Made by a program: the position numbers and the translations under genes. From Candidatus Pelagibacter communis (GTDB taxonomy: Bacteria > Pseudomonadota > Alphaproteobacteria > Pelagibacterales > Pelagibacteraceae): a stretch of 64,000 bases of DNA. Under the pieces are notes generated by a model. The model saw nothing but the letters and a program-made list of their open reading frames with translations. It was not told where the DNA came from and searched no databases. This document shows, in pieces, positions 1-64,000 of this stretch; positions within the stretch are counted from its first letter, which is position 1; every line of letters starts with the position of its first letter. Location of the stretch: the NCBI RefSeq assembly GCF_001180185.1, contig NZ_CVSS01000043.1, positions 1-64,000 of the forward strand, read 5' to 3'.

Positions 1-33
1 TTGCGAAAGAATTAAAAAATAATGGATATTATA

Positions 34-807
34 TTAAGATTTCACAAGCACACCAAAACTTATATCTGCTGGAACTGACTCTCGAATTAATTCCCACACC
101 TTTTTTGAAGTTTTATTAATTGGGTTTTTAAAAGTGCTTCCGCTAGTTTTTATATTTGTAGGTTGATTTTTATCTTTTTGATTTTTTAATTTTATAATTG
201 TTTTTTTTATTTCATCTTTGTCTTTTGGTAGCCCTCTAAATGATGCGCTTAAAAAAATTAAATCTTCAGGCAAATTATTCTTCCTATATTCAAAGTTAAT
301 TTTTTCTACTGGAATAGTTAAAATATTTCCAGTTTTATCAAGTGCTTGTATTGATAATAGAATATCTTTAATTTCTTTATTAAAACAACCTGCATTCATT
401 TTTATTGCACCTCCTATAGTTCCAGGTATGCATGATAAAAATTCTAAACCACTTAAGCCATTGTTCGCTGCGTAATCTGATAATTTCTTATCTAATACAG
501 CAGCGCCCGATATAATCATATTTGAATTTAAAATAGATAATCTATTAAAATTTTTTCCAAGTTTAATTATTACACCATCATAGGTTTCATCTGAGATTAG
601 TAAATTAGACCCTGCTCCAATTATTTGAATTTTCTCTCTATTATTAAGAGTCTTAAGAAATTCAACTAAATCTTTTAATTCATTTGCTTTAAAAAAGACC
701 TTAGTTTTTCCTCCTATATTAAACCAATTTTTTTTTTTTAAATCTGCATCATAAATAATATTTGCGTCAAATTTTTTTAATAAATCTTTTAATTGTTCTA
801 TTTTCAT
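34..807 (-). CDS. murB: UDP-N-acetylenolpyruvoylglucosamine reductase, C-terminus lost at window edge
   Basis: MurB is the FAD/NADPH enzyme that reduces UDP-GlcNAc-enolpyruvate to UDP-MurNAc in the cytoplasm. Visible marks are the FAD-binding segment with GAGSNLL near residue 65, the SCIPGTIGG loop near 126, and GSTFKNP near 223, which carries the catalytic serine. The frame stops after 257 residues, whereas MurB usually has about 300. The C-terminal stretch that should hold a conserved Ser-Glu-Lys-His-type motif and the last catalytic glutamate is absent. The first ~45 bases of the window do not read as MurB in any frame (see findings). The start overlaps murC by 4 bases (ATGA), so it is the last visible gene of the operon. 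ddl, ftsQ and ftsA would be expected further left. Confidence 0.9.
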   Translation of the reverse strand: MKIEQLKDLLKKFDANIIYDADLKKKNWFNIGGKTKVFFKANELKDLVEFLKTLNNREKIQIIGAGSNLLISDETYDGVIIKLGKNFNRLSILNSNMIISGAAVLDKKLSDYAANNGLSGLEFLSCIPGTIGGAIKMNAGCFNKEIKDILLSIQALDKTGNILTIPVEKINFEYRKNNLPEDLIFLSASFRGLPKDKDEIKKTIIKLKNQKDKNQPTNIKTSGSTFKNPINKTSKKVWELIRESVPADISFGVLVKS

Positions 808-2201
808 CTCATTAAATACGGTAATTCTTTTATCCAGTTAGAGATTGAACCTGCTCCCATTCCTACAACAATTTTTTTACCATAAGTATTTTGTTTCAGA
901 TATTTTGCTAATTGAAAATTATTTTCTACCATAAATAATTTTACTCTTGAATTTTTTATAATTTCTTTAGCAAAATCATTATAATTAAATCCTAATTTAA
1001 TTTTCTCACCAGCTGAATAGACTGGGCATAAAATGACTGTGTCCGCATTTTGAAAAGCAAAAGTAAAATCCCTTTTGAGATCTTTTAATCTTGAGATTCT
1101 ATGTGGTTGAAAAATGCATATTTTTTCGTAATCGTTAAAAACTTTTTCTACACCTTGTAACACTACTTTAATCTCGGTAGGGTGATGTGCGTAATCATCG
1201 TAAAAATCGACATTGTTATAAGAGAAAATCTTATTAAATCTCCTTTGTACTCCTTTAAAGTTTTTTAATCCCTTTTTTATTTTTTGGACAGGAATGCCCA
1301 CTGTTAATGCAACACCAACTGCTCCAACAGTATTTCTTATGTTATGAACTCCAAGTAAGGGTATTTGTATATTCTTTATGTAAAAATTTTGTTTGTTAGG
1401 TAATTTAACAAGAAGATCAAAATTTGAGTAAGATTTATACTGCTTAATATTTCTTATTTGAAAATTTGAATGTGTTTTTTGACCATATGTATAAAAATTT
1501 TTATTCTTTATTGATTTAATTATCTCGTTATTGATTGGATCATCAATACAAATAAATGATTTTCCAAATGAAGGGACTTTATTTACAAACTCGATAAAAT
1601 ACCTCTTTAGGTCTTTCATAGATTTATAAAAATCCATGTGTTCTCTGTCAATATTAGTTATAATAGAATATGTTGGTGATATATGAACAAAACTGCCGTC
1701 CGACTCATCAGCTTCCAATATTGACCAATCACTGTTTCCTAATTTTGCAGTGCTTTTAATTGAGTTGATAACTCCTCCATTTATTATTGTAGGATCAATT
1801 CGCGTCTCTTGAAAAATTGAAGTAATTAAAGAAGTAGTAGTTGTTTTGCCATGAGATCCAACAACAACTATATTCTTCATCAACGACACGATACTAGCTA
1901 ACATTTTACCTCTTTTAATTATTGGAATTTTTTTTCTTTTTGCTTCTATTAATTCTGGATTATTATTTTTTATAGCAGATGAGATAACTACAATTGTTGC
2001 ATCTTTTAAATTTTTTTTTGAATGACCAAAAAAAATTCTTATTTTTTCTTTTTTAAGTCTGTCTATGTTCTTATTTTTTATTAAATCACTTCCTTGAACA
2101 CTAAAACCTTGGCCTTTCATTATCAACGAAAGACCGCTCATTCCTATTCCACCAATACCTATGAAATGAATTATTTCTTTTTTTGCTAGTTTAATTTTCA
2201 T
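804..2201 (-). CDS. murC: UDP-N-acetylmuramate--L-alanine ligase
   Basis: MurC adds L-alanine to UDP-MurNAc, the first of the four Mur ligase steps, using ATP in the cytoplasm. The 465-residue protein has the N-terminal UDP-binding Rossmann start (HFIGIGGIGMSGL near residue 13), the ATP loop GSHGKTTTT near 115, the central-domain LEADESDGSF near 162, and the C-terminal DDYAHHPTE near 336. Length is normal for the family. It overlaps the end of murG by 11 bases and the start of murB by 4, which implies translational coupling in the same transcript. Nothing looks damaged. Confidence 0.97.
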   Translation of the reverse strand: MKIKLAKKEIIHFIGIGGIGMSGLSLIMKGQGFSVQGSDLIKNKNIDRLKKEKIRIFFGHSKKNLKDATIVVISSAIKNNNPELIEAKRKKIPIIKRGKMLASIVSLMKNIVVVGSHGKTTTTSLITSIFQETRIDPTIINGGVINSIKSTAKLGNSDWSILEADESDGSFVHISPTYSIITNIDREHMDFYKSMKDLKRYFIEFVNKVPSFGKSFICIDDPINNEIIKSIKNKNFYTYGQKTHSNFQIRNIKQYKSYSNFDLLVKLPNKQNFYIKNIQIPLLGVHNIRNTVGAVGVALTVGIPVQKIKKGLKNFKGVQRRFNKIFSYNNVDFYDDYAHHPTEIKVVLQGVEKVFNDYEKICIFQPHRISRLKDLKRDFTFAFQNADTVILCPVYSAGEKIKLGFNYNDFAKEIIKNSRVKLFMVENNFQLAKYLKQNTYGKKIVVGMGAGSISNWIKELPYLMR

Positions 2202-3265
2202 TTATGATCGTTTTTAATTTTTGATTCGCATCTTTCCATGAATTATTAAAATTTAGTTTCTTGAACTTTGATTTTTTTAAATTCAAATTAGACTTTCCTT
2301 TTAATATACTTATTAAAATATTTAACAATTTTTCTTTATTTAGATTTTTTTGATCTAATACCCAGCAATATCCCATTTCTTCATAGTACAAAGCATTTTT
2401 CATTTGATGATTATCCTTAGCGGTTGGTAAAGGAATAGCGATAAATGGTTTATTTAAAAAAGAGATTTCTGCCAATGAAGTTGCCCCAGCTCTAGAAATA
2501 CATAAATTAGCCGAATCAATTAAATTTACAAAATTTTCTTCAAAACAAAAAATTTTATTTTCTACATTTTTTTGATTATAAAAATTTTGTAAATATTGAA
2601 TATTTTTCTCACTTGTTTGTTGAATTACTTTTATTGGAAAATTCTTAGAAATATCGATCATTACATCTTTGATTAATTCATCAAAAATTTGAGCTCCTTG
2701 ACTTCCACCCGATATCAAGAAACAAAATTTTTGATCAGAGTTGTTATTTTTTTTATAATCGTAAAATACTTTGGAAACTAATGGATGTATCACCTCAATC
2801 TTTTTTAATTCTTTTTGAGGAAAATTAGATAATTCATTAGAATAACAAAGAATCTTTTTTGAGAAATTTAAAAAATCTATTTGCTCTTCCTAAAACTAAA
2901 TTTGGCTCTATTAGGAAAATTTTTAAGCCTAAAATTTTAGCTGAGATAACGATGGGAAACGACATATACCCGCCTATGGATATTACTTTTTCAAACTTTT
3001 CTTTTTTTAAAAGAACTACACCCTTAACTATTAAAAAAATAATTTTTAACAATTTAAATGGAAAGAATAAGTCTAAATTAAATTTTGGAGTATCAAAAAT
3101 TATTGTCCTTTTTTTATTTGATGATAGATATTTTAATCCTCTCAGATCAGTAGAAAAATATATATCAAAAATATCTCCCAAATGTTCTGCAATAATTTTT
3201 GCAGGAATTACATGTCCTCCTGTCCCACCTGTAGTGATTAAAATTTTTTTCACTTTGGAATTCAA
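2191..3265 (-). pseudogene. murG: UDP-GlcNAc:undecaprenyl-PP-MurNAc-pentapeptide GlcNAc transferase, frame broken by one base
   Basis: MurG makes lipid II from lipid I on the inner face of the membrane (GT28 family). The N-terminal part (3265 down to 2837) has the TGGTGGHVIPA donor/acceptor loop near residue 11 and the GGYMSFP segment near 100. It runs into a stop soon after LGRANRFFKF. The C-terminal part (open from about 2850, first ATG at 2793, to 2191) has GGSQGA and the RAGATSLAE sugar-nucleotide motif. A one-base change in the T6 run at 2855-2860 (A6 in the mRNA) rejoins the two parts into one ~357-residue protein, the normal MurG length. All family motifs survive and the gene is essential, so an indel error in the assembly is more likely than a dead gene. 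It overlaps ftsW by 4 bases and murC by 11. Confidence 0.88.
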
Positions 3266-4383
3266 ACTTTTCTTTTTGTCAAATTTAAGATGATGCCAGA
3301 TAATATAGATACACTTATTATTGACGATCCCCCATAACTTAAAAAAGGCAAAGTCATGCCAGTTGTAGGAAATAATCTAATATTTACTCCAATATGAATG
3401 ATTGCCTGTAATAATATCAAACTTGCTGAGCCCACTAAGATTAATTTTGCAGTGCTATCTTGCTCATTATCTACTTTTTTAAAGATCGAAAAAATGAATG
3501 TTAGAAACAATATTAATATTAATAAAATTGCTAAGACCCCAAATTCTTCTGAGATTACTGAAATAATATAATCTGTATGAGCTTCTGGAACTCTATTCTT
3601 AAGTATTCCCTCTCCAACTCCTTTTCCAAAAAAACCACCGCTAGTAATTGAGTCTAAAGCTTTATCTGATTGAAAGTTGTGTGTGCCTCCCTCTGAGTTA
3701 AAGAAAGATAATAATCTGTTCTTGATATATTCAAATTTTGGAACATACAATGCAATATATGTTAATAAGACTAAACCTGCCACGGTAATTATAAAAAGAA
3801 AAATTAAATTAATTCCAGAGATAAAAATCAAAGTTATCCAACTAAATCCTATTAATAAAGTTTGTCCAAGATCTGGTTGTAAAATTAATAGCATCCCAAT
3901 ACTAGATGTTACCAGAAAAGAAAAAATAAACTTTAATGTAAAATTTGATAACTTATCATTTGAAATTATTAAAGCTAATATAATAATAAAAAATGGTTTG
4001 ACCAATTCAACTGGTTGTAATCTTGGTAAGAAAAACAAATCCAGCCATCTTTTAGAACCTTTGACTTCCACACCTATAAAAGGAACTAAAAGCAACAAAA
4101 CAAAAGATATCAAAAAAATTAAAATTGAGAGATTATATAAAGTCTTTTGATCAATATAAGAAAAAATAAAAATAATGAATAATCCAAAAATCACAAAAAT
4201 AAGGTGTTTAAAAAAAAAGAAATAACTATTAGTGTCTAATTTGTCTGAGGCAATTAATGATGTTGATACTAATGAAAAAAATAATCCAATTAAAAATAAA
4301 AGGACAATCAGAGTAAGAATAAATTTATCTAAATTTTTCCACCAACGATAATAAGTTAAAAAATTTAAAAAATTGTTTACCAT
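3262..4383 (-). CDS. ftsW: Lipid II polymerase/flippase-family cell-division protein FtsW
   Basis: FtsW is the SEDS-family peptidoglycan glycosyltransferase of the divisome and works with the transpeptidase FtsI. The 373 residues hold about ten hydrophobic segments. SEDS marks include GSKRWLDLF near residue 108, the QPDLGQ loop near 170, the EAHTDYI motif near 268, and a C-terminal GMTLPFLSYGGSS. Its position between murD and murG is the classical dcw order and favours FtsW over RodA. It overlaps murD by 7 bases and murG by 4. The conserved aspartate expected in the catalytic extracellular loop is consistent with the WLDLFFLPRLQPVE segment. Confidence 0.96.
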   Translation of the reverse strand: MVNNFLNFLTYYRWWKNLDKFILTLIVLLFLIGLFFSLVSTSLIASDKLDTNSYFFFFKHLIFVIFGLFIIFIFSYIDQKTLYNLSILIFLISFVLLLLVPFIGVEVKGSKRWLDLFFLPRLQPVELVKPFFIIILALIISNDKLSNFTLKFIFSFLVTSSIGMLLILQPDLGQTLLIGFSWITLIFISGINLIFLFIITVAGLVLLTYIALYVPKFEYIKNRLLSFFNSEGGTHNFQSDKALDSITSGGFFGKGVGEGILKNRVPEAHTDYIISVISEEFGVLAILLILILFLTFIFSIFKKVDNEQDSTAKLILVGSASLILLQAIIHIGVNIRLFPTTGMTLPFLSYGGSSIISVSILSGIILNLTKRKV

Positions 4384-5672
4384 AGATATTTTTTTATTAA
4401 TTTGTTAAAATGTTTACCTCTGTCTTCAAAATTTTTATAACTATCAAAAGAAGCTGCAGCTGGACTAAATAATATCAATTTTTTTTTGGTACTATCATTT
4501 TTAATATCTTGAAGAACTTGATAGAATGCTTTTTCTAAATTTGAAAATCTTTTTATACGTATCTTATTTTTTAAGTCGAAAAAAAATTTTTTTTTGTTAC
4601 TTCCAAACATAAATGCTTTTATCCTATGGAAGTATTTTTTTGATAAGTCTAGTCTATCTCCTTTTTTAGGTATACCACCAAGAATCCAATAAATATTTTC
4701 ATTTTTTTTTAACATTTCAATTGATGATGAATAACTCGTAGATTTTGAGTCATTGATAATTGTAAAATCTTTATTTTTATGAACAATTTGTTGACGATAA
4801 TCTAATCCTTTAAATGTTCTTACTGCGGAAATTAAATCTTTTTTATGAACACGTAATTTTTTTGCAATCTCAATTATAAATGATAAATTTTCTTGATTAG
4901 ATAATGTTAAAAAATATTCGTTTTTAAGATTATTTAAAAAAGATTTCTTTAATTTTGTATCAACTTTAATTATTTTTGATTTGAATTTATTTTTTTTGAT
5001 ATAATTTTGAATATTTTTGTCACCTTTATTTACAAAAGCAAAAGAATTTAAATCTTGATTTTTTATTAATTTAAATTTTGATATTATATATCTCTTCATT
5101 GTTTTATGTCTTTCTAGATGATCTGGAGAAATATTTAAAATAACAGAATATTTTGATCTAAATAATTTGCTATATTCTAATTGATAAGAAGAAGCCTCAA
5201 TTACAAGTATCGTTTTTTTGCTTAAATTTTTAATAGATAAAATTGGATAACCAATATTCCCCCCTAGTCTTACATCGAGTTTTTGCTTTTTGAGCACTTG
5301 ATAGAGTAATTGGCATGTTGTGGACTTTCCATTTGTGCCTGTAATTGTGATACTTAAATTTTTATTAAAAGAATAAAAAACATCTAAATCTGTAAAAACA
5401 ATTTTAATATTTTTTTTTAAAAATTCCTTTAATTTACAATTATTAATATCTATACCAGGACTTAATATTATTGAATCGAATTTAATTTTTTTTATTTGAT
5501 TTAATGAAATTAAGTTTCTTTTATATATTCTTTTAAAGGTAAATCCTCTATTATCATCAAATAAGAATACTTTGTTTTTTTTTTTTAAAAATTTAAATGA
5601 TGAGTTACCACTTTTACCTAATCCATAGATAAGAATTTTTTTATTTAAAAAAAATTTTGAATTTTCATTCAT
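4377..5672 (-). CDS. murD: UDP-N-acetylmuramoylalanine--D-glutamate ligase
   Basis: MurD adds D-glutamate to UDP-MurNAc-L-Ala with ATP. The 431 residues include a short N-terminal Rossmann domain with the motif GLGKSGNSS near residue 17, the ATP loop TGTNGKST near 111, the central EASSYQLE near 159, and NDSKSTSYSS near 307 in the C-terminal domain. Length is slightly below the usual ~440. Its start codon shares one base with the mraY stop, and its end overlaps ftsW by 7 bases, so it belongs to the continuous mur/fts transcript. It is very lysine-rich, like its neighbours. Confidence 0.96.
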   Translation of the reverse strand: MNENSKFFLNKKILIYGLGKSGNSSFKFLKKKNKVFLFDDNRGFTFKRIYKRNLISLNQIKKIKFDSIILSPGIDINNCKLKEFLKKNIKIVFTDLDVFYSFNKNLSITITGTNGKSTTCQLLYQVLKKQKLDVRLGGNIGYPILSIKNLSKKTILVIEASSYQLEYSKLFRSKYSVILNISPDHLERHKTMKRYIISKFKLIKNQDLNSFAFVNKGDKNIQNYIKKNKFKSKIIKVDTKLKKSFLNNLKNEYFLTLSNQENLSFIIEIAKKLRVHKKDLISAVRTFKGLDYRQQIVHKNKDFTIINDSKSTSYSSSIEMLKKNENIYWILGGIPKKGDRLDLSKKYFHRIKAFMFGSNKKKFFFDLKNKIRIKRFSNLEKAFYQVLQDIKNDSTKKKLILFSPAAASFDSYKNFEDRGKHFNKLIKKYLW

Positions 5673-6757
5673 TATCTTAATTTAAGGGTAGCTAATCCAA
5701 TCAATGCTAAAATAATTGAAATAATCCAAAATCGAATTACAACTGTTGACTCGGGCCAACCTTTTTTTTCAAAATGGTGATGTATAGGCGCCATTCTAAA
5801 AACTCTTTTTCCTGTTAATTTATAAGAAACTACTTGGACTATTACTGAAAAGGCCTCTAAAACAAAAAGACCTCCTGTGATTGCTAAAACAATTTCATGT
5901 TTTGTAATTATACCAATTGCTCCTAAAGACCCACCTAAAGATAAAGATCCCGTATCACCCATGAAAATTTTTGCTGGTGGTGCATTAAACCATAAAAACC
6001 CCAAGCATGAACCTATAATAGCCCCACAAAAAGTAGCTATTTCACCAGATCCTTCAATATAGATAATCTGTAAGTATTCTGAGAAAATAATATTTCCAGC
6101 TACGTAGCTTATAAAAGCAAAACAAGCTGCAACTAAAATAACAGGAACCGTTGCAAGTCCGTCCAAACCATCCGTTAGATTGACCGCATTTGAAGCTCCT
6201 ACAATCACAAAAACTGAAAATGGAATAAAAAACCAACTGAGATTGATAAATAAATCTTTGAAAAATGGAAAATAAAGATTTGTCAGTTCTTGATAATCTA
6301 AATAATAAGTTAAAAAACTTATTCCAATTACTGATAGAATTATCTGAGTGATTAATTTAAATCTAAACGAAACACCTGATGAATTATTATTTTTAATTTT
6401 TTTATAATCATCCAAAACACCAAGTAATCCAAAGGAGATTAATATATATAATGAGAATAAAATATATATATTACTTAAATCTGACCACATTAGAACAGAT
6501 AGTATAATCCCAATTAAAATCACTAATCCACCCATGGTGGGTGTTCCAATTTTTTTAATTATATGATCACCGGGGCCATCATCTCGTATTGGATTTATGA
6601 TATTTTTTTTTGAAACCATTTTTATAAATGGCCCACCAATAATTAATACAATTATTAATGAACTGAATACTGCCAGACCTGTACGAAATGTTAAATACCT
6701 AAAAACATTAAGAAAACCAAAAATTTCTACAAACTCTAATAAAAAATTATAAAGCAT
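5672..6757 (-). CDS. mraY: Phospho-N-acetylmuramoyl-pentapeptide transferase
   Basis: MraY transfers phospho-MurNAc-pentapeptide onto undecaprenyl phosphate to give lipid I, in the inner membrane. The 361-residue length is typical. The protein has about ten membrane segments. It contains the family signatures GTPTMGGL near residue 72, DDYKK near 116, the catalytic NLTDGLDGLA near 193, GDTGSL near 267, and the HHHFEKKGWPE block near 324. It overlaps the murE-murF fusion by 11 bases and touches murD by one base. No irregularity is seen. Confidence 0.98.
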   Translation of the reverse strand: MLYNFLLEFVEIFGFLNVFRYLTFRTGLAVFSSLIIVLIIGGPFIKMVSKKNIINPIRDDGPGDHIIKKIGTPTMGGLVILIGIILSVLMWSDLSNIYILFSLYILISFGLLGVLDDYKKIKNNNSSGVSFRFKLITQIILSVIGISFLTYYLDYQELTNLYFPFFKDLFINLSWFFIPFSVFVIVGASNAVNLTDGLDGLATVPVILVAACFAFISYVAGNIIFSEYLQIIYIEGSGEIATFCGAIIGSCLGFLWFNAPPAKIFMGDTGSLSLGGSLGAIGIITKHEIVLAITGGLFVLEAFSVIVQVVSYKLTGKRVFRMAPIHHHFEKKGWPESTVVIRFWIISIILALIGLATLKLR

Positions 6758-9602
6758 TTAACCTATTTGATTTTAATTTTTGGGACTGTTTATATAGACC
6801 AGTAGAGTTAGATCCTTTGATCATAAGATAATCCTTATTACTTAATTTTTTATTAATCAAATCATTAATTTGTACAATATCTCTCAAAACTAATCCTTTT
6901 TTGTTTAGCCTCAATCCTTGATATGTTTTTTTTATCTCTTTTCCCAAAATATGAACTTTATCAATTTTAAGTTTGTTTAGTAAATTTGTCATTGAAAGAT
7001 GGTGTTTTGATGAGTCTTTTCCTAATTCCAGCATGTCACCTAATAATACATGTTTTAAGTTTTTTTCAGTTTTAATATTTGCAAAATTTATTAAAGCTGT
7101 TCTAAGAGATAATGGATTTGAATTATAACTTTCATCAACAAAATTTATCAATTTTTTCTTAAATTTTAATTTTGAAATATCTCCCCTGCCCTCAGGAGGT
7201 TTAAAATCTAAAAAAATATTCTTGGAAATATCATTTAAATCAAAAAATAAACTGATAATTATTATTGATGCTAATAAATTTTGAATATGACTTTTAGAAT
7301 TAATGTGTGAAAGAAAAATTTTCTTCTGTGATCCAATTTTAAAAATAATCTTAAATTTATCTTTAATTTTAACAATATCTATCAAATATGCAAAGCTATT
7401 TTTTTCTTTTGTGCTAAAAGAGTAAATTTTTAAATTTCTTTTCAAGGCCTTTTGTCTCAAAAATTTATAAAACTTATCATCTTTATTTAATACTATCCCT
7501 CCACCAAAACTTATATTATCAATAATTTCAGATTTAGCTCTTGCAATATCCTTTATATTCTTAAAATTTTTGACATGAGCATAACTTATATTTGTGATTA
7601 CACCGAAATTAGGCTTTAGGATTTTTGATAAAAATTTGATTTCTCCTTTTTTATCCATTCCAACTTCAAATATGCCAAAAATTTTATCTTGCTTGAGATT
7701 TAATAAACTTAAAGGAACTCCAAATTTATTATTAAATGATTTTGGAGAAAAATATGTATTTGTAATTTTTTTCAAACTATTTCCTAATAATTCTTTTAAA
7801 GTTGTCTTGCCACAACTTCCTGTTACTCCAATTATATTTGTTTTGAGATTTTCTCTATATTTAGTGGCACATTTAATTAGAAAATTTAGAGTATTTTTTA
7901 CTTTTATTTGTTTTTCATTAGGAAATTTTTTATTAATTTTGTTAGAGATTATTAATGATGCTTTTTTTTTTATCACTTCATCTAAAAACTGATGACCATC
8001 ATGATTTTTTCCTTTTATAGCAAAAAAAACATCATTTTTTTTTAATTCTTTTGAATTAATAGAAATTTTATTTATTCGTAAATGTTTTTTTAACAATTTA
8101 GAATGTTCCTGAAGAATATTTAGTCTTTTATCTTTAAATAAATTTTTGTTTTTTTGATTTATTGATTTAAATATTTCTTCACGATCTGAAAAAAAAAATT
8201 TTTTTTCTTTATACTCTTGTGTTTTTTCATGTCCTTTTCCCGCAATTATTGCTATTTCACCTGAATTCAAATCATTTATACAAAATTTAATTGCCATTTT
8301 TCTGCTAGGTATTTCTTTAATATTCTTGCCTTTAAGACCTCTCTTTATTTCATTTCTTATTTTTTTTGGATTTTCATTTCTAGGATTATCGTCAGTAAGG
8401 TAAATAATGTCAGCAAATTGTGATGCTATTTTGCCCATTTTTGATCTTTTAGCTTTATCTCTTTCTCCACCACAACCAAAAAGTAATCTAATTTTTCTTG
8501 CTGGAAATTGTTCTTTAATATTTTCTAAAATGATTCTTAAAGCATCAGGAGTATGAGCATAATCTAAAATTACTTTGCTATTGTTTTTTAATCTACCTAT
8601 TTCCTCCAATCTTCCCTCAACAGGTCTTAATTTTTCAATTGATTTTACAACTAGATTAATATCAAGACCACTCTTGATTGCCGCAAGAGAAGCCATAAGA
8701 ATGTTCTTAATCTGAACTTTTCCTATTAGGTTTAACTTAATTTTAAAAATTTTTTTTTTATTTTTTTCTCTTATCTTAAGAATCTGCCAATCGTTTTCAT
8801 ATTTATGTGAAATTAGTTCTAAATCAGAATTTGAACCATAAGTTGTAAAACACTTAATGTTTTTATTTTTTGCAATATTTCTAATTTTGCGAAATTGTGG
8901 AATAGTTGGATCGGTAATTATAATTCCTTTCCTCTTAATCAAATTTTTAAAAAGATATAATTTTGCATCTAAATAATCACTAAAATTTTTGTGATAATCC
9001 ATGTGATCATGACTCAAATTTGTAAAAATTCCAATATCAAAAAGCAAACCATCTAATCTATTTTGTTTTAGACCATGACTAGATGCTTCTAAGATAATAT
9101 TATTAACTTTTTGTTTACATAAAATATTAATCGTTTTTTTTAGTTTGATCGGGTCTAAAGTTGTATTTTCTAATACTTCTTTTTTATTTTTATTTTGAAC
9201 TCCAATAGTTCCTATTGAAGCAACTTTTTTTTTATTTAAATTTAAAATTTGATAGTAAAAATCTGCTACCGATGATTTTCCATTTGTTCCTGTTACTGCT
9301 ATTAAATTTTTTGGTTTTTCTTTAATTAATTTATATGAAATTTCAGCTAGTAACTTCCTTGGATTTTTATCTTTTAAATAAATAATATTTTTATCATTAG
9401 AATAAATATTTTTCTCAGAAATAATTATTTTAGCTCCCTTTTTAATTGCATCTGAAATATATTCATTTCCGTCAGATTTAAATCCTTTTATCGCAAAAAA
9501 AATATTATTTTTTTTTACTAACTTACTATTAAATGAAATATCAGAAAAATATGTATTATAAAATTTCTTATCTAAATTTTTTATGAAATTTCTAAGATAC
9601 AT
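6747..9602 (-). CDS. murE/murF: Fused MurE-MurF ligase (meso-diaminopimelate and D-Ala-D-Ala adding)
   Basis: One 951-residue frame carries two complete Mur ligases. Residues 1 to about 482 are MurE: TGTNGKSS near 105, the acyl-adduct region EASSHG near 171, and DNPRNE near 402, the motif that indicates meso-diaminopimelate as substrate. About 25 lysine-rich residues then lead into MurF (roughly 505-951), with TGSCGKTT near 600, FEVGMDKKGEI near 656 and DESYNSNP near 794. There is no stop or internal start between the halves, so both steps that finish the UDP-MurNAc-pentapeptide would be made as one polypeptide. The start lies 2 bases past the ftsI stop, and the end overlaps mraY by 11. Confidence 0.95.
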   Translation of the reverse strand: MYLRNFIKNLDKKFYNTYFSDISFNSKLVKKNNIFFAIKGFKSDGNEYISDAIKKGAKIIISEKNIYSNDKNIIYLKDKNPRKLLAEISYKLIKEKPKNLIAVTGTNGKSSVADFYYQILNLNKKKVASIGTIGVQNKNKKEVLENTTLDPIKLKKTINILCKQKVNNIILEASSHGLKQNRLDGLLFDIGIFTNLSHDHMDYHKNFSDYLDAKLYLFKNLIKRKGIIITDPTIPQFRKIRNIAKNKNIKCFTTYGSNSDLELISHKYENDWQILKIREKNKKKIFKIKLNLIGKVQIKNILMASLAAIKSGLDINLVVKSIEKLRPVEGRLEEIGRLKNNSKVILDYAHTPDALRIILENIKEQFPARKIRLLFGCGGERDKAKRSKMGKIASQFADIIYLTDDNPRNENPKKIRNEIKRGLKGKNIKEIPSRKMAIKFCINDLNSGEIAIIAGKGHEKTQEYKEKKFFFSDREEIFKSINQKNKNLFKDKRLNILQEHSKLLKKHLRINKISINSKELKKNDVFFAIKGKNHDGHQFLDEVIKKKASLIISNKINKKFPNEKQIKVKNTLNFLIKCATKYRENLKTNIIGVTGSCGKTTLKELLGNSLKKITNTYFSPKSFNNKFGVPLSLLNLKQDKIFGIFEVGMDKKGEIKFLSKILKPNFGVITNISYAHVKNFKNIKDIARAKSEIIDNISFGGGIVLNKDDKFYKFLRQKALKRNLKIYSFSTKEKNSFAYLIDIVKIKDKFKIIFKIGSQKKIFLSHINSKSHIQNLLASIIIISLFFDLNDISKNIFLDFKPPEGRGDISKLKFKKKLINFVDESYNSNPLSLRTALINFANIKTEKNLKHVLLGDMLELGKDSSKHHLSMTNLLNKLKIDKVHILGKEIKKTYQGLRLNKKGLVLRDIVQINDLINKKLSNKDYLMIKGSNSTGLYKQSQKLKSNRLNAL

Positions 9603-9604
9603 AA

Positions 9605-11290
9605 TTAATAAATTTCATTATATTTTGTGGCTAAAATAGGCCCAATTTTCTCAATAATTTGTCCAACAACCTCTACTGTTGTCCAGCCCGCTGTGTTAAA
9701 TGGAGTTCCTTGATATTTTATTCCTGTTCCATCTCTATAATGATAAATATATTCACTATTTGTCTTTGGCTCATCTAACATTACAACTAGTGTGTATTTT
9801 GGATCTGAAATTGGAAAAACTGAGGCAAAAGTATTGATTTTGTAATTTGAATAACCTCCAAGAGCACTTTTTTGAGCTGTTCCTGTTTTACCACCAACCT
9901 CGTACCCTTCTATGTTTGCTAAGGAGGCTGTTCCCTCTTTTGTAGTAACAATTTTTCTTAAAATCGAATTAATTTTTTTTGATACATCATTTTTAAGTAT
10001 TCTTTCATTATTTAAATTTAAGTTATCTTTTTTAACCAAAGTAGGGTTAATTTTATATCCTCCATTAGCGATAATTGAGTAAGCGTTAGCTAATTGAAGA
10101 ATTGTTGTTGTAATACCATGCCCGTAAGATGCAGTGGCCAATTTACATTTTCCCCAATTAAAAGATAAAGGTACTCCCATCTCTTGTATATCAAATTGGA
10201 TAGTATTTATTAGATCAAGATCCTCTAAAAATTCTTTAAATTTTTCTATACCTACTGACTGACCAATCCTAACTGAGCCTATATTTCCTGATCTAATTAA
10301 AATTTCCTCAGCTGTTAAATTTGATGGAATATTTTTATCATACTCAGTGATTATATTTTTTCCACATTTAATACTTTTCTCTAAATTTATAAATTTAGTG
10401 TCAGGTTCAATTAATCCCTCATGAATCCCAGCTGCTAGTGTAAAAGTTTTAAAAACAGAACCCAGCTCATATACTCCTTTAGTTGCTCTATTTATAAAAT
10501 TTACATTCTCAATTCTTTCTCTTGCATTAGGATCAAAATCAGGAAGAGATAGTAAAGATAAAATCTCACCGTTTTTTACATCCATAAGTATAGCTGCGCT
10601 ACCTTTTGTTCTGAAAATATTATTAAATTTAATCAATTCCTCTCTAATAAGAAATTGAATATCCTTATCTACAGTGAGACTAATTTCATTTTTATTTTTT
10701 TTTAATCTTTCATCTAATGATTTTTCTAATCCAGAAATTCCATTATTATCGTCATCTATTTGACCTATAATGTGACTAAACAAATTTTTTTGAGGATAAA
10801 TTCTCGTAAGTTTTTCCTCTGGCTTAATTGATTTATCTCCAAGCATCATTATTTTTTCGTAATTATCTTCAGAAATTTTTTTCTCAAACCAGAAAAATTT
10901 ATTTTTGTTTATTTTAGATTTAATTAATTCATAATTTTTATTGGGAAAAATATAGCCTAAATTTAAAAGTAATTTCTTTTGATCAATTATTTCAGTTGGA
11001 TTTATACCTATATCTATAGAGCTTACGGTTTTAGCTAAAAAATCTCCATTTCTATCAATAATATCTGCTCGTTTAAGATTATTTAAATAATTCTTTTGAT
11101 CTTTTTTCGAGTCATCAGATTTTCTGGTTCCCAAATGTACTAAATGAATACTATAAATTATTGAGATAACAAAAAAAACAAAAAATATAAATGAGATGCG
11201 ATTAAATCTTATATCTATTTTAGATTTATTTTTTTTATAATCAAATTCATCGTCTTTATTATAAAGTATAAATCTATCTTTATTATTCAT
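9605..11290 (-). CDS. ftsI: Division-specific peptidoglycan transpeptidase (PBP3)
   Basis: FtsI crosslinks septal peptidoglycan in the periplasm as partner of FtsW. The 561-residue class B penicillin-binding protein has one N-terminal membrane segment near residues 30-52, a pedestal domain, and then the transpeptidase domain. The active-site SVFK is near residue 278, SGN near 332, and KTGTAQ near 468, which are the three penicillin-binding motifs. It overlaps ftsL by 8 bases and lies 2 bases ahead of the murE-murF fusion. Length is typical. Confidence 0.96.
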   Translation of the reverse strand: MNNKDRFILYNKDDEFDYKKNKSKIDIRFNRISFIFFVFFVISIIYSIHLVHLGTRKSDDSKKDQKNYLNNLKRADIIDRNGDFLAKTVSSIDIGINPTEIIDQKKLLLNLGYIFPNKNYELIKSKINKNKFFWFEKKISEDNYEKIMMLGDKSIKPEEKLTRIYPQKNLFSHIIGQIDDDNNGISGLEKSLDERLKKNKNEISLTVDKDIQFLIREELIKFNNIFRTKGSAAILMDVKNGEILSLLSLPDFDPNARERIENVNFINRATKGVYELGSVFKTFTLAAGIHEGLIEPDTKFINLEKSIKCGKNIITEYDKNIPSNLTAEEILIRSGNIGSVRIGQSVGIEKFKEFLEDLDLINTIQFDIQEMGVPLSFNWGKCKLATASYGHGITTTILQLANAYSIIANGGYKINPTLVKKDNLNLNNERILKNDVSKKINSILRKIVTTKEGTASLANIEGYEVGGKTGTAQKSALGGYSNYKINTFASVFPISDPKYTLVVMLDEPKTNSEYIYHYRDGTGIKYQGTPFNTAGWTTVEVVGQIIEKIGPILATKYNEIY

Positions 11291-11597
11291 CGATCTGATC
11301 TGATATTGTTAAATCTTTTATAACAATTTTATTATTCACTAACTCTAGCGTTTTAAATTCATTAAGAGTTTTTTTAGTTAAAGAATTTTGAAAATATAAG
11401 TTTTGATATTCTAATAATTTTTCTGACGAACTTAAATAATTAAAATCCAATTTATTATCACCTAATCTATTTTCTAAAAAAATAATATTTTCATTTATAG
11501 AATAAATTTTATCATCTAAATCTTTTGTAGATTTTTTAATTAAAGAAGTACTAACAATTAATATAAATAAAATGAAAAAAACTGTTAACTTTTTCAT
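11283..11597 (-). CDS. ftsL: Small divisome protein, FtsL-like
   Basis: A 104-residue protein with one hydrophobic N-terminal segment (about residues 5-19) followed by a polar region with heptad-like leucine and isoleucine spacing suggestive of a short coiled coil. That is the FtsL architecture: a bitopic protein that with FtsB and FtsQ activates FtsW/FtsI. FtsL sequences are poorly conserved, so the call rests mainly on size, topology and its place between rsmH and ftsI, where ftsL sits in most dcw clusters. It overlaps rsmH by 4 bases and ftsI by 8. Confidence 0.75.
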
Positions 11598-12604
11598 AGT
11601 TTTGAACCTATTTTTTCAATATCTAATAAAAAAGAAAATTTATCATTTATATCTGTGTTGATTTCAAATGTGTCATCACATTTGATAAGATATCTTAACT
11701 TAGCAGATCTAGAGGGTGGGTTATTTTTTAATTCCTGGTCTGAGGGTATAATTGGTTTTTTTGTAGGCATCTTAAATAAAAGTTTTTTTTGTTCAATTTT
11801 TGGCTCATATCTAGATATACTTTTATTTTGAGACAAATTTTTAAAAAAATATTTTACAATTCTATCTTCTAAAGAATGAAAGGTTACAACAGCTAAAACA
11901 CCATCTTTTTTTAAAATCTTTGCTGAATTAATTAGTCCATTTATTAATTCACTGATTTCATTATTTACAAATATCCTTAGTGCTTGGAATGTTTTGGTTG
12001 CAATATGTGTTTTAAAATTTTTCTTTCTTTTTGATTTTTTTATGATTTTAACAAGCTCTTGGGTATCTATTTTTTTTAACTTTCTCTCTTTAATAATATT
12101 TTTTGATATCATTTTTGCGTCTTTTTCTTCACCAAAATATTTGAATATTTTCTCTAATTCTTTAGCATCTAAATTATTAATAACATCATGAGCGGAAAAA
12201 TTATTTTGGCCCATCATCATATTAAGTTTACCAGATGAGTTAAAAGATAATCCTTTTTTAGGATCTTTAATTTGTGTTAAAGAGTAACCCAAATCAAATA
12301 CGATTCCTTTTATTTTTTCTTTTTTTAATTTAAGATTATTTAATTTACTAAATCTTAAGTTCCTAAAAAAGAAACGATTTGAAAACCTATTCTCGATTAA
12401 CTTTCCAATATGATCGCTTTTATCATCTCTATCTAATCCAATTACTTTGGTGTTATTAAATTTTAAAATTTCTTTTGTGTAACCACCTTGGCCAAAAGTA
12501 CAATCAATAAATGTGCCACCATGTTGAGGGGAAATAACGCTAATAATTTCTTTTAGCAGTACAGGATAATGTTTTACATTATTCGATACTATGGTGGCTT
12601 CCAT
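11594..12604 (-). CDS. rsmH: 16S rRNA (cytosine-1402 N4)-methyltransferase
   Basis: RsmH (MraW) methylates C1402 of 16S rRNA near the decoding site with S-adenosylmethionine. The 336-residue protein has HYPVLLKE near residue 12, the SAM loop [10 protein letters not shown] near 34, GLDRD near 55, the inserted helical domain (about 105-215), and the conserved [13 protein letters not shown] near 236. The C-terminal [10 protein letters not shown] also fits the family. The gene lies 18 bases after the ftsZ stop. In most dcw clusters rsmH directly follows mraZ, but here ftsZ is placed between them. Confidence 0.97.
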
Positions 12605-12622
12605 TTATTTTTTCGAAGACCA

Positions 12623-14104
12623 TTAATTTTTTTGTCTTCTTAAAAATGCGGGTATTTCTAAATCGTCTTCTTGATCATCATCATCTGGAGATAATAAATC
12701 GTCCGAATTAGATGCTGCACTATCACTATTAAATAAATCTGGTGCATCATTATCTACTCCAAATTCACTTAAATCATTTTTTGCATGTTTTTCACTAAAT
12801 GAGATTTCTTCATCTTGTGTTGCTTCTTTAGCAAAAGAAATTTCCTCATCCTTTGATGTATTCTCAACAATATTTTCTGCTTCTTGATTTTTTAACAATT
12901 CCTCATGATATTGATTGTTCACTTGATTTATATCATCATGAATGTTTTGTTGAGTTATATCTTGAGAAACAACTTCATTTTCCAATTTTAGCGCATTAGC
13001 ACCATGTGAAACAGGATTAGAGTTTCCATTAGAAAAATTAAATGAAGATGTGTTAGTGCTTGTAGGAAAATCAGAATAACCTGGATTTCTATTTTGTATT
13101 CTATGGACCATATTTATAACTGACTTTGTTTCAGGTTGCTGACCATCTAGAGAAGTAGCAACAATTGAAACTCTCATTTTTCCATCAAGCTCTGGGTCAG
13201 TTATCGCACCAATAATTAATTCTGCCTCTGGATCTACTTCAGCTCTGACTTTATTAACAGCCTCGTCGACTTCAAAAAGTTTAAGATCTTTGCCACCAGT
13301 AATATTTACCAATAAACCTTTTGCTCCCTTTAAAGTATAATCATCAATCAATGGATTGCTTATAGCCATTTCAGCAGCTTTCATTGCTCTATCCTCTCCC
13401 TCAGCTTCACCAGTACCCATCATCGCTTTACCCATAGAAGCCATAACAGACTCTACATCAGCAAAATCTAGATTTATTAATCCAGGTCTTACCATTAAAT
13501 CGGTAATACTTTGAACACCATGCATTAAAACATTATTTGAAAGATTAAAAGACTCCTCAAATGTTGTTTGTTCGTTAGCTATTTTAAATAAATTTTGGTT
13601 TGGTATAACTATGATTGTATCAACATGTCTTCTCAATTCTTCTAGACCTTGCTGAGCTCTTCGCATTCTAGAAGGGCCTTCATATAAAAATGGCAGCGTT
13701 ACAACTCCAACAGTTAATATATTTAATTCCTTTGCAGCTCTTGCAATAACATGTGCGGCGCCAGTTCCTGTACCACCTCCCATTCCAGCAGCAATAAAAA
13801 CCATATTAGCACCTTGTAAAATATTCACGATATCATTTAAAGACTCATCTGCAGCAGCTTGTCCAATATCTAATTTTGCGCCAGCTCCTAATCCTTTAGT
13901 TAAATTTAAACCAATTTGAATTTTTGATTTTGCTTTACTATGTTTTAAATCTTGAGCATCAGTATTTACTGCAATAAATTCAACTCCTTGCATTCCATTA
14001 TCAATCATTTCATTAATTGCGTTACCTCCTGCTCCACCGATACCCATTACTAAAAGTCTTGGTTGTAATTCTTTTATTTCTGGTGCTTTAAAGTTAATCG
14101 TCAT
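12623..14104 (-). CDS. ftsZ: Cell-division GTPase FtsZ
   Basis: FtsZ polymerises into the Z ring that organises division. The 493 residues start with the GTPase core: GGAGGNA near residue 23, the tubulin signature GGGTGTG near 111, and the T7 loop near 205-215. An acidic, Gln/Asn-rich linker follows (about 335-475), in which DEEISF occurs twice about 12 residues apart. The conserved C-terminal peptide [10 protein letters not shown], which docks FtsA and other partners, is intact. A strong ribosome site (GAGGGG) lies just upstream at about 14111-14116. Position is the oddity: second in the operon, 14 bases after mraZ, rather than last after ftsA. Confidence 0.98.
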
Positions 14105-14118
14105 TTTTATATCCCCTC

Positions 14119-14574
14119 TTATTTGTTAAGTTGATGCTCCCATTTAAGGCTAGCTCGATTTATATTTGCTTTTTTTCTTGCATTTACCTTAAATTTTTCA
14201 AATATTGCTGGTTCCCAAATTTGGAATGTTTTTCCTTGGCCAACAAAGACCATGCTATTTTTAATTTTTGCATGTTTTAATAATTTTGTAGTAAGTGAAA
14301 TTCTTCCTTCGCTATCAAATTGTAAATTTGAGCTTTCAGATAAAATAGATGTTGCAAAAAAATCTCTTTTTTCTTCAAAAGGATTTAATGAGTCTATTGT
14401 ATTTGATATTTTTTCTATTCTATCTTGTGGCCATGCCTCTATTGATTGATTATTAAAAGAAGGATAACAAACTACTCCATTATATCCTAGATTAGATAAA
14501 TATGATCTAAAACTAGCAGGCACTGAAACCCTTCCTTTTTTGTCTAGTTTGTTCTCGTAAGTTGATAAAAACAT
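14119..14574 (-). CDS. mraZ: Transcriptional regulator MraZ
   Basis: MraZ is an AbrB-fold DNA-binding protein that represses its own division/wall operon by binding spaced repeats near the promoter. The 151-residue protein contains the two SpoVT/AbrB-like halves: [13 protein letters not shown] near residue 11 and DSEGRISL near 87, each with the D-x-x-G-R signature. Size is normal. It is the first gene of the operon; a period-10 array of TATGGG boxes lies 27 bases upstream (14601-14626), overlapping the likely -10. The chosen ATG at 14574 follows an AAGGAAAT stretch by a longer than usual gap, so the start is likely but not certain. Confidence 0.96.
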
Positions 14575-14600
14575 AAACCATAATTTCCTTTATTCCTTTT

Positions 14601-14645
14601 TATGGGAATATATGGGATATTATGGGTTTTTATGCTTAGAGTCAA
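14601..14645 (-). promoter_or_regulatory. mraZ promoter with overlapping MraZ-type operator
   Basis: Read on the minus strand, TTGACT (14645-14640), a 17-base spacer, and TAATAT (14622-14617) make a good sigma-70 promoter for the mraZ-ftsZ-mur operon. Over it, on the plus strand, TATGGG occurs at 14601, 14611 and 14621, exactly 10 bases apart, with a weaker TATGCT at 14631. MraZ is known to bind short G-rich direct repeats spaced by about one helical turn upstream of its own gene. The boxes cover the -10 and the likely start site, so binding would block initiation. The promoter match and spacing are seen; autoregulation is inferred. Confidence 0.75.
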
Positions 14646-14661
14646 TACTTACTATATATTC

Positions 14662-14690
14662 TCAAATAATGTGTATTTCACATTATTTGA
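14662..14690. repeat. Perfect 12-bp inverted repeat between rnpB and mraZ promoter
   Basis: TCAAATAATGTG (14662-14673) is followed after 5 bases by its exact complement CACATTATTTGA (14679-14690). There is no U-run on either side, so a classical intrinsic terminator is unlikely. It lies about 17 bases upstream of the mraZ -35 box and about 45 bases beyond the 3' end of rnpB. It could be an operator for a dimeric regulator or an A/U-rich end-protecting hairpin for RNase P RNA. Confidence 0.6.
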
Positions 14691-14734
14691 ATCAAAACGA
14701 GAACATTTGCATTAAAATTTTAAGATTAATTTTG

Positions 14735-15088
14735 CCAGATAAACTATAAGCCGGGTTCTGTCATTTAAACTTATCATTTGTCTAGACTTAAGATCACTCT
14801 TAAGCTCAAGCAGCTAACCCTGATGACGAGCCAAGGATGGCTTTTAGCTTTTAGACAATGTCATCTCTACTTAGCCTTGCTCCTAGTGGGGTTTTCCAGC
14901 GTTCATTGTTACCAATAGAACCGGTGCGCTCTTACCACACCTTTTCACCCTTGCCATGTTATGGCGGTATATTTTCTGTGGCACTATCCCTAGGGTTTCC
15001 CCCGCCAGGTATTACCTGGCACTGTATCCTTGCGGAGCCCGGACTTTCCTCTTTAAATTAATAAAGCGATAAGTCATTTATCTGGCAG
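14735..15088 (-). ncRNA. rnpB: RNase P RNA (bacterial class A)
   Basis: This is the catalytic RNA that trims the 5' ends of tRNA precursors. On the minus strand the 5' part contains GAGGAAAGTCCGGGCTCC, the nearly universal P4-adjacent sequence, at about 15051-15034. The 3' part contains ACAGAACCCGGCTTATAG at about 14764-14747. The outer ends GCCAGATAAA and TTTATCTGGC (15086-15077 and 14745-14736) pair as helix P1, which fixes the limits to within a few bases. Total length of about 354 nt is normal. It fills most of the only long non-protein stretch of the window. Ends are inferred from P1 pairing. Confidence 0.96.
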
Positions 15089-15094
15089 ATTCAA

Positions 15095-15100
15095 TTTATA
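15095..15100 (-). promoter_or_regulatory. Likely -10 box of rnpB
   Basis: TATAAA on the minus strand ends 6 bases before the predicted RNase P RNA 5' end, the spacing expected for a -10 element. A -35 is unclear: TTCTTG lies 17 bases upstream, and a better TTGAAA is only 14 bases away. The promoter overlaps the end region of the upstream amidase gene. Confidence 0.45.
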
Positions 15101-15102
15101 GT

Positions 15103-15134
15103 TTACTAATTTTTTTTCAAGAAAAAATTAGTAA
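15103..15134. repeat. 13-bp perfect inverted repeat at the end of the amidase gene
   Basis: Arms at 15103-15115 and 15122-15134 (TTACTAA followed by six T, and the complement) flank a 6-base loop. The repeat includes the last codons and stop of the amidase and lies across the -35 region of rnpB. The stem is almost all A-U and no U-run follows. It may mark a weak transcript end or a 3' stabilising hairpin. Confidence 0.5.
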
Positions 15135-15862
15135 GGTTTTAAAAGGTTTTTGATAATCATAAAACATTCATAATCAGACTTTCCGTTAATCAGACTCTGT
15201 CTAAAATGTCTTTGAAAAGCTTTAACAATCAATTTTTTACTTTTATCATAGTTTAATTTTTCAATTTTTTTATAACCATAAATATTTAAGTTTTTTATAA
15301 ATATTATTTCTTGTTTTTTATCTAATTTTTTTAATCGTAAATTTTTAAGAGTGTGATGATTAATTTTATGCCATTTAACAAGGTTTGACTTAGCAAGTTC
15401 TTCCCAAGGAAATTTTTCACCTGGATCCTTTTTTCTTTCTGGTGCAATATCGGAGTGACCTAAGATATTATTTAAATTAATCTTATATTTTTCAATCAAT
15501 TTTCTAAGTAATTTTTTAAGGGATTTTAATTGTTTTGGAGTAAAATTTTTATATTTATGTTCATGGCCCTCGTTATGTATTTCAATGCCTATAGAACTTT
15601 TATTTAATGATATTGTATTTTTCCATTTTGATTTTCCAGCATGCCATGCTTCATATGAATCTGGAACTAAATTAATTATATCACCATTTTTTTTAACAAA
15701 ATAATGAGCACTTACATTTGTTTTTTGACTACACAATCTTTTAATTGCTGAACTTTCATTTTTCATTCCTGTATAATGAAGAATTATAAATTTAATTTTA
15801 CTTTTTCTTCTCTTTGGTAAAGTGAAGTTTGGGGAGTAATTATTTGTTATTTTTAGCCACAT
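15128..15862 (-). CDS. N-acetylmuramoyl-L-alanine amidase, AmpD/AmiD type
   Basis: This is an Amidase_2 (zinc) enzyme that cuts the bond between MurNAc and the stem peptide, used in peptidoglycan turnover or recycling. Expected zinc ligands are visible: His29 (ILHYTG), His136 (GHSDIAPERK) and Asp146 (DPG), with the general-base Glu94 (GIEIHNEG). A C-terminal tail (about 175-244) resembles a small peptidoglycan-binding helical domain. There is no signal peptide or lipobox, which favours a cytoplasmic AmpD-like recycling role, though AmiD cannot be excluded. It is the gene upstream of rnpB on the same strand and diverges from mlaA. Confidence 0.88.
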   Translation of the reverse strand: MWLKITNNYSPNFTLPKRRKSKIKFIILHYTGMKNESSAIKRLCSQKTNVSAHYFVKKNGDIINLVPDSYEAWHAGKSKWKNTISLNKSSIGIEIHNEGHEHKYKNFTPKQLKSLKKLLRKLIEKYKINLNNILGHSDIAPERKKDPGEKFPWEELAKSNLVKWHKINHHTLKNLRLKKLDKKQEIIFIKNLNIYGYKKIEKLNYDKSKKLIVKAFQRHFRQSLINGKSDYECFMIIKNLLKPY

Positions 15863-15925
15863 TTTAGATATATTTAGGTTTAAATGTTAATTTACATAAA
15901 AGTAAATTATACTATAAGAACATTA

Positions 15926-16711
15926 ATGATAAAAAAAATTGCTATATTTATAATTACAACCTTAACGTTAGTTGGAAATGTTAATGCAGCATCGGATGGT
16001 GAATTGCTATTGAAGAAAAATGACCCTTCTGAAATTAAAGAGTGCTGGGAGGGTTTTAATAGAGCTTCTTTTGCCCTTAACCAAGGACTAGATAAAATCA
16101 TTTTTAAACCAGTTGCAAGTGTTTATAGAACCTTACCTTCACCAGTAAAAACTGGAGTAAGCAATTCATTAAATAACCTATCAAATGTTGTAACAATTCC
16201 TAATAACTTACTACAAGGAGAGTTTTCAAAAGCTGGAGATAATACAATAAGATTTATAATTAATACAACATTCGGAATTTTAGGTTTTATAGATGTTGCT
16301 AATTATATCGGATTGCCAAAATATGAAAAAGAGGATTACGGGCAAACTTTAGCCGTGCACGGCCTTGGACCAGGTTGTTACTTAGTGCTGCCAGTTCTTG
16401 GTCCGACAACGGCAAGAGATGCGGCTGGCTCTACATTAAATTTTTTGGGGGGAGACGCTTGGTACAATGTTACAGTGCAAAACGATACAAAACATTTTAG
16501 TGATTTTGATTACTATTCATCAAAAGCAACTGCAGGGGTAGATTTTAGAGCAAAAAACTATGACTCAATTAATAATGTAGAAAAAAATTCTATAGATTTT
16601 TATGCATCTGTTAAAAGTTTATACTTACAGGATAGACAACAAAAAATATTAAATACTGACAAAATTGTTGATACTCAAAACGATAGCGATTGGGAAGAAA
16701 TAGAAAACTAG
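15926..16711 (+). CDS. mlaA: Outer-membrane lipid asymmetry protein MlaA (VacJ family)
   Basis: MlaA sits in the outer membrane and removes surface-exposed phospholipids for retrograde transport. The 261 residues from the ATG at 15926 match the VacJ family: WEGFNRASFALN after the signal peptide, SNLNNLSNVVTIPNNLLQ-type helix, FGILGFIDVA, and EDYGQTLAVHGLGPGCYLVLPVLGP. The longer frame from 15884 puts charged residues ahead of the signal peptide, so 15926 is preferred. The signal peptide ends VNA-AS like a signal peptidase I site; the lipobox cysteine of E. coli MlaA is missing. mlaC follows 17 bases later in the same operon. Confidence 0.93.
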   Translation: MIKKIAIFIITTLTLVGNVNAASDGELLLKKNDPSEIKECWEGFNRASFALNQGLDKIIFKPVASVYRTLPSPVKTGVSNSLNNLSNVVTIPNNLLQGEFSKAGDNTIRFIINTTFGILGFIDVANYIGLPKYEKEDYGQTLAVHGLGPGCYLVLPVLGPTTARDAAGSTLNFLGGDAWYNVTVQNDTKHFSDFDYYSSKATAGVDFRAKNYDSINNVEKNSIDFYASVKSLYLQDRQQKILNTDKIVDTQNDSDWEEIEN

Positions 16712-16728
16712 TTAATAATCTATAATAA

Positions 16729-17313
16729 ATGATTAAAAGATTAGTAATAACCTTATTTATTTACTTAATCTCTTTTACAAATGTACTTTCAACTGAACCA
16801 GATATTTTTGTTCAATCTACTGTCAATAGAGCTTCAAAACTCTTATCAGAAAATATTACAAAAGAAGAAAAAATTATGCAACTTCAACTAATTGCCAAAG
16901 ATACTGTAGATATAAGAGGTATAGGTTTTTACACCTTGGGATCTGTGAGAAAAAGTCTTACCAAAGAAGAAAAAGATAAATATTCTAAATTATTTGAAAA
17001 ATATTTTTTAAAAAGCTTTTCTAGTAGATTAGCTGAATATACAAATCCAGAGATAGATGTTAACGACAAAGAAGTTATAAATGAAAATTATACAATCGTA
17101 AAAAGCACTTTAAAAGCTACAAACGAAAGACCAGAAATTAAAATTGACTGGAGAATATACACTAAAGATAAAAAAAATCCTTTGATTAGAGACTTGATAA
17201 TCGAGGGTCTTAGTTTAGCAAGAACGCAAAAAGAGGAGTTTGCCTCTGTGCTAAATTCAAATAATGGAAATATAGAAGTATTATTTAAAACCTTAGAAGA
17301 ATTTTCAAATTAA
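16729..17313 (+). CDS. mlaC: Periplasmic phospholipid-binding protein MlaC
   Basis: MlaC carries phospholipid across the periplasm between MlaA and the MlaFEDB transporter. The 194-residue protein has a signal peptide (about residues 1-21) and the Tol-Tgs2/MlaC fold signatures: a DIRGIGFYTLG segment near 61, LTKEEKDKYSKLFEKYFLKS near 76-95, then alternating strands with RDLIIEGLSLARTQKEEF near 153. The MlaC family usually reads V.D..I.G.S....R..FF. at this last place. It directly follows mlaA. The mlaFED genes are not in the window. Confidence 0.9.
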   Translation: MIKRLVITLFIYLISFTNVLSTEPDIFVQSTVNRASKLLSENITKEEKIMQLQLIAKDTVDIRGIGFYTLGSVRKSLTKEEKDKYSKLFEKYFLKSFSSRLAEYTNPEIDVNDKEVINENYTIVKSTLKATNERPEIKIDWRIYTKDKKNPLIRDLIIEGLSLARTQKEEFASVLNSNNGNIEVLFKTLEEFSN

Positions 17314-17331
17314 GTGTTCAAATTAAAAATT

Positions 17332-17408
17332 TGGTGGGCCCGCCAGGACTCGAACCTGGGACCAATACATTATGAGTGTACTGCTCTAACCAACTGAGCT
17401 ACAGGCCC
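17332..17408 (-). tRNA. tRNA with CAT anticodon, probably tRNA-Ile2
   Basis: A 77-nt cloverleaf with encoded CCA: 7-bp acceptor stem GGGCCTG/CGGGCCC, normal D loop with GG, anticodon loop CTCATAA (anticodon CAT), and standard T arm with TTCGAGT. The acceptor GGGCCTG and the ACTCATAAT...TTGGTC stretch look more like the tRNA-Ile2 whose C34 is converted to lysidine to read AUA than elongator tRNA-Met, but base identity alone does not settle it. It is not the initiator: the first acceptor pair is a normal G-C. It lies convergent to mlaC. Confidence 0.95.
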
Positions 17409-17470
17409 AATAAAACTCTCGTATTACAACATTTTATAATCTAAAGAAAGAATAAAGATCATTCTGATAA

Positions 17471-18721
17471 TTAGATATAATTCTTTAATAAATACAATAA
17501 ATTAAAAGATATTATAAATAAAGATAAAGTATATATCATTTTTTTATCTATAAGATTACTTTTAAAAATATTATTTTCAAAAAAAAGTAAAAAAACAATT
17601 AAGACCAATGGATCATAATATCTATGATAAATTGATAACTGGGGATTCATCAAAATAAAAATGATTAAAAGAAATAAATTATTTAAATTACTGGCAGTTA
17701 ATAAATATATAAAAGAAAAAATAAATATACAGATAAATACAAATAAGTTTTGATTGCCTAAAACTAAATAAGATAATTTTAAAAAAACTCCTCCCCCGCC
17801 ATATTCGGGTTTAAAATTAAAATAAAACAAACTGAAGATAAAAAATACTATAAAACTGAATAATATTAAGGGTTTTTTTTGTATGGTTTGTTTTATTTTA
17901 TCTTTATCAAATTTTAATATAAACGGCAATAAATGGAAAAAAATAATAGAACAAATTATTACAAATTTATTAAGATAATTTAATCTCAAAGCACTTGATT
18001 CTGGATGAACAGATGTATTGAAAATAAAAAAAGGATTATAAATAAAGAAATAATATAATGCTGGTAAAGACAATATTAAATTGCCAAGCAATAATATCAT
18101 AATAGTCTTTTTATCAAATTGATTTCTTAAAAATAAATAAGCAAAATATAGACTAAATAAACTGAAATTTGGGCTTATATAAGAAGCCATTGCAACAAAA
18201 AAAATATTTAAACTTAAGTAATAATTTTTTTGAATTTGATTATTTTGATCATCAAAAAACTTTAGACAAAAATAAAAAGATAAGGTCAATAAAAATAATC
18301 CAAGATTATATGGTAATGGCCAATATGCTACAGTTCTCAGATTTGGTGAAAATAAAACAATGAAAATACTTAAAATTAAAATATAAATTTTATTAATTGA
18401 ATTATTAAATTTAATTTTTAAACATTTATATATAACAATTAGTGTTAAAAAACTTATGTGTAAATGAACAAACCTAATAGCATCCAAATTTAAATCAATT
18501 TTTTTTAAAAAAGAAAGTAAGATATATAATAATGGTGAATGTCTGTTTTCGTATTCGCGAAAATATGTATTAAAATCTTCGGAAAAACTTCCAATCATCC
18601 TTTGAACATGTGGCCAGTCTATTGCTCCAGATGTAATATTTTCCTCTATAAAAAAACCTGTAATAAAAATTAAATAACTAATTAGAATTATTAGATAAAA
18701 ATAAATTTTGTGCTCTTTCAT
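17471..18721 (-). CDS. Polytopic membrane protein, possibly a GT-C glycosyltransferase
   Basis: I do not recognise a named gene. The 416 residues contain roughly ten hydrophobic segments with short polar loops. The first periplasmic loop (about 27-65) has DWPHVQRM and a later ENRHSPLLYILLS, an Asp followed by His-Ser-Pro. That arrangement is typical of GT-C enzymes such as the ArnT/PMT type, which use polyprenyl-linked sugars. The protein could therefore decorate lipid or cell-surface polymer, but this is inference from layout. It stands alone between tRNA-Ile2 and tRNA-Val, is even more A/T-rich than its neighbours, and is the clearest accessory gene in the window. Confidence 0.55.
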   Translation of the reverse strand: MKEHKIYFYLIILISYLIFITGFFIEENITSGAIDWPHVQRMIGSFSEDFNTYFREYENRHSPLLYILLSFLKKIDLNLDAIRFVHLHISFLTLIVIYKCLKIKFNNSINKIYILILSIFIVLFSPNLRTVAYWPLPYNLGLFLLTLSFYFCLKFFDDQNNQIQKNYYLSLNIFFVAMASYISPNFSLFSLYFAYLFLRNQFDKKTIMILLLGNLILSLPALYYFFIYNPFFIFNTSVHPESSALRLNYLNKFVIICSIIFFHLLPFILKFDKDKIKQTIQKKPLILFSFIVFFIFSLFYFNFKPEYGGGGVFLKLSYLVLGNQNLFVFICIFIFSFIYLLTASNLNNLFLLIIFILMNPQLSIYHRYYDPLVLIVFLLFFENNIFKSNLIDKKMIYTLSLFIISFNLLYLLKNYI

Positions 18722-18795
18722 TAAAAATTTATTTATATCTTTAAAAATCTTGCATCAAACTGTTTTTTTCTAAAAATATTACAGAATAATATGGT

Positions 18796-18870
18796 TGGTG
18801 GGCCGTGTTGGTTACGCTCCAACTACCCCTGCAATGTCAATGCAGTACTCTACTATTGAGCTAACGGCCC
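18796..18870 (-). tRNA. tRNA-Val (GAC) with atypical D and T loops
   Basis: A 75-nt cloverleaf with encoded CCA: acceptor GGGCCGT/ACGGCCC, D stem GCTC/GAGT, anticodon stem CTGCA/TGCAG with loop TTGACAT (anticodon GAC, valine), and T stem GTTGG/CCAAC. All stems are fully paired. The D loop is AATAGTA, with a single G instead of the G18-G19 pair, and the T loop is AGCGTAA instead of the usual TTCRANN. The 5' end lies 5 bases after the rpoD stop on the same strand. It may be a working but divergent tRNA, or a tRNA-like element; valine identity is inferred from the anticodon. Confidence 0.82.
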
Positions 18871-18875
18871 TTTAA

Positions 18876-20699
18876 TTAACTCTCTAGAAAACTTTTTAAT
18901 TGTTTTGATCTGCTAGGGTGCTTTAATTTCCTTAGAGCTTTAGCTTCAATTTGTCTAATTCTTTCCCTGGTTACAGAAAATTGTAATCCAACTTCTTCCA
19001 ATGTATGATCTGTATTCATTCCAACTCCGAATCTCATTCTTAAAACTCTTTCTTCTCTTGGAGTTAAAGTAGATAATATTTTTGTAGTAGCTTCTCCAAG
19101 ATTTGACTTAATTGCCTGTTCTAATGGAGCTAGAGCTTTTGTGTCCTCAATAAAATCTCCAAGACTACTGTCTTCCTCATCCCCAACTGGTTTTTCAAGT
19201 GAAACTGGTTCTTTTGAAATTTTTAATACTTTTCTAACTTTGTCTAATGGCATTCTCAGTTTTTTTGCTAATTCCTCTGGTGTAGCCTCTCTACCATATT
19301 CACTGAGAATTAATCTTTGAGTTCTCACAATTTTATTTATTGTTTCAATCATGTGAACAGGTATTCTAATTGTTCTAGCTTGATCAGCAATTGATCTAGT
19401 TATTGCTTGTCTAATCCACCAGGTTGCGTATGTAGAGAATTTATAACCTCTTCTGTATTCAAATTTATCAACAGCTTTCATCAAACCTATATTTCCTTCT
19501 TGAATTAAATCTAAAAACTGTAGACCTCTGTTAGTATATTTTTTAGCAATTGAAATAACTAATCTTAGATTAGCTTCGACCATTTCTTTTTTTGCAATTC
19601 TTGACTCTTTTTCTCCTTTTTGAACTCTACTAACTAATTTTTTAAAATCAGTTACAGACATTCCAAGCTTGAGACTTATTTCAATTAATCTCTCTCTTAT
19701 ATTTTTAAATTCATCTTTATTTTTTGAGAAAAACTGCTTCCAAGTCACATTTGTATCAAGAAATTTTTTTAAGTGAGGATTAATTTCGTTTCCAATATAA
19801 AACTTGATAAATTCATTTCTAGAAATTTTATGATCCATAGCAAGTCTTAAGAGGTTTCCCTCTAAAGAAATAATTTTTTTATTCTCAGTGTAATGTTTTT
19901 GAACAAGCTCCTCTAAAACTGATGGAGATAATTGCAAAGATTTTATATTTTCTAAAATCTGATTAACTAATCTTTCATAACTCTTTTCTTTTGTTGAAGA
20001 AAAAGTTTTTGAATTTAACACACAATCTAATTTTTCTTTTTGATATTTGATGAGCTTATTATATTCTTTTGTTAAATTATAAACGGTTTTAAGAACCTTT
20101 GGCTTAATTTCTGTTTCCATAGCCGCGAGCGTAGGATTAAAGTCATCATCTTCTTCAGATGAGCTATCTTCTTTTTCTGTTTCACCTGCATTTTTTTGTT
20201 TAGCACTTGGACCTGTGCTTTCATCTTCCATATAATTAGTATCGATATCGATAATTTCTCTTACTAAAATTTCATCTTTTTGTAATTTTTCATTCCAATC
20301 AAAAAATTGTTGAGCAGTAATCGGACTTTGCGATAAAGCAATTAACATTACATCTTTTCCTGCTTCTATTCTCTTAGCAATTGCTATCTCACCTTCTCTA
20401 GATAGAAGCTCAACCCCTCCCATTTCTCTTAGATACATTCTTATCGGATCATCACTTTTATCTATAGTCTTACCTTCCTCTTTAGAAGATGATTCTTTTT
20501 TTCTTAAAACTTTGTAATCAGATTTTTTTTCTACAAGAATTACGTTTTCATTCAAAATATGAATAAAAGCCTGTGATAAATTTTCATTTGATAAATTTCT
20601 TTTTCCTAATGATTTGCTTAATTCCTCGTAAGTAATAAAACCCCGATGAGTTCCTCGACCCATTAGTCTAGCAAATGATTTAGTTATAATTCTTTCCAC
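18876..20699 (-). CDS. rpoD: Primary RNA polymerase sigma factor (sigma-70)
   Basis: RpoD directs RNA polymerase to housekeeping promoters. The 607-residue protein has a reduced region 1.1, region 1.2 at [21 protein letters not shown] near residue 85, a long acidic non-conserved region (about 150-340), and region 2 with [29 protein letters not shown] near 375. [15 protein letters not shown] near 421 handles -10 recognition and melting. Region 4 near the end has [13 protein letters not shown] and the [17 protein letters not shown] helix for the -35 box. It follows dnaG by 69 bases. tRNA-Val begins 5 bases after its stop. Confidence 0.98.
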
Positions 20700-20768
20700 A
20701 GCAATTTAATTTTTGAAAAGTCTTATATAATGTCAAATATATAAAAATCCATAATTAAATTAGTCAGA

Positions 20769-22547
20769 TTAATTGAGATTTTGCTTTTTTTTTAACTCTT
20801 TTAGCTCGTTAAATGTGTTCTCACTCATATCAATTGAAAATTTCGATTCTAACTCTTGAATTCTAAACTCAAGATCATAATTCAATAAATCTCTTGATAT
20901 ATCTTCCAGTAATTCAATGGTTTTTTGATTATCACCAGATTGATTTTTAAGAATATATTTTATTGGAGCAAATTTATTTATTTTCTCTAAAAGATGATTG
21001 TCTATTTTTAAATCTACAATTTCAACTTTTTCATTGGATCTTAATTTGTTAATTATCAACTCAAATATCTTTTTATTAACATCTGTAAAAAATTTTACAT
21101 TTTCTATCAATTGAATATTTGATTGCAATAAATCTAAATTATTTAAGACTAAATATAACAAAGAAAATTCTTTTAATTCTACACCTGTCAATGATTGACT
21201 TTCATTAAAAAACTTCTTGGTTCTATCTAATGATTTTGTCCTTTTAACAAAAAACTTTTTATTATTCTGGTTTAAATGAGGTGTTAATTCTGCAATTTTT
21301 TCTAAGAAATATTCTAGCACATATTTTTTTATAAAATCATCTTTAATTGTATTGGCAATAGTTCTTAATTTTTTTTCAAAAATCGCTAATGAGGAAGGAT
21401 TGTTTTCTGTTTGTTTTTTGTAATGATTAAAAATAAATTGATGAATAGATAACTTACTTTTTTTTGTAAAATCAATAAAATTTGTTTTACCATTTTTATT
21501 TACATAGCTATCTGGATCTTCTTTATCTGGCAAAAATAAAAATGAAATTTGTTTTTCAGGTTTTAACTCTCTGATAGAATTTTCTGCAGCTCTTAACGCA
21601 GCTTTATAACCACTTTCATCACCATCAAAGCAGATAATGATATCATCAAAAAATTGATTTAGAGTAAAAATTTGTTTATCTGTCAAAGAGGTTCCAAGAT
21701 TTGCAACTGCATTATTGACTCCATTTTTGCTTAAACCAACTACATCCATATAACCCTCGACTAAATAAATATGATCTATTTTATTAGAAAGTTTTCGAGC
21801 TAAATCTAAATTATATAAATTGGATCCTTTTTTAAAAAAATTTGTTTCGGGTGAATTTATATATTTGGCTAAATAGTCTAGATTTTCAATTATTCTTCCA
21901 CCTAATCCTATCGGTTGACCTGAAATGTTATTAATTGGAAAAATTAATCTACCTCTAAATCTTTCAACACATGTGTTCTTTTTTTCATCCAAATAAAATA
22001 AGCCAGTTTCAACTAAAGTTTGTTGACTATAATTATCTTTTAATTTTTCATAGAAATTTGGATTTTTTTGTATGTATCCAATTTTAAATTTTTTAACTTC
22101 TGCTTTAGTTAAAGATCTATTTTTTAAATAATCTCTTGCAACGGAATAATTCTCATTTTTTAATAATTCGTTATGGTAAAAATCTACATATTGACTAAAT
22201 ATCGATTGGTACTCTTTCCACTTTTTTTCTCTTTCCTCATCTTGTTTTGAAAACATATAAGGTTGCATGCCAGCTAATTGAGCTAAATGTTTTACCGCCT
22301 CACCAAATCTAAGATTTTGAATTTTCATTACAAAATCAAAAATGTTTCCATGCTCTGATGTTGCAAAGCAATGATAAAATTCTTTTTCATCGTTTACTGT
22401 AAACGATGGTGTTTTTTCATTTTTAAAAGGAGATAAGCCAACAAATTCTTTTCCTCTTTTTTTTAATACAACAAACTTTGATACAACAACTGAAACTTTT
22501 AACCTTGTTTTAATTTCATCAAGATATTCTTTAGGATATTTCATCAA
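20769..22547 (-). CDS. dnaG: DNA primase
   Basis: DnaG makes RNA primers for replication. The 592 residues comprise the N-terminal CHC2-type domain (1-100), the TOPRIM catalytic core (about 245-340, with LVEGYMDVVGL near 258 and CFDGDESGYKA near 306), and a C-terminal helicase-interaction region. The zinc ribbon is degenerate: the usual LCPFH reads LSPFK, and the second cysteine of the later pair is also lost (YHCFATSEHG). Only one of four metal ligands remains. Other alphaproteobacterial primases show similar changes, as I recall. It overlaps yqeY by 4 bases and precedes rpoD. Confidence 0.97.
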   Translation of the reverse strand: MMKYPKEYLDEIKTRLKVSVVVSKFVVLKKRGKEFVGLSPFKNEKTPSFTVNDEKEFYHCFATSEHGNIFDFVMKIQNLRFGEAVKHLAQLAGMQPYMFSKQDEEREKKWKEYQSIFSQYVDFYHNELLKNENYSVARDYLKNRSLTKAEVKKFKIGYIQKNPNFYEKLKDNYSQQTLVETGLFYLDEKKNTCVERFRGRLIFPINNISGQPIGLGGRIIENLDYLAKYINSPETNFFKKGSNLYNLDLARKLSNKIDHIYLVEGYMDVVGLSKNGVNNAVANLGTSLTDKQIFTLNQFFDDIIICFDGDESGYKAALRAAENSIRELKPEKQISFLFLPDKEDPDSYVNKNGKTNFIDFTKKSKLSIHQFIFNHYKKQTENNPSSLAIFEKKLRTIANTIKDDFIKKYVLEYFLEKIAELTPHLNQNNKKFFVKRTKSLDRTKKFFNESQSLTGVELKEFSLLYLVLNNLDLLQSNIQLIENVKFFTDVNKKIFELIINKLRSNEKVEIVDLKIDNHLLEKINKFAPIKYILKNQSGDNQKTIELLEDISRDLLNYDLEFRIQELESKFSIDMSENTFNELKELKKKQNLN

Positions 22548-23005
22548 CTATTTAATAATTCTTTAATAAGAGGGCCTGCTTTTGCAAAATCAATTTCGTC
22601 TGAATGCAGTTTTTTTAATTCACCCATTACTTTTCCCATGTCTTTAACAGAATTTACACCGAGTTTAGAAATGAGTTCTTCACAAATTTTTTTAGTTTCC
22701 TCGTCACCAAGCTGTTTTGGTAAAAATTCAATTATAATATTATATTCATTTTGCTCTATTTCTAAGAGATCTGTCCTATTGTTTTTTTTGTAAATATCAA
22801 TCGATTCGGCTCTCTGTTTAACCATTTTTTTCAAAAGTTTTTTTATATCCTCGTCATCTGTTTCTTTTTTGTTTGGGCCAGACCTATTTGTAATATCCAG
22901 ATCCTTTATTGATGACAAAATTAACCTATAAGTTGATATTTTTGTTTTATCTTTGGCTTTTAGGGCGTTTTTATATTCAGTTTCGATTGTCTCTTTTAAT
23001 GGCAT
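22544..23005 (-). CDS. GatB/YqeY-domain protein
   Basis: A 153-residue YqeY-family protein, related to the C-terminal tRNA-binding domain of GatB. Typical marks are MPLKETIETEYKNALKAKDK at the start, a middle block with VKQRAESIDIYKKNNR near 70 and EIIEFLPKQL-like text near 95, and a C-terminal MGKVMGELKK. A role in aminoacyl-tRNA or translation quality has been proposed for this family but its function is unsettled. It heads the yqeY-dnaG-rpoD unit, where many bacteria place rpsU; dnaG overlaps it by 4 bases. Confidence 0.9.
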   Translation of the reverse strand: MPLKETIETEYKNALKAKDKTKISTYRLILSSIKDLDITNRSGPNKKETDDEDIKKLLKKMVKQRAESIDIYKKNNRTDLLEIEQNEYNIIIEFLPKQLGDEETKKICEELISKLGVNSVKDMGKVMGELKKLHSDEIDFAKAGPLIKELLNS

Positions 23006-23045
23006 ATATTTTTAATCTACTTCAAAGAAAAAAATCTTCAAAAGA

Positions 23046-23072
23046 AAAATTGTTTTTTTACAATTTTATAAT
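23046..23072 (+). promoter_or_regulatory. Likely carA promoter -10 inside an inverted repeat
   Basis: TATAAT at 23067-23072 is a perfect -10 for the carAB transcript, 60 bases before the start codon. It directly adjoins an 8-bp inverted repeat (AAAATTGT at 23046-23053, ACAATTTT at 23060-23067) with a six-T loop. No good -35 is seen at the usual distance, so a regulator might be needed or the -10 may act alone. A role in control of pyrimidine/arginine supply is inferred only from position. Confidence 0.4.
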
Positions 23073-23131
23073 ACATCTCTGTTGCGATAATAAATCAATT
23101 ATTGTATTAACCTTTAACTTATGAGTTGTAA

Positions 23132-24325
23132 TTGATCAAAAAAGCAAAAAAAATAAACTCAAACAAATCTCTAAATCATACAGGTGTTCTAGTTCTCGAA
23201 AATAAGAGAATTTTTAAAGGTATTGGAATTGGATACCAAGGAGAAGCAACCGGTGAGATTTGCTTTAACACCTCTCTAACAGGATACCAAGAAATTATTT
23301 CTGATCCTTCTTATGCTGGTCAGATTATTAACTTTACATTTCCACATATTGGAAATGTTGGAACAAACAAAGAGGATATTGAGTCTGACAAAATCTGGAC
23401 AAGAGGTGTGATCTTTAATTCTGAAATAACCTCTCCTTCAAATTATAGAGCATTTTTGCATTTAGATTCTTGGCTCAAAAAAAATAAAATTGTTGGAATA
23501 ACAGGGTTAGATACTAGATGTTTAACAAATTTAATTAGAGATAAAGGAGCGCCAAAGGGGACAATTTCATACTCAAAAAATGGAAAATTCAATATTAGTA
23601 AATTAACAAACTCAACAATTAAGTGGGGTGGATTAAAAAATCTTGATCTTGCAAAAACAGTAACAACTTCAAAAAACTATGTTTGGAAAGGCTTTAAAAC
23701 TTGGAGGAAAGAAACAGGTTTTAAAAGAAATACAAAAAATTCTTTTCATGTTGTTGCAATTGATTATGGAATTAAAAAAAATATTTTAAGATATTTTTCA
23801 GATTTCAAATGTAAAGTAACGGTTGTTTCTTGTAAAACTTCTGCAGAAAAAATATTAGATCTTAAACCACATGGAATATTTTTATCAAATGGTCCAGGTG
23901 ATCCTGCGGCAACAGGAAAATATGCGATAGAAATACTTAGTAAATTAATTAAAAAAAATTTACCTATATTTGGGATTTGTTTAGGTCACCAAATTTTAGC
24001 ATTAGCCTTAGGTGGAAAAACAAAAAAAATGAAGTTAGGACATAGAGGTGCAAATCACCCTGTCAAAAATTTAGTACATGATAAAGTTGAAATCACCAGT
24101 CAAAATCATGGTTTTGTAGTTGTTGAAGAAACTTTACCAAAAAAAATTGAAGTAACTCATAAATCCCTTTTTGATAATACCATTGAAGGAATAAGACTTA
24201 AAAACAAACCAATATTTTCAGTGCAATATCATCCAGAGTCAAATCCTGGTCCGCAGGATAGTGTTTACTTATTTAAAGAGTTTATCAACAACATAAAAAA
24301 AAATGCCAAAAAGAAGAGATATTAA
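23132..24325 (+). CDS. carA: Carbamoyl-phosphate synthase small subunit
   Basis: CarA is the glutamine amidotransferase that feeds ammonia to CarB for carbamoyl phosphate, the precursor of pyrimidines and arginine. The 397 residues have the N-terminal CPSase domain ([12 protein letters not shown] onward, GITGLDTR near 128) and a class I amidotransferase domain with nucleophile cysteine in GICLGHQ near 282 and the [10 protein letters not shown] histidine/glutamate near 369. The start is a TTG at 23132; the nearby ATG at 23121 is out of use because it meets a stop. carB begins 23 bases before its end. Confidence 0.97.
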
Positions 24326-27300
24326 AAAGATATTAGTCGTAGGAGCTGGACCTATTATCATTGGTCAAGCATGTGAGTTTGATTATTCAGGTACACAAGC
24401 TTGCAAGGCATTAAAAGATGAAGGTTATAAAGTAATTTTAATTAACTCGAATCCCGCAACTATTATGACCGATCCAGATATTGCAGATAAAACTTATATT
24501 GAGCCAATAACGTTAGAAGTCTTAGAAAAAATTCTTCAAAAAGAAAAACCAGATGCAATCCTACCGACTATGGGTGGCCAGACTGCACTTAATCTTGCAA
24601 TCGAAGCTGAGAAAAAAGGAATTTTGAAAAAATACAAAATTGAACTTATAGGGGCTAACTCTAAGGCAATTTCTAATGCAGAGGATAGGAAAAAATTTAG
24701 AAAAAATATGATTGATATTGGTTTGGATTTACCTAAATCTGAAATTGTAAATAATATTAAACAAGCATCTAAAGTTTTAAAAAAAATTGGTCTTCCTGCA
24801 ATTATAAGACCAGCGTTTACACTTGGAGGTCTTGGTGGTGGTATAGCTAAAAATAAAAAAGATTATCTTAAAATAATTAAAAATGGGCTTCACGAGTCTC
24901 CAGTTAGCCAGGTATTGGTTGAGGAGTGTTTAGAGGGTTGGAAAGAATTTGAGATGGAAGTTGTAAGGGATAAAAAAGATAATTGCATCATCATCTGCTC
25001 AATTGAAAATGTCGATCCAATGGGAATACACACTGGTGACTCAGTAACTGTTGCTCCAGCACTTACATTGACTGATAAAGAATACCAAGTTATGAGAAAT
25101 GCTTCTATTTCGTGTTTAAGAAAAATTGGAGTAGAGACAGGTGGATCAAATGTTCAATTTGCAATCAATCCTAAAAATGGCCGAATGGTTATTATTGAGA
25201 TGAACCCTAGAGTATCAAGATCATCAGCACTTGCATCCAAAGCAACTGGATTTCCAATTGCAAAGGTTGCCGCAAAACTTGCGGTTGGTTACTCTTTAGA
25301 TGAATTAAAAAATGAAATCACGAAAGTAACGCCTGCTTCATTTGAACCAAGTATTGATTATGTGGTTACAAAAATTCCAAGATTTACTTTTGAAAAATTT
25401 TCAACTTCTCCAGTAACTCTAGGTACATCAATGAAATCAGTTGGTGAGGCAATGGCCATAGGAAGAAATTTTAAAGAATCCCTACAAAAAGCATTGATAT
25501 CTCTTGAAACTGGTTTTTCAGGATTAGATAGAATTTTTAATTTTGATAAAAAACATATTGAAAAAAAGTTAAAAGAAAATATTCCCAATAAACTCTTACT
25601 AGTTGCAGAAGCTATTAGAAAAAAAATCAATTTAAAAAGAATATTTACTCTAACAAAAATTGATCCATGGTTTCTAGAACAAATTAAAGAAATAGTTGAG
25701 AATGAAATTAAGATTAAAAGCAAAGGGTTACCCAAGAATTTTAATGAATTTAATAAAATAAAATCAATAGGCTTTTCTGACAAAAAATTAGCAGAATTAA
25801 CAAATACATCTGAAGAAATAATAAGACAAAAAAGAACTGCCCTTAAAATTTTACCAGTATTTAAAAAAGTTGACACTTGTGCGGCTGAATTTAAATCGTT
25901 CACACCTTATATGTATTCAACATACCAGCGAAATTTCTCAATTAATTCTGAATGTGAAGCAGATCCATCAACTAAGAAAAAAATTATTATTCTAGGTGGT
26001 GGTCCTAATAGAATTGGACAAGGAATAGAATTTGACTATTGCTGTTGTCAGGCGAGTTTTTCATTAAAAAAGGCTGGATTTGAAACAATCATGGTTAATT
26101 GTAACCCTGAAACAGTTTCAACAGATTATGATACAAGTGATCGATTATATTTTGAGCCGCTCAAAGAAGAATATGTTTTTAATTTAATTAAAAGAGAAAA
26201 AGAAAAAGGAACCTTAGTTGGGATTATTGCTCAATTTGGTGGCCAAACCCCAATTAAACTTGCAAAATTTTTACATGAGAATGAACTTCCAATCTTAGGA
26301 ACTCAATACACATCGATTGATTTAGCTGAAGATAGAGACAGATTTAGAAACTTACTCAATAAGTTAAAGCTAAAACAGGCTGAGAGTGGAATTGCAAAAA
26401 CTTTTAAACAAGCTATTCGAATTGCTGACAAAATTGGTTTACCTTTAATGGTAAGGCCTTCATATGTATTAGGTGGAAGAGCAATGGAAATTGTTCATGA
26501 AAAAAGTCAGCTTAAAAATTTTGTAGAGGAAGCGTTTAAAGCAGCTGAAAAAAATCCAATTCTAATTGATAAATTTATAAATCATGCGATGGAAGTTGAT
26601 GTTGATGCAATATCAGATGGAAACAAAGTACATGTGGCAGGTATTATGCAGCACATTGAAGAGGCTGGTATTCATTCTGGTGACTCGGCTTGTAGCTTAC
26701 CTCCAATATCTATCAAACCATACTTAATTAAAGAAATTGAAGATCAAACTAGAAAATTAGCTTTAGCTTTAAAAGTTAAAGGTTTTATGAATGTTCAATT
26801 TGCAATCAAAAAAGATGAGATTTATGTGATCGAAGTTAACCCTAGAGCAAGTAGGACAGTACCATTTGTCTCAAAAGCAAAAGGTTTACCTCTTGCACAA
26901 ATTGCATCAAGAGTAATGGCAGGTGAAAAATTATCTAAATTTAACTTGAAAGATAATTCTAAAGGCATGTATGCAGTTAAGGAAGCAGTATTTCCATTTA
27001 ATAAGTTCCCTGACAGTGATTTACTTTTAGGACCTGAAATGAAGTCAACAGGTGAAGTAATGGGATTTGATAGAAACTTTGGGATGGCGTTTGCTAAAAG
27101 TCAAATAGCTTCCTCTAACTCTTTACCAAAACAAGGACTTGCTTTCATATCTTTGAAAGACTCACATAAAGATGAGGGAATAGGTTTAGCAAAAGAACTT
27201 ATAAAATTAGATTTTACGTTATGTGCAACAAAAGGAACCGCTGAGTACATTAGAAAACATAAAATGAAATGTAGAATTATCAACAAAGTAAGCAGTGGAT

Positions 27301-27527
27301 CTCCTCACATAGTAGATGTTTTGGATTCTAAAAAAATTGCTCTAGTAATTAATACAGGTGGAGGAAATTCTGAGCACAGATTAAATGATGCCATCGCCCT
27401 TAGAAGAGGAACTCTTAAAAATAAAGTTCCTTACTGTACCAATATGTCAACAGCAATTGCATGCTTGGAAGCAATAAAATCACTGAAAACTAAAAAAATA
27501 GAAGTTGTATCTCTTCAGGATGTTTAG
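24303..27527 (+). CDS. carB: Carbamoyl-phosphate synthase large subunit
   Basis: CarB makes carbamoyl phosphate from ammonia, bicarbonate and two ATP. The 1074-residue length is typical. It has two homologous ATP-grasp halves: [17 protein letters not shown] near residue 14 with [12 protein letters not shown] near 170, and [17 protein letters not shown] near 563 with [12 protein letters not shown] near 715. A C-terminal MGS-like regulatory domain starts near 940. It overlaps carA by 23 bases. Its stop interlocks with that of the opposite-strand oxygenase through TTAG, a 4-base overlap. Confidence 0.98.
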
Positions 27528-28189
27528 ATTATTACTTTCCAATCTGTTTCAAAAGTTACATAATTTACTTGTAAACATCTTCTTTCTTTGACTATTTTTT
27601 TCTTTTCCATTCCATGCCATGTATTAGGTCCACTAGTAAAAAGATATCCATAGTTATGCTTATAAGGAACAGTTTTTACTTTTTCTAATTTTTCGTTATA
27701 AAAATCTGTCCCTAATTCTTCTGACTCATTTTCATTATTTACAAAAATCAAACCCGACATTAGCTTTTCTTTAATATCACAATGAGGCTTTAACCAAAAA
27801 CCTTCTCTATCACAAATTATTTCTAACCTCACGTAAGAATTTGACAAATCTTTATTAATCATCTTTGAAATAGTTTGATGTACCTCTTTAGATTGAAGTT
27901 CATTAATAAATCTAACTAAATTTGGAAATTTATTTTTATTTTCTTTGTTAACGAAGCATCTAAATTTTATCGCTTCACCGCCTGAAGCTATTCCCTCTCT
28001 AAATTCAGCCGCTCCCCCATCAATTGCTCTAGTACCATCATAGTCAATATTATGTTTACTTACATCTGGAATATCAGCTTTAATAATTTCTTCTATAGCT
28101 GCATCTGTTAATGCATTATTGTATTCCCAATGATTAAATGGAAATTCATGTTTTTTTGATTGATTTTTTATTGAATTTAAAAATGACAT
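27524..28189 (-). CDS. 2-oxoglutarate/Fe(II)-dependent oxygenase-like protein
   Basis: The 221-residue protein shows the double-stranded beta-helix iron triad: His136 and Asp138 in KPHCDIKEK, His192 in TWHGMEKK, and a 2-oxoglutarate-binding arginine at 203/204. This makes it a likely 2OG-Fe(II) dioxygenase, but the substrate cannot be read from sequence. Homologs of this sort are often hydroxylases of small molecules or sugar-related substrates. It starts directly after, and shares one base with, the ELM1-like gene and is probably co-transcribed with it. No signal peptide is seen. Confidence 0.75.
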
Positions 28190-29130
28190 TATGAATTTAT
28201 TTTTTGTTTAATAATACTTGCTACTCTATTAGTTTCATCAAGTTTTTGATAGCTCCAATTTTCCAAACTATTGTCTAATTTTTTTATAATGTTTAATTCA
28301 CTAAATAATTCTCTGAATTTTCTAATTCTTTGATCATTTTTGTTTGTTGGAATATCTGCAAAGTAAATTGGTTTTCCAGTTAAAGCTGCTTCAGATATCA
28401 TTGAAGTTGAGTCGCATGTTATACATATGTATTTTGCTAAAGATAAGGCTGACAGGTAAGCTTTTTTATCTATAGTCTCTATTACAAGACTATTTTGCTC
28501 TAGTTTAATTTTAGATAATTCAATTATATTTTTTGGAGTTCTCATTGAAGGAATAACAATTCCCTGAAGATTATTTTTATTAACTAAGTCATTAAACAAA
28601 TTAAGAATAATCTGAATATTTTGTTCTGAGTATTTATAATTTTTTGTAGGCCCGCCTAGTATTAGTAAAAAATAATCTCTATTTGAGTCTAATCTATTTT
28701 TCAAATAATCAGCATGCTTATTAATTTCTTCTTTCGTAAGATAATGTATGGCACCTTTAGTACTTATTACATTTTTACCTTTCAAAGCATCGTGCTCTGG
28801 TGCAATAATAAAATCAAAATGATTTAAATCTACTTTTGGATCTTGAATATGAATATTAAATACTTTTTTATTTGATGTATTTTTTAAATGTATCGATGGA
28901 ATAACACTTTTACGACCACAAGAGATAATATAATCAAACTCATTTACACTGAGCTTTTTATAAACATTTTGTGAAATCGGTGTCAGCTTTGGAGGAATCA
29001 ATTCCCAAAAATTATTTAGTTCAACCGTATGGTGTGTAAAATCTAAATCTAAAGCTTTTGCCAATCCCTCAACCTGACTAATCATACCATGCATTCCTTG
29101 AGTTAATAATATGCCTTTTAATTTAGTCAT
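28189..29130 (-). CDS. ELM1/DUF1022-family protein (GT-B-like fold)
   Basis: This 313-residue protein resembles the ELM1 family, named for a plant mitochondrial fission factor but common in alphaproteobacteria with unknown role. Supporting text includes LTQGMHGMISQVEGLAKAL near residue 9, DYIISCGRKS near 69, LLILGGPTKNYKY near 153, and CDSTSMISEAALTGKP near 238. The last motif looks like the sugar-nucleotide region of GT-B glycosyltransferases, so an envelope-related transferase role is possible. Its stop shares a base with the oxygenase gene that follows. It diverges from trxB with a 21-base gap. Confidence 0.8.
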   Translation of the reverse strand: MTKLKGILLTQGMHGMISQVEGLAKALDLDFTHHTVELNNFWELIPPKLTPISQNVYKKLSVNEFDYIISCGRKSVIPSIHLKNTSNKKVFNIHIQDPKVDLNHFDFIIAPEHDALKGKNVISTKGAIHYLTKEEINKHADYLKNRLDSNRDYFLLILGGPTKNYKYSEQNIQIILNLFNDLVNKNNLQGIVIPSMRTPKNIIELSKIKLEQNSLVIETIDKKAYLSALSLAKYICITCDSTSMISEAALTGKPIYFADIPTNKNDQRIRKFRELFSELNIIKKLDNSLENWSYQKLDETNRVASIIKQKINS

Positions 29131-29151
29131 TAATTACTATATAGCTTTGAT

Positions 29152-33472
<4,321 letters not shown>

Positions 33473-33491
<19 letters not shown>

Positions 33492-34228
33492 TAATTACTG
33501 GAGGAGCAACTAGAATAGGTGCTGCAATAGCTGAAAAATTATCAGGAGCAAATAAACAAATTATTATTCATTATAATAAATCAAAAGTAAAAGCTGAAAA
33601 TTTAAAAAAGAGGCTTCAAAATAATGGTTCAAAAATTCATTTAGTAAAGGGAGATCTTAGTAAGGAAAAAGATATAATAAAAATTATTAAATTTGCAAAA
33701 TCAAAACTAAAATTTTTTGATTGTCTTATTAACAATGCCTCTATATTTGAAAATGATAAATTAGAAAATTTTAAATTTAAGAGCTGGGAAAAACATATTT
33801 CTATAAATCTTAAAGCTCCTGCTTTTTTATCAAAAGAGTTTTCAAAAAATGTTAGAGGCAAAAATAACAATATTATTAATATAATTGATCAAAGAGTATT
33901 TAAGCTTACTCCGTATTTTTTTTCATACACATTAAGTAAAACTGGCCTTTATACTTTAACTAAAACGAGTGCGATGAGCCTATCACCTGACATAAGAGTT
34001 AACGGGATAGCGCCTGGACCAACAATCAAAAATAAAAGGCAATCTGAAAAACATTTCAAAAATCAATATTTAGCTACACCACTCAAACAACAAGTTGATG
34101 TTGATGAGATTTGTAATGCGGTTGACTTTTTTATAAAAAACAGCTCTATTACTGGTCAGGTTTTAGCAATAGATAGTGGTCAAAGCTTGAATTGGCAAAC
34201 ACCAGATATAATTAAAGGCAAAGAATGA
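33473..34228 (+). CDS. Short-chain dehydrogenase, pteridine-reductase-like
   Basis: A classical short-chain dehydrogenase of 251 residues: NAD(P)-binding [12 protein letters not shown] near residue 9, NNAS near 87, and the catalytic Tyr-x-x-x-Lys near 152-156 (YTLSKTGL). [10 protein letters not shown] follows near 178, and the end [10 protein letters not shown] is typical of the FolM/pteridine reductase-like group. The next gene overlaps by 4 bases and is a dihydroneopterin aldolase, which supports a role in folate or pterin reduction. That role is inferred; SDR substrate range is hard to read. Confidence 0.82.
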
Positions 34229-34650
34229 AAAAAAATAATCTTAAAGTTGTTAAAATAGATAAGAACAAAAGCTTATTTAATTACGAGAAAAAAATTCTCA
34301 TTAATGAACTTATTCTAGATTTAAAGCTTGGATATTATGATTTTGAGAAAGAAAGAGCACAAAAAGTAAAATTTAGTTTGGAAATTGATTATCAAGATAA
34401 AAAGCCCTCAAACGATAAAGATCTTAAGTCCATTGTAAATTATGCAACTATTGTAAAATTAATAAAAAAACTTATTAAAAAGAAGCACTATAATTTTTTA
34501 GAAACTTTAGCTGAAGCAGTCTTTGATGAACTTTTTAAAGATAAGAGAATAGGTAAAATAATGCTCAAAATTGAAAAAATGGAAATTCTAAAAGAATGCT
34601 CATCGGTTGGTATACAAATTACCAAAAAAAGAAGTCATGATAAGTTCTGA
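34225..34650 (+). CDS. folB: Dihydroneopterin aldolase-like protein
   Basis: FolB converts dihydroneopterin to hydroxymethyl-dihydropterin in folate synthesis. The 141-residue protein carries the family pattern: [26 protein letters not shown] from about residue 27, with the Gly-x-x-x-x-Glu core, [11 protein letters not shown] near 74, the [12 protein letters not shown] catalytic helix near 92, and [11 protein letters not shown] near 114. It has about 22 extra N-terminal residues. The gene overlaps the SDR gene upstream by 4 bases and uvrC by 14. Confidence 0.88.
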
Positions 34651-36472
34651 AATTGGTAAAGAGGTAATAAAAAAGGAACTACACCTAATTCCTAAACTTC
34701 CTGGTGTATACAGAATGTTTAATGATAAAGGGGATATTCTTTATGTGGGTAAAGCAAAAAATTTACCTAATAGACTTAAAAGTTATGTAGCAGAAAAAAA
34801 TCATATTATAAGAACTGAAAGAATGTTATCTCAAACAAGAAAACTTGAGATAACAACTACATCAAATGAAAGTGAAGCTCTACTTCTTGAGGCGAATTTA
34901 ATCAAAAAATATAAACCAAAATTTAATATTCTTTTGAGGGATGATAAATCTTTTCCATTTATTTTTATTGGCAATAAAGATAAATGGCCACAAATAAAAA
35001 GACATAGAGGGAAAAAAACAAAAGAAGGGTTTTACTTTGGTCCATTTGCATCTGCTGGATCTGCAAATTGGACTATAAAAATGATACAAAAAATTTTTCA
35101 TTTAAGAGTTTGTGACGATACAGTTTTTAAAAATAGAGAGCGCCCTTGTATTTTATATCAAATCAAAAGATGTTCTGGTCCATGTGTTGGGTATATAGAA
35201 AAAAATGAATACAAAAAAACAGTAGATGATGCGATTGAATTTGTATCTGGCAAATCAAGAAAAATTCAAAAAAGTCTCTCAGATCAAATGGAAAAGGCAA
35301 GCGATAAATTAGATTTTGAAAAAGCTGTAATTTTAAGAGATAGAATAAAATCTTTAAATATTATTCAATCATCACAAAGAATTAATGAAGCAAACTTAAT
35401 TGAAGCTGATGTAATAGCAGGTTATAAAGAGTCCGGTAAAGCTTGCATTCAGGTTTTCTTTTATCGATCAAAACAAAATTGGGGTAATCAAGCTTTTTTT
35501 CCAAAGCATGATCCTGATGAAAAATTAAGTGATATATTAAATTCCTTTATTTCTCAATTTTATGAAAATAAAAGTGTTCCATCATCAATTATAATATCTG
35601 AAGAAATCAAAGAAAGAATTTTAATTGAAAAAACTTTATCTCAAAAAGAGGAAAAACAAATCGATATATCCATTGCAAAGAAAGGATCAAAGTTGAAAGT
35701 AATTAATCAGGCAATTAAAAATGCTAAAGATAGCCTCACTAGAAAACTTTACGAAAGCCAGAATAATAGAGAATTATTTGATGCTGTAGCAAATAAATTT
35801 AATCTAGAGACAAATATTAATCTGATAGAAGTTTATGATAATAGTCATATCCAAGGAACTAATAGCGTTGGTGCATTAATCGCTTACGGAGATGAAGGAT
35901 TTATTAAAAAAAGATATAGAAAATTTAATATTAAGATTCAAAAGAATGAACAAGATGACTATGGTATGATGCGTGAAGTATTAAATCGAAGATTTAAAAG
36001 AGCCATACAAGAGAAAGACAACTACTTAACTTTTCCCGATCTAGTTATGATTGATGGTGGAAAAGGCCAATACTCCGTTGCAAGAGAAACTCTAAATGAA
36101 CTAGGGCTTCATGATTTGCCAATAGTTGCTATAGCTAAAGGAAAAAAAAGAAATAGTGGTAATGAAGCCTTTTTCCATAATGGTAAAGAATTTAAATTTG
36201 CAAAAAATGACCCTACTCTCTTTTTTCTTCAAAGAATAAGAGATGAATCCCACAGATTTGCCATAAGTGCTCATAGAGCTAAAAGAAAAAAAGGAATTAG
36301 CAAATCATTACTTGATCAAATTGAAGGGATAGGCTCTATAAGAAAAAGAGCATTGTTAAATCATTTTGGCTCAGCAAGAGCTGTCGAGTCTGCAAGCTTA
36401 GATGAGATAAAATCTGTAGAGGGTGTAGAGGAAAAAGTTGCAAAAAAGATATATAATTTTTTTCACGAATAA
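34637..36472 (+). CDS. uvrC: UvrABC excinuclease subunit C
   Basis: UvrC makes both incisions around a lesion. From the ATG at 34637 the protein has 611 residues: GIY-YIG nuclease domain ([22 protein letters not shown] near 18, for the 3' cut) and UVR domain (about 205-240) contacting UvrB. The RNase H-like endonuclease ([18 protein letters not shown] near 400, [10 protein letters not shown] near 477, for the 5' cut) and a helix-hairpin-helix end ([18 protein letters not shown]) follow. A TTG ten codons earlier would give more overlap with folB and lacks family support. It is followed by pgsA after 6 bases. Confidence 0.97.
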
Positions 36473-36478
36473 AAAAAT

Positions 36479-37063
36479 ATGCTAAAAAAAATACCAAATA
36501 TACTCACTATCGGAAGAATTTTAATAGTTCCATTTTTTGTTTTAGCATTTTATTTGCCAGGTTTTTACGGAGATTTAACTGCTTTAATACTGTTTATAAT
36601 AGCATCATTCACAGATTTTTTAGACGGAATGTTGGCAAGACTTCTTGGAGAAGAATCTAAGCTTGGTGAATTGTTGGATCCAATTGCCGATAAGATAATT
36701 ATTGCAACTGCACTAATTCTTTTAGTAATGGATGGCACTATTAGAAATTATGAGGTAATTGCTGCAATAATTATTCTAACAAGGGAAATATTAATTTCTG
36801 GACTCAGAGAATTTTTAGCTAAAGGAAAAATAAAACTCCCAGTTTCAAACTTAGCAAAACTTAAAACTTTTTTACAAATGATTTCTATTGCACTCTTACT
36901 TTCTGGAGACACTGGAAATAAAATTATTAATTTTCAGGATTATAATGCTCAAACAATAGGGATTGTTCTGTTGTGGTTATCTGCTGGTTTAACTCTTTTT
37001 ACAGGATACGAATATATGCGTAGAGGAATAGACCATGCAATTTCTGAGGACAATAAGGATTAG
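36479..37063 (+). CDS. pgsA: CDP-diacylglycerol--glycerol-3-phosphate 3-phosphatidyltransferase
   Basis: PgsA makes phosphatidylglycerol phosphate, the committed step to phosphatidylglycerol and cardiolipin, in the inner membrane. The 194-residue protein has several membrane helices and the CDP-alcohol phosphotransferase motif D-G-x2-A-R-x8-G-x3-D-x3-D: DFLDGMLARLLGEESKLGELLDPIAD near residue 46. NILTIGRILIVPFF at the start and TREILISGLREFLA near 102 are further family marks. It follows uvrC closely. Its TAG interlocks with the ilvE stop in a 4-base TTAG overlap. Confidence 0.97.
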   Translation: MLKKIPNILTIGRILIVPFFVLAFYLPGFYGDLTALILFIIASFTDFLDGMLARLLGEESKLGELLDPIADKIIIATALILLVMDGTIRNYEVIAAIIILTREILISGLREFLAKGKIKLPVSNLAKLKTFLQMISIALLLSGDTGNKIINFQDYNAQTIGIVLLWLSAGLTLFTGYEYMRRGIDHAISEDNKD

Positions 37064-37941
37064 GCAGCTTTTTTATTTTTTACTAATAATTGATAACTTT
37101 CATTCAGGTCAATTATCATTTTACATACTTTAAATTGGTTTTCAGCAATACATGACACTGGTGTAACTTCTGCCGCTGTGCCAGTCAAAAAACATCCAAC
37201 AAAATCTTTTAATTCATCAGGACTAATTTTTCTTTCGTGAACTTTAATCTTTTTTGATTTTGCAATTTCAATGACTGTTCTTCTGGTTATTCCATCAAGA
37301 AAAGAGTCTGGAATAGGAGTGTGTAATTCATTATTTTTATCTTTAAAAAAAATATTTGCACCTGTAGCTTCAGCAACATTCCCCTCGTGATCTAACATAA
37401 GAGAGTCTGTGTATCCTTGCTTCTCAGCTTCATGCTTTGAAAGTGTACAAATCATGTAAAGTCCAGAGGCTTTTGTATCCCACGGTATAGTATTTGGTGC
37501 AGGTCTTCTCCAACTTGAAATATTTAGTTTAATTCCCTCAATCTTAAGCTTAGGATCAAAGTATGAGCCCCACTCCCATGTGGCTATTGCAACATGAATT
37601 TTTGTATGCTGTGCTGAGATAGCCATCATTTCACTTCCCCTCCAAGCAACAGGCCTTACGTATCCATTATCAACTTTCTGAGTAGAAATAATTTTTTTAC
37701 AAGCTGAGTTAATTTCATCTTCGCTGTATGGAATTTCAAAACCCATTCTTCGAGCTGAATGAAACAACCTTGAAGTATGTTCCTCTAACTTAAAAATCAA
37801 CCCATCATAGACTCTCTCTCCCTCAAAAACACAGCTAGCATAATGTAATCCATGGCTTAAAACGTGCACTTTAACATTTGACCAATCTACTAAGTCACCA
37901 TTGTACCATATTTTGCCTGATCTTTTATCGTAGGGTATCAT
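37060..37941 (-). CDS. ilvE: Branched-chain amino acid aminotransferase
   Basis: IlvE is a fold-type IV PLP enzyme that performs the last step of leucine, isoleucine and valine synthesis. The 293 residues show VHVLSHGLHYASCVFEGERVY near 25, RPVAWRGSE near 97, the PLP lysine in WDTKASGLYM near 158, EATGANIFF near 190, and CFLTGTAAEVTPV near 252. Length is usual. Its promoter appears to be TTGACA (37997-37992), 17 bases, TATTTT, giving a leader of about 20 bases. It diverges from the MarR-type regulator gene. Confidence 0.96.
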   Translation of the reverse strand: MIPYDKRSGKIWYNGDLVDWSNVKVHVLSHGLHYASCVFEGERVYDGLIFKLEEHTSRLFHSARRMGFEIPYSEDEINSACKKIISTQKVDNGYVRPVAWRGSEMMAISAQHTKIHVAIATWEWGSYFDPKLKIEGIKLNISSWRRPAPNTIPWDTKASGLYMICTLSKHEAEKQGYTDSLMLDHEGNVAEATGANIFFKDKNNELHTPIPDSFLDGITRRTVIEIAKSKKIKVHERKISPDELKDFVGCFLTGTAAEVTPVSCIAENQFKVCKMIIDLNESYQLLVKNKKAA

Positions 37942-37961
37942 GTTATGAAATATAAAAATTC

Positions 37962-37997
37962 TTACTGAAAAATATCTTTGTATCTATAATATGTCAA
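37962..37997. promoter_or_regulatory. Overlapping divergent promoters of ilvE and the MarR-RR-HK operon
   Basis: In the 72-base gap, the minus strand has TTGACA (37997-37992), a 17-base spacer and TATTTT (37974-37969), pointing at ilvE. The plus strand has TTACTG (37962-37967), 17 bases and a perfect TATAAT (37985-37990), pointing at the regulator operon. The two core promoters lie across each other, so RNA polymerase should not fill both at once. Matches are seen; activity is inferred. Confidence 0.5.
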
Positions 37998-38013
37998 TAT
38001 AACTTACCGTCAG

Positions 38014-38451
38014 ATGAAAGAACTCCTATATTTAAAAGATGAACAGTTAAAAGAACTGATAGAAAAATTATTTGTTGGATATAGAGAGGTATTTTCAGAC
38101 TCAAAAAAAATTCTTGATAAATATTCCATAGGTTTGGCGCACAATAAAGTGATACATTTACTGTCAATGTACGAAGGTATTTCAATTTCTGAATTACTCA
38201 AAAAACTAAAAGTAACTAAACAAAGTCTTAATAGAGTGTTAAATGATTTGATTAAAATTCAAATTATTGAGTTCAAGAAAGATACTATAGACACCAGAGT
38301 TAAACATGTATTTTTAAATGAAAAAGGAAAAAAAATATTCAGTGAAATTTTTCAAACGCAAAAAAGAAGAATACATAATGCCTTATTAAATTCAAAATCT
38401 GAAGAGGTTTTAAATTTTGAAAAAGTTTTAAAAAAGATTATAAATGGATAA
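38014..38451 (+). CDS. MarR-family transcriptional regulator (PetP-like)
   Basis: A 145-residue winged-helix protein of the MarR family. The DNA-recognition part is ISISELLKKLKVTKQSLNRVLNDL near residues 56-79, followed by a wing with DTIDTRVKHVFL. In Rhodobacter a MarR-like protein, PetP, is encoded just ahead of the response regulator PetR, and both are needed for cytochrome bc1. Gene order and neighbours match here, so PetP-like is a reasonable label, but the binding site and ligand are unknown. It overlaps the response regulator gene by 8 bases and diverges from ilvE. Confidence 0.85.
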   Translation: MKELLYLKDEQLKELIEKLFVGYREVFSDSKKILDKYSIGLAHNKVIHLLSMYEGISISELLKKLKVTKQSLNRVLNDLIKIQIIEFKKDTIDTRVKHVFLNEKGKKIFSEIFQTQKRRIHNALLNSKSEEVLNFEKVLKKIING

Positions 38452-39121
38452 TTTTTTAGCGCACATATTAGTGGTAGATGATGATGATGGTATAAGATCA
38501 TTAGTAAAAAAATATTTAAATGAAAACAAATATTTAATTACAACAGCTGATAATGCTGAAAATGCATTTGAAAAAATTCAGTTAATTAAATTTGACCTTA
38601 TAATTTTAGATATCATGATGCCTGGTAAAAGTGGTCTTGACTTTATAAAGGAAAACAAGGGTGATTTTGATACGCCAATAATACTATTGACTGCTAGAGG
38701 TCAAGCTAGTGAAAGAGTTAAAGGACTTGAAATAGGTGCAGACGACTATTTACCAAAACCTTTTGAGCCTAAAGAATTACTTTTGAGAATTAAAAATATT
38801 TTAAATAAAACTAAAAAAAATAATTTAAAACGGGTTATCAAATTTGAAAATATAAAGATAGATCTTAATAAACAAATTATATTCAAAAATGATTCAGAAT
38901 TTAAAATTAATAATACAGAAAAAATTATATTAGAAAAAATGATTAATAATCCTGGAAAAATTTTTGAAAGAATGGAAATAGGTAAATTGATTCATTTAGA
39001 TAAAGAGAGGTCTATTGATGTTATAATTACAAGATTAAGAAAAAAAATTGAATTAGACCCAAAAAATCCAAAATTTCTTCAAACAATAAGAGGAGCTGGT
39101 TATGTTTTATGGATTGAATAA
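38444..39121 (+). CDS. OmpR-type response regulator (PetR-like)
   Basis: A 225-residue two-component regulator. The receiver domain (about 5-120) has the acid pocket near Asp13/Asp14, phosphoacceptor Asp56 in ILDIMMPG, Thr83 and Lys105 in PKPF. The C-terminal winged helix (about 130-223) has the usual RSIDVIITRLRKKIE recognition helix and the IRGAGYVL end. It overlaps the MarR gene by 8 bases and the histidine kinase gene by 20, so the three are made together. Likely targets are envelope or respiratory genes; which of them cannot be read here. Confidence 0.95.
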   Translation: MDNFLAHILVVDDDDGIRSLVKKYLNENKYLITTADNAENAFEKIQLIKFDLIILDIMMPGKSGLDFIKENKGDFDTPIILLTARGQASERVKGLEIGADDYLPKPFEPKELLLRIKNILNKTKKNNLKRVIKFENIKIDLNKQIIFKNDSEFKINNTEKIILEKMINNPGKIFERMEIGKLIHLDKERSIDVIITRLRKKIELDPKNPKFLQTIRGAGYVLWIE

Positions 39122-40421
39122 ATTTATTAAAAATTTATTACCAAAAAGTTTATTCTATAGAGCATTACTAATTGTAGCAACTCCTGTAATTGTAATTCAA
39201 TTAATCATTACAATAGTTTTTTTTGATAGTCTTTGGATAAAAACAAACAAAGGTATGACAAGAGCACTAATAAGTGAAGTCAAAACTTTTATTGAAGTAT
39301 ACAATAATGATGATTACGACAAAAATGAAATAACTAATCTTTTTTCTGTATATCAAGATTTAAATATTGAATTCATCCAAAATGAAAAATTTGATTTTAA
39401 ATTTGATGAAAGGTGGTTTAGTCCTATCGATCGTACACTTAGAAGAGAATTAAAATCAAGATTTGGAATTAGTGAATATTGGTTCAATACAACTAACTAT
39501 AAAGAATTAATAGACTTAAGAATTAAATATCAAAATGGATATTTCAAGTTTTTGGTGCCAAAAGATAGAGTAACAAGCTCTTCTGCTAGAATATTTGGCT
39601 TATGGATTACAGTGCCTGCATTCATTATGGTGATCATATCCTTAATTTTTTTAAAAAATCAAACTCGCCCAATAACTGCTTTGGCAAAAGCTGCTGAAAA
39701 ATTTGGCAAGGGAGAAGAGATTGAGGAATTTAAGCCATCCGGCGCCTCTGAAATAAGACAAGCAGGTTTTGAATTTGATAGAATGAGAAAAAGAATATTA
39801 AGACATTTGAACCAAAGATCAGAGATGTTGTCAGGAATTAGTCATGATTTAAGAACTCCTTTGACCAGGATGAAATTACAAACTGCGTTTATAAAAGATA
39901 AAGACATCTCAAATAAATTAACTGAAGATATAAATGAAATGGAAAAAATGTTAAATGAATATCTCCAGTTTACAAGTTCATCTTACCTTGAAAAAGATGA
40001 ATTGTTTGATTTAAGCCATTTATTAAAAGAAATTGTAAAAAAATATAATAACGAAAATATCTCAAAAAATTTAACTGAGAGAATTTACCTCAATGGTAGA
40101 AAAAATTTGATTAAAAGATGTATCAATAATTTAATCGATAATGCTCTAAAATATGGAAAAAAAGTAGATATTGATCTATCGAAAAAAAACAACAGTATAT
40201 TTATTAAAATAGAGGATGATGGACCGGGTATTCCAGAAAAAGAATATGATAACGTTTTTAAACCTTTTTATAAAATTGACAAAGGAAGAACCGAGAAAAA
40301 ATCAAGTGTGGGACTTGGTCTTTCAATAGCTTCGGACATTATTCGATCCCATGGAGGAAATATTAAATTAGAAAAATCTAAACTTAATGGACTTGGTGTT
40401 AAGATTTTTTTACCTGTTTAG
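39102..40421 (+). CDS. Sensor histidine kinase (EnvZ/OmpR-system type)
   Basis: The partner kinase of the preceding response regulator. The 439-residue protein has two membrane segments (about 20-42 and 160-182) around a small periplasmic sensor of ~115 residues, a HAMP region, and the H-box GISHDLRTPLTRMK near 245 with the phosphorylated histidine. N-box NNLIDNALKYG is near 342, and G boxes EDDGPGIPE and GLGLSIA near 370-410. All catalytic motifs are intact. SAR11 genomes keep very few two-component systems, so this one probably controls something central. Its last 23 bases overlap ubiK on the other strand. Confidence 0.95.
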   Translation: MFYGLNKFIKNLLPKSLFYRALLIVATPVIVIQLIITIVFFDSLWIKTNKGMTRALISEVKTFIEVYNNDDYDKNEITNLFSVYQDLNIEFIQNEKFDFKFDERWFSPIDRTLRRELKSRFGISEYWFNTTNYKELIDLRIKYQNGYFKFLVPKDRVTSSSARIFGLWITVPAFIMVIISLIFLKNQTRPITALAKAAEKFGKGEEIEEFKPSGASEIRQAGFEFDRMRKRILRHLNQRSEMLSGISHDLRTPLTRMKLQTAFIKDKDISNKLTEDINEMEKMLNEYLQFTSSSYLEKDELFDLSHLLKEIVKKYNNENISKNLTERIYLNGRKNLIKRCINNLIDNALKYGKKVDIDLSKKNNSIFIKIEDDGPGIPEKEYDNVFKPFYKIDKGRTEKKSSVGLGLSIASDIIRSHGGNIKLEKSKLNGLGVKIFLPV

Positions 40422-40650
40422 TTTTCTTTTTTTTTTGAATTTTTATTTTTTCAATTTTTTTTTCTAAATTTTCTACTCTTTTAGATAAAACATCAAACTC
40501 ATCTTTGCTAGTAAGCTTCATTTTGAAGACTATTTCATCCCTTTTTGACTTTAAGATTGTTATAAATTCATTAGTTAAATCTCTTGACGAAATTATGCCT
40601 TGTTCAAATAATTTAGCAATCTTATCAAAAACAAATTTTGAATTTTTCAT
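40399..40650 (-). CDS. ubiK: Ubiquinone biosynthesis accessory factor, UbiK/YqiC-like
   Basis: An 83-residue protein of the BMFP/YqiC family: an amphipathic N-terminal part (FDKIAKLFEQGI), then a coiled coil with VLSKRVENLEKKIEKI near residues 53-68 and a lysine-rich tail. UbiK is a trimeric coiled-coil factor that helps aerobic ubiquinone synthesis at the membrane. The lone -VLS-RVE-LE- pattern is diagnostic for the family, though short length limits certainty. It lies opposite and between the kinase gene and lgt. Confidence 0.8.
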   Translation of the reverse strand: MKNSKFVFDKIAKLFEQGIISSRDLTNEFITILKSKRDEIVFKMKLTSKDEFDVLSKRVENLEKKIEKIKIQKKKKTKQVKKS

Positions 40651-40700
40651 ATATTTTCTCTATTACTTAATATATTTATATCTTACAAATATAATTTGTA

Positions 40701-41480
40701 ATGTTCATTAATAATTTTGACCCAGTAGCAATTCAAATTTTCTCATTTGAGATACATTGGTATTCATTTGCTTATATATTTGGGATAATAATAGGTTGGT
40801 ATTTAGCGAAAAAATATTTTGTATCACAAAATATCAAAACAAAATTTGATGATTATATAACATATGTAATAGTCGGTCTAATAATAGGAGGCAGATTAGG
40901 ATATGTGTTATTTTACAACTTAGATTATTACTTAGAGAATATTTTTGAAATATTAAAAATATGGAAAGGCGGAATGTCTTTCCATGGAGCAGTTGTAGGA
41001 ATTATTATTACAAGTTTTTATTTCTCAAAAAAAAATAATGATAATATTTTTGAATATTTAGATAGTATCGCATTAGTATCTCCAATTGGAATTTTTTTTG
41101 GTAGAATTGCAAATTTCATAAATTCAGAGTTATACGGTCATGAAACTTCATTACCTTGGGGTGTGAATTTCATGCAGATAGACGACCTGTATAGACACCC
41201 CTCTCAAATTTATGAGGCATTATTTGAAGGAGTAATATTATTTATACTTTTACTGTTTTTTTGGAATAAAGAAAAAAATAGAATTCCAGGAAAAATATCT
41301 TCTTTATTCCTAATTTCATATTCATTTTTTAGATTTATTATAGAATTTTTTCGTGTGCCTGATGATCAATTAGGATACTTAATTTTAAACTTAACTATGG
41401 GACAAGTAATAAGTATTGTATTCTTTATTGCAGGTCTTTTTCTTTACTATTTCATGAATGATACTCAAAAAAAAACATAA
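40701..41480 (+). CDS. lgt: Prolipoprotein diacylglyceryl transferase
   Basis: Lgt attaches diacylglycerol to the lipobox cysteine of prolipoproteins in the inner membrane. The 259 residues hold about seven membrane segments and the core marks: EIHWYSFAYIFG near 17, RLGYVLFYN near 66, GGMSFHGAVVG near 92 with the essential histidine, and the signature GRIANFINSELYG near 134. It is the first gene of an lgt-midA-pgeF set, each overlapping the next, which is a common alphaproteobacterial arrangement. Confidence 0.97.
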   Translation: MFINNFDPVAIQIFSFEIHWYSFAYIFGIIIGWYLAKKYFVSQNIKTKFDDYITYVIVGLIIGGRLGYVLFYNLDYYLENIFEILKIWKGGMSFHGAVVGIIITSFYFSKKNNDNIFEYLDSIALVSPIGIFFGRIANFINSELYGHETSLPWGVNFMQIDDLYRHPSQIYEALFEGVILFILLLFFWNKEKNRIPGKISSLFLISYSFFRFIIEFFRVPDDQLGYLILNLTMGQVISIVFFIAGLFLYYFMNDTQKKT

Positions 41481-42510
41481 TATACCACTAGATAAATTTA
41501 TAAATTATTGTCTTTACGATAAAAAAAATGGATATTATATGACCAAAAATCCATTTGGCAAAACAGGTGATTTTATTACTGCACCAAATGTCTCAAGACT
41601 CTTCTCAGAAATGTTAGCAATTTGGACTATTAGTTTTTGGAAAAGTATGGGCTCTCCTAAAAGATTTAATCTAGTAGAATTAGGAGCAGGTAATGGAGAA
41701 ATGATTAAAGTTATGATTGAAAGCTTTAAGAAATTTCCAACTTTTTTAAAAGCATGTAACATCTTAATTTATGAAAAAAGTCCAAAATTATCAAAAAAGC
41801 AAAAAAAAAATATCAACAATGAAGATGTTAAATGGGTAAAAAGTTTCAATAAAATAAATAAACTTCCAAGTATATTTATTGCAAATGAGTTTTTTGATGC
41901 TATTCCAGTAAAACAATATCTAAAAAAAAATAATACTTGGTATGAAAAATTTGTAAAAATATCTTCAAAAAATAAAATCAGTTTCACACAAAAAAAAGTT
42001 TTTATTAAAACTTTAGATAAAAAGTTAAATTTCAATATTTCACAGGGTCAAAATTTCATTGAATTTTCACCTATAGCCTTAAAATATCTAGATGATATTC
42101 TCAAAATAATAAAGAGGAATAAAGGTGGACTTTTAATCATTGATTATGGATATTTTGAAAAAAAAATGAAAAATACCCTCAAAGCGATTTACAAACACAA
42201 ATTTTCAAAGATTTTGGAAAATCTTGGAAAATCAGATATTACCTACCATATCAATTTTTACTTAATTGATAAAATTTCAAAAAAAAACTTTAATATAAAT
42301 ACCTGTTACACCTCTCAGAGAAATTTTTTAGCTAATTTAGGTATTTATCATAGAGCAGAAATTATCAGTAAAAACAAATCTTTTAAAGAAAAAGCAAATA
42401 TTTTTTATAGACTCAAAAAATTAACAGATAAAAATGAGATGGGAGAAATATTCAAAGTTATGTTAATCAAAAATTCTGAAAATAAATCTGATATAGGATT
42501 TCAAAATTGA
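41458..42510 (+). CDS. MidA/NDUFAF7-family SAM-dependent methyltransferase
   Basis: A 350-residue DUF185 protein. The N-terminus has the family pattern YDKKNGYYMTKNPFGKTGDFITAPNVSRLFSEM (about 18-50), followed by the SAM loop LVELGAGNGEM near 72 and IFIANEFFDAIPVKQY near 138. The mitochondrial relative NDUFAF7 methylates an arginine of a complex I subunit during assembly, so a similar role for the bacterial respiratory chain is plausible but unproved. It overlaps lgt by 23 bases and pgeF by 4. Confidence 0.9.
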   Translation: MILKKKHNIPLDKFINYCLYDKKNGYYMTKNPFGKTGDFITAPNVSRLFSEMLAIWTISFWKSMGSPKRFNLVELGAGNGEMIKVMIESFKKFPTFLKACNILIYEKSPKLSKKQKKNINNEDVKWVKSFNKINKLPSIFIANEFFDAIPVKQYLKKNNTWYEKFVKISSKNKISFTQKKVFIKTLDKKLNFNISQGQNFIEFSPIALKYLDDILKIIKRNKGGLLIIDYGYFEKKMKNTLKAIYKHKFSKILENLGKSDITYHINFYLIDKISKKNFNINTCYTSQRNFLANLGIYHRAEIISKNKSFKEKANIFYRLKKLTDKNEMGEIFKVMLIKNSENKSDIGFQN

Positions 42511-43268
42511 TTAGATCTAAAAAATTGTCTAAGTTTTCTGAGATAAAACATGGTTTCTTTAATAAAAATGGTGGCATTTCGAAAGGTATATATAAAAGTT
42601 TAAATTGCGGGATTGGCTCTAAAGATAAAAAAATTAATATAAGAAAAAATCTAAATATTGTAAAATCTAAATTAAGAACAAATTCTAGACAAATTTTTTT
42701 AGTTAAACAAATACATAGTAATAAATTTGTGTATTTAAGTAAAAATTCTAATATAAGAAATAGAAGTATTGAAGCTGATGCAATAATTAGTGAAAAAAGA
42801 AAATTGCCAATTGCAGTTTTAACTGCTGATTGTGTGCCTATCTTAATTTATGACAATGTAAGAAAAATAATTGCTGTAATACATGCTGGCTGGCGTGGGG
42901 CATATAAAGATATAGTAAAAAAGGTTATTAAATATATGTTAAAAAAAAATTGCAACCCTAAAAGCATGACAGTTGCTATTGGTCCTTGTATTCAAAGAAA
43001 AAGTTATGAAGTAAGAGAACAATTTAAAACTAAATTTATTAAAAAAGATAGAAATAATAAAAAATTCTTTAAAACTAAAAAAAGCCAGATTTATTTTGAT
43101 TTACCAAATTACGTAAAAAAACAAGTTAAATTAAATAAAGTAAAAAATATTGATCAAATAAATGTTGATACTTTTAATAAAAAAAATAATTTTTTTAGTG
43201 CAAGATATTCTTTAAAGGATAAACATAATGATTATGGTAGAAATATATCAATAATTATGATTAATTAA
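42507..43268 (+). CDS. pgeF: Laccase-domain protein (YfiH/PgeF family)
   Basis: A 253-residue member of the YfiH family, once called polyphenol oxidase and now linked with purine nucleoside phosphorylase and peptidoglycan editing. The metal-site residues are present: His in VKQIHSNKFV near 67, Cys in LTADCVPILIYD near 110, and His in VIHAGWRG near 128. SARYSLKDKHNDYGRNIS ends the protein as expected. It overlaps the midA-like gene by 4 bases and is followed 7 bases later by prs. Confidence 0.9.
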   Translation: MIRSKKLSKFSEIKHGFFNKNGGISKGIYKSLNCGIGSKDKKINIRKNLNIVKSKLRTNSRQIFLVKQIHSNKFVYLSKNSNIRNRSIEADAIISEKRKLPIAVLTADCVPILIYDNVRKIIAVIHAGWRGAYKDIVKKVIKYMLKKNCNPKSMTVAIGPCIQRKSYEVREQFKTKFIKKDRNNKKFFKTKKSQIYFDLPNYVKKQVKLNKVKNIDQINVDTFNKKNNFFSARYSLKDKHNDYGRNISIIMIN

Positions 43269-43275
43269 ATTTTTA

Positions 43276-44208
43276 ATGAAACTATTAACAGGAAATAGCA
43301 ATCGACCTCTCAGCAAAAATATTGCAAAGTATTTAAAGTCAAAACTTGTCAATTCAAGTATAAAGAAATTTTCTGATGGAGAAATTTATATAGAGATAAA
43401 TGAAAATATTAGAGGAAATAGTATTTTTATAATTCAGTCCGTTTCATCTCCCGCAAATGACAATTTAATGGAATTACTATTGTGTATAGATGCTCTTAAA
43501 AGATCGTCGGCAAAAAATATTACTGCGGTAATTCCTTATTTTGGTTATGCAAGACAAGATAGAAAAGTTGTTCCAAGAACATCAATTTCAGCTAAACTAG
43601 TTTCAAATTTGATTACAAAAGCTGGGGCAGATAGAGTAGTAACAGTCGATTTACACGCAGGTCAAATTCAAGGATTTTTTGATATTCCAGTTGATAATCT
43701 TTTTGCAACACCAATATTTGCAAGACACATAAAGAAAAAAATAAAAAGTAAAAATATAATTTGTATTGCACCTGACGTTGGAGGAACAGAGAGAGCACGA
43801 GCGTTAGGAAAATTATTAAATGTAGGTTTGGCAATTGTTGATAAAAGAAGACCTAAACCTGGCCAGTCGCAAGTAATGAATGTTATTGGTAATGTAAAAG
43901 ACAAAACATGTATAATAGTTGATGACATAATTGACTCTGGTGGAACTATAACTAATGCGGCAAAAGCGCTAAAAGATAGAGGCGCAAAAGAAGTTTATGT
44001 TTATATTACCCATGGTGTTCTTAGTGGAGATGCAGTCAAAAAAATTAAGAATTCTGTTATAAAAAATTTAGTAATCACAGATACAATTGATAATGGTGAA
44101 AAAGTTAAAAGTACAAAGAATGTTGAAGTTTTACCAATATCAGGCCTTATGGGAGAAGCTATAAAAAGAATATCTAATTCAACTTCAGTTTCAGATTTAT
44201 TTAAATAA
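43276..44208 (+). CDS. prs: Ribose-phosphate pyrophosphokinase
   Basis: Prs makes PRPP from ribose 5-phosphate and ATP, supplying purine, pyrimidine, histidine and NAD synthesis. The 310 residues show FSDGEIYIEINENIRG near 32, YFGYARQDRKV near 94, the metal/PRPP motif VDLHAGQIQGFFD near 127, and the PRPP loop IVDDIIDSGGTI near 214. Length is usual for class I enzymes. It lies between pgeF and rplY, the common position ahead of ribosomal protein L25 and pth. Confidence 0.98.
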   Translation: MKLLTGNSNRPLSKNIAKYLKSKLVNSSIKKFSDGEIYIEINENIRGNSIFIIQSVSSPANDNLMELLLCIDALKRSSAKNITAVIPYFGYARQDRKVVPRTSISAKLVSNLITKAGADRVVTVDLHAGQIQGFFDIPVDNLFATPIFARHIKKKIKSKNIICIAPDVGGTERARALGKLLNVGLAIVDKRRPKPGQSQVMNVIGNVKDKTCIIVDDIIDSGGTITNAAKALKDRGAKEVYVYITHGVLSGDAVKKIKNSVIKNLVITDTIDNGEKVKSTKNVEVLPISGLMGEAIKRISNSTSVSDLFK

Positions 44209-44252
44209 TTACCTTGATTATTTATCAACATGGGTTAAAAACCTGTGTTTTT

Positions 44253-44981
44253 ATGATTTCATTAGACGCAATTATAAGAGACAACAAAACTAAGGGTCAG
44301 CTTAGTGCTATAAGAAGTAGCGGAAATGTTCCAGCTATTATTTATGGTGGTAAAGAAGAAAATGAAAAAATTTCCATATCAAAAAAAGTATTAAAAACCG
44401 CTATTGAAAAAGAAAATTTTTTATCAAACATAATCACACTTTCAGTAAATGGCAAAAGCCAAAATGTACTTCCAAGAGAAGTAATATATGATGTTTTGAC
44501 TGATGAGCCAATTCATGTAGATTTTTTAAGAATTGTCCCTGGAGTAAAGATAAGAATAGAAGTCCCTGTAGAATTTGTAAATCACGAAAAATCACCTGGT
44601 CTAAAAAGAGGTGGCGTGCTTAACATTGTAAGAAGAAAAGTTGAACTAAAATGCCCAAGTGAAAAAATACCTGAAAAATTAACATTAGATTTAGACGGAA
44701 TAGACATTGGCGAGAGTTTTAAAATTTCATCCGTTAAATTAGATAACGAAGTAGTTCCAACTATTCAAGGTAGGGATTTTGTAATTGCAACATTAGCGGC
44801 TCCAACAGTCATGAAAGAACCTGAAAAACCAGCAGAAGCTGAAGGCGCTGAAGGAGAAGAGGGCGCTACTGAAGGAACGGAAGCTACAGCGGCGGTAGAC
44901 GGAGATAAACCAGCGGCTGAAGGAGCTAAAGGTGATAAAAAAGAAGGTGAAGATAAAAAACCTGCAGAAGAAAAAAAGTAA
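44253..44981 (+). CDS. rplY: 50S ribosomal protein L25/general stress protein CTC
   Basis: L25 binds 5S rRNA. From the ATG at 44253 it has 242 residues: the 5S-binding beta barrel (about 1-92, with GNVPAIIYGG near 24 and PIHVDFLRI near 83), and the CTC/TL5 C-terminal domain (about 93-185). A tail of about 50 residues made almost only of Glu, Ala, Gly, Lys, Pro and Asp follows. The upstream in-frame ATG at 44214 adds 13 residues outside the family pattern. The tail DNA (44811-44981) is clearly richer in G+C than the rest of the window. pth follows after 35 bases. Confidence 0.96.
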   Translation: MISLDAIIRDNKTKGQLSAIRSSGNVPAIIYGGKEENEKISISKKVLKTAIEKENFLSNIITLSVNGKSQNVLPREVIYDVLTDEPIHVDFLRIVPGVKIRIEVPVEFVNHEKSPGLKRGGVLNIVRRKVELKCPSEKIPEKLTLDLDGIDIGESFKISSVKLDNEVVPTIQGRDFVIATLAAPTVMKEPEKPAEAEGAEGEEGATEGTEATAAVDGDKPAAEGAKGDKKEGEDKKPAEEKK

Positions 44982-45016
44982 TCAATTAAATTGAAATTAA
45001 AATTCCAATAAAATTT

Positions 45017-45577
45017 ATGCTGTTATTTGTAGGTCTTGGCAACCCCACACCAGATAGTGAAAATAATCGACATAATGTTGGTTTTAAAATTATAGATGCA
45101 ATTAATAAAAAATTTAGTTTATCAAAGCAAAAACCAAAATTTAAAGGCTTACTTACTACAGGCAATATTGAAGGTGAAAAAATTTATGCAATTAAACCTT
45201 TAACTTTCATGAACAATTCAGGGGTCTGTATCAGAGAATTATTAGAATATTTCAAATTTGATGCTGAAGATGTAGTCGTATTTCATGACGATCTTGATAT
45301 TGAGTTTGGAAAAATTAAAGCAAAGTTTGGAGGATCTAGCGCAGGTCATAACGGAATTGCATCTATTGATAAATTTATTGGTAAAGAATATTCACGAGTA
45401 AGAGTTGGAATTGGAAAGCCGAAAAATCAAATTTCAACAGCAGATTATGTTTTACAAAACTTTGATGAAGATGAGCAAATTAATATAAATAAGATTACAG
45501 AAAATATCACAGACTCCATTGGGGATTTAATCAAGAAAAAATTAGATTTATTTTCTAGCACTGTTAATAATAAGTAA
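45017..45577 (+). CDS. pth: Peptidyl-tRNA hydrolase
   Basis: Pth releases peptides from tRNAs dropped by stalled ribosomes. The 186-residue protein has the catalytic histidine in NNRHNVGF near residue 20, PLTFMNNSG near 63, HDDLDIEFGKIK near 91, and SSAGHNGIASI near 108 followed by RVRVGIGKP. It follows rplY, as in many bacteria, and its stop shares a base with the ychF start (TAATG). Confidence 0.98.
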   Translation: MLLFVGLGNPTPDSENNRHNVGFKIIDAINKKFSLSKQKPKFKGLLTTGNIEGEKIYAIKPLTFMNNSGVCIRELLEYFKFDAEDVVVFHDDLDIEFGKIKAKFGGSSAGHNGIASIDKFIGKEYSRVRVGIGKPKNQISTADYVLQNFDEDEQININKITENITDSIGDLIKKKLDLFSSTVNNK

Positions 45578-46650
45578 TGAATTTAAGATGTGGAATAGTT
45601 GGTTTACCAAATGTAGGTAAATCAACTTTGTTTAATGCATTAACAAATTCAGATAAAGCTCAAGCTGCTAATTTCCCATTTTGTACGATTGATCCCAATA
45701 TTGGAATAGTATCAGTGCCTGATGAAAGGCTAAACAATCTTGCAAAAGTATCTAATTCTAAAAAAATTATTAATGCAACAATTTCATTTGTAGATATTGC
45801 AGGATTGGTTAAAGGAGCTTCTAAAGGTGAAGGTTTAGGAAATAAGTTCCTATCACATATCAGAGAAGTAGATGCTATAATACATTTAATAAGATGTTTT
45901 GACTCTAAAGATATTCAAAATGTAAACCCAACAGTTGATCCAATAAGAGATTTAGAAATTATCGAAACTGAAATGAAGTTGGCAGATTTAGACTCCATAC
46001 AAAAAAGGCTAGAAAAAAATAATAAGAAAAATATTGAGGATAAACAGTTAAAGATTTTGAAAATTGTTCAAAATTCAATTGATAATGAAGGTGATTTGTC
46101 TTTGCTTAAAAAGCAATTTGATAAAAAGCTAATTAATCAAAGTGGTTTGTTATCCATCAAACCAAAAATTTTTGTTTGTAATGTAGATGAAAAAAGTATT
46201 CAAAATGGAAATGAATATACTAAGAAATTTATGACAAAATACGGGAAAGAAAATACATTAATTGTTTCTGCTGATATTGAAAATCAAATTAACCAATTAG
46301 AAAATGATGAAAAAAAAAATTATATGGAAATGATTGGACTAAAAAATGTTGGATTAGATTTATTGATTCAAAAAGGTTACAAAATATTAGAATTAGAAAC
46401 TTTTTTCACCTCTGGGCCTGAAGAAACGAGAGGTTGGACTATTGAAAAAAATTCGACAGCTCCAAAGGCTGCAGGTGAAATTCATAGTGATTTTGAAAAA
46501 GGTTTTATTAGAGCTGAAACAGTTTCGTATGAAGATTTTATCTCTAACAATGGTTGGGTAAATTCAAAAACTAATGGTAAAATGAGACTTGAAGGTAAAG
46601 ATTATATAGTGAATGACGGTGATGTTTTAAACTTCCGTTTCAATACGTGA
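45577..46650 (+). CDS. ychF: Redox-regulated ATPase/GTPase YchF (Obg family)
   Basis: YchF is a ribosome-associated P-loop protein of the Obg family that hydrolyses ATP. The 357 residues show GLPNVGKSTLFNALT near 8, FCTIDPNIG near 35, DIAGLVKGASKGEGLGNKFL near 72, and the atypical specificity motif CNVDE near 205 in place of NKxD, as expected for this subfamily. The C-terminal TGS domain begins near 275 with TFFTSGPEETRGW. Its last 24 bases overlap cytochrome c1 on the other strand. Confidence 0.98.
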   Translation: MNLRCGIVGLPNVGKSTLFNALTNSDKAQAANFPFCTIDPNIGIVSVPDERLNNLAKVSNSKKIINATISFVDIAGLVKGASKGEGLGNKFLSHIREVDAIIHLIRCFDSKDIQNVNPTVDPIRDLEIIETEMKLADLDSIQKRLEKNNKKNIEDKQLKILKIVQNSIDNEGDLSLLKKQFDKKLINQSGLLSIKPKIFVCNVDEKSIQNGNEYTKKFMTKYGKENTLIVSADIENQINQLENDEKKNYMEMIGLKNVGLDLLIQKGYKILELETFFTSGPEETRGWTIEKNSTAPKAAGEIHSDFEKGFIRAETVSYEDFISNNGWVNSKTNGKMRLEGKDYIVNDGDVLNFRFNT

Positions 46651-47403
46651 CCATATTTTTTTCATACTAAAATAAACTAGAGTTGTTAAAATAATCAAAT
46701 ACACTATGGCTTTAAAACCCATTTGATGACGAGCCTCTAAATGAGGTTCAGCTGCCCACATTAGAAAAGTTGTTACATCTTTAGACATTTGTTGAATAGA
46801 AGCCTCAGTTCCGTCCGAATATTCTACTATTCCATCAGTTAACGGACTAGACATTTTAATCTGATTTCCATACATGTACTTATTATAATAAACACCATCA
46901 TCTAAGTTTACTCCTATTGGAGGATCTTCATAACCAAGTAAAAGTGAATATATATAATCTGCACCTCCACTTCTTGCTTTAATCAAAACCGACATATCGG
47001 GTGGGTATGCCCCACCATTGGCAGCTTTAGCAGCCTCAACATTTTCGTATGGCATAATAAATTTATCAGATAATTTTCCAGGTCTAAAAAACATATCACC
47101 ATCCGCGTTAGGACCATCTTTTACCTCAAAAGAAGCAGCAATAGCTTTAGCTTCTTCCTCTGAAAACTCTGGGCCACCTTTTTCTGCTAAATTTCTATAA
47201 CTTAAATATTTCATTGAATGACAAGAGGAGCAAACTTCAGTGTAAACTTGATATCCTCTTTGTAATGCGCTTCTATCAAATTTTCCAAATAAACCTTTAA
47301 AACTCCAATCAGTTTCTAAATATTCAATTTTTTCTGCCGAGCTAAGATTATTAGTGTTAAGAGTAAATATGAAAACTAATAAAATCCTTAATAAATTTTT
47401 CAC
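46627..47403 (-). CDS. petC: Cytochrome c1 of the bc1 complex
   Basis: Cytochrome c1 passes electrons from the Rieske protein to soluble cytochrome c at the periplasmic face. The 258-residue protein has a signal peptide (about 1-22), heme site CSSCHS near 58, a long soluble domain with PDMSVL and the expected later methionine ligand region, and a C-terminal membrane anchor (about 230-248). It follows petB with a one-base gap and is the third gene of petABC. Confidence 0.98.
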   Translation of the reverse strand: MKNLLRILLVFIFTLNTNNLSSAEKIEYLETDWSFKGLFGKFDRSALQRGYQVYTEVCSSCHSMKYLSYRNLAEKGGPEFSEEEAKAIAASFEVKDGPNADGDMFFRPGKLSDKFIMPYENVEAAKAANGGAYPPDMSVLIKARSGGADYIYSLLLGYEDPPIGVNLDDGVYYNKYMYGNQIKMSSPLTDGIVEYSDGTEASIQQMSKDVTTFLMWAAEPHLEARHQMGFKAIVYLIILTTLVYFSMKKIWSRIETEV

Positions 47404-47404
47404 T

Positions 47405-48667
47405 TTAAGCTTTAAAACTTTCTTTATTTTTAGCAGCTGCCAGATTAGGTGTTCCTCCCAGAACAGGCTCAGTAATACTCAGGGGTATTGGCAAGGTTTT
47501 TTCTTTAAACCCAAGTACTGGCAAGATCACTAAAAAATGTAGAAAATAATATGCCGTAGCAACTCTGGCAATTAATAGATATAAGCCCTCTGCTGGCATT
47601 GCTCCCATATATCCAAGAACAAGTACATCAGCAACTAATATCCAATAAAACTGTTTATAAAGTGGTCTAAAAACTGCTGATCTAATTTTAGAAGTATCCA
47701 GCCAAGGTAAAGCTGCCAAGATAAATATTGCAGATAACATTGCAATAACTCCCAATAATTTATCAGGAACAGATCTTAAGATTGCATAAAATGGTAACAA
47801 ATACCACTCGGGAACTATATGAGCTGGTGTAACTAAAGGGTTAGCCTCTATATAGTTATCAGCATGACCTAAAATATTTGGTGTATAAAAAACAAAAAAA
47901 GCAAAAACAATCATGAACATTAATAATGCAAAACCATCTTTAATCACAATATATGGATGAAAAGGTACTGTATCTTTTGAAGGTTTTTTAACATCAATTC
48001 CTATAGGATTGTTATTTCCAGGGACATGTAATGCCCAGATATGTAACACAACAAGACCTAAAATTAAAAAAGGAATCAAATAATGCAAAGTAAAAAATCT
48101 TGTTAAAGTAGGATTATCTACTGAGTATCCGCCCCATAACCAAGTCACAATCCCTTCTCCAACTAAAGGTATTGCGCTAAACAAATTTGTTATAACCGTT
48201 GCTCCCCAAAAACTCATCTGACCCCAAGGCAACACATATCCCATGAAGGCTGCAGCCATCATTAACAAATAAATTACTATTCCTATAATCCAAATAATTT
48301 CTCTTGGAGCTTTATAAGAACCATAGAACAAAGATCTAAAAATATGAATATATACAGCTAAGAAAAACATAGAGGCACCATTTGCATGAATATATCTTAT
48401 TAACCAACCGTAATTTACATCTCTCATAATATGCTCTACACTATCAAAGGCCATATCTGCATGAGCAATGTAGTGCATTGCCAAAGTCAAACCCGTAATA
48501 ATTTGAGTAATTAGACAGAAAGTGAGAATTCCACCAAACGTCCACCAATAATTCAAATTTTTTGGTGTTGGATAATCTGTTAAATGGTTAGCTAATGTTA
48601 GAAGAGGCAATCTATCATTAAACCACTTACCGGCTTTCGACTTAGGTGTATATTCGTGATCACTCAT
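47405..48667 (-). CDS. petB: Cytochrome b of the bc1 complex
   Basis: Cytochrome b holds the two b hemes and the quinone sites of complex III. The 420-residue protein has eight or nine membrane helices, paired heme histidines in helices II and IV (MHYIAH and HANGASMFF near 65-100; HYLIPF and LHIWALH near 195-215), [12 protein letters not shown] near 143, and the Qo-site [13 protein letters not shown] near 285. Length is typical for the unsplit bacterial form. It lies 5 bases after petA. Confidence 0.99.
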
Positions 48668-48672
48668 TTTAA

Positions 48673-49182
48673 TTAACCAATTTTAATAGTGTTAGCATTT
48701 ACAAATTCATACTTTGGAATTTCCATATTTGTTGGAGCCGGTCCTTTTCTAATTCTTCCTGAGATATCATAGTGTGAACCATGACAAGGACAAAACCAGC
48801 CATTGTAATCGCCTTTATCATTTAAAGGCACGCAACCTAAGTGAGTACATACTCCTATCATTACAAGCCATTCAGGATTTTTTACTCTTTCTTCATCTGA
48901 CTCTGGGTCAATCAGCTCTTTAACATTAACAGCTCTTGCCTCAGCTATTTCATCAGGAGTTCTTCTTCTTATGAACACTGGTTTACCTCTCCACATAATA
49001 GTTATTGTGTTACCAGGTTTAACCGAACTCAAATCAACCTCTGTGCTTGCTAATGCTTTTACTGAGGCATCTGGATTCATTTGATCAATTAATGGCCAAG
49101 CTACTACCCCTGCTCCAACTACACCAATTGCGTAGGTTGCTGTGAATAAAAATTCTCTTCTTTTAGGTTTTTTCTCTGACAT
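48673..49182 (-). CDS. petA: Rieske iron-sulfur protein of the bc1 complex
   Basis: This subunit carries the 2Fe-2S cluster that takes the first electron from quinol. The 169 residues have a Tat-like N-terminus (KRREFLF) with one anchor helix (about 12-32), then the cluster motifs CTHLGC near 112 and CPCHGSHYD near 132, followed by [10 protein letters not shown]. It leads the petABC operon. A 67-base A/T-rich gap separates it from divergent trmL. Confidence 0.99.
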
Positions 49183-49249
49183 TTAATAATTTTAACTATT
49201 TAATATATGATTTCATATAATATAAAATACTAAATTTACTACTGATAGA

Positions 49250-49723
49250 ATGACACATAATTCATCAAATCAAGGCCCTAAAATTGCATTATTTGAACCA
49301 GATATACCTCAAAACACAGCTGCAATAATTAGAACATGTTCATGTCTAGGCGCAAAACTAGAAATTATTGAACCATGTGGATTTTTGTTATCTGACAAGA
49401 GGTTCAAAAGAATTGTAATGGATTATATGGATGAAAAAGATATCAATTTTTTTAAAAGCGCTGATATTTTTTTCAAATCTAAAAGAAATCAAAGAATTAT
49501 ATTGATGACAACAAAAGCTTCTATATCTTACACAAAATTTAAATTTAAGAAAGATGATACAATTTTATTTGGAAGAGAAAGTGCAGGTGTACCAAAAAAG
49601 ATACACGAATTAGTAAAAAACAGATTAAAAATTCCTATGAAAGTCAATAAACGCTCATTAAACTTAGCCTCATCTGTAGCAATTATTTTAGCAGAATGTT
49701 TAAAACAAACAGTATGGACCTAG
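49250..49723 (+). CDS. trmL: tRNA (cytidine/uridine-34 2'-O)-methyltransferase TrmL
   Basis: TrmL methylates the ribose of the wobble base in certain leucine tRNAs. The 157-residue single-domain SPOUT protein has the trefoil-knot marks: PDIPQNTAAIIRTCSCLGA near residue 17, DTILFGRESAGVP near 103, and LKIPM..RSLNLASSVAIILAE near 124-146. Length matches the family. The end overlaps the start region of hemF. Confidence 0.95.
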   Translation: MTHNSSNQGPKIALFEPDIPQNTAAIIRTCSCLGAKLEIIEPCGFLLSDKRFKRIVMDYMDEKDINFFKSADIFFKSKRNQRIILMTTKASISYTKFKFKKDDTILFGRESAGVPKKIHELVKNRLKIPMKVNKRSLNLASSVAIILAECLKQTVWT

Positions 49724-50541
49724 AATTAAAAAAAGATTTAGTTGGTAATTGGTTTAAGATGTTACAAAATGCCTTTTGTCAGGACATAAGTAATTTAGAA
49801 AAAAATAAAATCAAATTTAAATCAACATTTTGGAGAAGAAATTCTCGCAAAAATGAAGGTGGAGGAGAATATAGAATATTAGAAAATGGAAAAATTTTTG
49901 AAAAGGTTGGTGTAAATTTCTCAAAAGTTTACGGAAAATTTCCCAAAAAATTTCAAAAAAATATTTTAGGGGCAAGTAAAGATCCTGCATTTTGGGCATC
50001 AGGGATATCTGTGGTAATGCACATGAAAAATCCATTGATACCTGCAATGCACTTTAATACTAGATTCATATCTACCACACAACATTGGTTTGGAGGTGGA
50101 ATGGATGTGACTCCTTCTCAAAAAGATGATTATGAAAAAAAAGATTTTCACAGAATTCTTAAAAAAATGTGCGATAAACACAATAGAGAATATTATAGAA
50201 AATATAAAAAATGGTGCGATGAATATTTCTATTTACCTCATCGAAAAGAAGCTAGGGGTATTGGGGGTATTTTTTTTGACTATAAAAAAAATAATTTTGA
50301 AAAAGATTTCGAATTTGTAAGAGATGTAGGGATTACTTTTCAGATTATATTTAATAAAATAATCCGAAGAAAGATCAATAAGAAATGGACAAACAAAGAT
50401 AAAGAACTTCAGTATATCAAAAGAGGAAGATACACAGAGTTCAATTTACTTTATGACAGAGGGACTAAATTTGGATTACAAACTGGTGGAAATGTTGAAG
50501 GTATTCTAATGTCTCTTCCACCTTTAGCTAAATGGAAATAA
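49714..50541 (+). CDS. hemF: Oxygen-dependent coproporphyrinogen III oxidase
   Basis: HemF decarboxylates coproporphyrinogen III to protoporphyrinogen IX using O2, in heme synthesis. The 275-275-odd residues from the ATG at 49714 show [17 protein letters not shown]-type entry near 37, HFNTRF near 117, [10 protein letters not shown] near 130, the [14 protein letters not shown] motif near 181, and [16 protein letters not shown] near 246. An alternative ATG at 49696 adds six residues. The exclusively aerobic enzyme fits an oligotrophic marine lifestyle. It overlaps trmL slightly and is followed one base later by greA. Confidence 0.96.
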
Positions 50542-50542
50542 A

Positions 50543-51019
50543 ATGAATAAAGAACCAATAACTGTAAATGGATTAGAAAAATTAAAAGAAGAATTAATTT
50601 ATTTAAAGGAAAAAAAAAGACCTGAAATAGTAGCGGCAATAGCTGAAGCCAGATCACATGGAGATCTAAAAGAAAATGCAGAATATCATGCTGCCAAAGA
50701 AGAGCAGTCGCACAACGAAGGGAGAATAACTGAAATAAATGATATTATTGCCAGAGCAAATGTAATTGATATAACGAAATTAAGTAATGATGGGAAAGTA
50801 ATTTTTGGTTCAACTGTTTATCTTGAAAATTTAGACTCAGGTGAAAAAATTAATTATAAAATTGTGGGAAAAGATGAGGCAGATTTAAAACAAAAACTTA
50901 TATATTACCAGTCACCCATTGGAAAAGGTCTTATTGGAAAAAATAAAAAAGATCTTGTTGAGATTAAAACTCCAGCAGGCACAAAAAATTTTGAAATTAT
51001 TGACGTTAAATATATTTAA
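50543..51019 (+). CDS. greA: Transcript cleavage factor GreA
   Basis: GreA rescues backtracked RNA polymerase by stimulating transcript cleavage. The 158-residue protein has the N-terminal coiled coil carrying the catalytic acidic tip ([20 protein letters not shown] near residue 36) and the globular FKBP-like C-terminal domain with [18 protein letters not shown] near 125. Length is standard. Its TAA interlocks with the stop of cca on the other strand (TTAA). Confidence 0.98.
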
Positions 51020-52290
51020 CGATTTATTAAGTCAGTAATTTGTTTTTCTGTTAATTGAAAATTGTTATCTATCCACTCTTCTTCTATCATTTTCAATTTT
51101 TTTCCCAATTTTTTTCCCTCTGGAATATCGTACTTTTCCTTTAAGGTTATTGCCTGAATAGGTATTTTTGGCAAAACTTTTGTTCGAAATTTTTCTATTA
51201 AATCTAAATATTTTTTTTCAGCTTTTTTTGAAGTAAATATTCTGTAATTTAATATATCTAAAACACTTTGTTTTCCATGGTAATACAAAATTTTATTCAA
51301 TTCTCGCTCTGAAAAAGACTGGCTGGTAATTTTATTTCTATAAAAATTATCTATAACACCAAGTCTTTTCTGGTCTTTCTTAGAAATATTATACTTATAA
51401 AGAAAATACTCTACATTATCAGTTCCATCGACAATTAAAACTGATAATAGAAAAATAAAATCTCCCTCTTTAATTTTTTCTTTTACAAAATTGTTTGGAT
51501 TTACAAAAAATCGAATATTTTTGATTTGTGGAAAAATGATTTCAAAAAGCCTAGAAGAAAATTTATCTTTTGCAAGACTTATTAAAACATCAAACTTAAG
51601 AAATTTTTGAAGTTCATTTAATAATCTTTCTTTAGATAAGTTTGAAATGCCTCTTATATTTTTTTTAATTAATCTAATAATTTTTGAATCATGTTTATAA
51701 TTTGAATAAACCAAAAAAAATCTCAGATAACGAAGTATTCTTAAATAATCTTCTTTAATTCTTTTTTCTGGGTCACCTATAAATTTTACTATTCCTCTTT
51801 TTAGATCTTCTTTGCCATTGTGTGGATCGAATAAATTTCCCTCTATGTCTGAGTAGATTGCATTAATTGTAAAATCTCTTCTAGAGGCATCTTTTTTCCA
51901 ATCAGTGCAAAATTTAACTTCTGCATGTCTCCCATAAGTTTTTATATCTTCTCTCAAACTAGTTATTTCAAAATTATGATTATCTATTACTGCAGTAATA
52001 GTGCCATGTTCAAAACCTGTCTTATAATAATTTATATTATATTTTTTTAAAGCTTCACAAACTTGTTGTGGGCTTAAATTTGTAGCAAGATCAATATCGT
52101 CAATTATTTCTTTTCGAATTGTTTTTCTAACGCAGCCACCAACATATCTTAATTCACTCTCTGGTGAAAAATTGTTTATACATAAAAAAATATTTTTTAC
52201 TGGAGTATCTTTGGATATGCCTTTAATTCTTTTAACAATATAATCTAAGTTATTTGATGTTTTAAAAAATTTATTTAAAAAATTAATCAT
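51016..52290 (-). CDS. cca: CCA tRNA nucleotidyltransferase/poly(A) polymerase family protein
   Basis: A class II nucleotidyltransferase of 424 residues. Marks are the flexible loop and catalytic site [24 protein letters not shown] near 51-74 with the metal aspartates, and [27 protein letters not shown] near 134. [16 protein letters not shown] near 177 and a C-terminal HD-less helical part follow. It probably repairs or adds CCA at tRNA 3' ends; poly(A) polymerase activity cannot be ruled out from sequence. The start codon lies 3 bases after the encoded CCA of tRNA-Gln, so there is no normal leader or ribosome site. Confidence 0.92.
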
Positions 52291-52293
52291 ATG

Positions 52294-52367
52294 TGGCTGG
52301 GGCGCTAGGATTCGAACCTAGGATGCAGGTACCAAAAACCCGTGCCTTACCGCTTGGCTACGCCCCA
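52294..52367 (-). tRNA. tRNA-Gln (TTG)
   Basis: A 74-nt cloverleaf with encoded CCA: T1-A72 start (TGGGGCG/CGCCCCA) typical of glutamine tRNAs, D arm with AAGCGGTAA, anticodon loop TTTTGGT (anticodon TTG), and T loop TTCGAAT. It lies 34 bases after the ispE stop and only 3 bases before the start codon of cca, all on the minus strand, so it is likely co-transcribed with cca. Confidence 0.97.
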
Positions 52368-52401
52368 ATATTATCTTTCGTATAACACAAAAAAAATAAA
52401 T

Positions 52402-53247
52402 TTATATAGTTTTTGATATTTTACACCAATAATTTCTAAACTGTTTTTTAACTTTTTTTTGGGCATCTTTGCACATTTTAATTGAATTAAAATAAGCAAT
52501 TATTACTGAACCAGATCCTGTCATCCTAGCAAATTCAATATTTGGTAATTTCAGTAAAAAACTTTTTAAATTTTTTAATTTTGGGTACTTTTTGAAAGCT
52601 ACTATTTCTAGATCGTTTTTCATGTACTTTAAGTGCTTAATGTTAAACATATTTTTTGAGATTAAATTAAAACTAATCTTGGAATATCTTTTCACTTCAG
52701 AATAAATATTCTTTGTGGAGCAGCCAAAATCTGGTTTTACTAGTAAAAGATTAATCTTTTTGTGAATTTTTGGTGTTTTGATAGAATTGTTAGATTGTAA
52801 TACTAAATTTTTTGAGTAAATGCCAAGTATTGTATCGGATCCAATTAATCTTAAAATTTTAACCACTTCTTTTTGTTTTAACTTCACAAATTTTTTTTTA
52901 ATAAAAAAATTTAAAATGTTAGCGGCATTCATTGATCCCCCACCTAGGCCAGCTTTAGTTGGAATATTTTTAATCACAACAATCTGATATTTGTCTTTAA
53001 GTAATTTCTTTTTATCAAGAATTTTTAATAAGTTTGAGACTGTATTATTTGATCTAATATTGTTAGAAAACTCTCCTTTAAACTTTATTTTATGTTTATT
53101 AGATCTGATTTTTCTTATCATTATTTTATCATGTAGATCTAAAAAGCTCACTAAACTCTCAATTTTATGAAGGGCATTTGTTTTTCCAACAACATTTAAG
53201 GCTATATTAATTTTAGCATGAGATTTTATGTTAAAATAACTCATCAA
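52402..53247 (-). CDS. ispE: 4-diphosphocytidyl-2-C-methyl-D-erythritol kinase
   Basis: IspE phosphorylates CDP-ME in the non-mevalonate isoprenoid pathway. The 281-residue GHMP kinase has SHAKINIALNVVGK near residue 9, the ATP loop IPTKAGLGGGSMNAANIL near 90, LIGSDTILGIY near 132, and the C-terminal MTGSGSVIIAYF near 245. Several lysine tracts reflect the A/T bias. The ATG may be the first or the second methionine. Its start overlaps the TPR gene by 4 bases. Confidence 0.95.
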   Translation of the reverse strand: MMSYFNIKSHAKINIALNVVGKTNALHKIESLVSFLDLHDKIMIRKIRSNKHKIKFKGEFSNNIRSNNTVSNLLKILDKKKLLKDKYQIVVIKNIPTKAGLGGGSMNAANILNFFIKKKFVKLKQKEVVKILRLIGSDTILGIYSKNLVLQSNNSIKTPKIHKKINLLLVKPDFGCSTKNIYSEVKRYSKISFNLISKNMFNIKHLKYMKNDLEIVAFKKYPKLKNLKSFLLKLPNIEFARMTGSGSVIIAYFNSIKMCKDAQKKVKKQFRNYWCKISKTI

Positions 53248-54941
53248 GAGCTTGTGGGTCCGTAAATTAATTTTTCTTTAATTTGTTCTATTAATTTTGG
53301 CTCAACGTCCTCCATTTTCAAAACCATTGACCAAAAATACCTTGCTTGAATTTTTCTATTTAATTTCCATAAAATATCTCCATAATGATCATTAACTATC
53401 GGATCATCTGGCATCAACTCAACTGCTCTTTTTAAAAATTTTTCTGCTTTAATGAAATCGTCAATTAAATAATATGCCCAACCAATCGAGTCTATTATAT
53501 AAGGATCATCATTTTCTTGAGTATAAGCCTTTTCAAGCATTTGAATTGCTTCATTAATCTTATAATCTCTCTCAAGCCAAGAGTATGCTAAGTAATTTAA
53601 GACATAAGCATCATCAGGATTGATTTCCAAAGAATGCAATAAATCTCTATCTGCACTTGAGTAATCTTTCATTCTTTCGAAAGTCCCCCCTCTTCGATAC
53701 AATAAATCTGCTTTTAAAGAACTTTTATTTTCTAAAGAATTAATTATCATTGAGTAATATTTTATGGCTTGATCAAACTTTTTTGAATTTTTGTTAAAAT
53801 TAGCAATATCAAATAAAAATTTGTTATTAGGGTTTTCAATTTCAAGAAATTTTGAAGTTATATAGTTTAAACCTTCATCTCTATTTTTAGTTTTCACAAT
53901 TATTTGTGCTTCTTTTTTTGATCTATACCAATAATAAAGATCTTGATGTTTATCGAAATTTTTTAAAACTTTTTTAGATTTTTCATAATTTCCGTTTAAA
54001 TAAGAATTTTCTGCAACTAATGACAAATTAAAAACAAATTTTGGATTCATATAGTTGGATAAACTTAAATAAAAATTTGATATGTCAAATCTATCTTGTG
54101 ATGAATAAAGATTCGAGATTAAAAATAAAAACTCTCCTATTACATCATTTTGATTACCACAGGAAAATACATTCTTAAATTCCTCATATTTATTGTTCTC
54201 TATCCAGCTTTTTCCCTGAGAAAGTAATAAAGTAGTATTTATATAATCTAAGTCATCAACTGTTTCTTTTGCTTCCTCAATTAGTTTGTTTTCTATCAGA
54301 TAAGTTAAATAAAAATAAGTATATCTAGAGTAATCTGCCTTTACATTATTAATCAATCTCGAAAAAAAAGAGCTGGTTTGATCATCATCCAAATAACATC
54401 TTAAAAAAGTTTCAGTAATGAGAGATAAGCTACCAAAATTTTGACCATCTCTAATAATTTTACCACTACTAAATACATTAATATGCTTTTTTAAAGAACT
54501 CAAAATTATAAATCTAAATCGATCCTTTTGTAAAAATTCTGGAACATCTAATAAAATTTTATTAGCTTTTTTCAAATTTTTTTTTTTAACACTATCTAAA
54601 GCTAATAAAACATATGCTTCGAAAAAATTTGAATTAATTTGATTTTCATTCATTTTAATAAAATTTACAGCTTGATTTACTTTACCTTCTAAGACCAATG
54701 ACATAGTAAAACGTTCTAGGAAAGAGTCATGCTTATTAATTAAAATCTTTGAACTGTTAAAAAAATTTAGTGCCTCTGAGTTGTTCCGATTTTCAAAAGC
54801 GACTATACCAGAAAAATAATTTGACAAATTTCTTGCATCAAATTCACCAAAACTAGTGCTTTTAGAAAATGAAGAGCTCTGATAGAGTAATATTGAAAAT
54901 AATAGGATTGTTATTTTTTTATACATAAACATAAATGGCAA
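53244..54941 (-). CDS. Tetratricopeptide-repeat protein, exported
   Basis: A 565-residue protein with an N-terminal signal peptide (about residues 5-26, ending after SSSFS) and many helical pairs. The clearest TPR units lie in the C-terminal third: YRRGGTFERMKDYSSADRDL near 415, YVLNYLAYSWLERD near 450, and IIDSIGWAYYLIDDFIKAEKFLKRAVELMP near 483. TPR proteins are scaffolds; periplasmic ones often belong to envelope assembly. The same arrangement, a large TPR protein ahead of ispE, is common in alphaproteobacteria, but its partner is unknown. It is divergent from the UDG-like gene. Confidence 0.85.
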   Translation of the reverse strand: MPFMFMYKKITILLFSILLYQSSSFSKSTSFGEFDARNLSNYFSGIVAFENRNNSEALNFFNSSKILINKHDSFLERFTMSLVLEGKVNQAVNFIKMNENQINSNFFEAYVLLALDSVKKKNLKKANKILLDVPEFLQKDRFRFIILSSLKKHINVFSSGKIIRDGQNFGSLSLITETFLRCYLDDDQTSSFFSRLINNVKADYSRYTYFYLTYLIENKLIEEAKETVDDLDYINTTLLLSQGKSWIENNKYEEFKNVFSCGNQNDVIGEFLFLISNLYSSQDRFDISNFYLSLSNYMNPKFVFNLSLVAENSYLNGNYEKSKKVLKNFDKHQDLYYWYRSKKEAQIIVKTKNRDEGLNYITSKFLEIENPNNKFLFDIANFNKNSKKFDQAIKYYSMIINSLENKSSLKADLLYRRGGTFERMKDYSSADRDLLHSLEINPDDAYVLNYLAYSWLERDYKINEAIQMLEKAYTQENDDPYIIDSIGWAYYLIDDFIKAEKFLKRAVELMPDDPIVNDHYGDILWKLNRKIQARYFWSMVLKMEDVEPKLIEQIKEKLIYGPTSS

Positions 54942-54959
54942 AAAGTCTTACTTAGGGTT

Positions 54960-55655
54960 ATGACATACAAAAAAGAATTAATAAATTCAATTGAGCCAAA
55001 TTTCATATTTAGTGAAAAACCGATTAATAGATTTCAATTGAATGAAATAAAGAAAGATGAAGCATCTTCCAATAAAATTCAACAAATTGAAAATCTTATA
55101 AAATCAATAAATTCAATTAAAAATTGTAATCTTAAAAATCAAGCTAAAAAACTTATTTTTGGAGAGGGAAATATAAATAGCCCAATTATGATAGTTGGAG
55201 AAGCTCCAGTACTAGAGGATGATATAAATGGTAAAGTTTATCAAGGAGAGTCGGGAATTTTGTTAGAAAAAATGCTATTAGCTATAAATTTAACAAAAAC
55301 AAATATCTACTCTACTTATGCAGTAAATTTTAGGCCACCGGAAGATAGAAAACCAACTTCTGAAGAAATTAAGAGATATTCCGTTTTTTTAAAAGAGCAT
55401 ATATCAATTATTGACCCAAAAGTTATAATTTTATTTGGTAGCACTGCAATGGAATCACTGATTGCGTCCAAACAAAAAATTTCAATTGAGAGAGGTAAAT
55501 GGAAAGAAATCATTCTTAAAAACAAAACCTATCCTGTAATAATTACTTTTAGCCCATCCTATCTGATTAGATTCCCTGAAAATAAAAGATATTCATGGGA
55601 AGATCTGAAAAAAATTAAAAAAAAAATATTAGATCTAAAAATTGAAATTTCGTAA
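54960..55655 (+). CDS. Uracil-DNA glycosylase family 4-like protein lacking the Fe-S cysteines
   Basis: The 231-residue protein has the family 4/5 UDG fold: LIFGEGNINSPIMIVGEAPVLEDD near residue 64, VYQGESGILLEKML near 93, RPPEDRKPTSEEI near 124, and the C-terminal SPSYLIR near 199. It should excise uracil from DNA. However, it has a single cysteine (Cys56), while typical family 4 enzymes use four to hold a 4Fe-4S cluster; two of the positions read Phe and Tyr. The motif usually written HPS/HPA near 199 is SPS, so the catalytic histidine is replaced. It may be an altered enzyme or a DNA-binding relative. rnhB overlaps by 14 bases. Confidence 0.8.
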   Translation: MTYKKELINSIEPNFIFSEKPINRFQLNEIKKDEASSNKIQQIENLIKSINSIKNCNLKNQAKKLIFGEGNINSPIMIVGEAPVLEDDINGKVYQGESGILLEKMLLAINLTKTNIYSTYAVNFRPPEDRKPTSEEIKRYSVFLKEHISIIDPKVIILFGSTAMESLIASKQKISIERGKWKEIILKNKTYPVIITFSPSYLIRFPENKRYSWEDLKKIKKKILDLKIEIS

Positions 55656-56223
55656 AATTATTGCTGGTGTGGATGAAGTTGGCAGAGGAAGTTTGATAGG
55701 ACCGGTTTTTGCAGCAGCAGTTATTTTGAATAAATCAATTGATTTAAAAATATTAAAAGATTCTAAAAGTATGGGAAGAGAAAAAAGGAATTTTTTATCT
55801 AATTATATAAAAAAAAATTCCACGTGGGCTATTGGCAAAGCATCAAGGCAGGAAATTGATAAAATTAATATTTTGCAAGCTAGTCTTTTGGCAATGATAA
55901 GAGCAATCATAAAATTAAAAAAAAAACCATCGGTTGTACTAATTGATGGAAATAAGGTGCCTAAGCTTAAAAAATATAAATTTAAAGCAATTGTTAAAGG
56001 AGATAAAAAAATTCCCTCTATTTCTGCAGCCTCTATAATTGCAAAAGTTTCTAGAGACAAATTCATAATTTCATTAGCAAAAAAAAACATTGGTTATCAT
56101 TGGGACCAAAATTTTGGTTATGGAACAAAACAGCATTTGAGAGCAATAAAGAAAATAGGTGTCAGCAAGCATCACAGAAAAACTTTCTCACCAGTATCCA
56201 AATTAATGAAACACAACATATAG
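55642..56223 (+). CDS. rnhB: Ribonuclease HII
   Basis: RNase HII cuts RNA-DNA hybrids and starts removal of single ribonucleotides from DNA. The 193 residues carry the four-acid active site: GVDEVGRGSLIGPV near 9 (Asp, Glu), LIDGN near 97, and KVSRDKFI near 131. GYGTKQHLRAI and HRKTFSPV near the end complete the family pattern. The start must be a TTG at 55642, inside the end of the UDG-like gene, because no ATG or GTG precedes the active-site block. Confidence 0.97.
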   Translation: MKFRKIIAGVDEVGRGSLIGPVFAAAVILNKSIDLKILKDSKSMGREKRNFLSNYIKKNSTWAIGKASRQEIDKINILQASLLAMIRAIIKLKKKPSVVLIDGNKVPKLKKYKFKAIVKGDKKIPSISAASIIAKVSRDKFIISLAKKNIGYHWDQNFGYGTKQHLRAIKKIGVSKHHRKTFSPVSKLMKHNI

Positions 56224-56274
56224 TCGTTCATTAAATTGCTAACACTAATTATGTAAATTTAATTCAATCTGAAG

Positions 56275-56303
56275 TTGACCCAAGAATCCATTTGGAGTCT
56301 AAT
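56275..56303 (+). promoter_or_regulatory. Likely ccrM promoter containing two GANTC sites
   Basis: TTGACC (56275-56280), a 17-base spacer and TCTAAT (56298-56303) form a plausible sigma-70 promoter for the DNA methylase. GAATC at 56284-56288 lies in the spacer and GAGTC at 56295-56299 overlaps the first bases of the -10. Both are GANTC, the target of the CcrM family. Transcription would begin only a few bases before the ATG at 56317, so the mRNA would be nearly leaderless. Self-control by methylation is inferred. Confidence 0.5.
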
Positions 56304-56316
56304 ATTTTTTTATAAA

Positions 56317-57387
56317 ATGAAATTAGATTTTAAAAATAAAATCATTAATGGAGACAGCCTCAAGGAATTAAAAAAAATTCCACGTGAAACTTTTGACCTA
56401 ATTTTTGCTGACCCACCATACAATCTTCAATTGAAAAATAAATTAACAAGACCAGATCTGACTAACGTAGATGGTGTCAATGACCAATGGGATCAATTTG
56501 AAAATTTTAAAAAATATGATGAGTTCACTTATGAATGGTTAATTGAGTGTAAAAGAATTTTAAAAAAAAATGGAGCAATTTGGGTAATTGGAAGTTATCA
56601 CAATATTTTTAGAGTTGGGACAATCATTCAGAATTTAGGTTTTTGGATTTTGAATGATGTAATTTGGAACAAAAAAAACCCAATGCCAAATTTTAGAGGA
56701 ACAAGATTTACCAATGCACATGAGACTCTCATCTGGGCTTCAAAATCTGAAAAATCAAAATATACATTTAATTATCAATCTTTAAAATGTTTGAATGATG
56801 ATTTGCAAATGAGATCTAATTGGGAGTTACCAATTTGCAATGGATTAGAAAGACTTAAAAAAGATGGTAAAAAAATACACTCTACTCAGAAACCAGAAGC
56901 TTTAATTCACAGAATTTTATTAGCCACCTCTAACAAAAAAGATCTAGTTTTAGATCCTTTTTTGGGATCAGGAACTACAGCTACAGTTGCAAAAAAGTTA
57001 GGAAGAAATTATTATGGTATTGAAAAAGAAAAAGTTTATTTCAAAGCAGCTGAAAAAAGAATAAAAAATACTAAACCTATTGAAGATGATTATTTAGATA
57101 CCTTGGAAAATAATAGGTCTAAACCAAGAATACCTTTTGGTTCATTAGTGGAATTAGGAATTATCAAGCCTGGCACGACAATATTTGATAATAAAAAGAG
57201 AATAAGTGCTAGAATAATGGCTGACGGAAGCATTAAACATGCTCAAACAGAAGGTTCGATTCATAAAGTTGCGGCAACAATCTTAGGTACAGAGAGCTGC
57301 AATGGTTGGACTTATTGGCATTTTAATTTTAACGGTACTGTTGTTCCAATTGATCATCTAAGAAAAAGATTAATTAGCAAAAGTTAA
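56317..57387 (+). CDS. ccrM: DNA adenine methyltransferase, CcrM type (GANTC)
   Basis: CcrM methylates adenine in GANTC and in alphaproteobacteria ties gene expression to the cell cycle. From the ATG at 56317 it has 356 residues: the catalytic DPPYN near 34, the target-recognition middle, the SAM-binding DPFLGSGTT near 217, and the CcrM-specific C-terminal RAMA domain (about 270-350, with LVELGIIKPGTTI). No partner restriction enzyme is present, so it is a solitary methylase. A longer frame from 56275 would translate the promoter region and lacks family support. Its stop interlocks with the monooxygenase stop (TTAA). Confidence 0.96.
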   Translation: MKLDFKNKIINGDSLKELKKIPRETFDLIFADPPYNLQLKNKLTRPDLTNVDGVNDQWDQFENFKKYDEFTYEWLIECKRILKKNGAIWVIGSYHNIFRVGTIIQNLGFWILNDVIWNKKNPMPNFRGTRFTNAHETLIWASKSEKSKYTFNYQSLKCLNDDLQMRSNWELPICNGLERLKKDGKKIHSTQKPEALIHRILLATSNKKDLVLDPFLGSGTTATVAKKLGRNYYGIEKEKVYFKAAEKRIKNTKPIEDDYLDTLENNRSKPRIPFGSLVELGIIKPGTTIFDNKKRISARIMADGSIKHAQTEGSIHKVAATILGTESCNGWTYWHFNFNGTVVPIDHLRKRLISKS

Positions 57388-58529
57388 TTTTTATAAATTC
57401 TTCCTAAAAAGGAGTCTAAAAAAATTTTGTTTTTTACCAATCTTTTCAAAAAAATATCTCTTAAAAATACAGCTATTGGACTAGAAAAATGAAAAGCAAA
57501 TTGACTGAATATTGATCTTCTATTAACCATTTTTGTTTTATTTACCCTATTTCTAAAAAAATTTCTTTGAGAATTATTTTCTATATTCTTAAATAATTCA
57601 TAAGCACCTTCTATAGACTGGGATGCACCTTGAGCAAATGATGGGGGAAAGGCATAAAAAGCATCACCTATAAAATGAATATTATCATTTTTTGATTTAT
57701 AAAAATCTTCGCTTACAAATACAGGAAATATCTTTAATTTAACTAAGTTATTTAAAAATTTTATATTTTTATCTGAAAGTTTTTTTAAAATTTTCTTTAT
57801 AAAAGTGTCTTCACTAAATAATGAGTAATTATTTTGTTCATGATTTGACATTGAATATTTCAGTATAGCTATAAAGTTTAAATCTCCATTTGGAGAGACC
57901 GGATAAATTACATAATGGAAATTTGAGCCAAGAAATAAAGAAATATTATTGTAATCAAATAATTTTAATGATTTTGGCAATAATCCTCTTATTGCTAAAG
58001 TTTTATTATATTTTGGCTGAGATTTATTGTTAAAAATAATTTTTTTACTTTTTGAAAAAACTCCATCTGAAACAATCAAATAATCACATTCAAATTTTTT
58101 ATCATTTTCAAAAGTAAGTTGAATAGATTGGTTCAATTGATCTATTCTTGATATACTGTGATCAGTTTTAATTGTGTTCTCTAAATTTTTTTTTAAAAAA
58201 TTAATGAGTGTAGATCTTTTTAGAGTAGTATATTTGCATTTTTCATTATTAAAATTCGATATGTCTAATTCACAAATTAATTTTGAAGATTTTTCTGAAT
58301 AAAATTTTATTTTGCTTGGATTAAATTTTTCATCAGACAGTAATTCATCAAATTTAATTTCATTTAAAAGTTTAATACTATTTACTGATAGTTGAACACC
58401 ATAACCCTCATCCAGATCTATTAAATTATTTTTTTCAAAAATTGTTATTTGATAATTTGAGTTTCTTTTGAATAAATTGGCAATGAATAGCCCAGAAATC
58501 CCAGCTCCGATTATAGCTATTTTTTTCAT
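57384..58529 (-). CDS. FAD-dependent monooxygenase (UbiH/salicylate hydroxylase group)
   Basis: A 381-residue flavoprotein hydroxylase. It shows the FAD-binding GAGISGLFIAN near residue 8 with a following EKN acid, DYLIVSDGVFSKSKK near 144 (the DG motif), and the second FAD motif GDAFYAFPPSFAQGASQSIEGA near 290. It belongs with aromatic-ring or polyprenyl hydroxylases such as ubiquinone-pathway enzymes, but the substrate is not evident. It overlaps the 3' end of ccrM by 4 bases, and mutY upstream by 4. Confidence 0.85.
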   Translation of the reverse strand: MKKIAIIGAGISGLFIANLFKRNSNYQITIFEKNNLIDLDEGYGVQLSVNSIKLLNEIKFDELLSDEKFNPSKIKFYSEKSSKLICELDISNFNNEKCKYTTLKRSTLINFLKKNLENTIKTDHSISRIDQLNQSIQLTFENDKKFECDYLIVSDGVFSKSKKIIFNNKSQPKYNKTLAIRGLLPKSLKLFDYNNISLFLGSNFHYVIYPVSPNGDLNFIAILKYSMSNHEQNNYSLFSEDTFIKKILKKLSDKNIKFLNNLVKLKIFPVFVSEDFYKSKNDNIHFIGDAFYAFPPSFAQGASQSIEGAYELFKNIENNSQRNFFRNRVNKTKMVNRRSIFSQFAFHFSSPIAVFLRDIFLKRLVKNKIFLDSFLGRIYKN

Positions 58530-59509
58530 TTGTTTCTCTCCAAATATTTTACAACTTTTTTTGTAAATGTAGGTAGCATATGGTTGTTTAATCTTTTTTT
58601 ATCAATCCAATAAGATGAGGGCAGTTTTTTATTTTTTTTTATATATTCAATTTTAATATTCATATTCATGTTAGACATTTTAAAATTAAGATTTTCATTA
58701 AATTTTTTAGGTCTAGGTATCTCTTCCATAGGAAATATAATCAAATTTTTTAAAAAATTAAACTTTGTATTTTTAATCAAAAGATAACTTTGTTTTTTTT
58801 TATAAACTTTTAGTAAAAAAAATTTATTTCTATTTTTTTTGATACTTTTTGCTAAATTAAAATCATTCTTTTTTAGAGAAATACAATTGATTTTTATGGG
58901 ACATTGATTGCAATTTGGGTTGATTGGTTTACACACTAATGCTCCTAACTCCATTAAGGCCTGGGCATAATCACTAGATCTAAGAGAAATTCCAAAAATT
59001 TTTTTTTTTTTTATAATGTTAATTTTTTCAATTTCTTTTTCTTTTTTTAAATAAAGGTATCTTTTTAAAACTCTTTCAATATTTCCATCTAAAGGAATGT
59101 ATGGCTTATTAAATACGATAGCTAAAATTGCACTCGCTGTATAATTTCCAATTCCTGGAAGACTTACTAAGTCTTCAAAATTATTTGGTAATTTCCCATT
59201 AAATTTTTTAAGAATGATTTGAGCAGTTTTTTTCAAATTTTTTGCTCTAGAATAATATCCGAGACCTTCCCAAATCTTGATTAATCTTCTATCATTTATT
59301 CTGGCAAGTGATTTAAAGTCTGGAATTTTATTTATGAATTTATTAAAATAAGGTACTACAGTTACAACCTGAGTTTGTTGCAACATAAATTCACTAACCA
59401 AGGTATAATATTGTCTTTTTTGAAAAGAAACTTTTTTACGCCATGGCAGTGACCTTTTATTTAAATCATACCAATCAAGAATTTTTTTTGTTAATAATTG
59501 TTCCTTCAT
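58526..59509 (-). CDS. mutY: A/G-specific adenine DNA glycosylase
   Basis: MutY removes adenine mispaired with 8-oxoguanine. From the ATG at 59509 it has 327 residues: LPWRK near 19, the catalytic glutamate in SEFMLQQTQV near 37, the helix-hairpin-helix LPGIGNYTASA near 115, the Lys/Asp region PLDGNIERVLKR near 137, and a complete 4Fe-4S loop Cys-x6-Cys-x2-Cys-x5-Cys near 196-212. A NUDIX-like C-terminal domain for 8-oxoG recognition follows but is much shortened. A frame from 59554 adds residues without family support. Its start codon is back to back with that of the dciA-like gene. Confidence 0.95.
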   Translation of the reverse strand: MKEQLLTKKILDWYDLNKRSLPWRKKVSFQKRQYYTLVSEFMLQQTQVVTVVPYFNKFINKIPDFKSLARINDRRLIKIWEGLGYYSRAKNLKKTAQIILKKFNGKLPNNFEDLVSLPGIGNYTASAILAIVFNKPYIPLDGNIERVLKRYLYLKKEKEIEKINIIKKKKIFGISLRSSDYAQALMELGALVCKPINPNCNQCPIKINCISLKKNDFNLAKSIKKNRNKFFLLKVYKKKQSYLLIKNTKFNFLKNLIIFPMEEIPRPKKFNENLNFKMSNMNMNIKIEYIKKNKKLPSSYWIDKKRLNNHMLPTFTKKVVKYLERNK

Positions 59510-59998
59510 ATGCAATTTAAAAAATATTCTAAGCAGAGAAACAGCTCCTTTCAAGGATTAAGATCATTTAAAGATACTTTGCCAAAAAATATTAAAAAAA
59601 TTATAAACAAAAGAGGTCATATTTATTCTGAAACATTAAATAATTGGAAATATATAGTAGGTAAAAATTTATTTAAAATTTGTTATCCAAAATCATTCAA
59701 AACTTCAAATCGTTTTGGAGTAAATACTTTAGTTATTATGGTTAAAAGAGGTCACGAAATCGATTTAGAGTATTCTAAAAAAGAAATTATGAATAATATG
59801 AATAGTTTTTTTGGTTATACGATTGTTGAAAAGCTTAAATTTATAAGTTTTGATAATGAACAAAACACTATAAAGCCGTATAAAGATGAAAAAAAAAATG
59901 TGACAATTAATAAGTATCAAAAACAAATTAATGATATAAAAAATGAAAAGATTAGAAAGTCATTAATTGAGTTTTCAAAACTTTTTAAAAAAAAATGA
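59510..59998 (+). CDS. DciA-like protein (DUF721)
   Basis: A 162-residue DUF721 protein. The conserved part (about 35-105) reads HIYSETLNNWKYIVGKNLFKICYPKSF and then VNTLVIMVKRGHEIDLEYSKKEIMNNMN, the pattern of the family that includes DciA, the ancestral bacterial loader of the replicative helicase DnaB. Alphaproteobacterial members usually sit next to mutY or a DsbA-like gene and smc, exactly as here. A role in replication initiation is likely but inferred. The ATG at 59510 directly abuts the mutY ATG on the other strand; the next gene overlaps by 4 bases. Confidence 0.82.
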   Translation: MQFKKYSKQRNSSFQGLRSFKDTLPKNIKKIINKRGHIYSETLNNWKYIVGKNLFKICYPKSFKTSNRFGVNTLVIMVKRGHEIDLEYSKKEIMNNMNSFFGYTIVEKLKFISFDNEQNTIKPYKDEKKNVTINKYQKQINDIKNEKIRKSLIEFSKLFKKK

Positions 59999-60582
59999 AA
60001 AATATAAAAGTATTTCTAATAATTCTTTTTATTCAAACCTCTACGGTAATTGCTGATAGTAAAAGTGAATTTAAAAGAATAGTGGTAGGCAATCAAAATG
60101 CAAAAATTACTATCATTGCCTATGAATCATTAACTTGTAGTCATTGTGCAAATTTTCATATTAACGTTTATCCAGAACTTCAAAAAGAATACCTGGATAC
60201 TGGTCTGGCCAAAATAGAATTTAGACATTTTCCATTAGATTTAGCTGCATTAAACGCCGCAAAAATTTCCCAATGTAAAAACGACGGAAATAAAAAGATT
60301 TTAAACAGTTTATACTTGAATCAAAGCAAATGGGTTAAAGGTAAAACAATAGATGAAGTGAATCAAAACTTGAAAATATTTTTAAGAACTCAAGATTTTA
60401 ATCTAAATTTTACTAAATGTATTTCAGACAAAAATTTAGAGGAATTTATTTTAAATGATCGAATCGAAGGAGTTAAGAAGTACAAAGTAAATGCTACTCC
60501 TACGATAATAATTAATGGGAAAAAGTTTGAAAAAACTCTGAATTACAAAAATTTAAAAAAAACCCTTGAAAAACTGATATAA
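59995..60582 (+). CDS. DsbA-like periplasmic thiol:disulfide oxidoreductase
   Basis: A 195-residue exported thioredoxin-fold protein. It has a signal peptide (about 1-20, ending VIADSK), the redox motif Cys-Ser-His-Cys near residue 44, a helical insert (about 90-145), and the cis-proline NATPTIIINGKKF near 165. These are features of DsbA-type proteins that form or transfer disulfides. It follows the dciA-like gene (4-base overlap) and precedes smc by 8 bases. A matching DsbB is not in the window. Confidence 0.9.
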   Translation: MKNIKVFLIILFIQTSTVIADSKSEFKRIVVGNQNAKITIIAYESLTCSHCANFHINVYPELQKEYLDTGLAKIEFRHFPLDLAALNAAKISQCKNDGNKKILNSLYLNQSKWVKGKTIDEVNQNLKIFLRTQDFNLNFTKCISDKNLEEFILNDRIEGVKKYKVNATPTIIINGKKFEKTLNYKNLKKTLEKLI

Positions 60583-60590
60583 GTTTATTT

Positions 60591-62987
60591 ATGGAGTTTA
60601 AAAAAATCCAACTTAATGGATTTAAATCTTTTGCTGAAAAAACGAATTTTCTCATTGAGGAGGGATTGACAGGAATTGTTGGTCCTAATGGTTGTGGTAA
60701 ATCAAATATAGTTGAATCTTTAAGATGGGTAATGGGTGAAACATCAGCAAAAAGTATGAGAGGTTCAGGCATGGAAGATGTAATATTCTCTGGTACCTCA
60801 AATAAAGCTTCAAAAAATATTGCTGAAGTCTCAATATCAATGGGAAATCAAAATCAAGATGGTCCTATTCAATATCGAGAATTAGATGAAATAATTGTGA
60901 GAAGAAAAATTGAAAAAGACAAAGGTTCAAAATTTTTTATCAATGATAAAGAAGTAAGAGCAAGAGATGCCCAAATGCTTTTTGCAGACTTATCAACTGG
61001 CGCACATTCTCCTTCAATGATAAGTCAAGGCCGTATTGGAGCTTTAGTCACTGCAAAACCAACAGATAGAAGGACGATTTTAGAGGAAGCGGCAGGAATT
61101 TCTGGCTTACATGTTAGAAGACATGAGGCAGAATTAAGATTAAGTGCAGCAGAAAATAATTTGAAAAGAGCTGACGAATTGAGAAGACAACAAGAGAGAC
61201 AATTAGCAAATCTTCAAAAGCAGGCAGAGGAAGCTACAAAATACAAAAATATATCTGATGAAATAAAAAAAATTGAGGCTGGGTTATATTATTTAAAATT
61301 AATAGAAATTGATAAAGAAATAAGAGTAGAAAATGAAATTAATGCAGAAGCTGAAGAGGAAGTGAGCGGATATAATGATAGGATATCTGAACTTGAAAAA
61401 ACAATTAAATTAGAAATAGAAAAAGTATCACCTTTAAGAGAAAAAAATATAGAAAATTTATCAAAAATTCAAAGATTAAATTTAGAACTTCAGAGTCTTG
61501 ATGAAGAAAATACAAGGATACTTAATGAAATAGAAAATATAAAAAAATCACTTAAAACTCTTGATGAAGACATTTCAAGAGAAAATGGAATTATAATTGA
61601 TGCAAATTCAAATGAAAAAAGACTAAAAGAGGAAAAAAATGAACTAATAGAGATCGACTCAAAATATTATGAAACAGAAAAAAAATCAAATGAAGATTTA
61701 GATCAATCAAAAGATAAATTAAGAGTTGAAATAAATAAGATAAAAAATTTGATTTCTTCCAATCAAAATGAGGAGGCATTAAACGTATTAAATAATTTTG
61801 AGACTGATATAGAACTATATGCCGATAGTTATAGTAAAAATCAAAACATCAAAAAAGAGTCAGTAAAAAGAAATGAAAGAATCAATATAATTGAAAAAGA
61901 AATTGAAAGTTGGAAAAATTTATTATCAAATTCAGAAAAGATGGTTAATGAACTTTCAGAAAGAAAAAATAAATTTAATTTTCAGTTAGAAAAATTAGAT
62001 AATCAGCCTGAAATCCAAGCAGAAAAAAAAGGTCAAATTTCTGAAAATTTAAGAATTTCAAATCATGAAAAGAATGATAATGAAAAAATAATAAATCAAA
62101 CTGATCAAAAAATAGAGACATTGAGAACTCAGCTTAATGAGATTCAAGAGCAATCGATCCAAATAAGGGAAAGAAAAGCAAGCTCTGGTGCAACAATAGA
62201 AGGCCTGAGAAAAAGAAGAAATGACTTAATAGATAGAATCTATTCAGAACTAAATTTAAATGAGGAAAATATTTTAGAAAATTCAAATCTTTACGGGGTT
62301 GAAGAACTTCCAGATGCAATTGATCAGGAAGATTTACTAGATAAAAAAAAGCAAGCGAGAGAAAAATTGGGTTCAGTAAATTTAAAAGCAGATGAAGAGA
62401 CAAATAAATATGAGTCTGAAATAAAGAAAATGGAACAAGATAGAACAGATTTAGTAACTGCAATAATTAAACTTAAAGAAAGTATTAGTGAACTAAATCA
62501 AAAAGGTAGAGAAAGATTAATTGAGGCATTTGATAAAGTTAATAGAAAATTCAATGAAGTTTACACAAAACTTTTTAATGGTGGAAATGCAAAATTGGAA
62601 CTTGTTGACTCAGATGATCCATTAGAAGCAGGACTAGAAATGTTTGTAAGTCCACCAGGGAAACGTTTACAATCAATAACTCTTTTATCAGGTGGAGAAC
62701 AGGCACTAACTGCACTATCCTTAATTTTCGCAGTTTTTTTAACAAACCCCTCACCTATTTGTGTACTAGATGAAGTTGATGCTCCACTAGATGATGCAAA
62801 CGTAACACGGTTTTGTAATTTACTTGAAGAATTAACAAAAATTACAAATACAAAATTCGTAATAGTCACTCATCATGCACTGACTATGTCCAAGATGGAC
62901 AGACTCTATGGAGTGACTATGCCAGAAAAAGGCATTAGTCAGCTAGTTGCTGTTGATTTACAAAAAGCAGAAAGTATGGTTGCTTAA
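60591..62987 (+). CDS. smc: Chromosome segregation protein SMC, short form without a visible hinge
   Basis: SMC dimers with ScpA/ScpB compact and segregate the chromosome. The head motifs are complete: Walker A GPNGCGKSN near residue 31, the QGRIGALVTAKPTDRR block near 142, ABC signature LLSGGEQ near 699, and Walker B VLDEVDAPLDD near 723. The protein is only 798 residues, against about 1150 usually. Two coiled-coil arms of similar length (about 165-385 and 415-640) are joined by a short polar turn with no recognisable globular hinge. The frame is intact, so this is shortening rather than damage. It might be classed as SMC-like ATPase. Confidence 0.94.
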   Translation: MEFKKIQLNGFKSFAEKTNFLIEEGLTGIVGPNGCGKSNIVESLRWVMGETSAKSMRGSGMEDVIFSGTSNKASKNIAEVSISMGNQNQDGPIQYRELDEIIVRRKIEKDKGSKFFINDKEVRARDAQMLFADLSTGAHSPSMISQGRIGALVTAKPTDRRTILEEAAGISGLHVRRHEAELRLSAAENNLKRADELRRQQERQLANLQKQAEEATKYKNISDEIKKIEAGLYYLKLIEIDKEIRVENEINAEAEEEVSGYNDRISELEKTIKLEIEKVSPLREKNIENLSKIQRLNLELQSLDEENTRILNEIENIKKSLKTLDEDISRENGIIIDANSNEKRLKEEKNELIEIDSKYYETEKKSNEDLDQSKDKLRVEINKIKNLISSNQNEEALNVLNNFETDIELYADSYSKNQNIKKESVKRNERINIIEKEIESWKNLLSNSEKMVNELSERKNKFNFQLEKLDNQPEIQAEKKGQISENLRISNHEKNDNEKIINQTDQKIETLRTQLNEIQEQSIQIRERKASSGATIEGLRKRRNDLIDRIYSELNLNEENILENSNLYGVEELPDAIDQEDLLDKKKQAREKLGSVNLKADEETNKYESEIKKMEQDRTDLVTAIIKLKESISELNQKGRERLIEAFDKVNRKFNEVYTKLFNGGNAKLELVDSDDPLEAGLEMFVSPPGKRLQSITLLSGGEQALTALSLIFAVFLTNPSPICVLDEVDAPLDDANVTRFCNLLEELTKITNTKFVIVTHHALTMSKMDRLYGVTMPEKGISQLVAVDLQKAESMVA

Positions 62988-62996
62988 TTAAAATTG

Positions 62997-63272
62997 ATGC
63001 CTAAGGACCCCCTAAAAACTCGCTTGGAGATTGCAAAAAATAAGATTTCTAAAAAAAATCTAGATAATAAGAAAAATAACCCTTCACAAATAGGAGCTGC
63101 TTTCAAATTGAGCACAGAACTGGTTTCAGCAGTCGCAGTAGGGACAATTATTGGGTTTATTTTTGACAATACCTTTGGTACTAAGCCTTGGTTTATATTA
63201 ATATTTTTTTTTGTAGGTGTGATTGCTGGTATAACCAATGTTATTAGATCTGCAAAAAACATGCAAAAATAA
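62997..63272 (+). CDS. atpI: ATP synthase accessory protein AtpI/AtpZ-like
   Basis: A 91-residue protein with a basic N-terminal half and two membrane segments (about 38-58 and 65-84). GTIIGFIFDNTFGTKPWFILIFFFVGVIAG is the AtpZ/AtpI-family core that helps assemble the c-ring or carries Mg2+/Ca2+. It lies directly ahead of atpB, its normal place in the F0 operon. The ATG at 62997 is preferred over the TTG one codon earlier. It begins 9 bases after the smc stop. Confidence 0.88.
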   Translation: MPKDPLKTRLEIAKNKISKKNLDNKKNNPSQIGAAFKLSTELVSAVAVGTIIGFIFDNTFGTKPWFILIFFFVGVIAGITNVIRSAKNMQK

Positions 63273-63277
63273 ATACT

Positions 63278-64000
63278 ATGGCAGCAAATCCTATGTCCCA
63301 ATTCGATGTATACAGAATTGGACCTGAAATTAAAATCGGTGCATTCGATATATCATTTACTAACGCAAGTTTATTTATGATTTTAAGTTCTTTATCTATC
63401 TTGTTAGTTTTTAATTTAGGATCAAAAAAAAATTCAATATTACCAAATAAACTTCAATTATTAGCAGAACTTAGCTATTCTTTTGTATCCAAAATGATAA
63501 GTGATACAGCAGGATCAAAAGCTAAACCTTATTTTGCTTTTATATTTTCCTTATTCATGTTTGTTTTATTTTGTAATATGTTCGGCATGATACCTTACAC
63601 TTTTACTGTAACTAGTCACATTATTGTAACATTTATGCTTGCAGCATTTATATTTATAGGGGTGACTATAATTGGGTTTATTAAACATGGATTTGGGTAT
63701 TTAAAATTATTTGTTCCAAGTGGAGTGCCAGCAATCTTATTGCCACTAATCGTAGTAATAGAAATTATTTCTTATTTAAGCAGGCCAATAAGTTTATCTG
63801 TAAGATTATTTGCGAATATGATGGCTGGTCATACAATGATGAAAGTATTTGGAGGCTTTGTAATAAGCCTAGGGGTAGTCGGTGGTTGGCTACCATTGAG
63901 CTTTTCGGTTGCATTAACAGGTTTGGAGATCTTAGTTGCTTTTCTTCAAGCATATGTTTTTGCAATCTTAACCTGCATCTATTTAAATGATGCATTAAAT
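63278..64000 (+). CDS. atpB: ATP synthase F0 subunit a, partial (runs off right edge)
   Basis: Translation from the ATG at 63278 gives 241 residues without a stop before the window ends. The protein is subunit a, which forms the proton channel with the c-ring. Visible marks are FNMFGMIPYTFT-type helix text near residue 103, a Pro-rich PSGVPAILLPLIVVIE near 147, and the hallmark RPISLSVRLFANMMAGH near 169, which carries the essential arginine. FLQAYVFAILTCIYLNDAL follows at the edge. About ten more residues are expected. The gene lies 5 bases after atpI. Confidence 0.97.
   Translation, partial: MAANPMSQFDVYRIGPEIKIGAFDISFTNASLFMILSSLSILLVFNLGSKKNSILPNKLQLLAELSYSFVSKMISDTAGSKAKPYFAFIFSLFMFVLFCNMFGMIPYTFTVTSHIIVTFMLAAFIFIGVTIIGFIKHGFGYLKLFVPSGVPAILLPLIVVIEIISYLSRPISLSVRLFANMMAGHTMMKVFGGFVISLGVVGGWLPLSFSVALTGLEILVAFLQAYVFAILTCIYLNDALN

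Follow-up and report, generated by a model that had tools for sequence, protein, structure and literature searches.

A two-state, co-varying elbow in tRNA-Val(GAC), tRNA-Phe and tRNA-His genes of SAR11 bacteria

The tRNA-Val(GAC) gene at positions 18796 to 18870 on the minus strand of the window, i.e. the whole stretch of 64,000 nucleotides from Candidatus Pelagibacter communis that was analysed, carries A18 and G55 instead of G18 and T55. It probably encodes an ordinary decoding tRNA, whose elbow is built from an alternative contact set with A18-G55 in place of G18-U55. The observation is real and broader than first noted for this single gene: the elbow co-varies between two states, does so in three isotypes and concerns sole-copy genes in the congener G003. 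Judged from the sequences, the elbow has been rewired and not given up. The L shape of a tRNA is held by the contacts 18-55 and 54-58, which are treated as invariant, and Psi55 is described as universally conserved in passages of two reviews (PMC7912444, PMC4810234). The presence of A18/G55 in three isotypes suggests an alternative way to build the bend of a tRNA, and the perfect, recurrent natural covariation suggests that the two contacts are replaceable as units.

Structure of the tRNA-Val(GAC) gene

ARAGORN called a tRNA-Val(gac) at exactly 18796-18870(-), and the Rfam family RF00005 matched the gene with 53.6 bits at a gathering score of 29. The cloverleaf was the minimum-energy fold with -28.6 kcal/mol (z -3.29; none of 200 shuffles was as good) and also the centroid fold. 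The acceptor stem GGGCCGT/ACGGCCC is followed by A73 and the encoded CCA, the D arm reads GCTC-AATAGTA-GAGT, the anticodon arm CTGCA-TTGACAT-TGCAG, the variable loop GGGTA and the T arm GTTGG-AGCGTAA-CCAAC. The molecule is a class I elongator cloverleaf with arms of 7/4/5/5 bp, in which every stem position is paired with G10-U25 as the one wobble; the first-pass annotation was right about the fully paired stems and the encoded CCA. The anticodon GAC (18836 to 18838, minus strand) reads GTT and GTC, which account for 528 of the 978 Val codons in 60 long open reading frames of the window.

The peculiarity resides in two loops. The D loop AATAGTA (18851 to 18857, minus strand) is read as A14 A15 T16 A18 (18854) G19 (18853) T20 A21. 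The T loop AGCGTAA (18812 to 18818, minus strand), numbered from the sequence and the covariation, is A54 (18818) G55 (18817) C56 (18816) G57 T58 (18814) A59 A60. Thus the single G of the D loop and the lack of T54, T55 and A58 had been described correctly. Because the D loop has seven bases and C56 is present, the lone G is G19 and the pair G19-C56 is intact. Relative to the consensus the changes are G to A at 18, T to G at 55 and T/A to A/T at 54/58, so that of the canonical elbow contacts G19 with C56 is kept, while A18 and G55 stand for G18 with U/Psi55 and A54/T58 for T54 with A58. The Levitt pair 15-48 is A/A. In an alignment of 15 A18/G55 tRNAs the bases A18, G19, G55 and C56 were invariant.

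Upstream, the stop codon of rpoD (18876 to 20699, minus strand; identified as an open reading frame and by adjacency in relatives) lies 5 bases from the tRNA gene, and the two are probably co-transcribed. Downstream follows tRNA-Met(cat) at 17332 to 17408 of the minus strand (ARAGORN), which neighbours the Val gene in many relatives.

Conservation and distribution in the order

BLAST with the Val gene matched 48 of 147 genomes of the family, some of the weak matches being tRNA-Lys, and in 22 of the 147 (own genome counted) all 72 bases were identical, which upholds the earlier view that the gene is maintained. That view had leaned on the encoded CCA. The other tRNA genes of the window genome and of G003 encode CCA too, so it is no special sign of upkeep and sequence identity is the better one. 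An identical Val gene was located downstream of rpoD in 13 named Pelagibacteraceae records, whose rpoD shares up to 95% identity with that of the window. Sequencing error and decay are ruled out by identity over many genomes, single-contig ones included, and over the 13 named records.

The gene has neither the broken stems nor the non-conserved sequence of a decayed pseudogene, in contrast to a copy in G384. This 30-contig assembly (L171 and L183) contains a decayed Val copy of the A18/G55 type (L171) with mismatched stems and T56 beside an intact canonical Val(GAC), which suggests that a Val copy degenerates when it is spare, provided that the assembly does not combine two organisms.

In a pattern search for the A18/G55 Val gene, 232 of the 397 order genomes matched, all in the genera g1 (227, by subtraction), g12 (3) and g4 (2). 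Two more genera with the A18/G55 form were found beyond the pattern search, g3 (G016, G096) and g10 (G010). In 30 more g1 genomes, including the 97% complete G131, Val(GAC) was not found by the order-wide patterns or by further search; G216 had a 3' fragment only. Such 3'-terminal fragments of tRNA-Val(GAC), seen in G051 (L048, around 5001) and G216 (L146, around 1500), are presumably remnants from integrating elements; PMC7542561 reports a prophage residing in a SAR11 tRNA-Val. BLAST of the Val flank against phages was uninformative and returned matches to the rpoD part only, in two Enterococcus phage records.

Both elbow states at the Val locus

Val(GAC) with G18/T55 was read in 12 g1 genomes (G105, G109, G259, G275, G300, G337, G340, G364, G372, G390, G443, G457). 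At 10 loci this canonical gene follows rpoD in the same orientation, and at 8 of them the distance to the last rpoD codon in the alignment is no more than 21 nt. Of the A18/G55 rows linked to rpoD, 43 of 45 (with a few repeat fetches) lie within 25 nt of that codon, and 18 further rows representing 16 genes had no rpoD end within the fetched piece. Relatives with canonical loops at this locus had been named beforehand as the finding that would expose an error or decay in one genome. Such relatives do exist; yet what they reveal is a two-state polymorphism within one genus, and neither error nor decay.

The window gene and that of G340 (L169) differ only at 18, 54, 55, 58, 59, 60 and the pair 6:67, and the Val genes L030 and L116 differ only at 18, in the T loop and at the pair 51:63. 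Both states in the same gene at the same locus constitute a ready natural experiment. The Val gene of G286 (L165) with the loops ATTAGTA/TGCAATC is A18/G55 yet T54/A58.

On a quick rpoD tree with many weak forks (51 loci, 41 A18/G55 and 10 G18/T55; L194 was dropped as it has no Val gene) the Val state switched eight times, starred branches making five of these switches unavoidable, and positions 18 and 55 moved together every time. The independent-pairs sign test on this tree gave five supported pairs, all concordant, with p = 0.0625, which is not significant alone. The states were hardly clustered, as 89 of 500 shuffles scored as low. Thus exchange of genes has likely contributed.

Coupling of positions 18 and 55 across isotypes

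The order-wide set comprised the ARAGORN tRNAs in the fetched loci plus three tRNA-His added by place, together 143 distinct sequences with one truncated tRNA-Met left out. Of these, 115 were G18/T55 and 28 were A18/G55; mixed states, i.e. A18/T55 or G18/G55, were absent from the 143. The 28 belong to Val(GAC) (16), Phe(GAA) (7) and His(GTG) (5). Mixed forms could escape ARAGORN, but there was none in G003, where each Rfam hit was read. Mixed states were also sought in the 53 genomes that an order-wide D-arm pattern matched and the A18/G55 pattern did not, and none was found. Forty of these are f2 genomes (G18 in the displayed part of each; the T loop was read for 32), nine are g1 genomes with G18/T55 (G105, G109, G275, G337, G340, G364, G372, G390, G443) and two are g4 genomes with G18/T55 (G120, G135); the others were G384 with its decayed and canonical copies and G461 with a chance match outside a tRNA.

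Mutual information was calculated for 125 of the 143 sequences, all class I, after 17 with a variable loop other than 4-5 nt and one truncated tRNA-His had been dropped. The normalised value was 1.0 for 18-55 and for 54-58, both in the 92 Val, Phe and His sequences and in the 125. Positions 19 and 56 were G-C in 125/125. Base 20 was T in 25 of 28 A18 tRNAs and in 93 of 97 G18 class I tRNAs and so did not co-vary with 55. Other columns reached 1.0 as well, e.g. 9, 15 and 47 in His (20 sequences), where two backbones dominate the set, and 26-44 in Val. Because single isotypes contain such additional fully coupled columns, the comparison over several isotypes matters. The joint change of D and T loop that had been suspected in one gene thus holds as a perfect 18-55 coupling in 143 tRNAs, and the alignment of relatives that had been proposed as a check shows covariation of 18-55 and of 54-58.

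Two Phe backbones carry A18/G55, AGGAGTA/TGCGAAT and AGTAGTA/TGCGATT, each with a canonical counterpart (for the second in G302, L341 only). Among tRNA-His there are at least three A18/G55 types with the loops AATAGCA or AATAGTA/AGCGTAA, AATAGTAA/TGCGATT and AGTTAGTTA/TGCAACT, the last in g9; the canonical His loop types are AATGGTTA/TTCGATC and AGTTGGTTA/TTCGAAT. T54/A58 is kept together with A18/G55 in the Val gene of G286, in the Phe tRNAs and in two of the His types. Thus 18-55 and 54-58 are separate units.

BLAST with the His gene found its own type only: among 52 genomes there were 4 clear hits, and the other matches were pieces of 14-20 bases; canonical His genes were read at some of these loci and at Phe loci. 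BLAST with the Phe gene matched in 50 of 66 genomes. The spacer between Phe and His (35 loci, after 9 had been dropped for spacer length in addition to loci with identical spacers) gave a quick tree with many weak forks and a long-branch warning. On it the Phe state switched four times (three forced) and the His state three times. One of the Phe switches depends on G390, where a divergent tRNA-Phe (L275, 841-915) stands as a replacement at the usual position of the Phe gene in the Phe-His locus.

A tRNA finder can miss genes of this kind. The tRNA-His of the window genome (G000:C49:23889-23959; L036, L268) has the loops AATAGCA/AGCGTAA and matched Rfam, while ARAGORN made no call. The tRNA-Thr(GGT) of the same genome (L035, G000:C49:19000-19250) has the T loop GTCAGTA, i.e. 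G54/G58, with G18/T55; it is canonical in G003.

Gene content and use in translation

Gene counts were taken from the single-contig G003; the window genome is 76.7% complete. All 33 tRNA hits of G003 were read and correspond to 32 genes and one 5' fragment of tRNA-Met (G003:C1:838387-838444, L433). Phe, His, Val(GAC) and Val(TAC) are each represented by a single gene in this genome, and all of these but Val(TAC) are A18/G55. Thus the sole Val(GAC), Phe and His genes are without a redundant counterpart that could meet the decoding need. Counting tRNA-Val genes had been recommended, and the count yields no second Val(GAC) in G003. That Val(GAC) by itself is essential is not strictly proven, because Val(TAC) may read GTT and GTC. 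As G003 has no other Phe or His gene, the gene content implies that synthetases must charge its A18/G55 tRNAs and that the ribosome must accept them, and charging and ribosome binding of the tRNA-Val of the window are presumably normal.

These data bear on the suggestion that the gene specifies a specialised tRNA. Staphylococci have non-proteinogenic tRNA-Gly; according to passages of PMC4052509, three of five isoacceptors carry UU or CU instead of GG, and the tRNA-Val resembles this case in that its G18G19 motif is lost. A non-translational function of the kind fulfilled by these cell-wall tRNAs, which lack G18G19 to escape EF-Tu, is nevertheless very unlikely. The staphylococcal type is an extra isoacceptor beside a translational copy, and G003 has no such pair; the same form occurs in the sole Phe and His genes, which are indispensable for translation, and the loops change in a fixed, coupled manner that is not erosion.

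TruB and pseudouridine 55

TruB was searched for with TIGR00431 in 68 genomes of the order; the controls matched in 14/14 genomes, in 10 of them over the cut-off. The enzyme was found in 17 of the 68: g12 5/5, g5 3/3, g9 2/2, g7 1/1 and f2 6/8, the two f2 misses being 79% and 74% complete. TIGR00431 had no match in the 26 genomes of g1, the 13 of g4 and the 4 of g2 (43/43 without), nor in the three of g3 and the single genomes of g10, g6 and g8; completeness is 62-86% for the genomes of g3, g6 and g8. The TruB-negative genera may have a diverged TruB or use a different enzyme.

A18/G55 tRNAs occur in the TruB-less genera g1, g2, g3, g4 and g10, and despite TruB in g12 (Val of G040, G023 and G048) and g9 (His of G009). 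TruB loss as the sole cause was rejected, since g12 and g9 keep TruB yet have A18/G55 tRNAs. Loss of TruB may favour the switch to A18/G55 without explaining every case. We tentatively consider the possibility that A18-G55 is a second, self-sufficient elbow state that replaces G18-Psi55 and needs no pseudouridine, that SAR11 bacteria, whose main genus is TruB-less, toggle the two states as a unit, and that A18-G55 is favoured as compensation for the missing modification. Whether elbow sequence is linked to loss of the pseudouridine-55 enzyme can be tested here in a bacterial group that ranks among the most abundant in the sea.

Alternative explanations

TruB loss could also have acted in another way: in the absence of pseudouridine 55, selection on the elbow would be weak and the loops would drift as in animal mitochondria. 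The uniform lack of a TruB match in g1, g4 and g2 is in line with such neutral erosion. Drift would, however, yield mixed states, of which the 143 tRNAs contain none, and would hardly leave 19-56 constant in 125 sequences; moreover A18/G55 is also present where TruB is. We therefore regard neutral erosion as improbable. Somewhat the same holds for the idea that recombination or horizontal transfer has spread two old types of allele, in which case the coupling would merely reflect linkage in a short gene. Replacement of a whole 75-bp gene by recombination would indeed shift 18 and 55 jointly without any need for pairing. The states are scattered on the rpoD tree, SAR11 bacteria recombine readily according to a section of PMC7542561, and Val gene fragments of the integrating-element kind exist. 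But the coupling recurs in three isotypes and in tRNAs of unlike backbone, such as Phe with GAGCC or GTACC anticodon stems and His with GTG or GCTC D stems, and the D loop and T arm differ too among the A18/G55 types. This is hardly one allele, and allele spread as the whole explanation is unlikely.

The position of the gene had raised the question of a tRNA-like element in the rpoD transcript, where an RNase P cut sets the end of the rpoD mRNA. The tRNA begins 5 nt past the rpoD stop, the tight spacing recurs in nearly all linked A18/G55 rows, and a cut at the 5' end of the tRNA would also trim the rpoD mRNA. Any tRNA located there would presumably be cut alike, though. The gene lies 3' of rpoD, canonical Val genes occupy the same place with similar spacing, and A18/G55 rows without an rpoD end exist. 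Thus the odd loops are independent of rpoD linkage instead of being tied to that locus, and an element dedicated to releasing rpoD mRNA is highly implausible.

Proposed elbow

For the preferred reading, an ordinary decoding tRNA with a rewired elbow, we propose that the outer pair G19-C56 is kept and that the inner G18-U55 is swapped for a purine-purine A18-G55 contact, which would stack on G19-C56. In the tRNA-Val of the window the intraloop U54-A58 would in addition be swapped for A54-U58. Each 18/55 state would need its partner and a lone change would be selected against, which would be the reason why 18 and 55 change only together. The states would be exchangeable, SAR11 lineages having apparently switched repeatedly in Val, His and Phe tRNAs. 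The first-pass annotation had counted at most one elbow pair as left; the perfect covariation of 18 and 55 points instead to a replacement contact next to the intact G19-C56. Covariation alone does not prove a contact. That A18 touches G55, and with what geometry, is what we infer from the pattern of bases; T20 or C20 could pair with G55 beside G19-C56 instead, but position 20 does not co-vary.

Comparison with known tRNAs

The tRNA-Val of the window shares the cloverleaf, arm lengths, U8, A14, A21, G19-C56, G53-C61, R57 and CCA with a bacterial elongator of canonical elbow (G18-Psi55, G19-C56, T54-A58) and differs by A18-G55 for G18-U55 and A54/T58 for T54/A58. Eukaryotic tRNA-Ala(AGC) has unusual tertiary pairs with R15/A48, A54/A58 and a purine at 60 (PMC7566577, in part), and the tRNA-Val resembles it in having A15/A48, A54 and A60 together. 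Unlike that tRNA it has T58, and its changed 18/55 has no counterpart in the portion of PMC7566577 consulted. Both the staphylococcal tRNA-Gly and the tRNA-Val have an altered G18G19 motif, but in SAR11 G19 stays and sole genes are affected. In tRNA-Pyl and type II mitochondrial tRNAs without G18G19/TPsiC, as outlined in excerpts of PMC7609411, the elbow consensus is changed on both sides, as in the tRNA-Val; the latter, in contrast to them, has a normal D-loop length, U8, A14 and G19-C56, with one defined pair swapped.

A literature search by titles and abstract openings found no report of A18/G55 bacterial tRNAs; earlier reports may exist, e.g. in subscription papers or supplements. The main text of PMC3937112 on SAR11 tRNA signatures has no mention of A18, U55 or tRNAVal; according to that paper, sequences of unusual secondary structure had been excluded.

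tRNAs outside the order

The class was surveyed with a model, R1, over 385 genomes, among them the own genome and four family members. Because R1 separates the two states poorly across isotypes, only the best-scoring places were read. The reads outside the order came from 25 loci, 60 fetched stretches and the tRNAs in alphaproteobacterial rpoD loci. A18/G55 was not found among the 72 distinct alphaproteobacterial tRNAs so obtained, i.e. at best-scoring places of a sampled class; 55 were G18/T55 and 17 G18/C55. All 28 distinct Val(GAC) were G18/T55. This is in line with the earlier view that such a change is unusual for a bacterium, and a restriction of the form to SAR11 is at most suggested by this sampled survey of the Alphaproteobacteria.

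The G18/C55 tRNAs are a separate observation and a further deviation from U55. They make up 17 of 33 distinct tRNA-Thr(GGT) outside the order (L348-L432, a sample picked by R1) and have the T loop TCCGATT. In the window itself, Rfam also matched the bablM sRNA family at 56251-56320 and class A RNase P RNA at 14731-15085.
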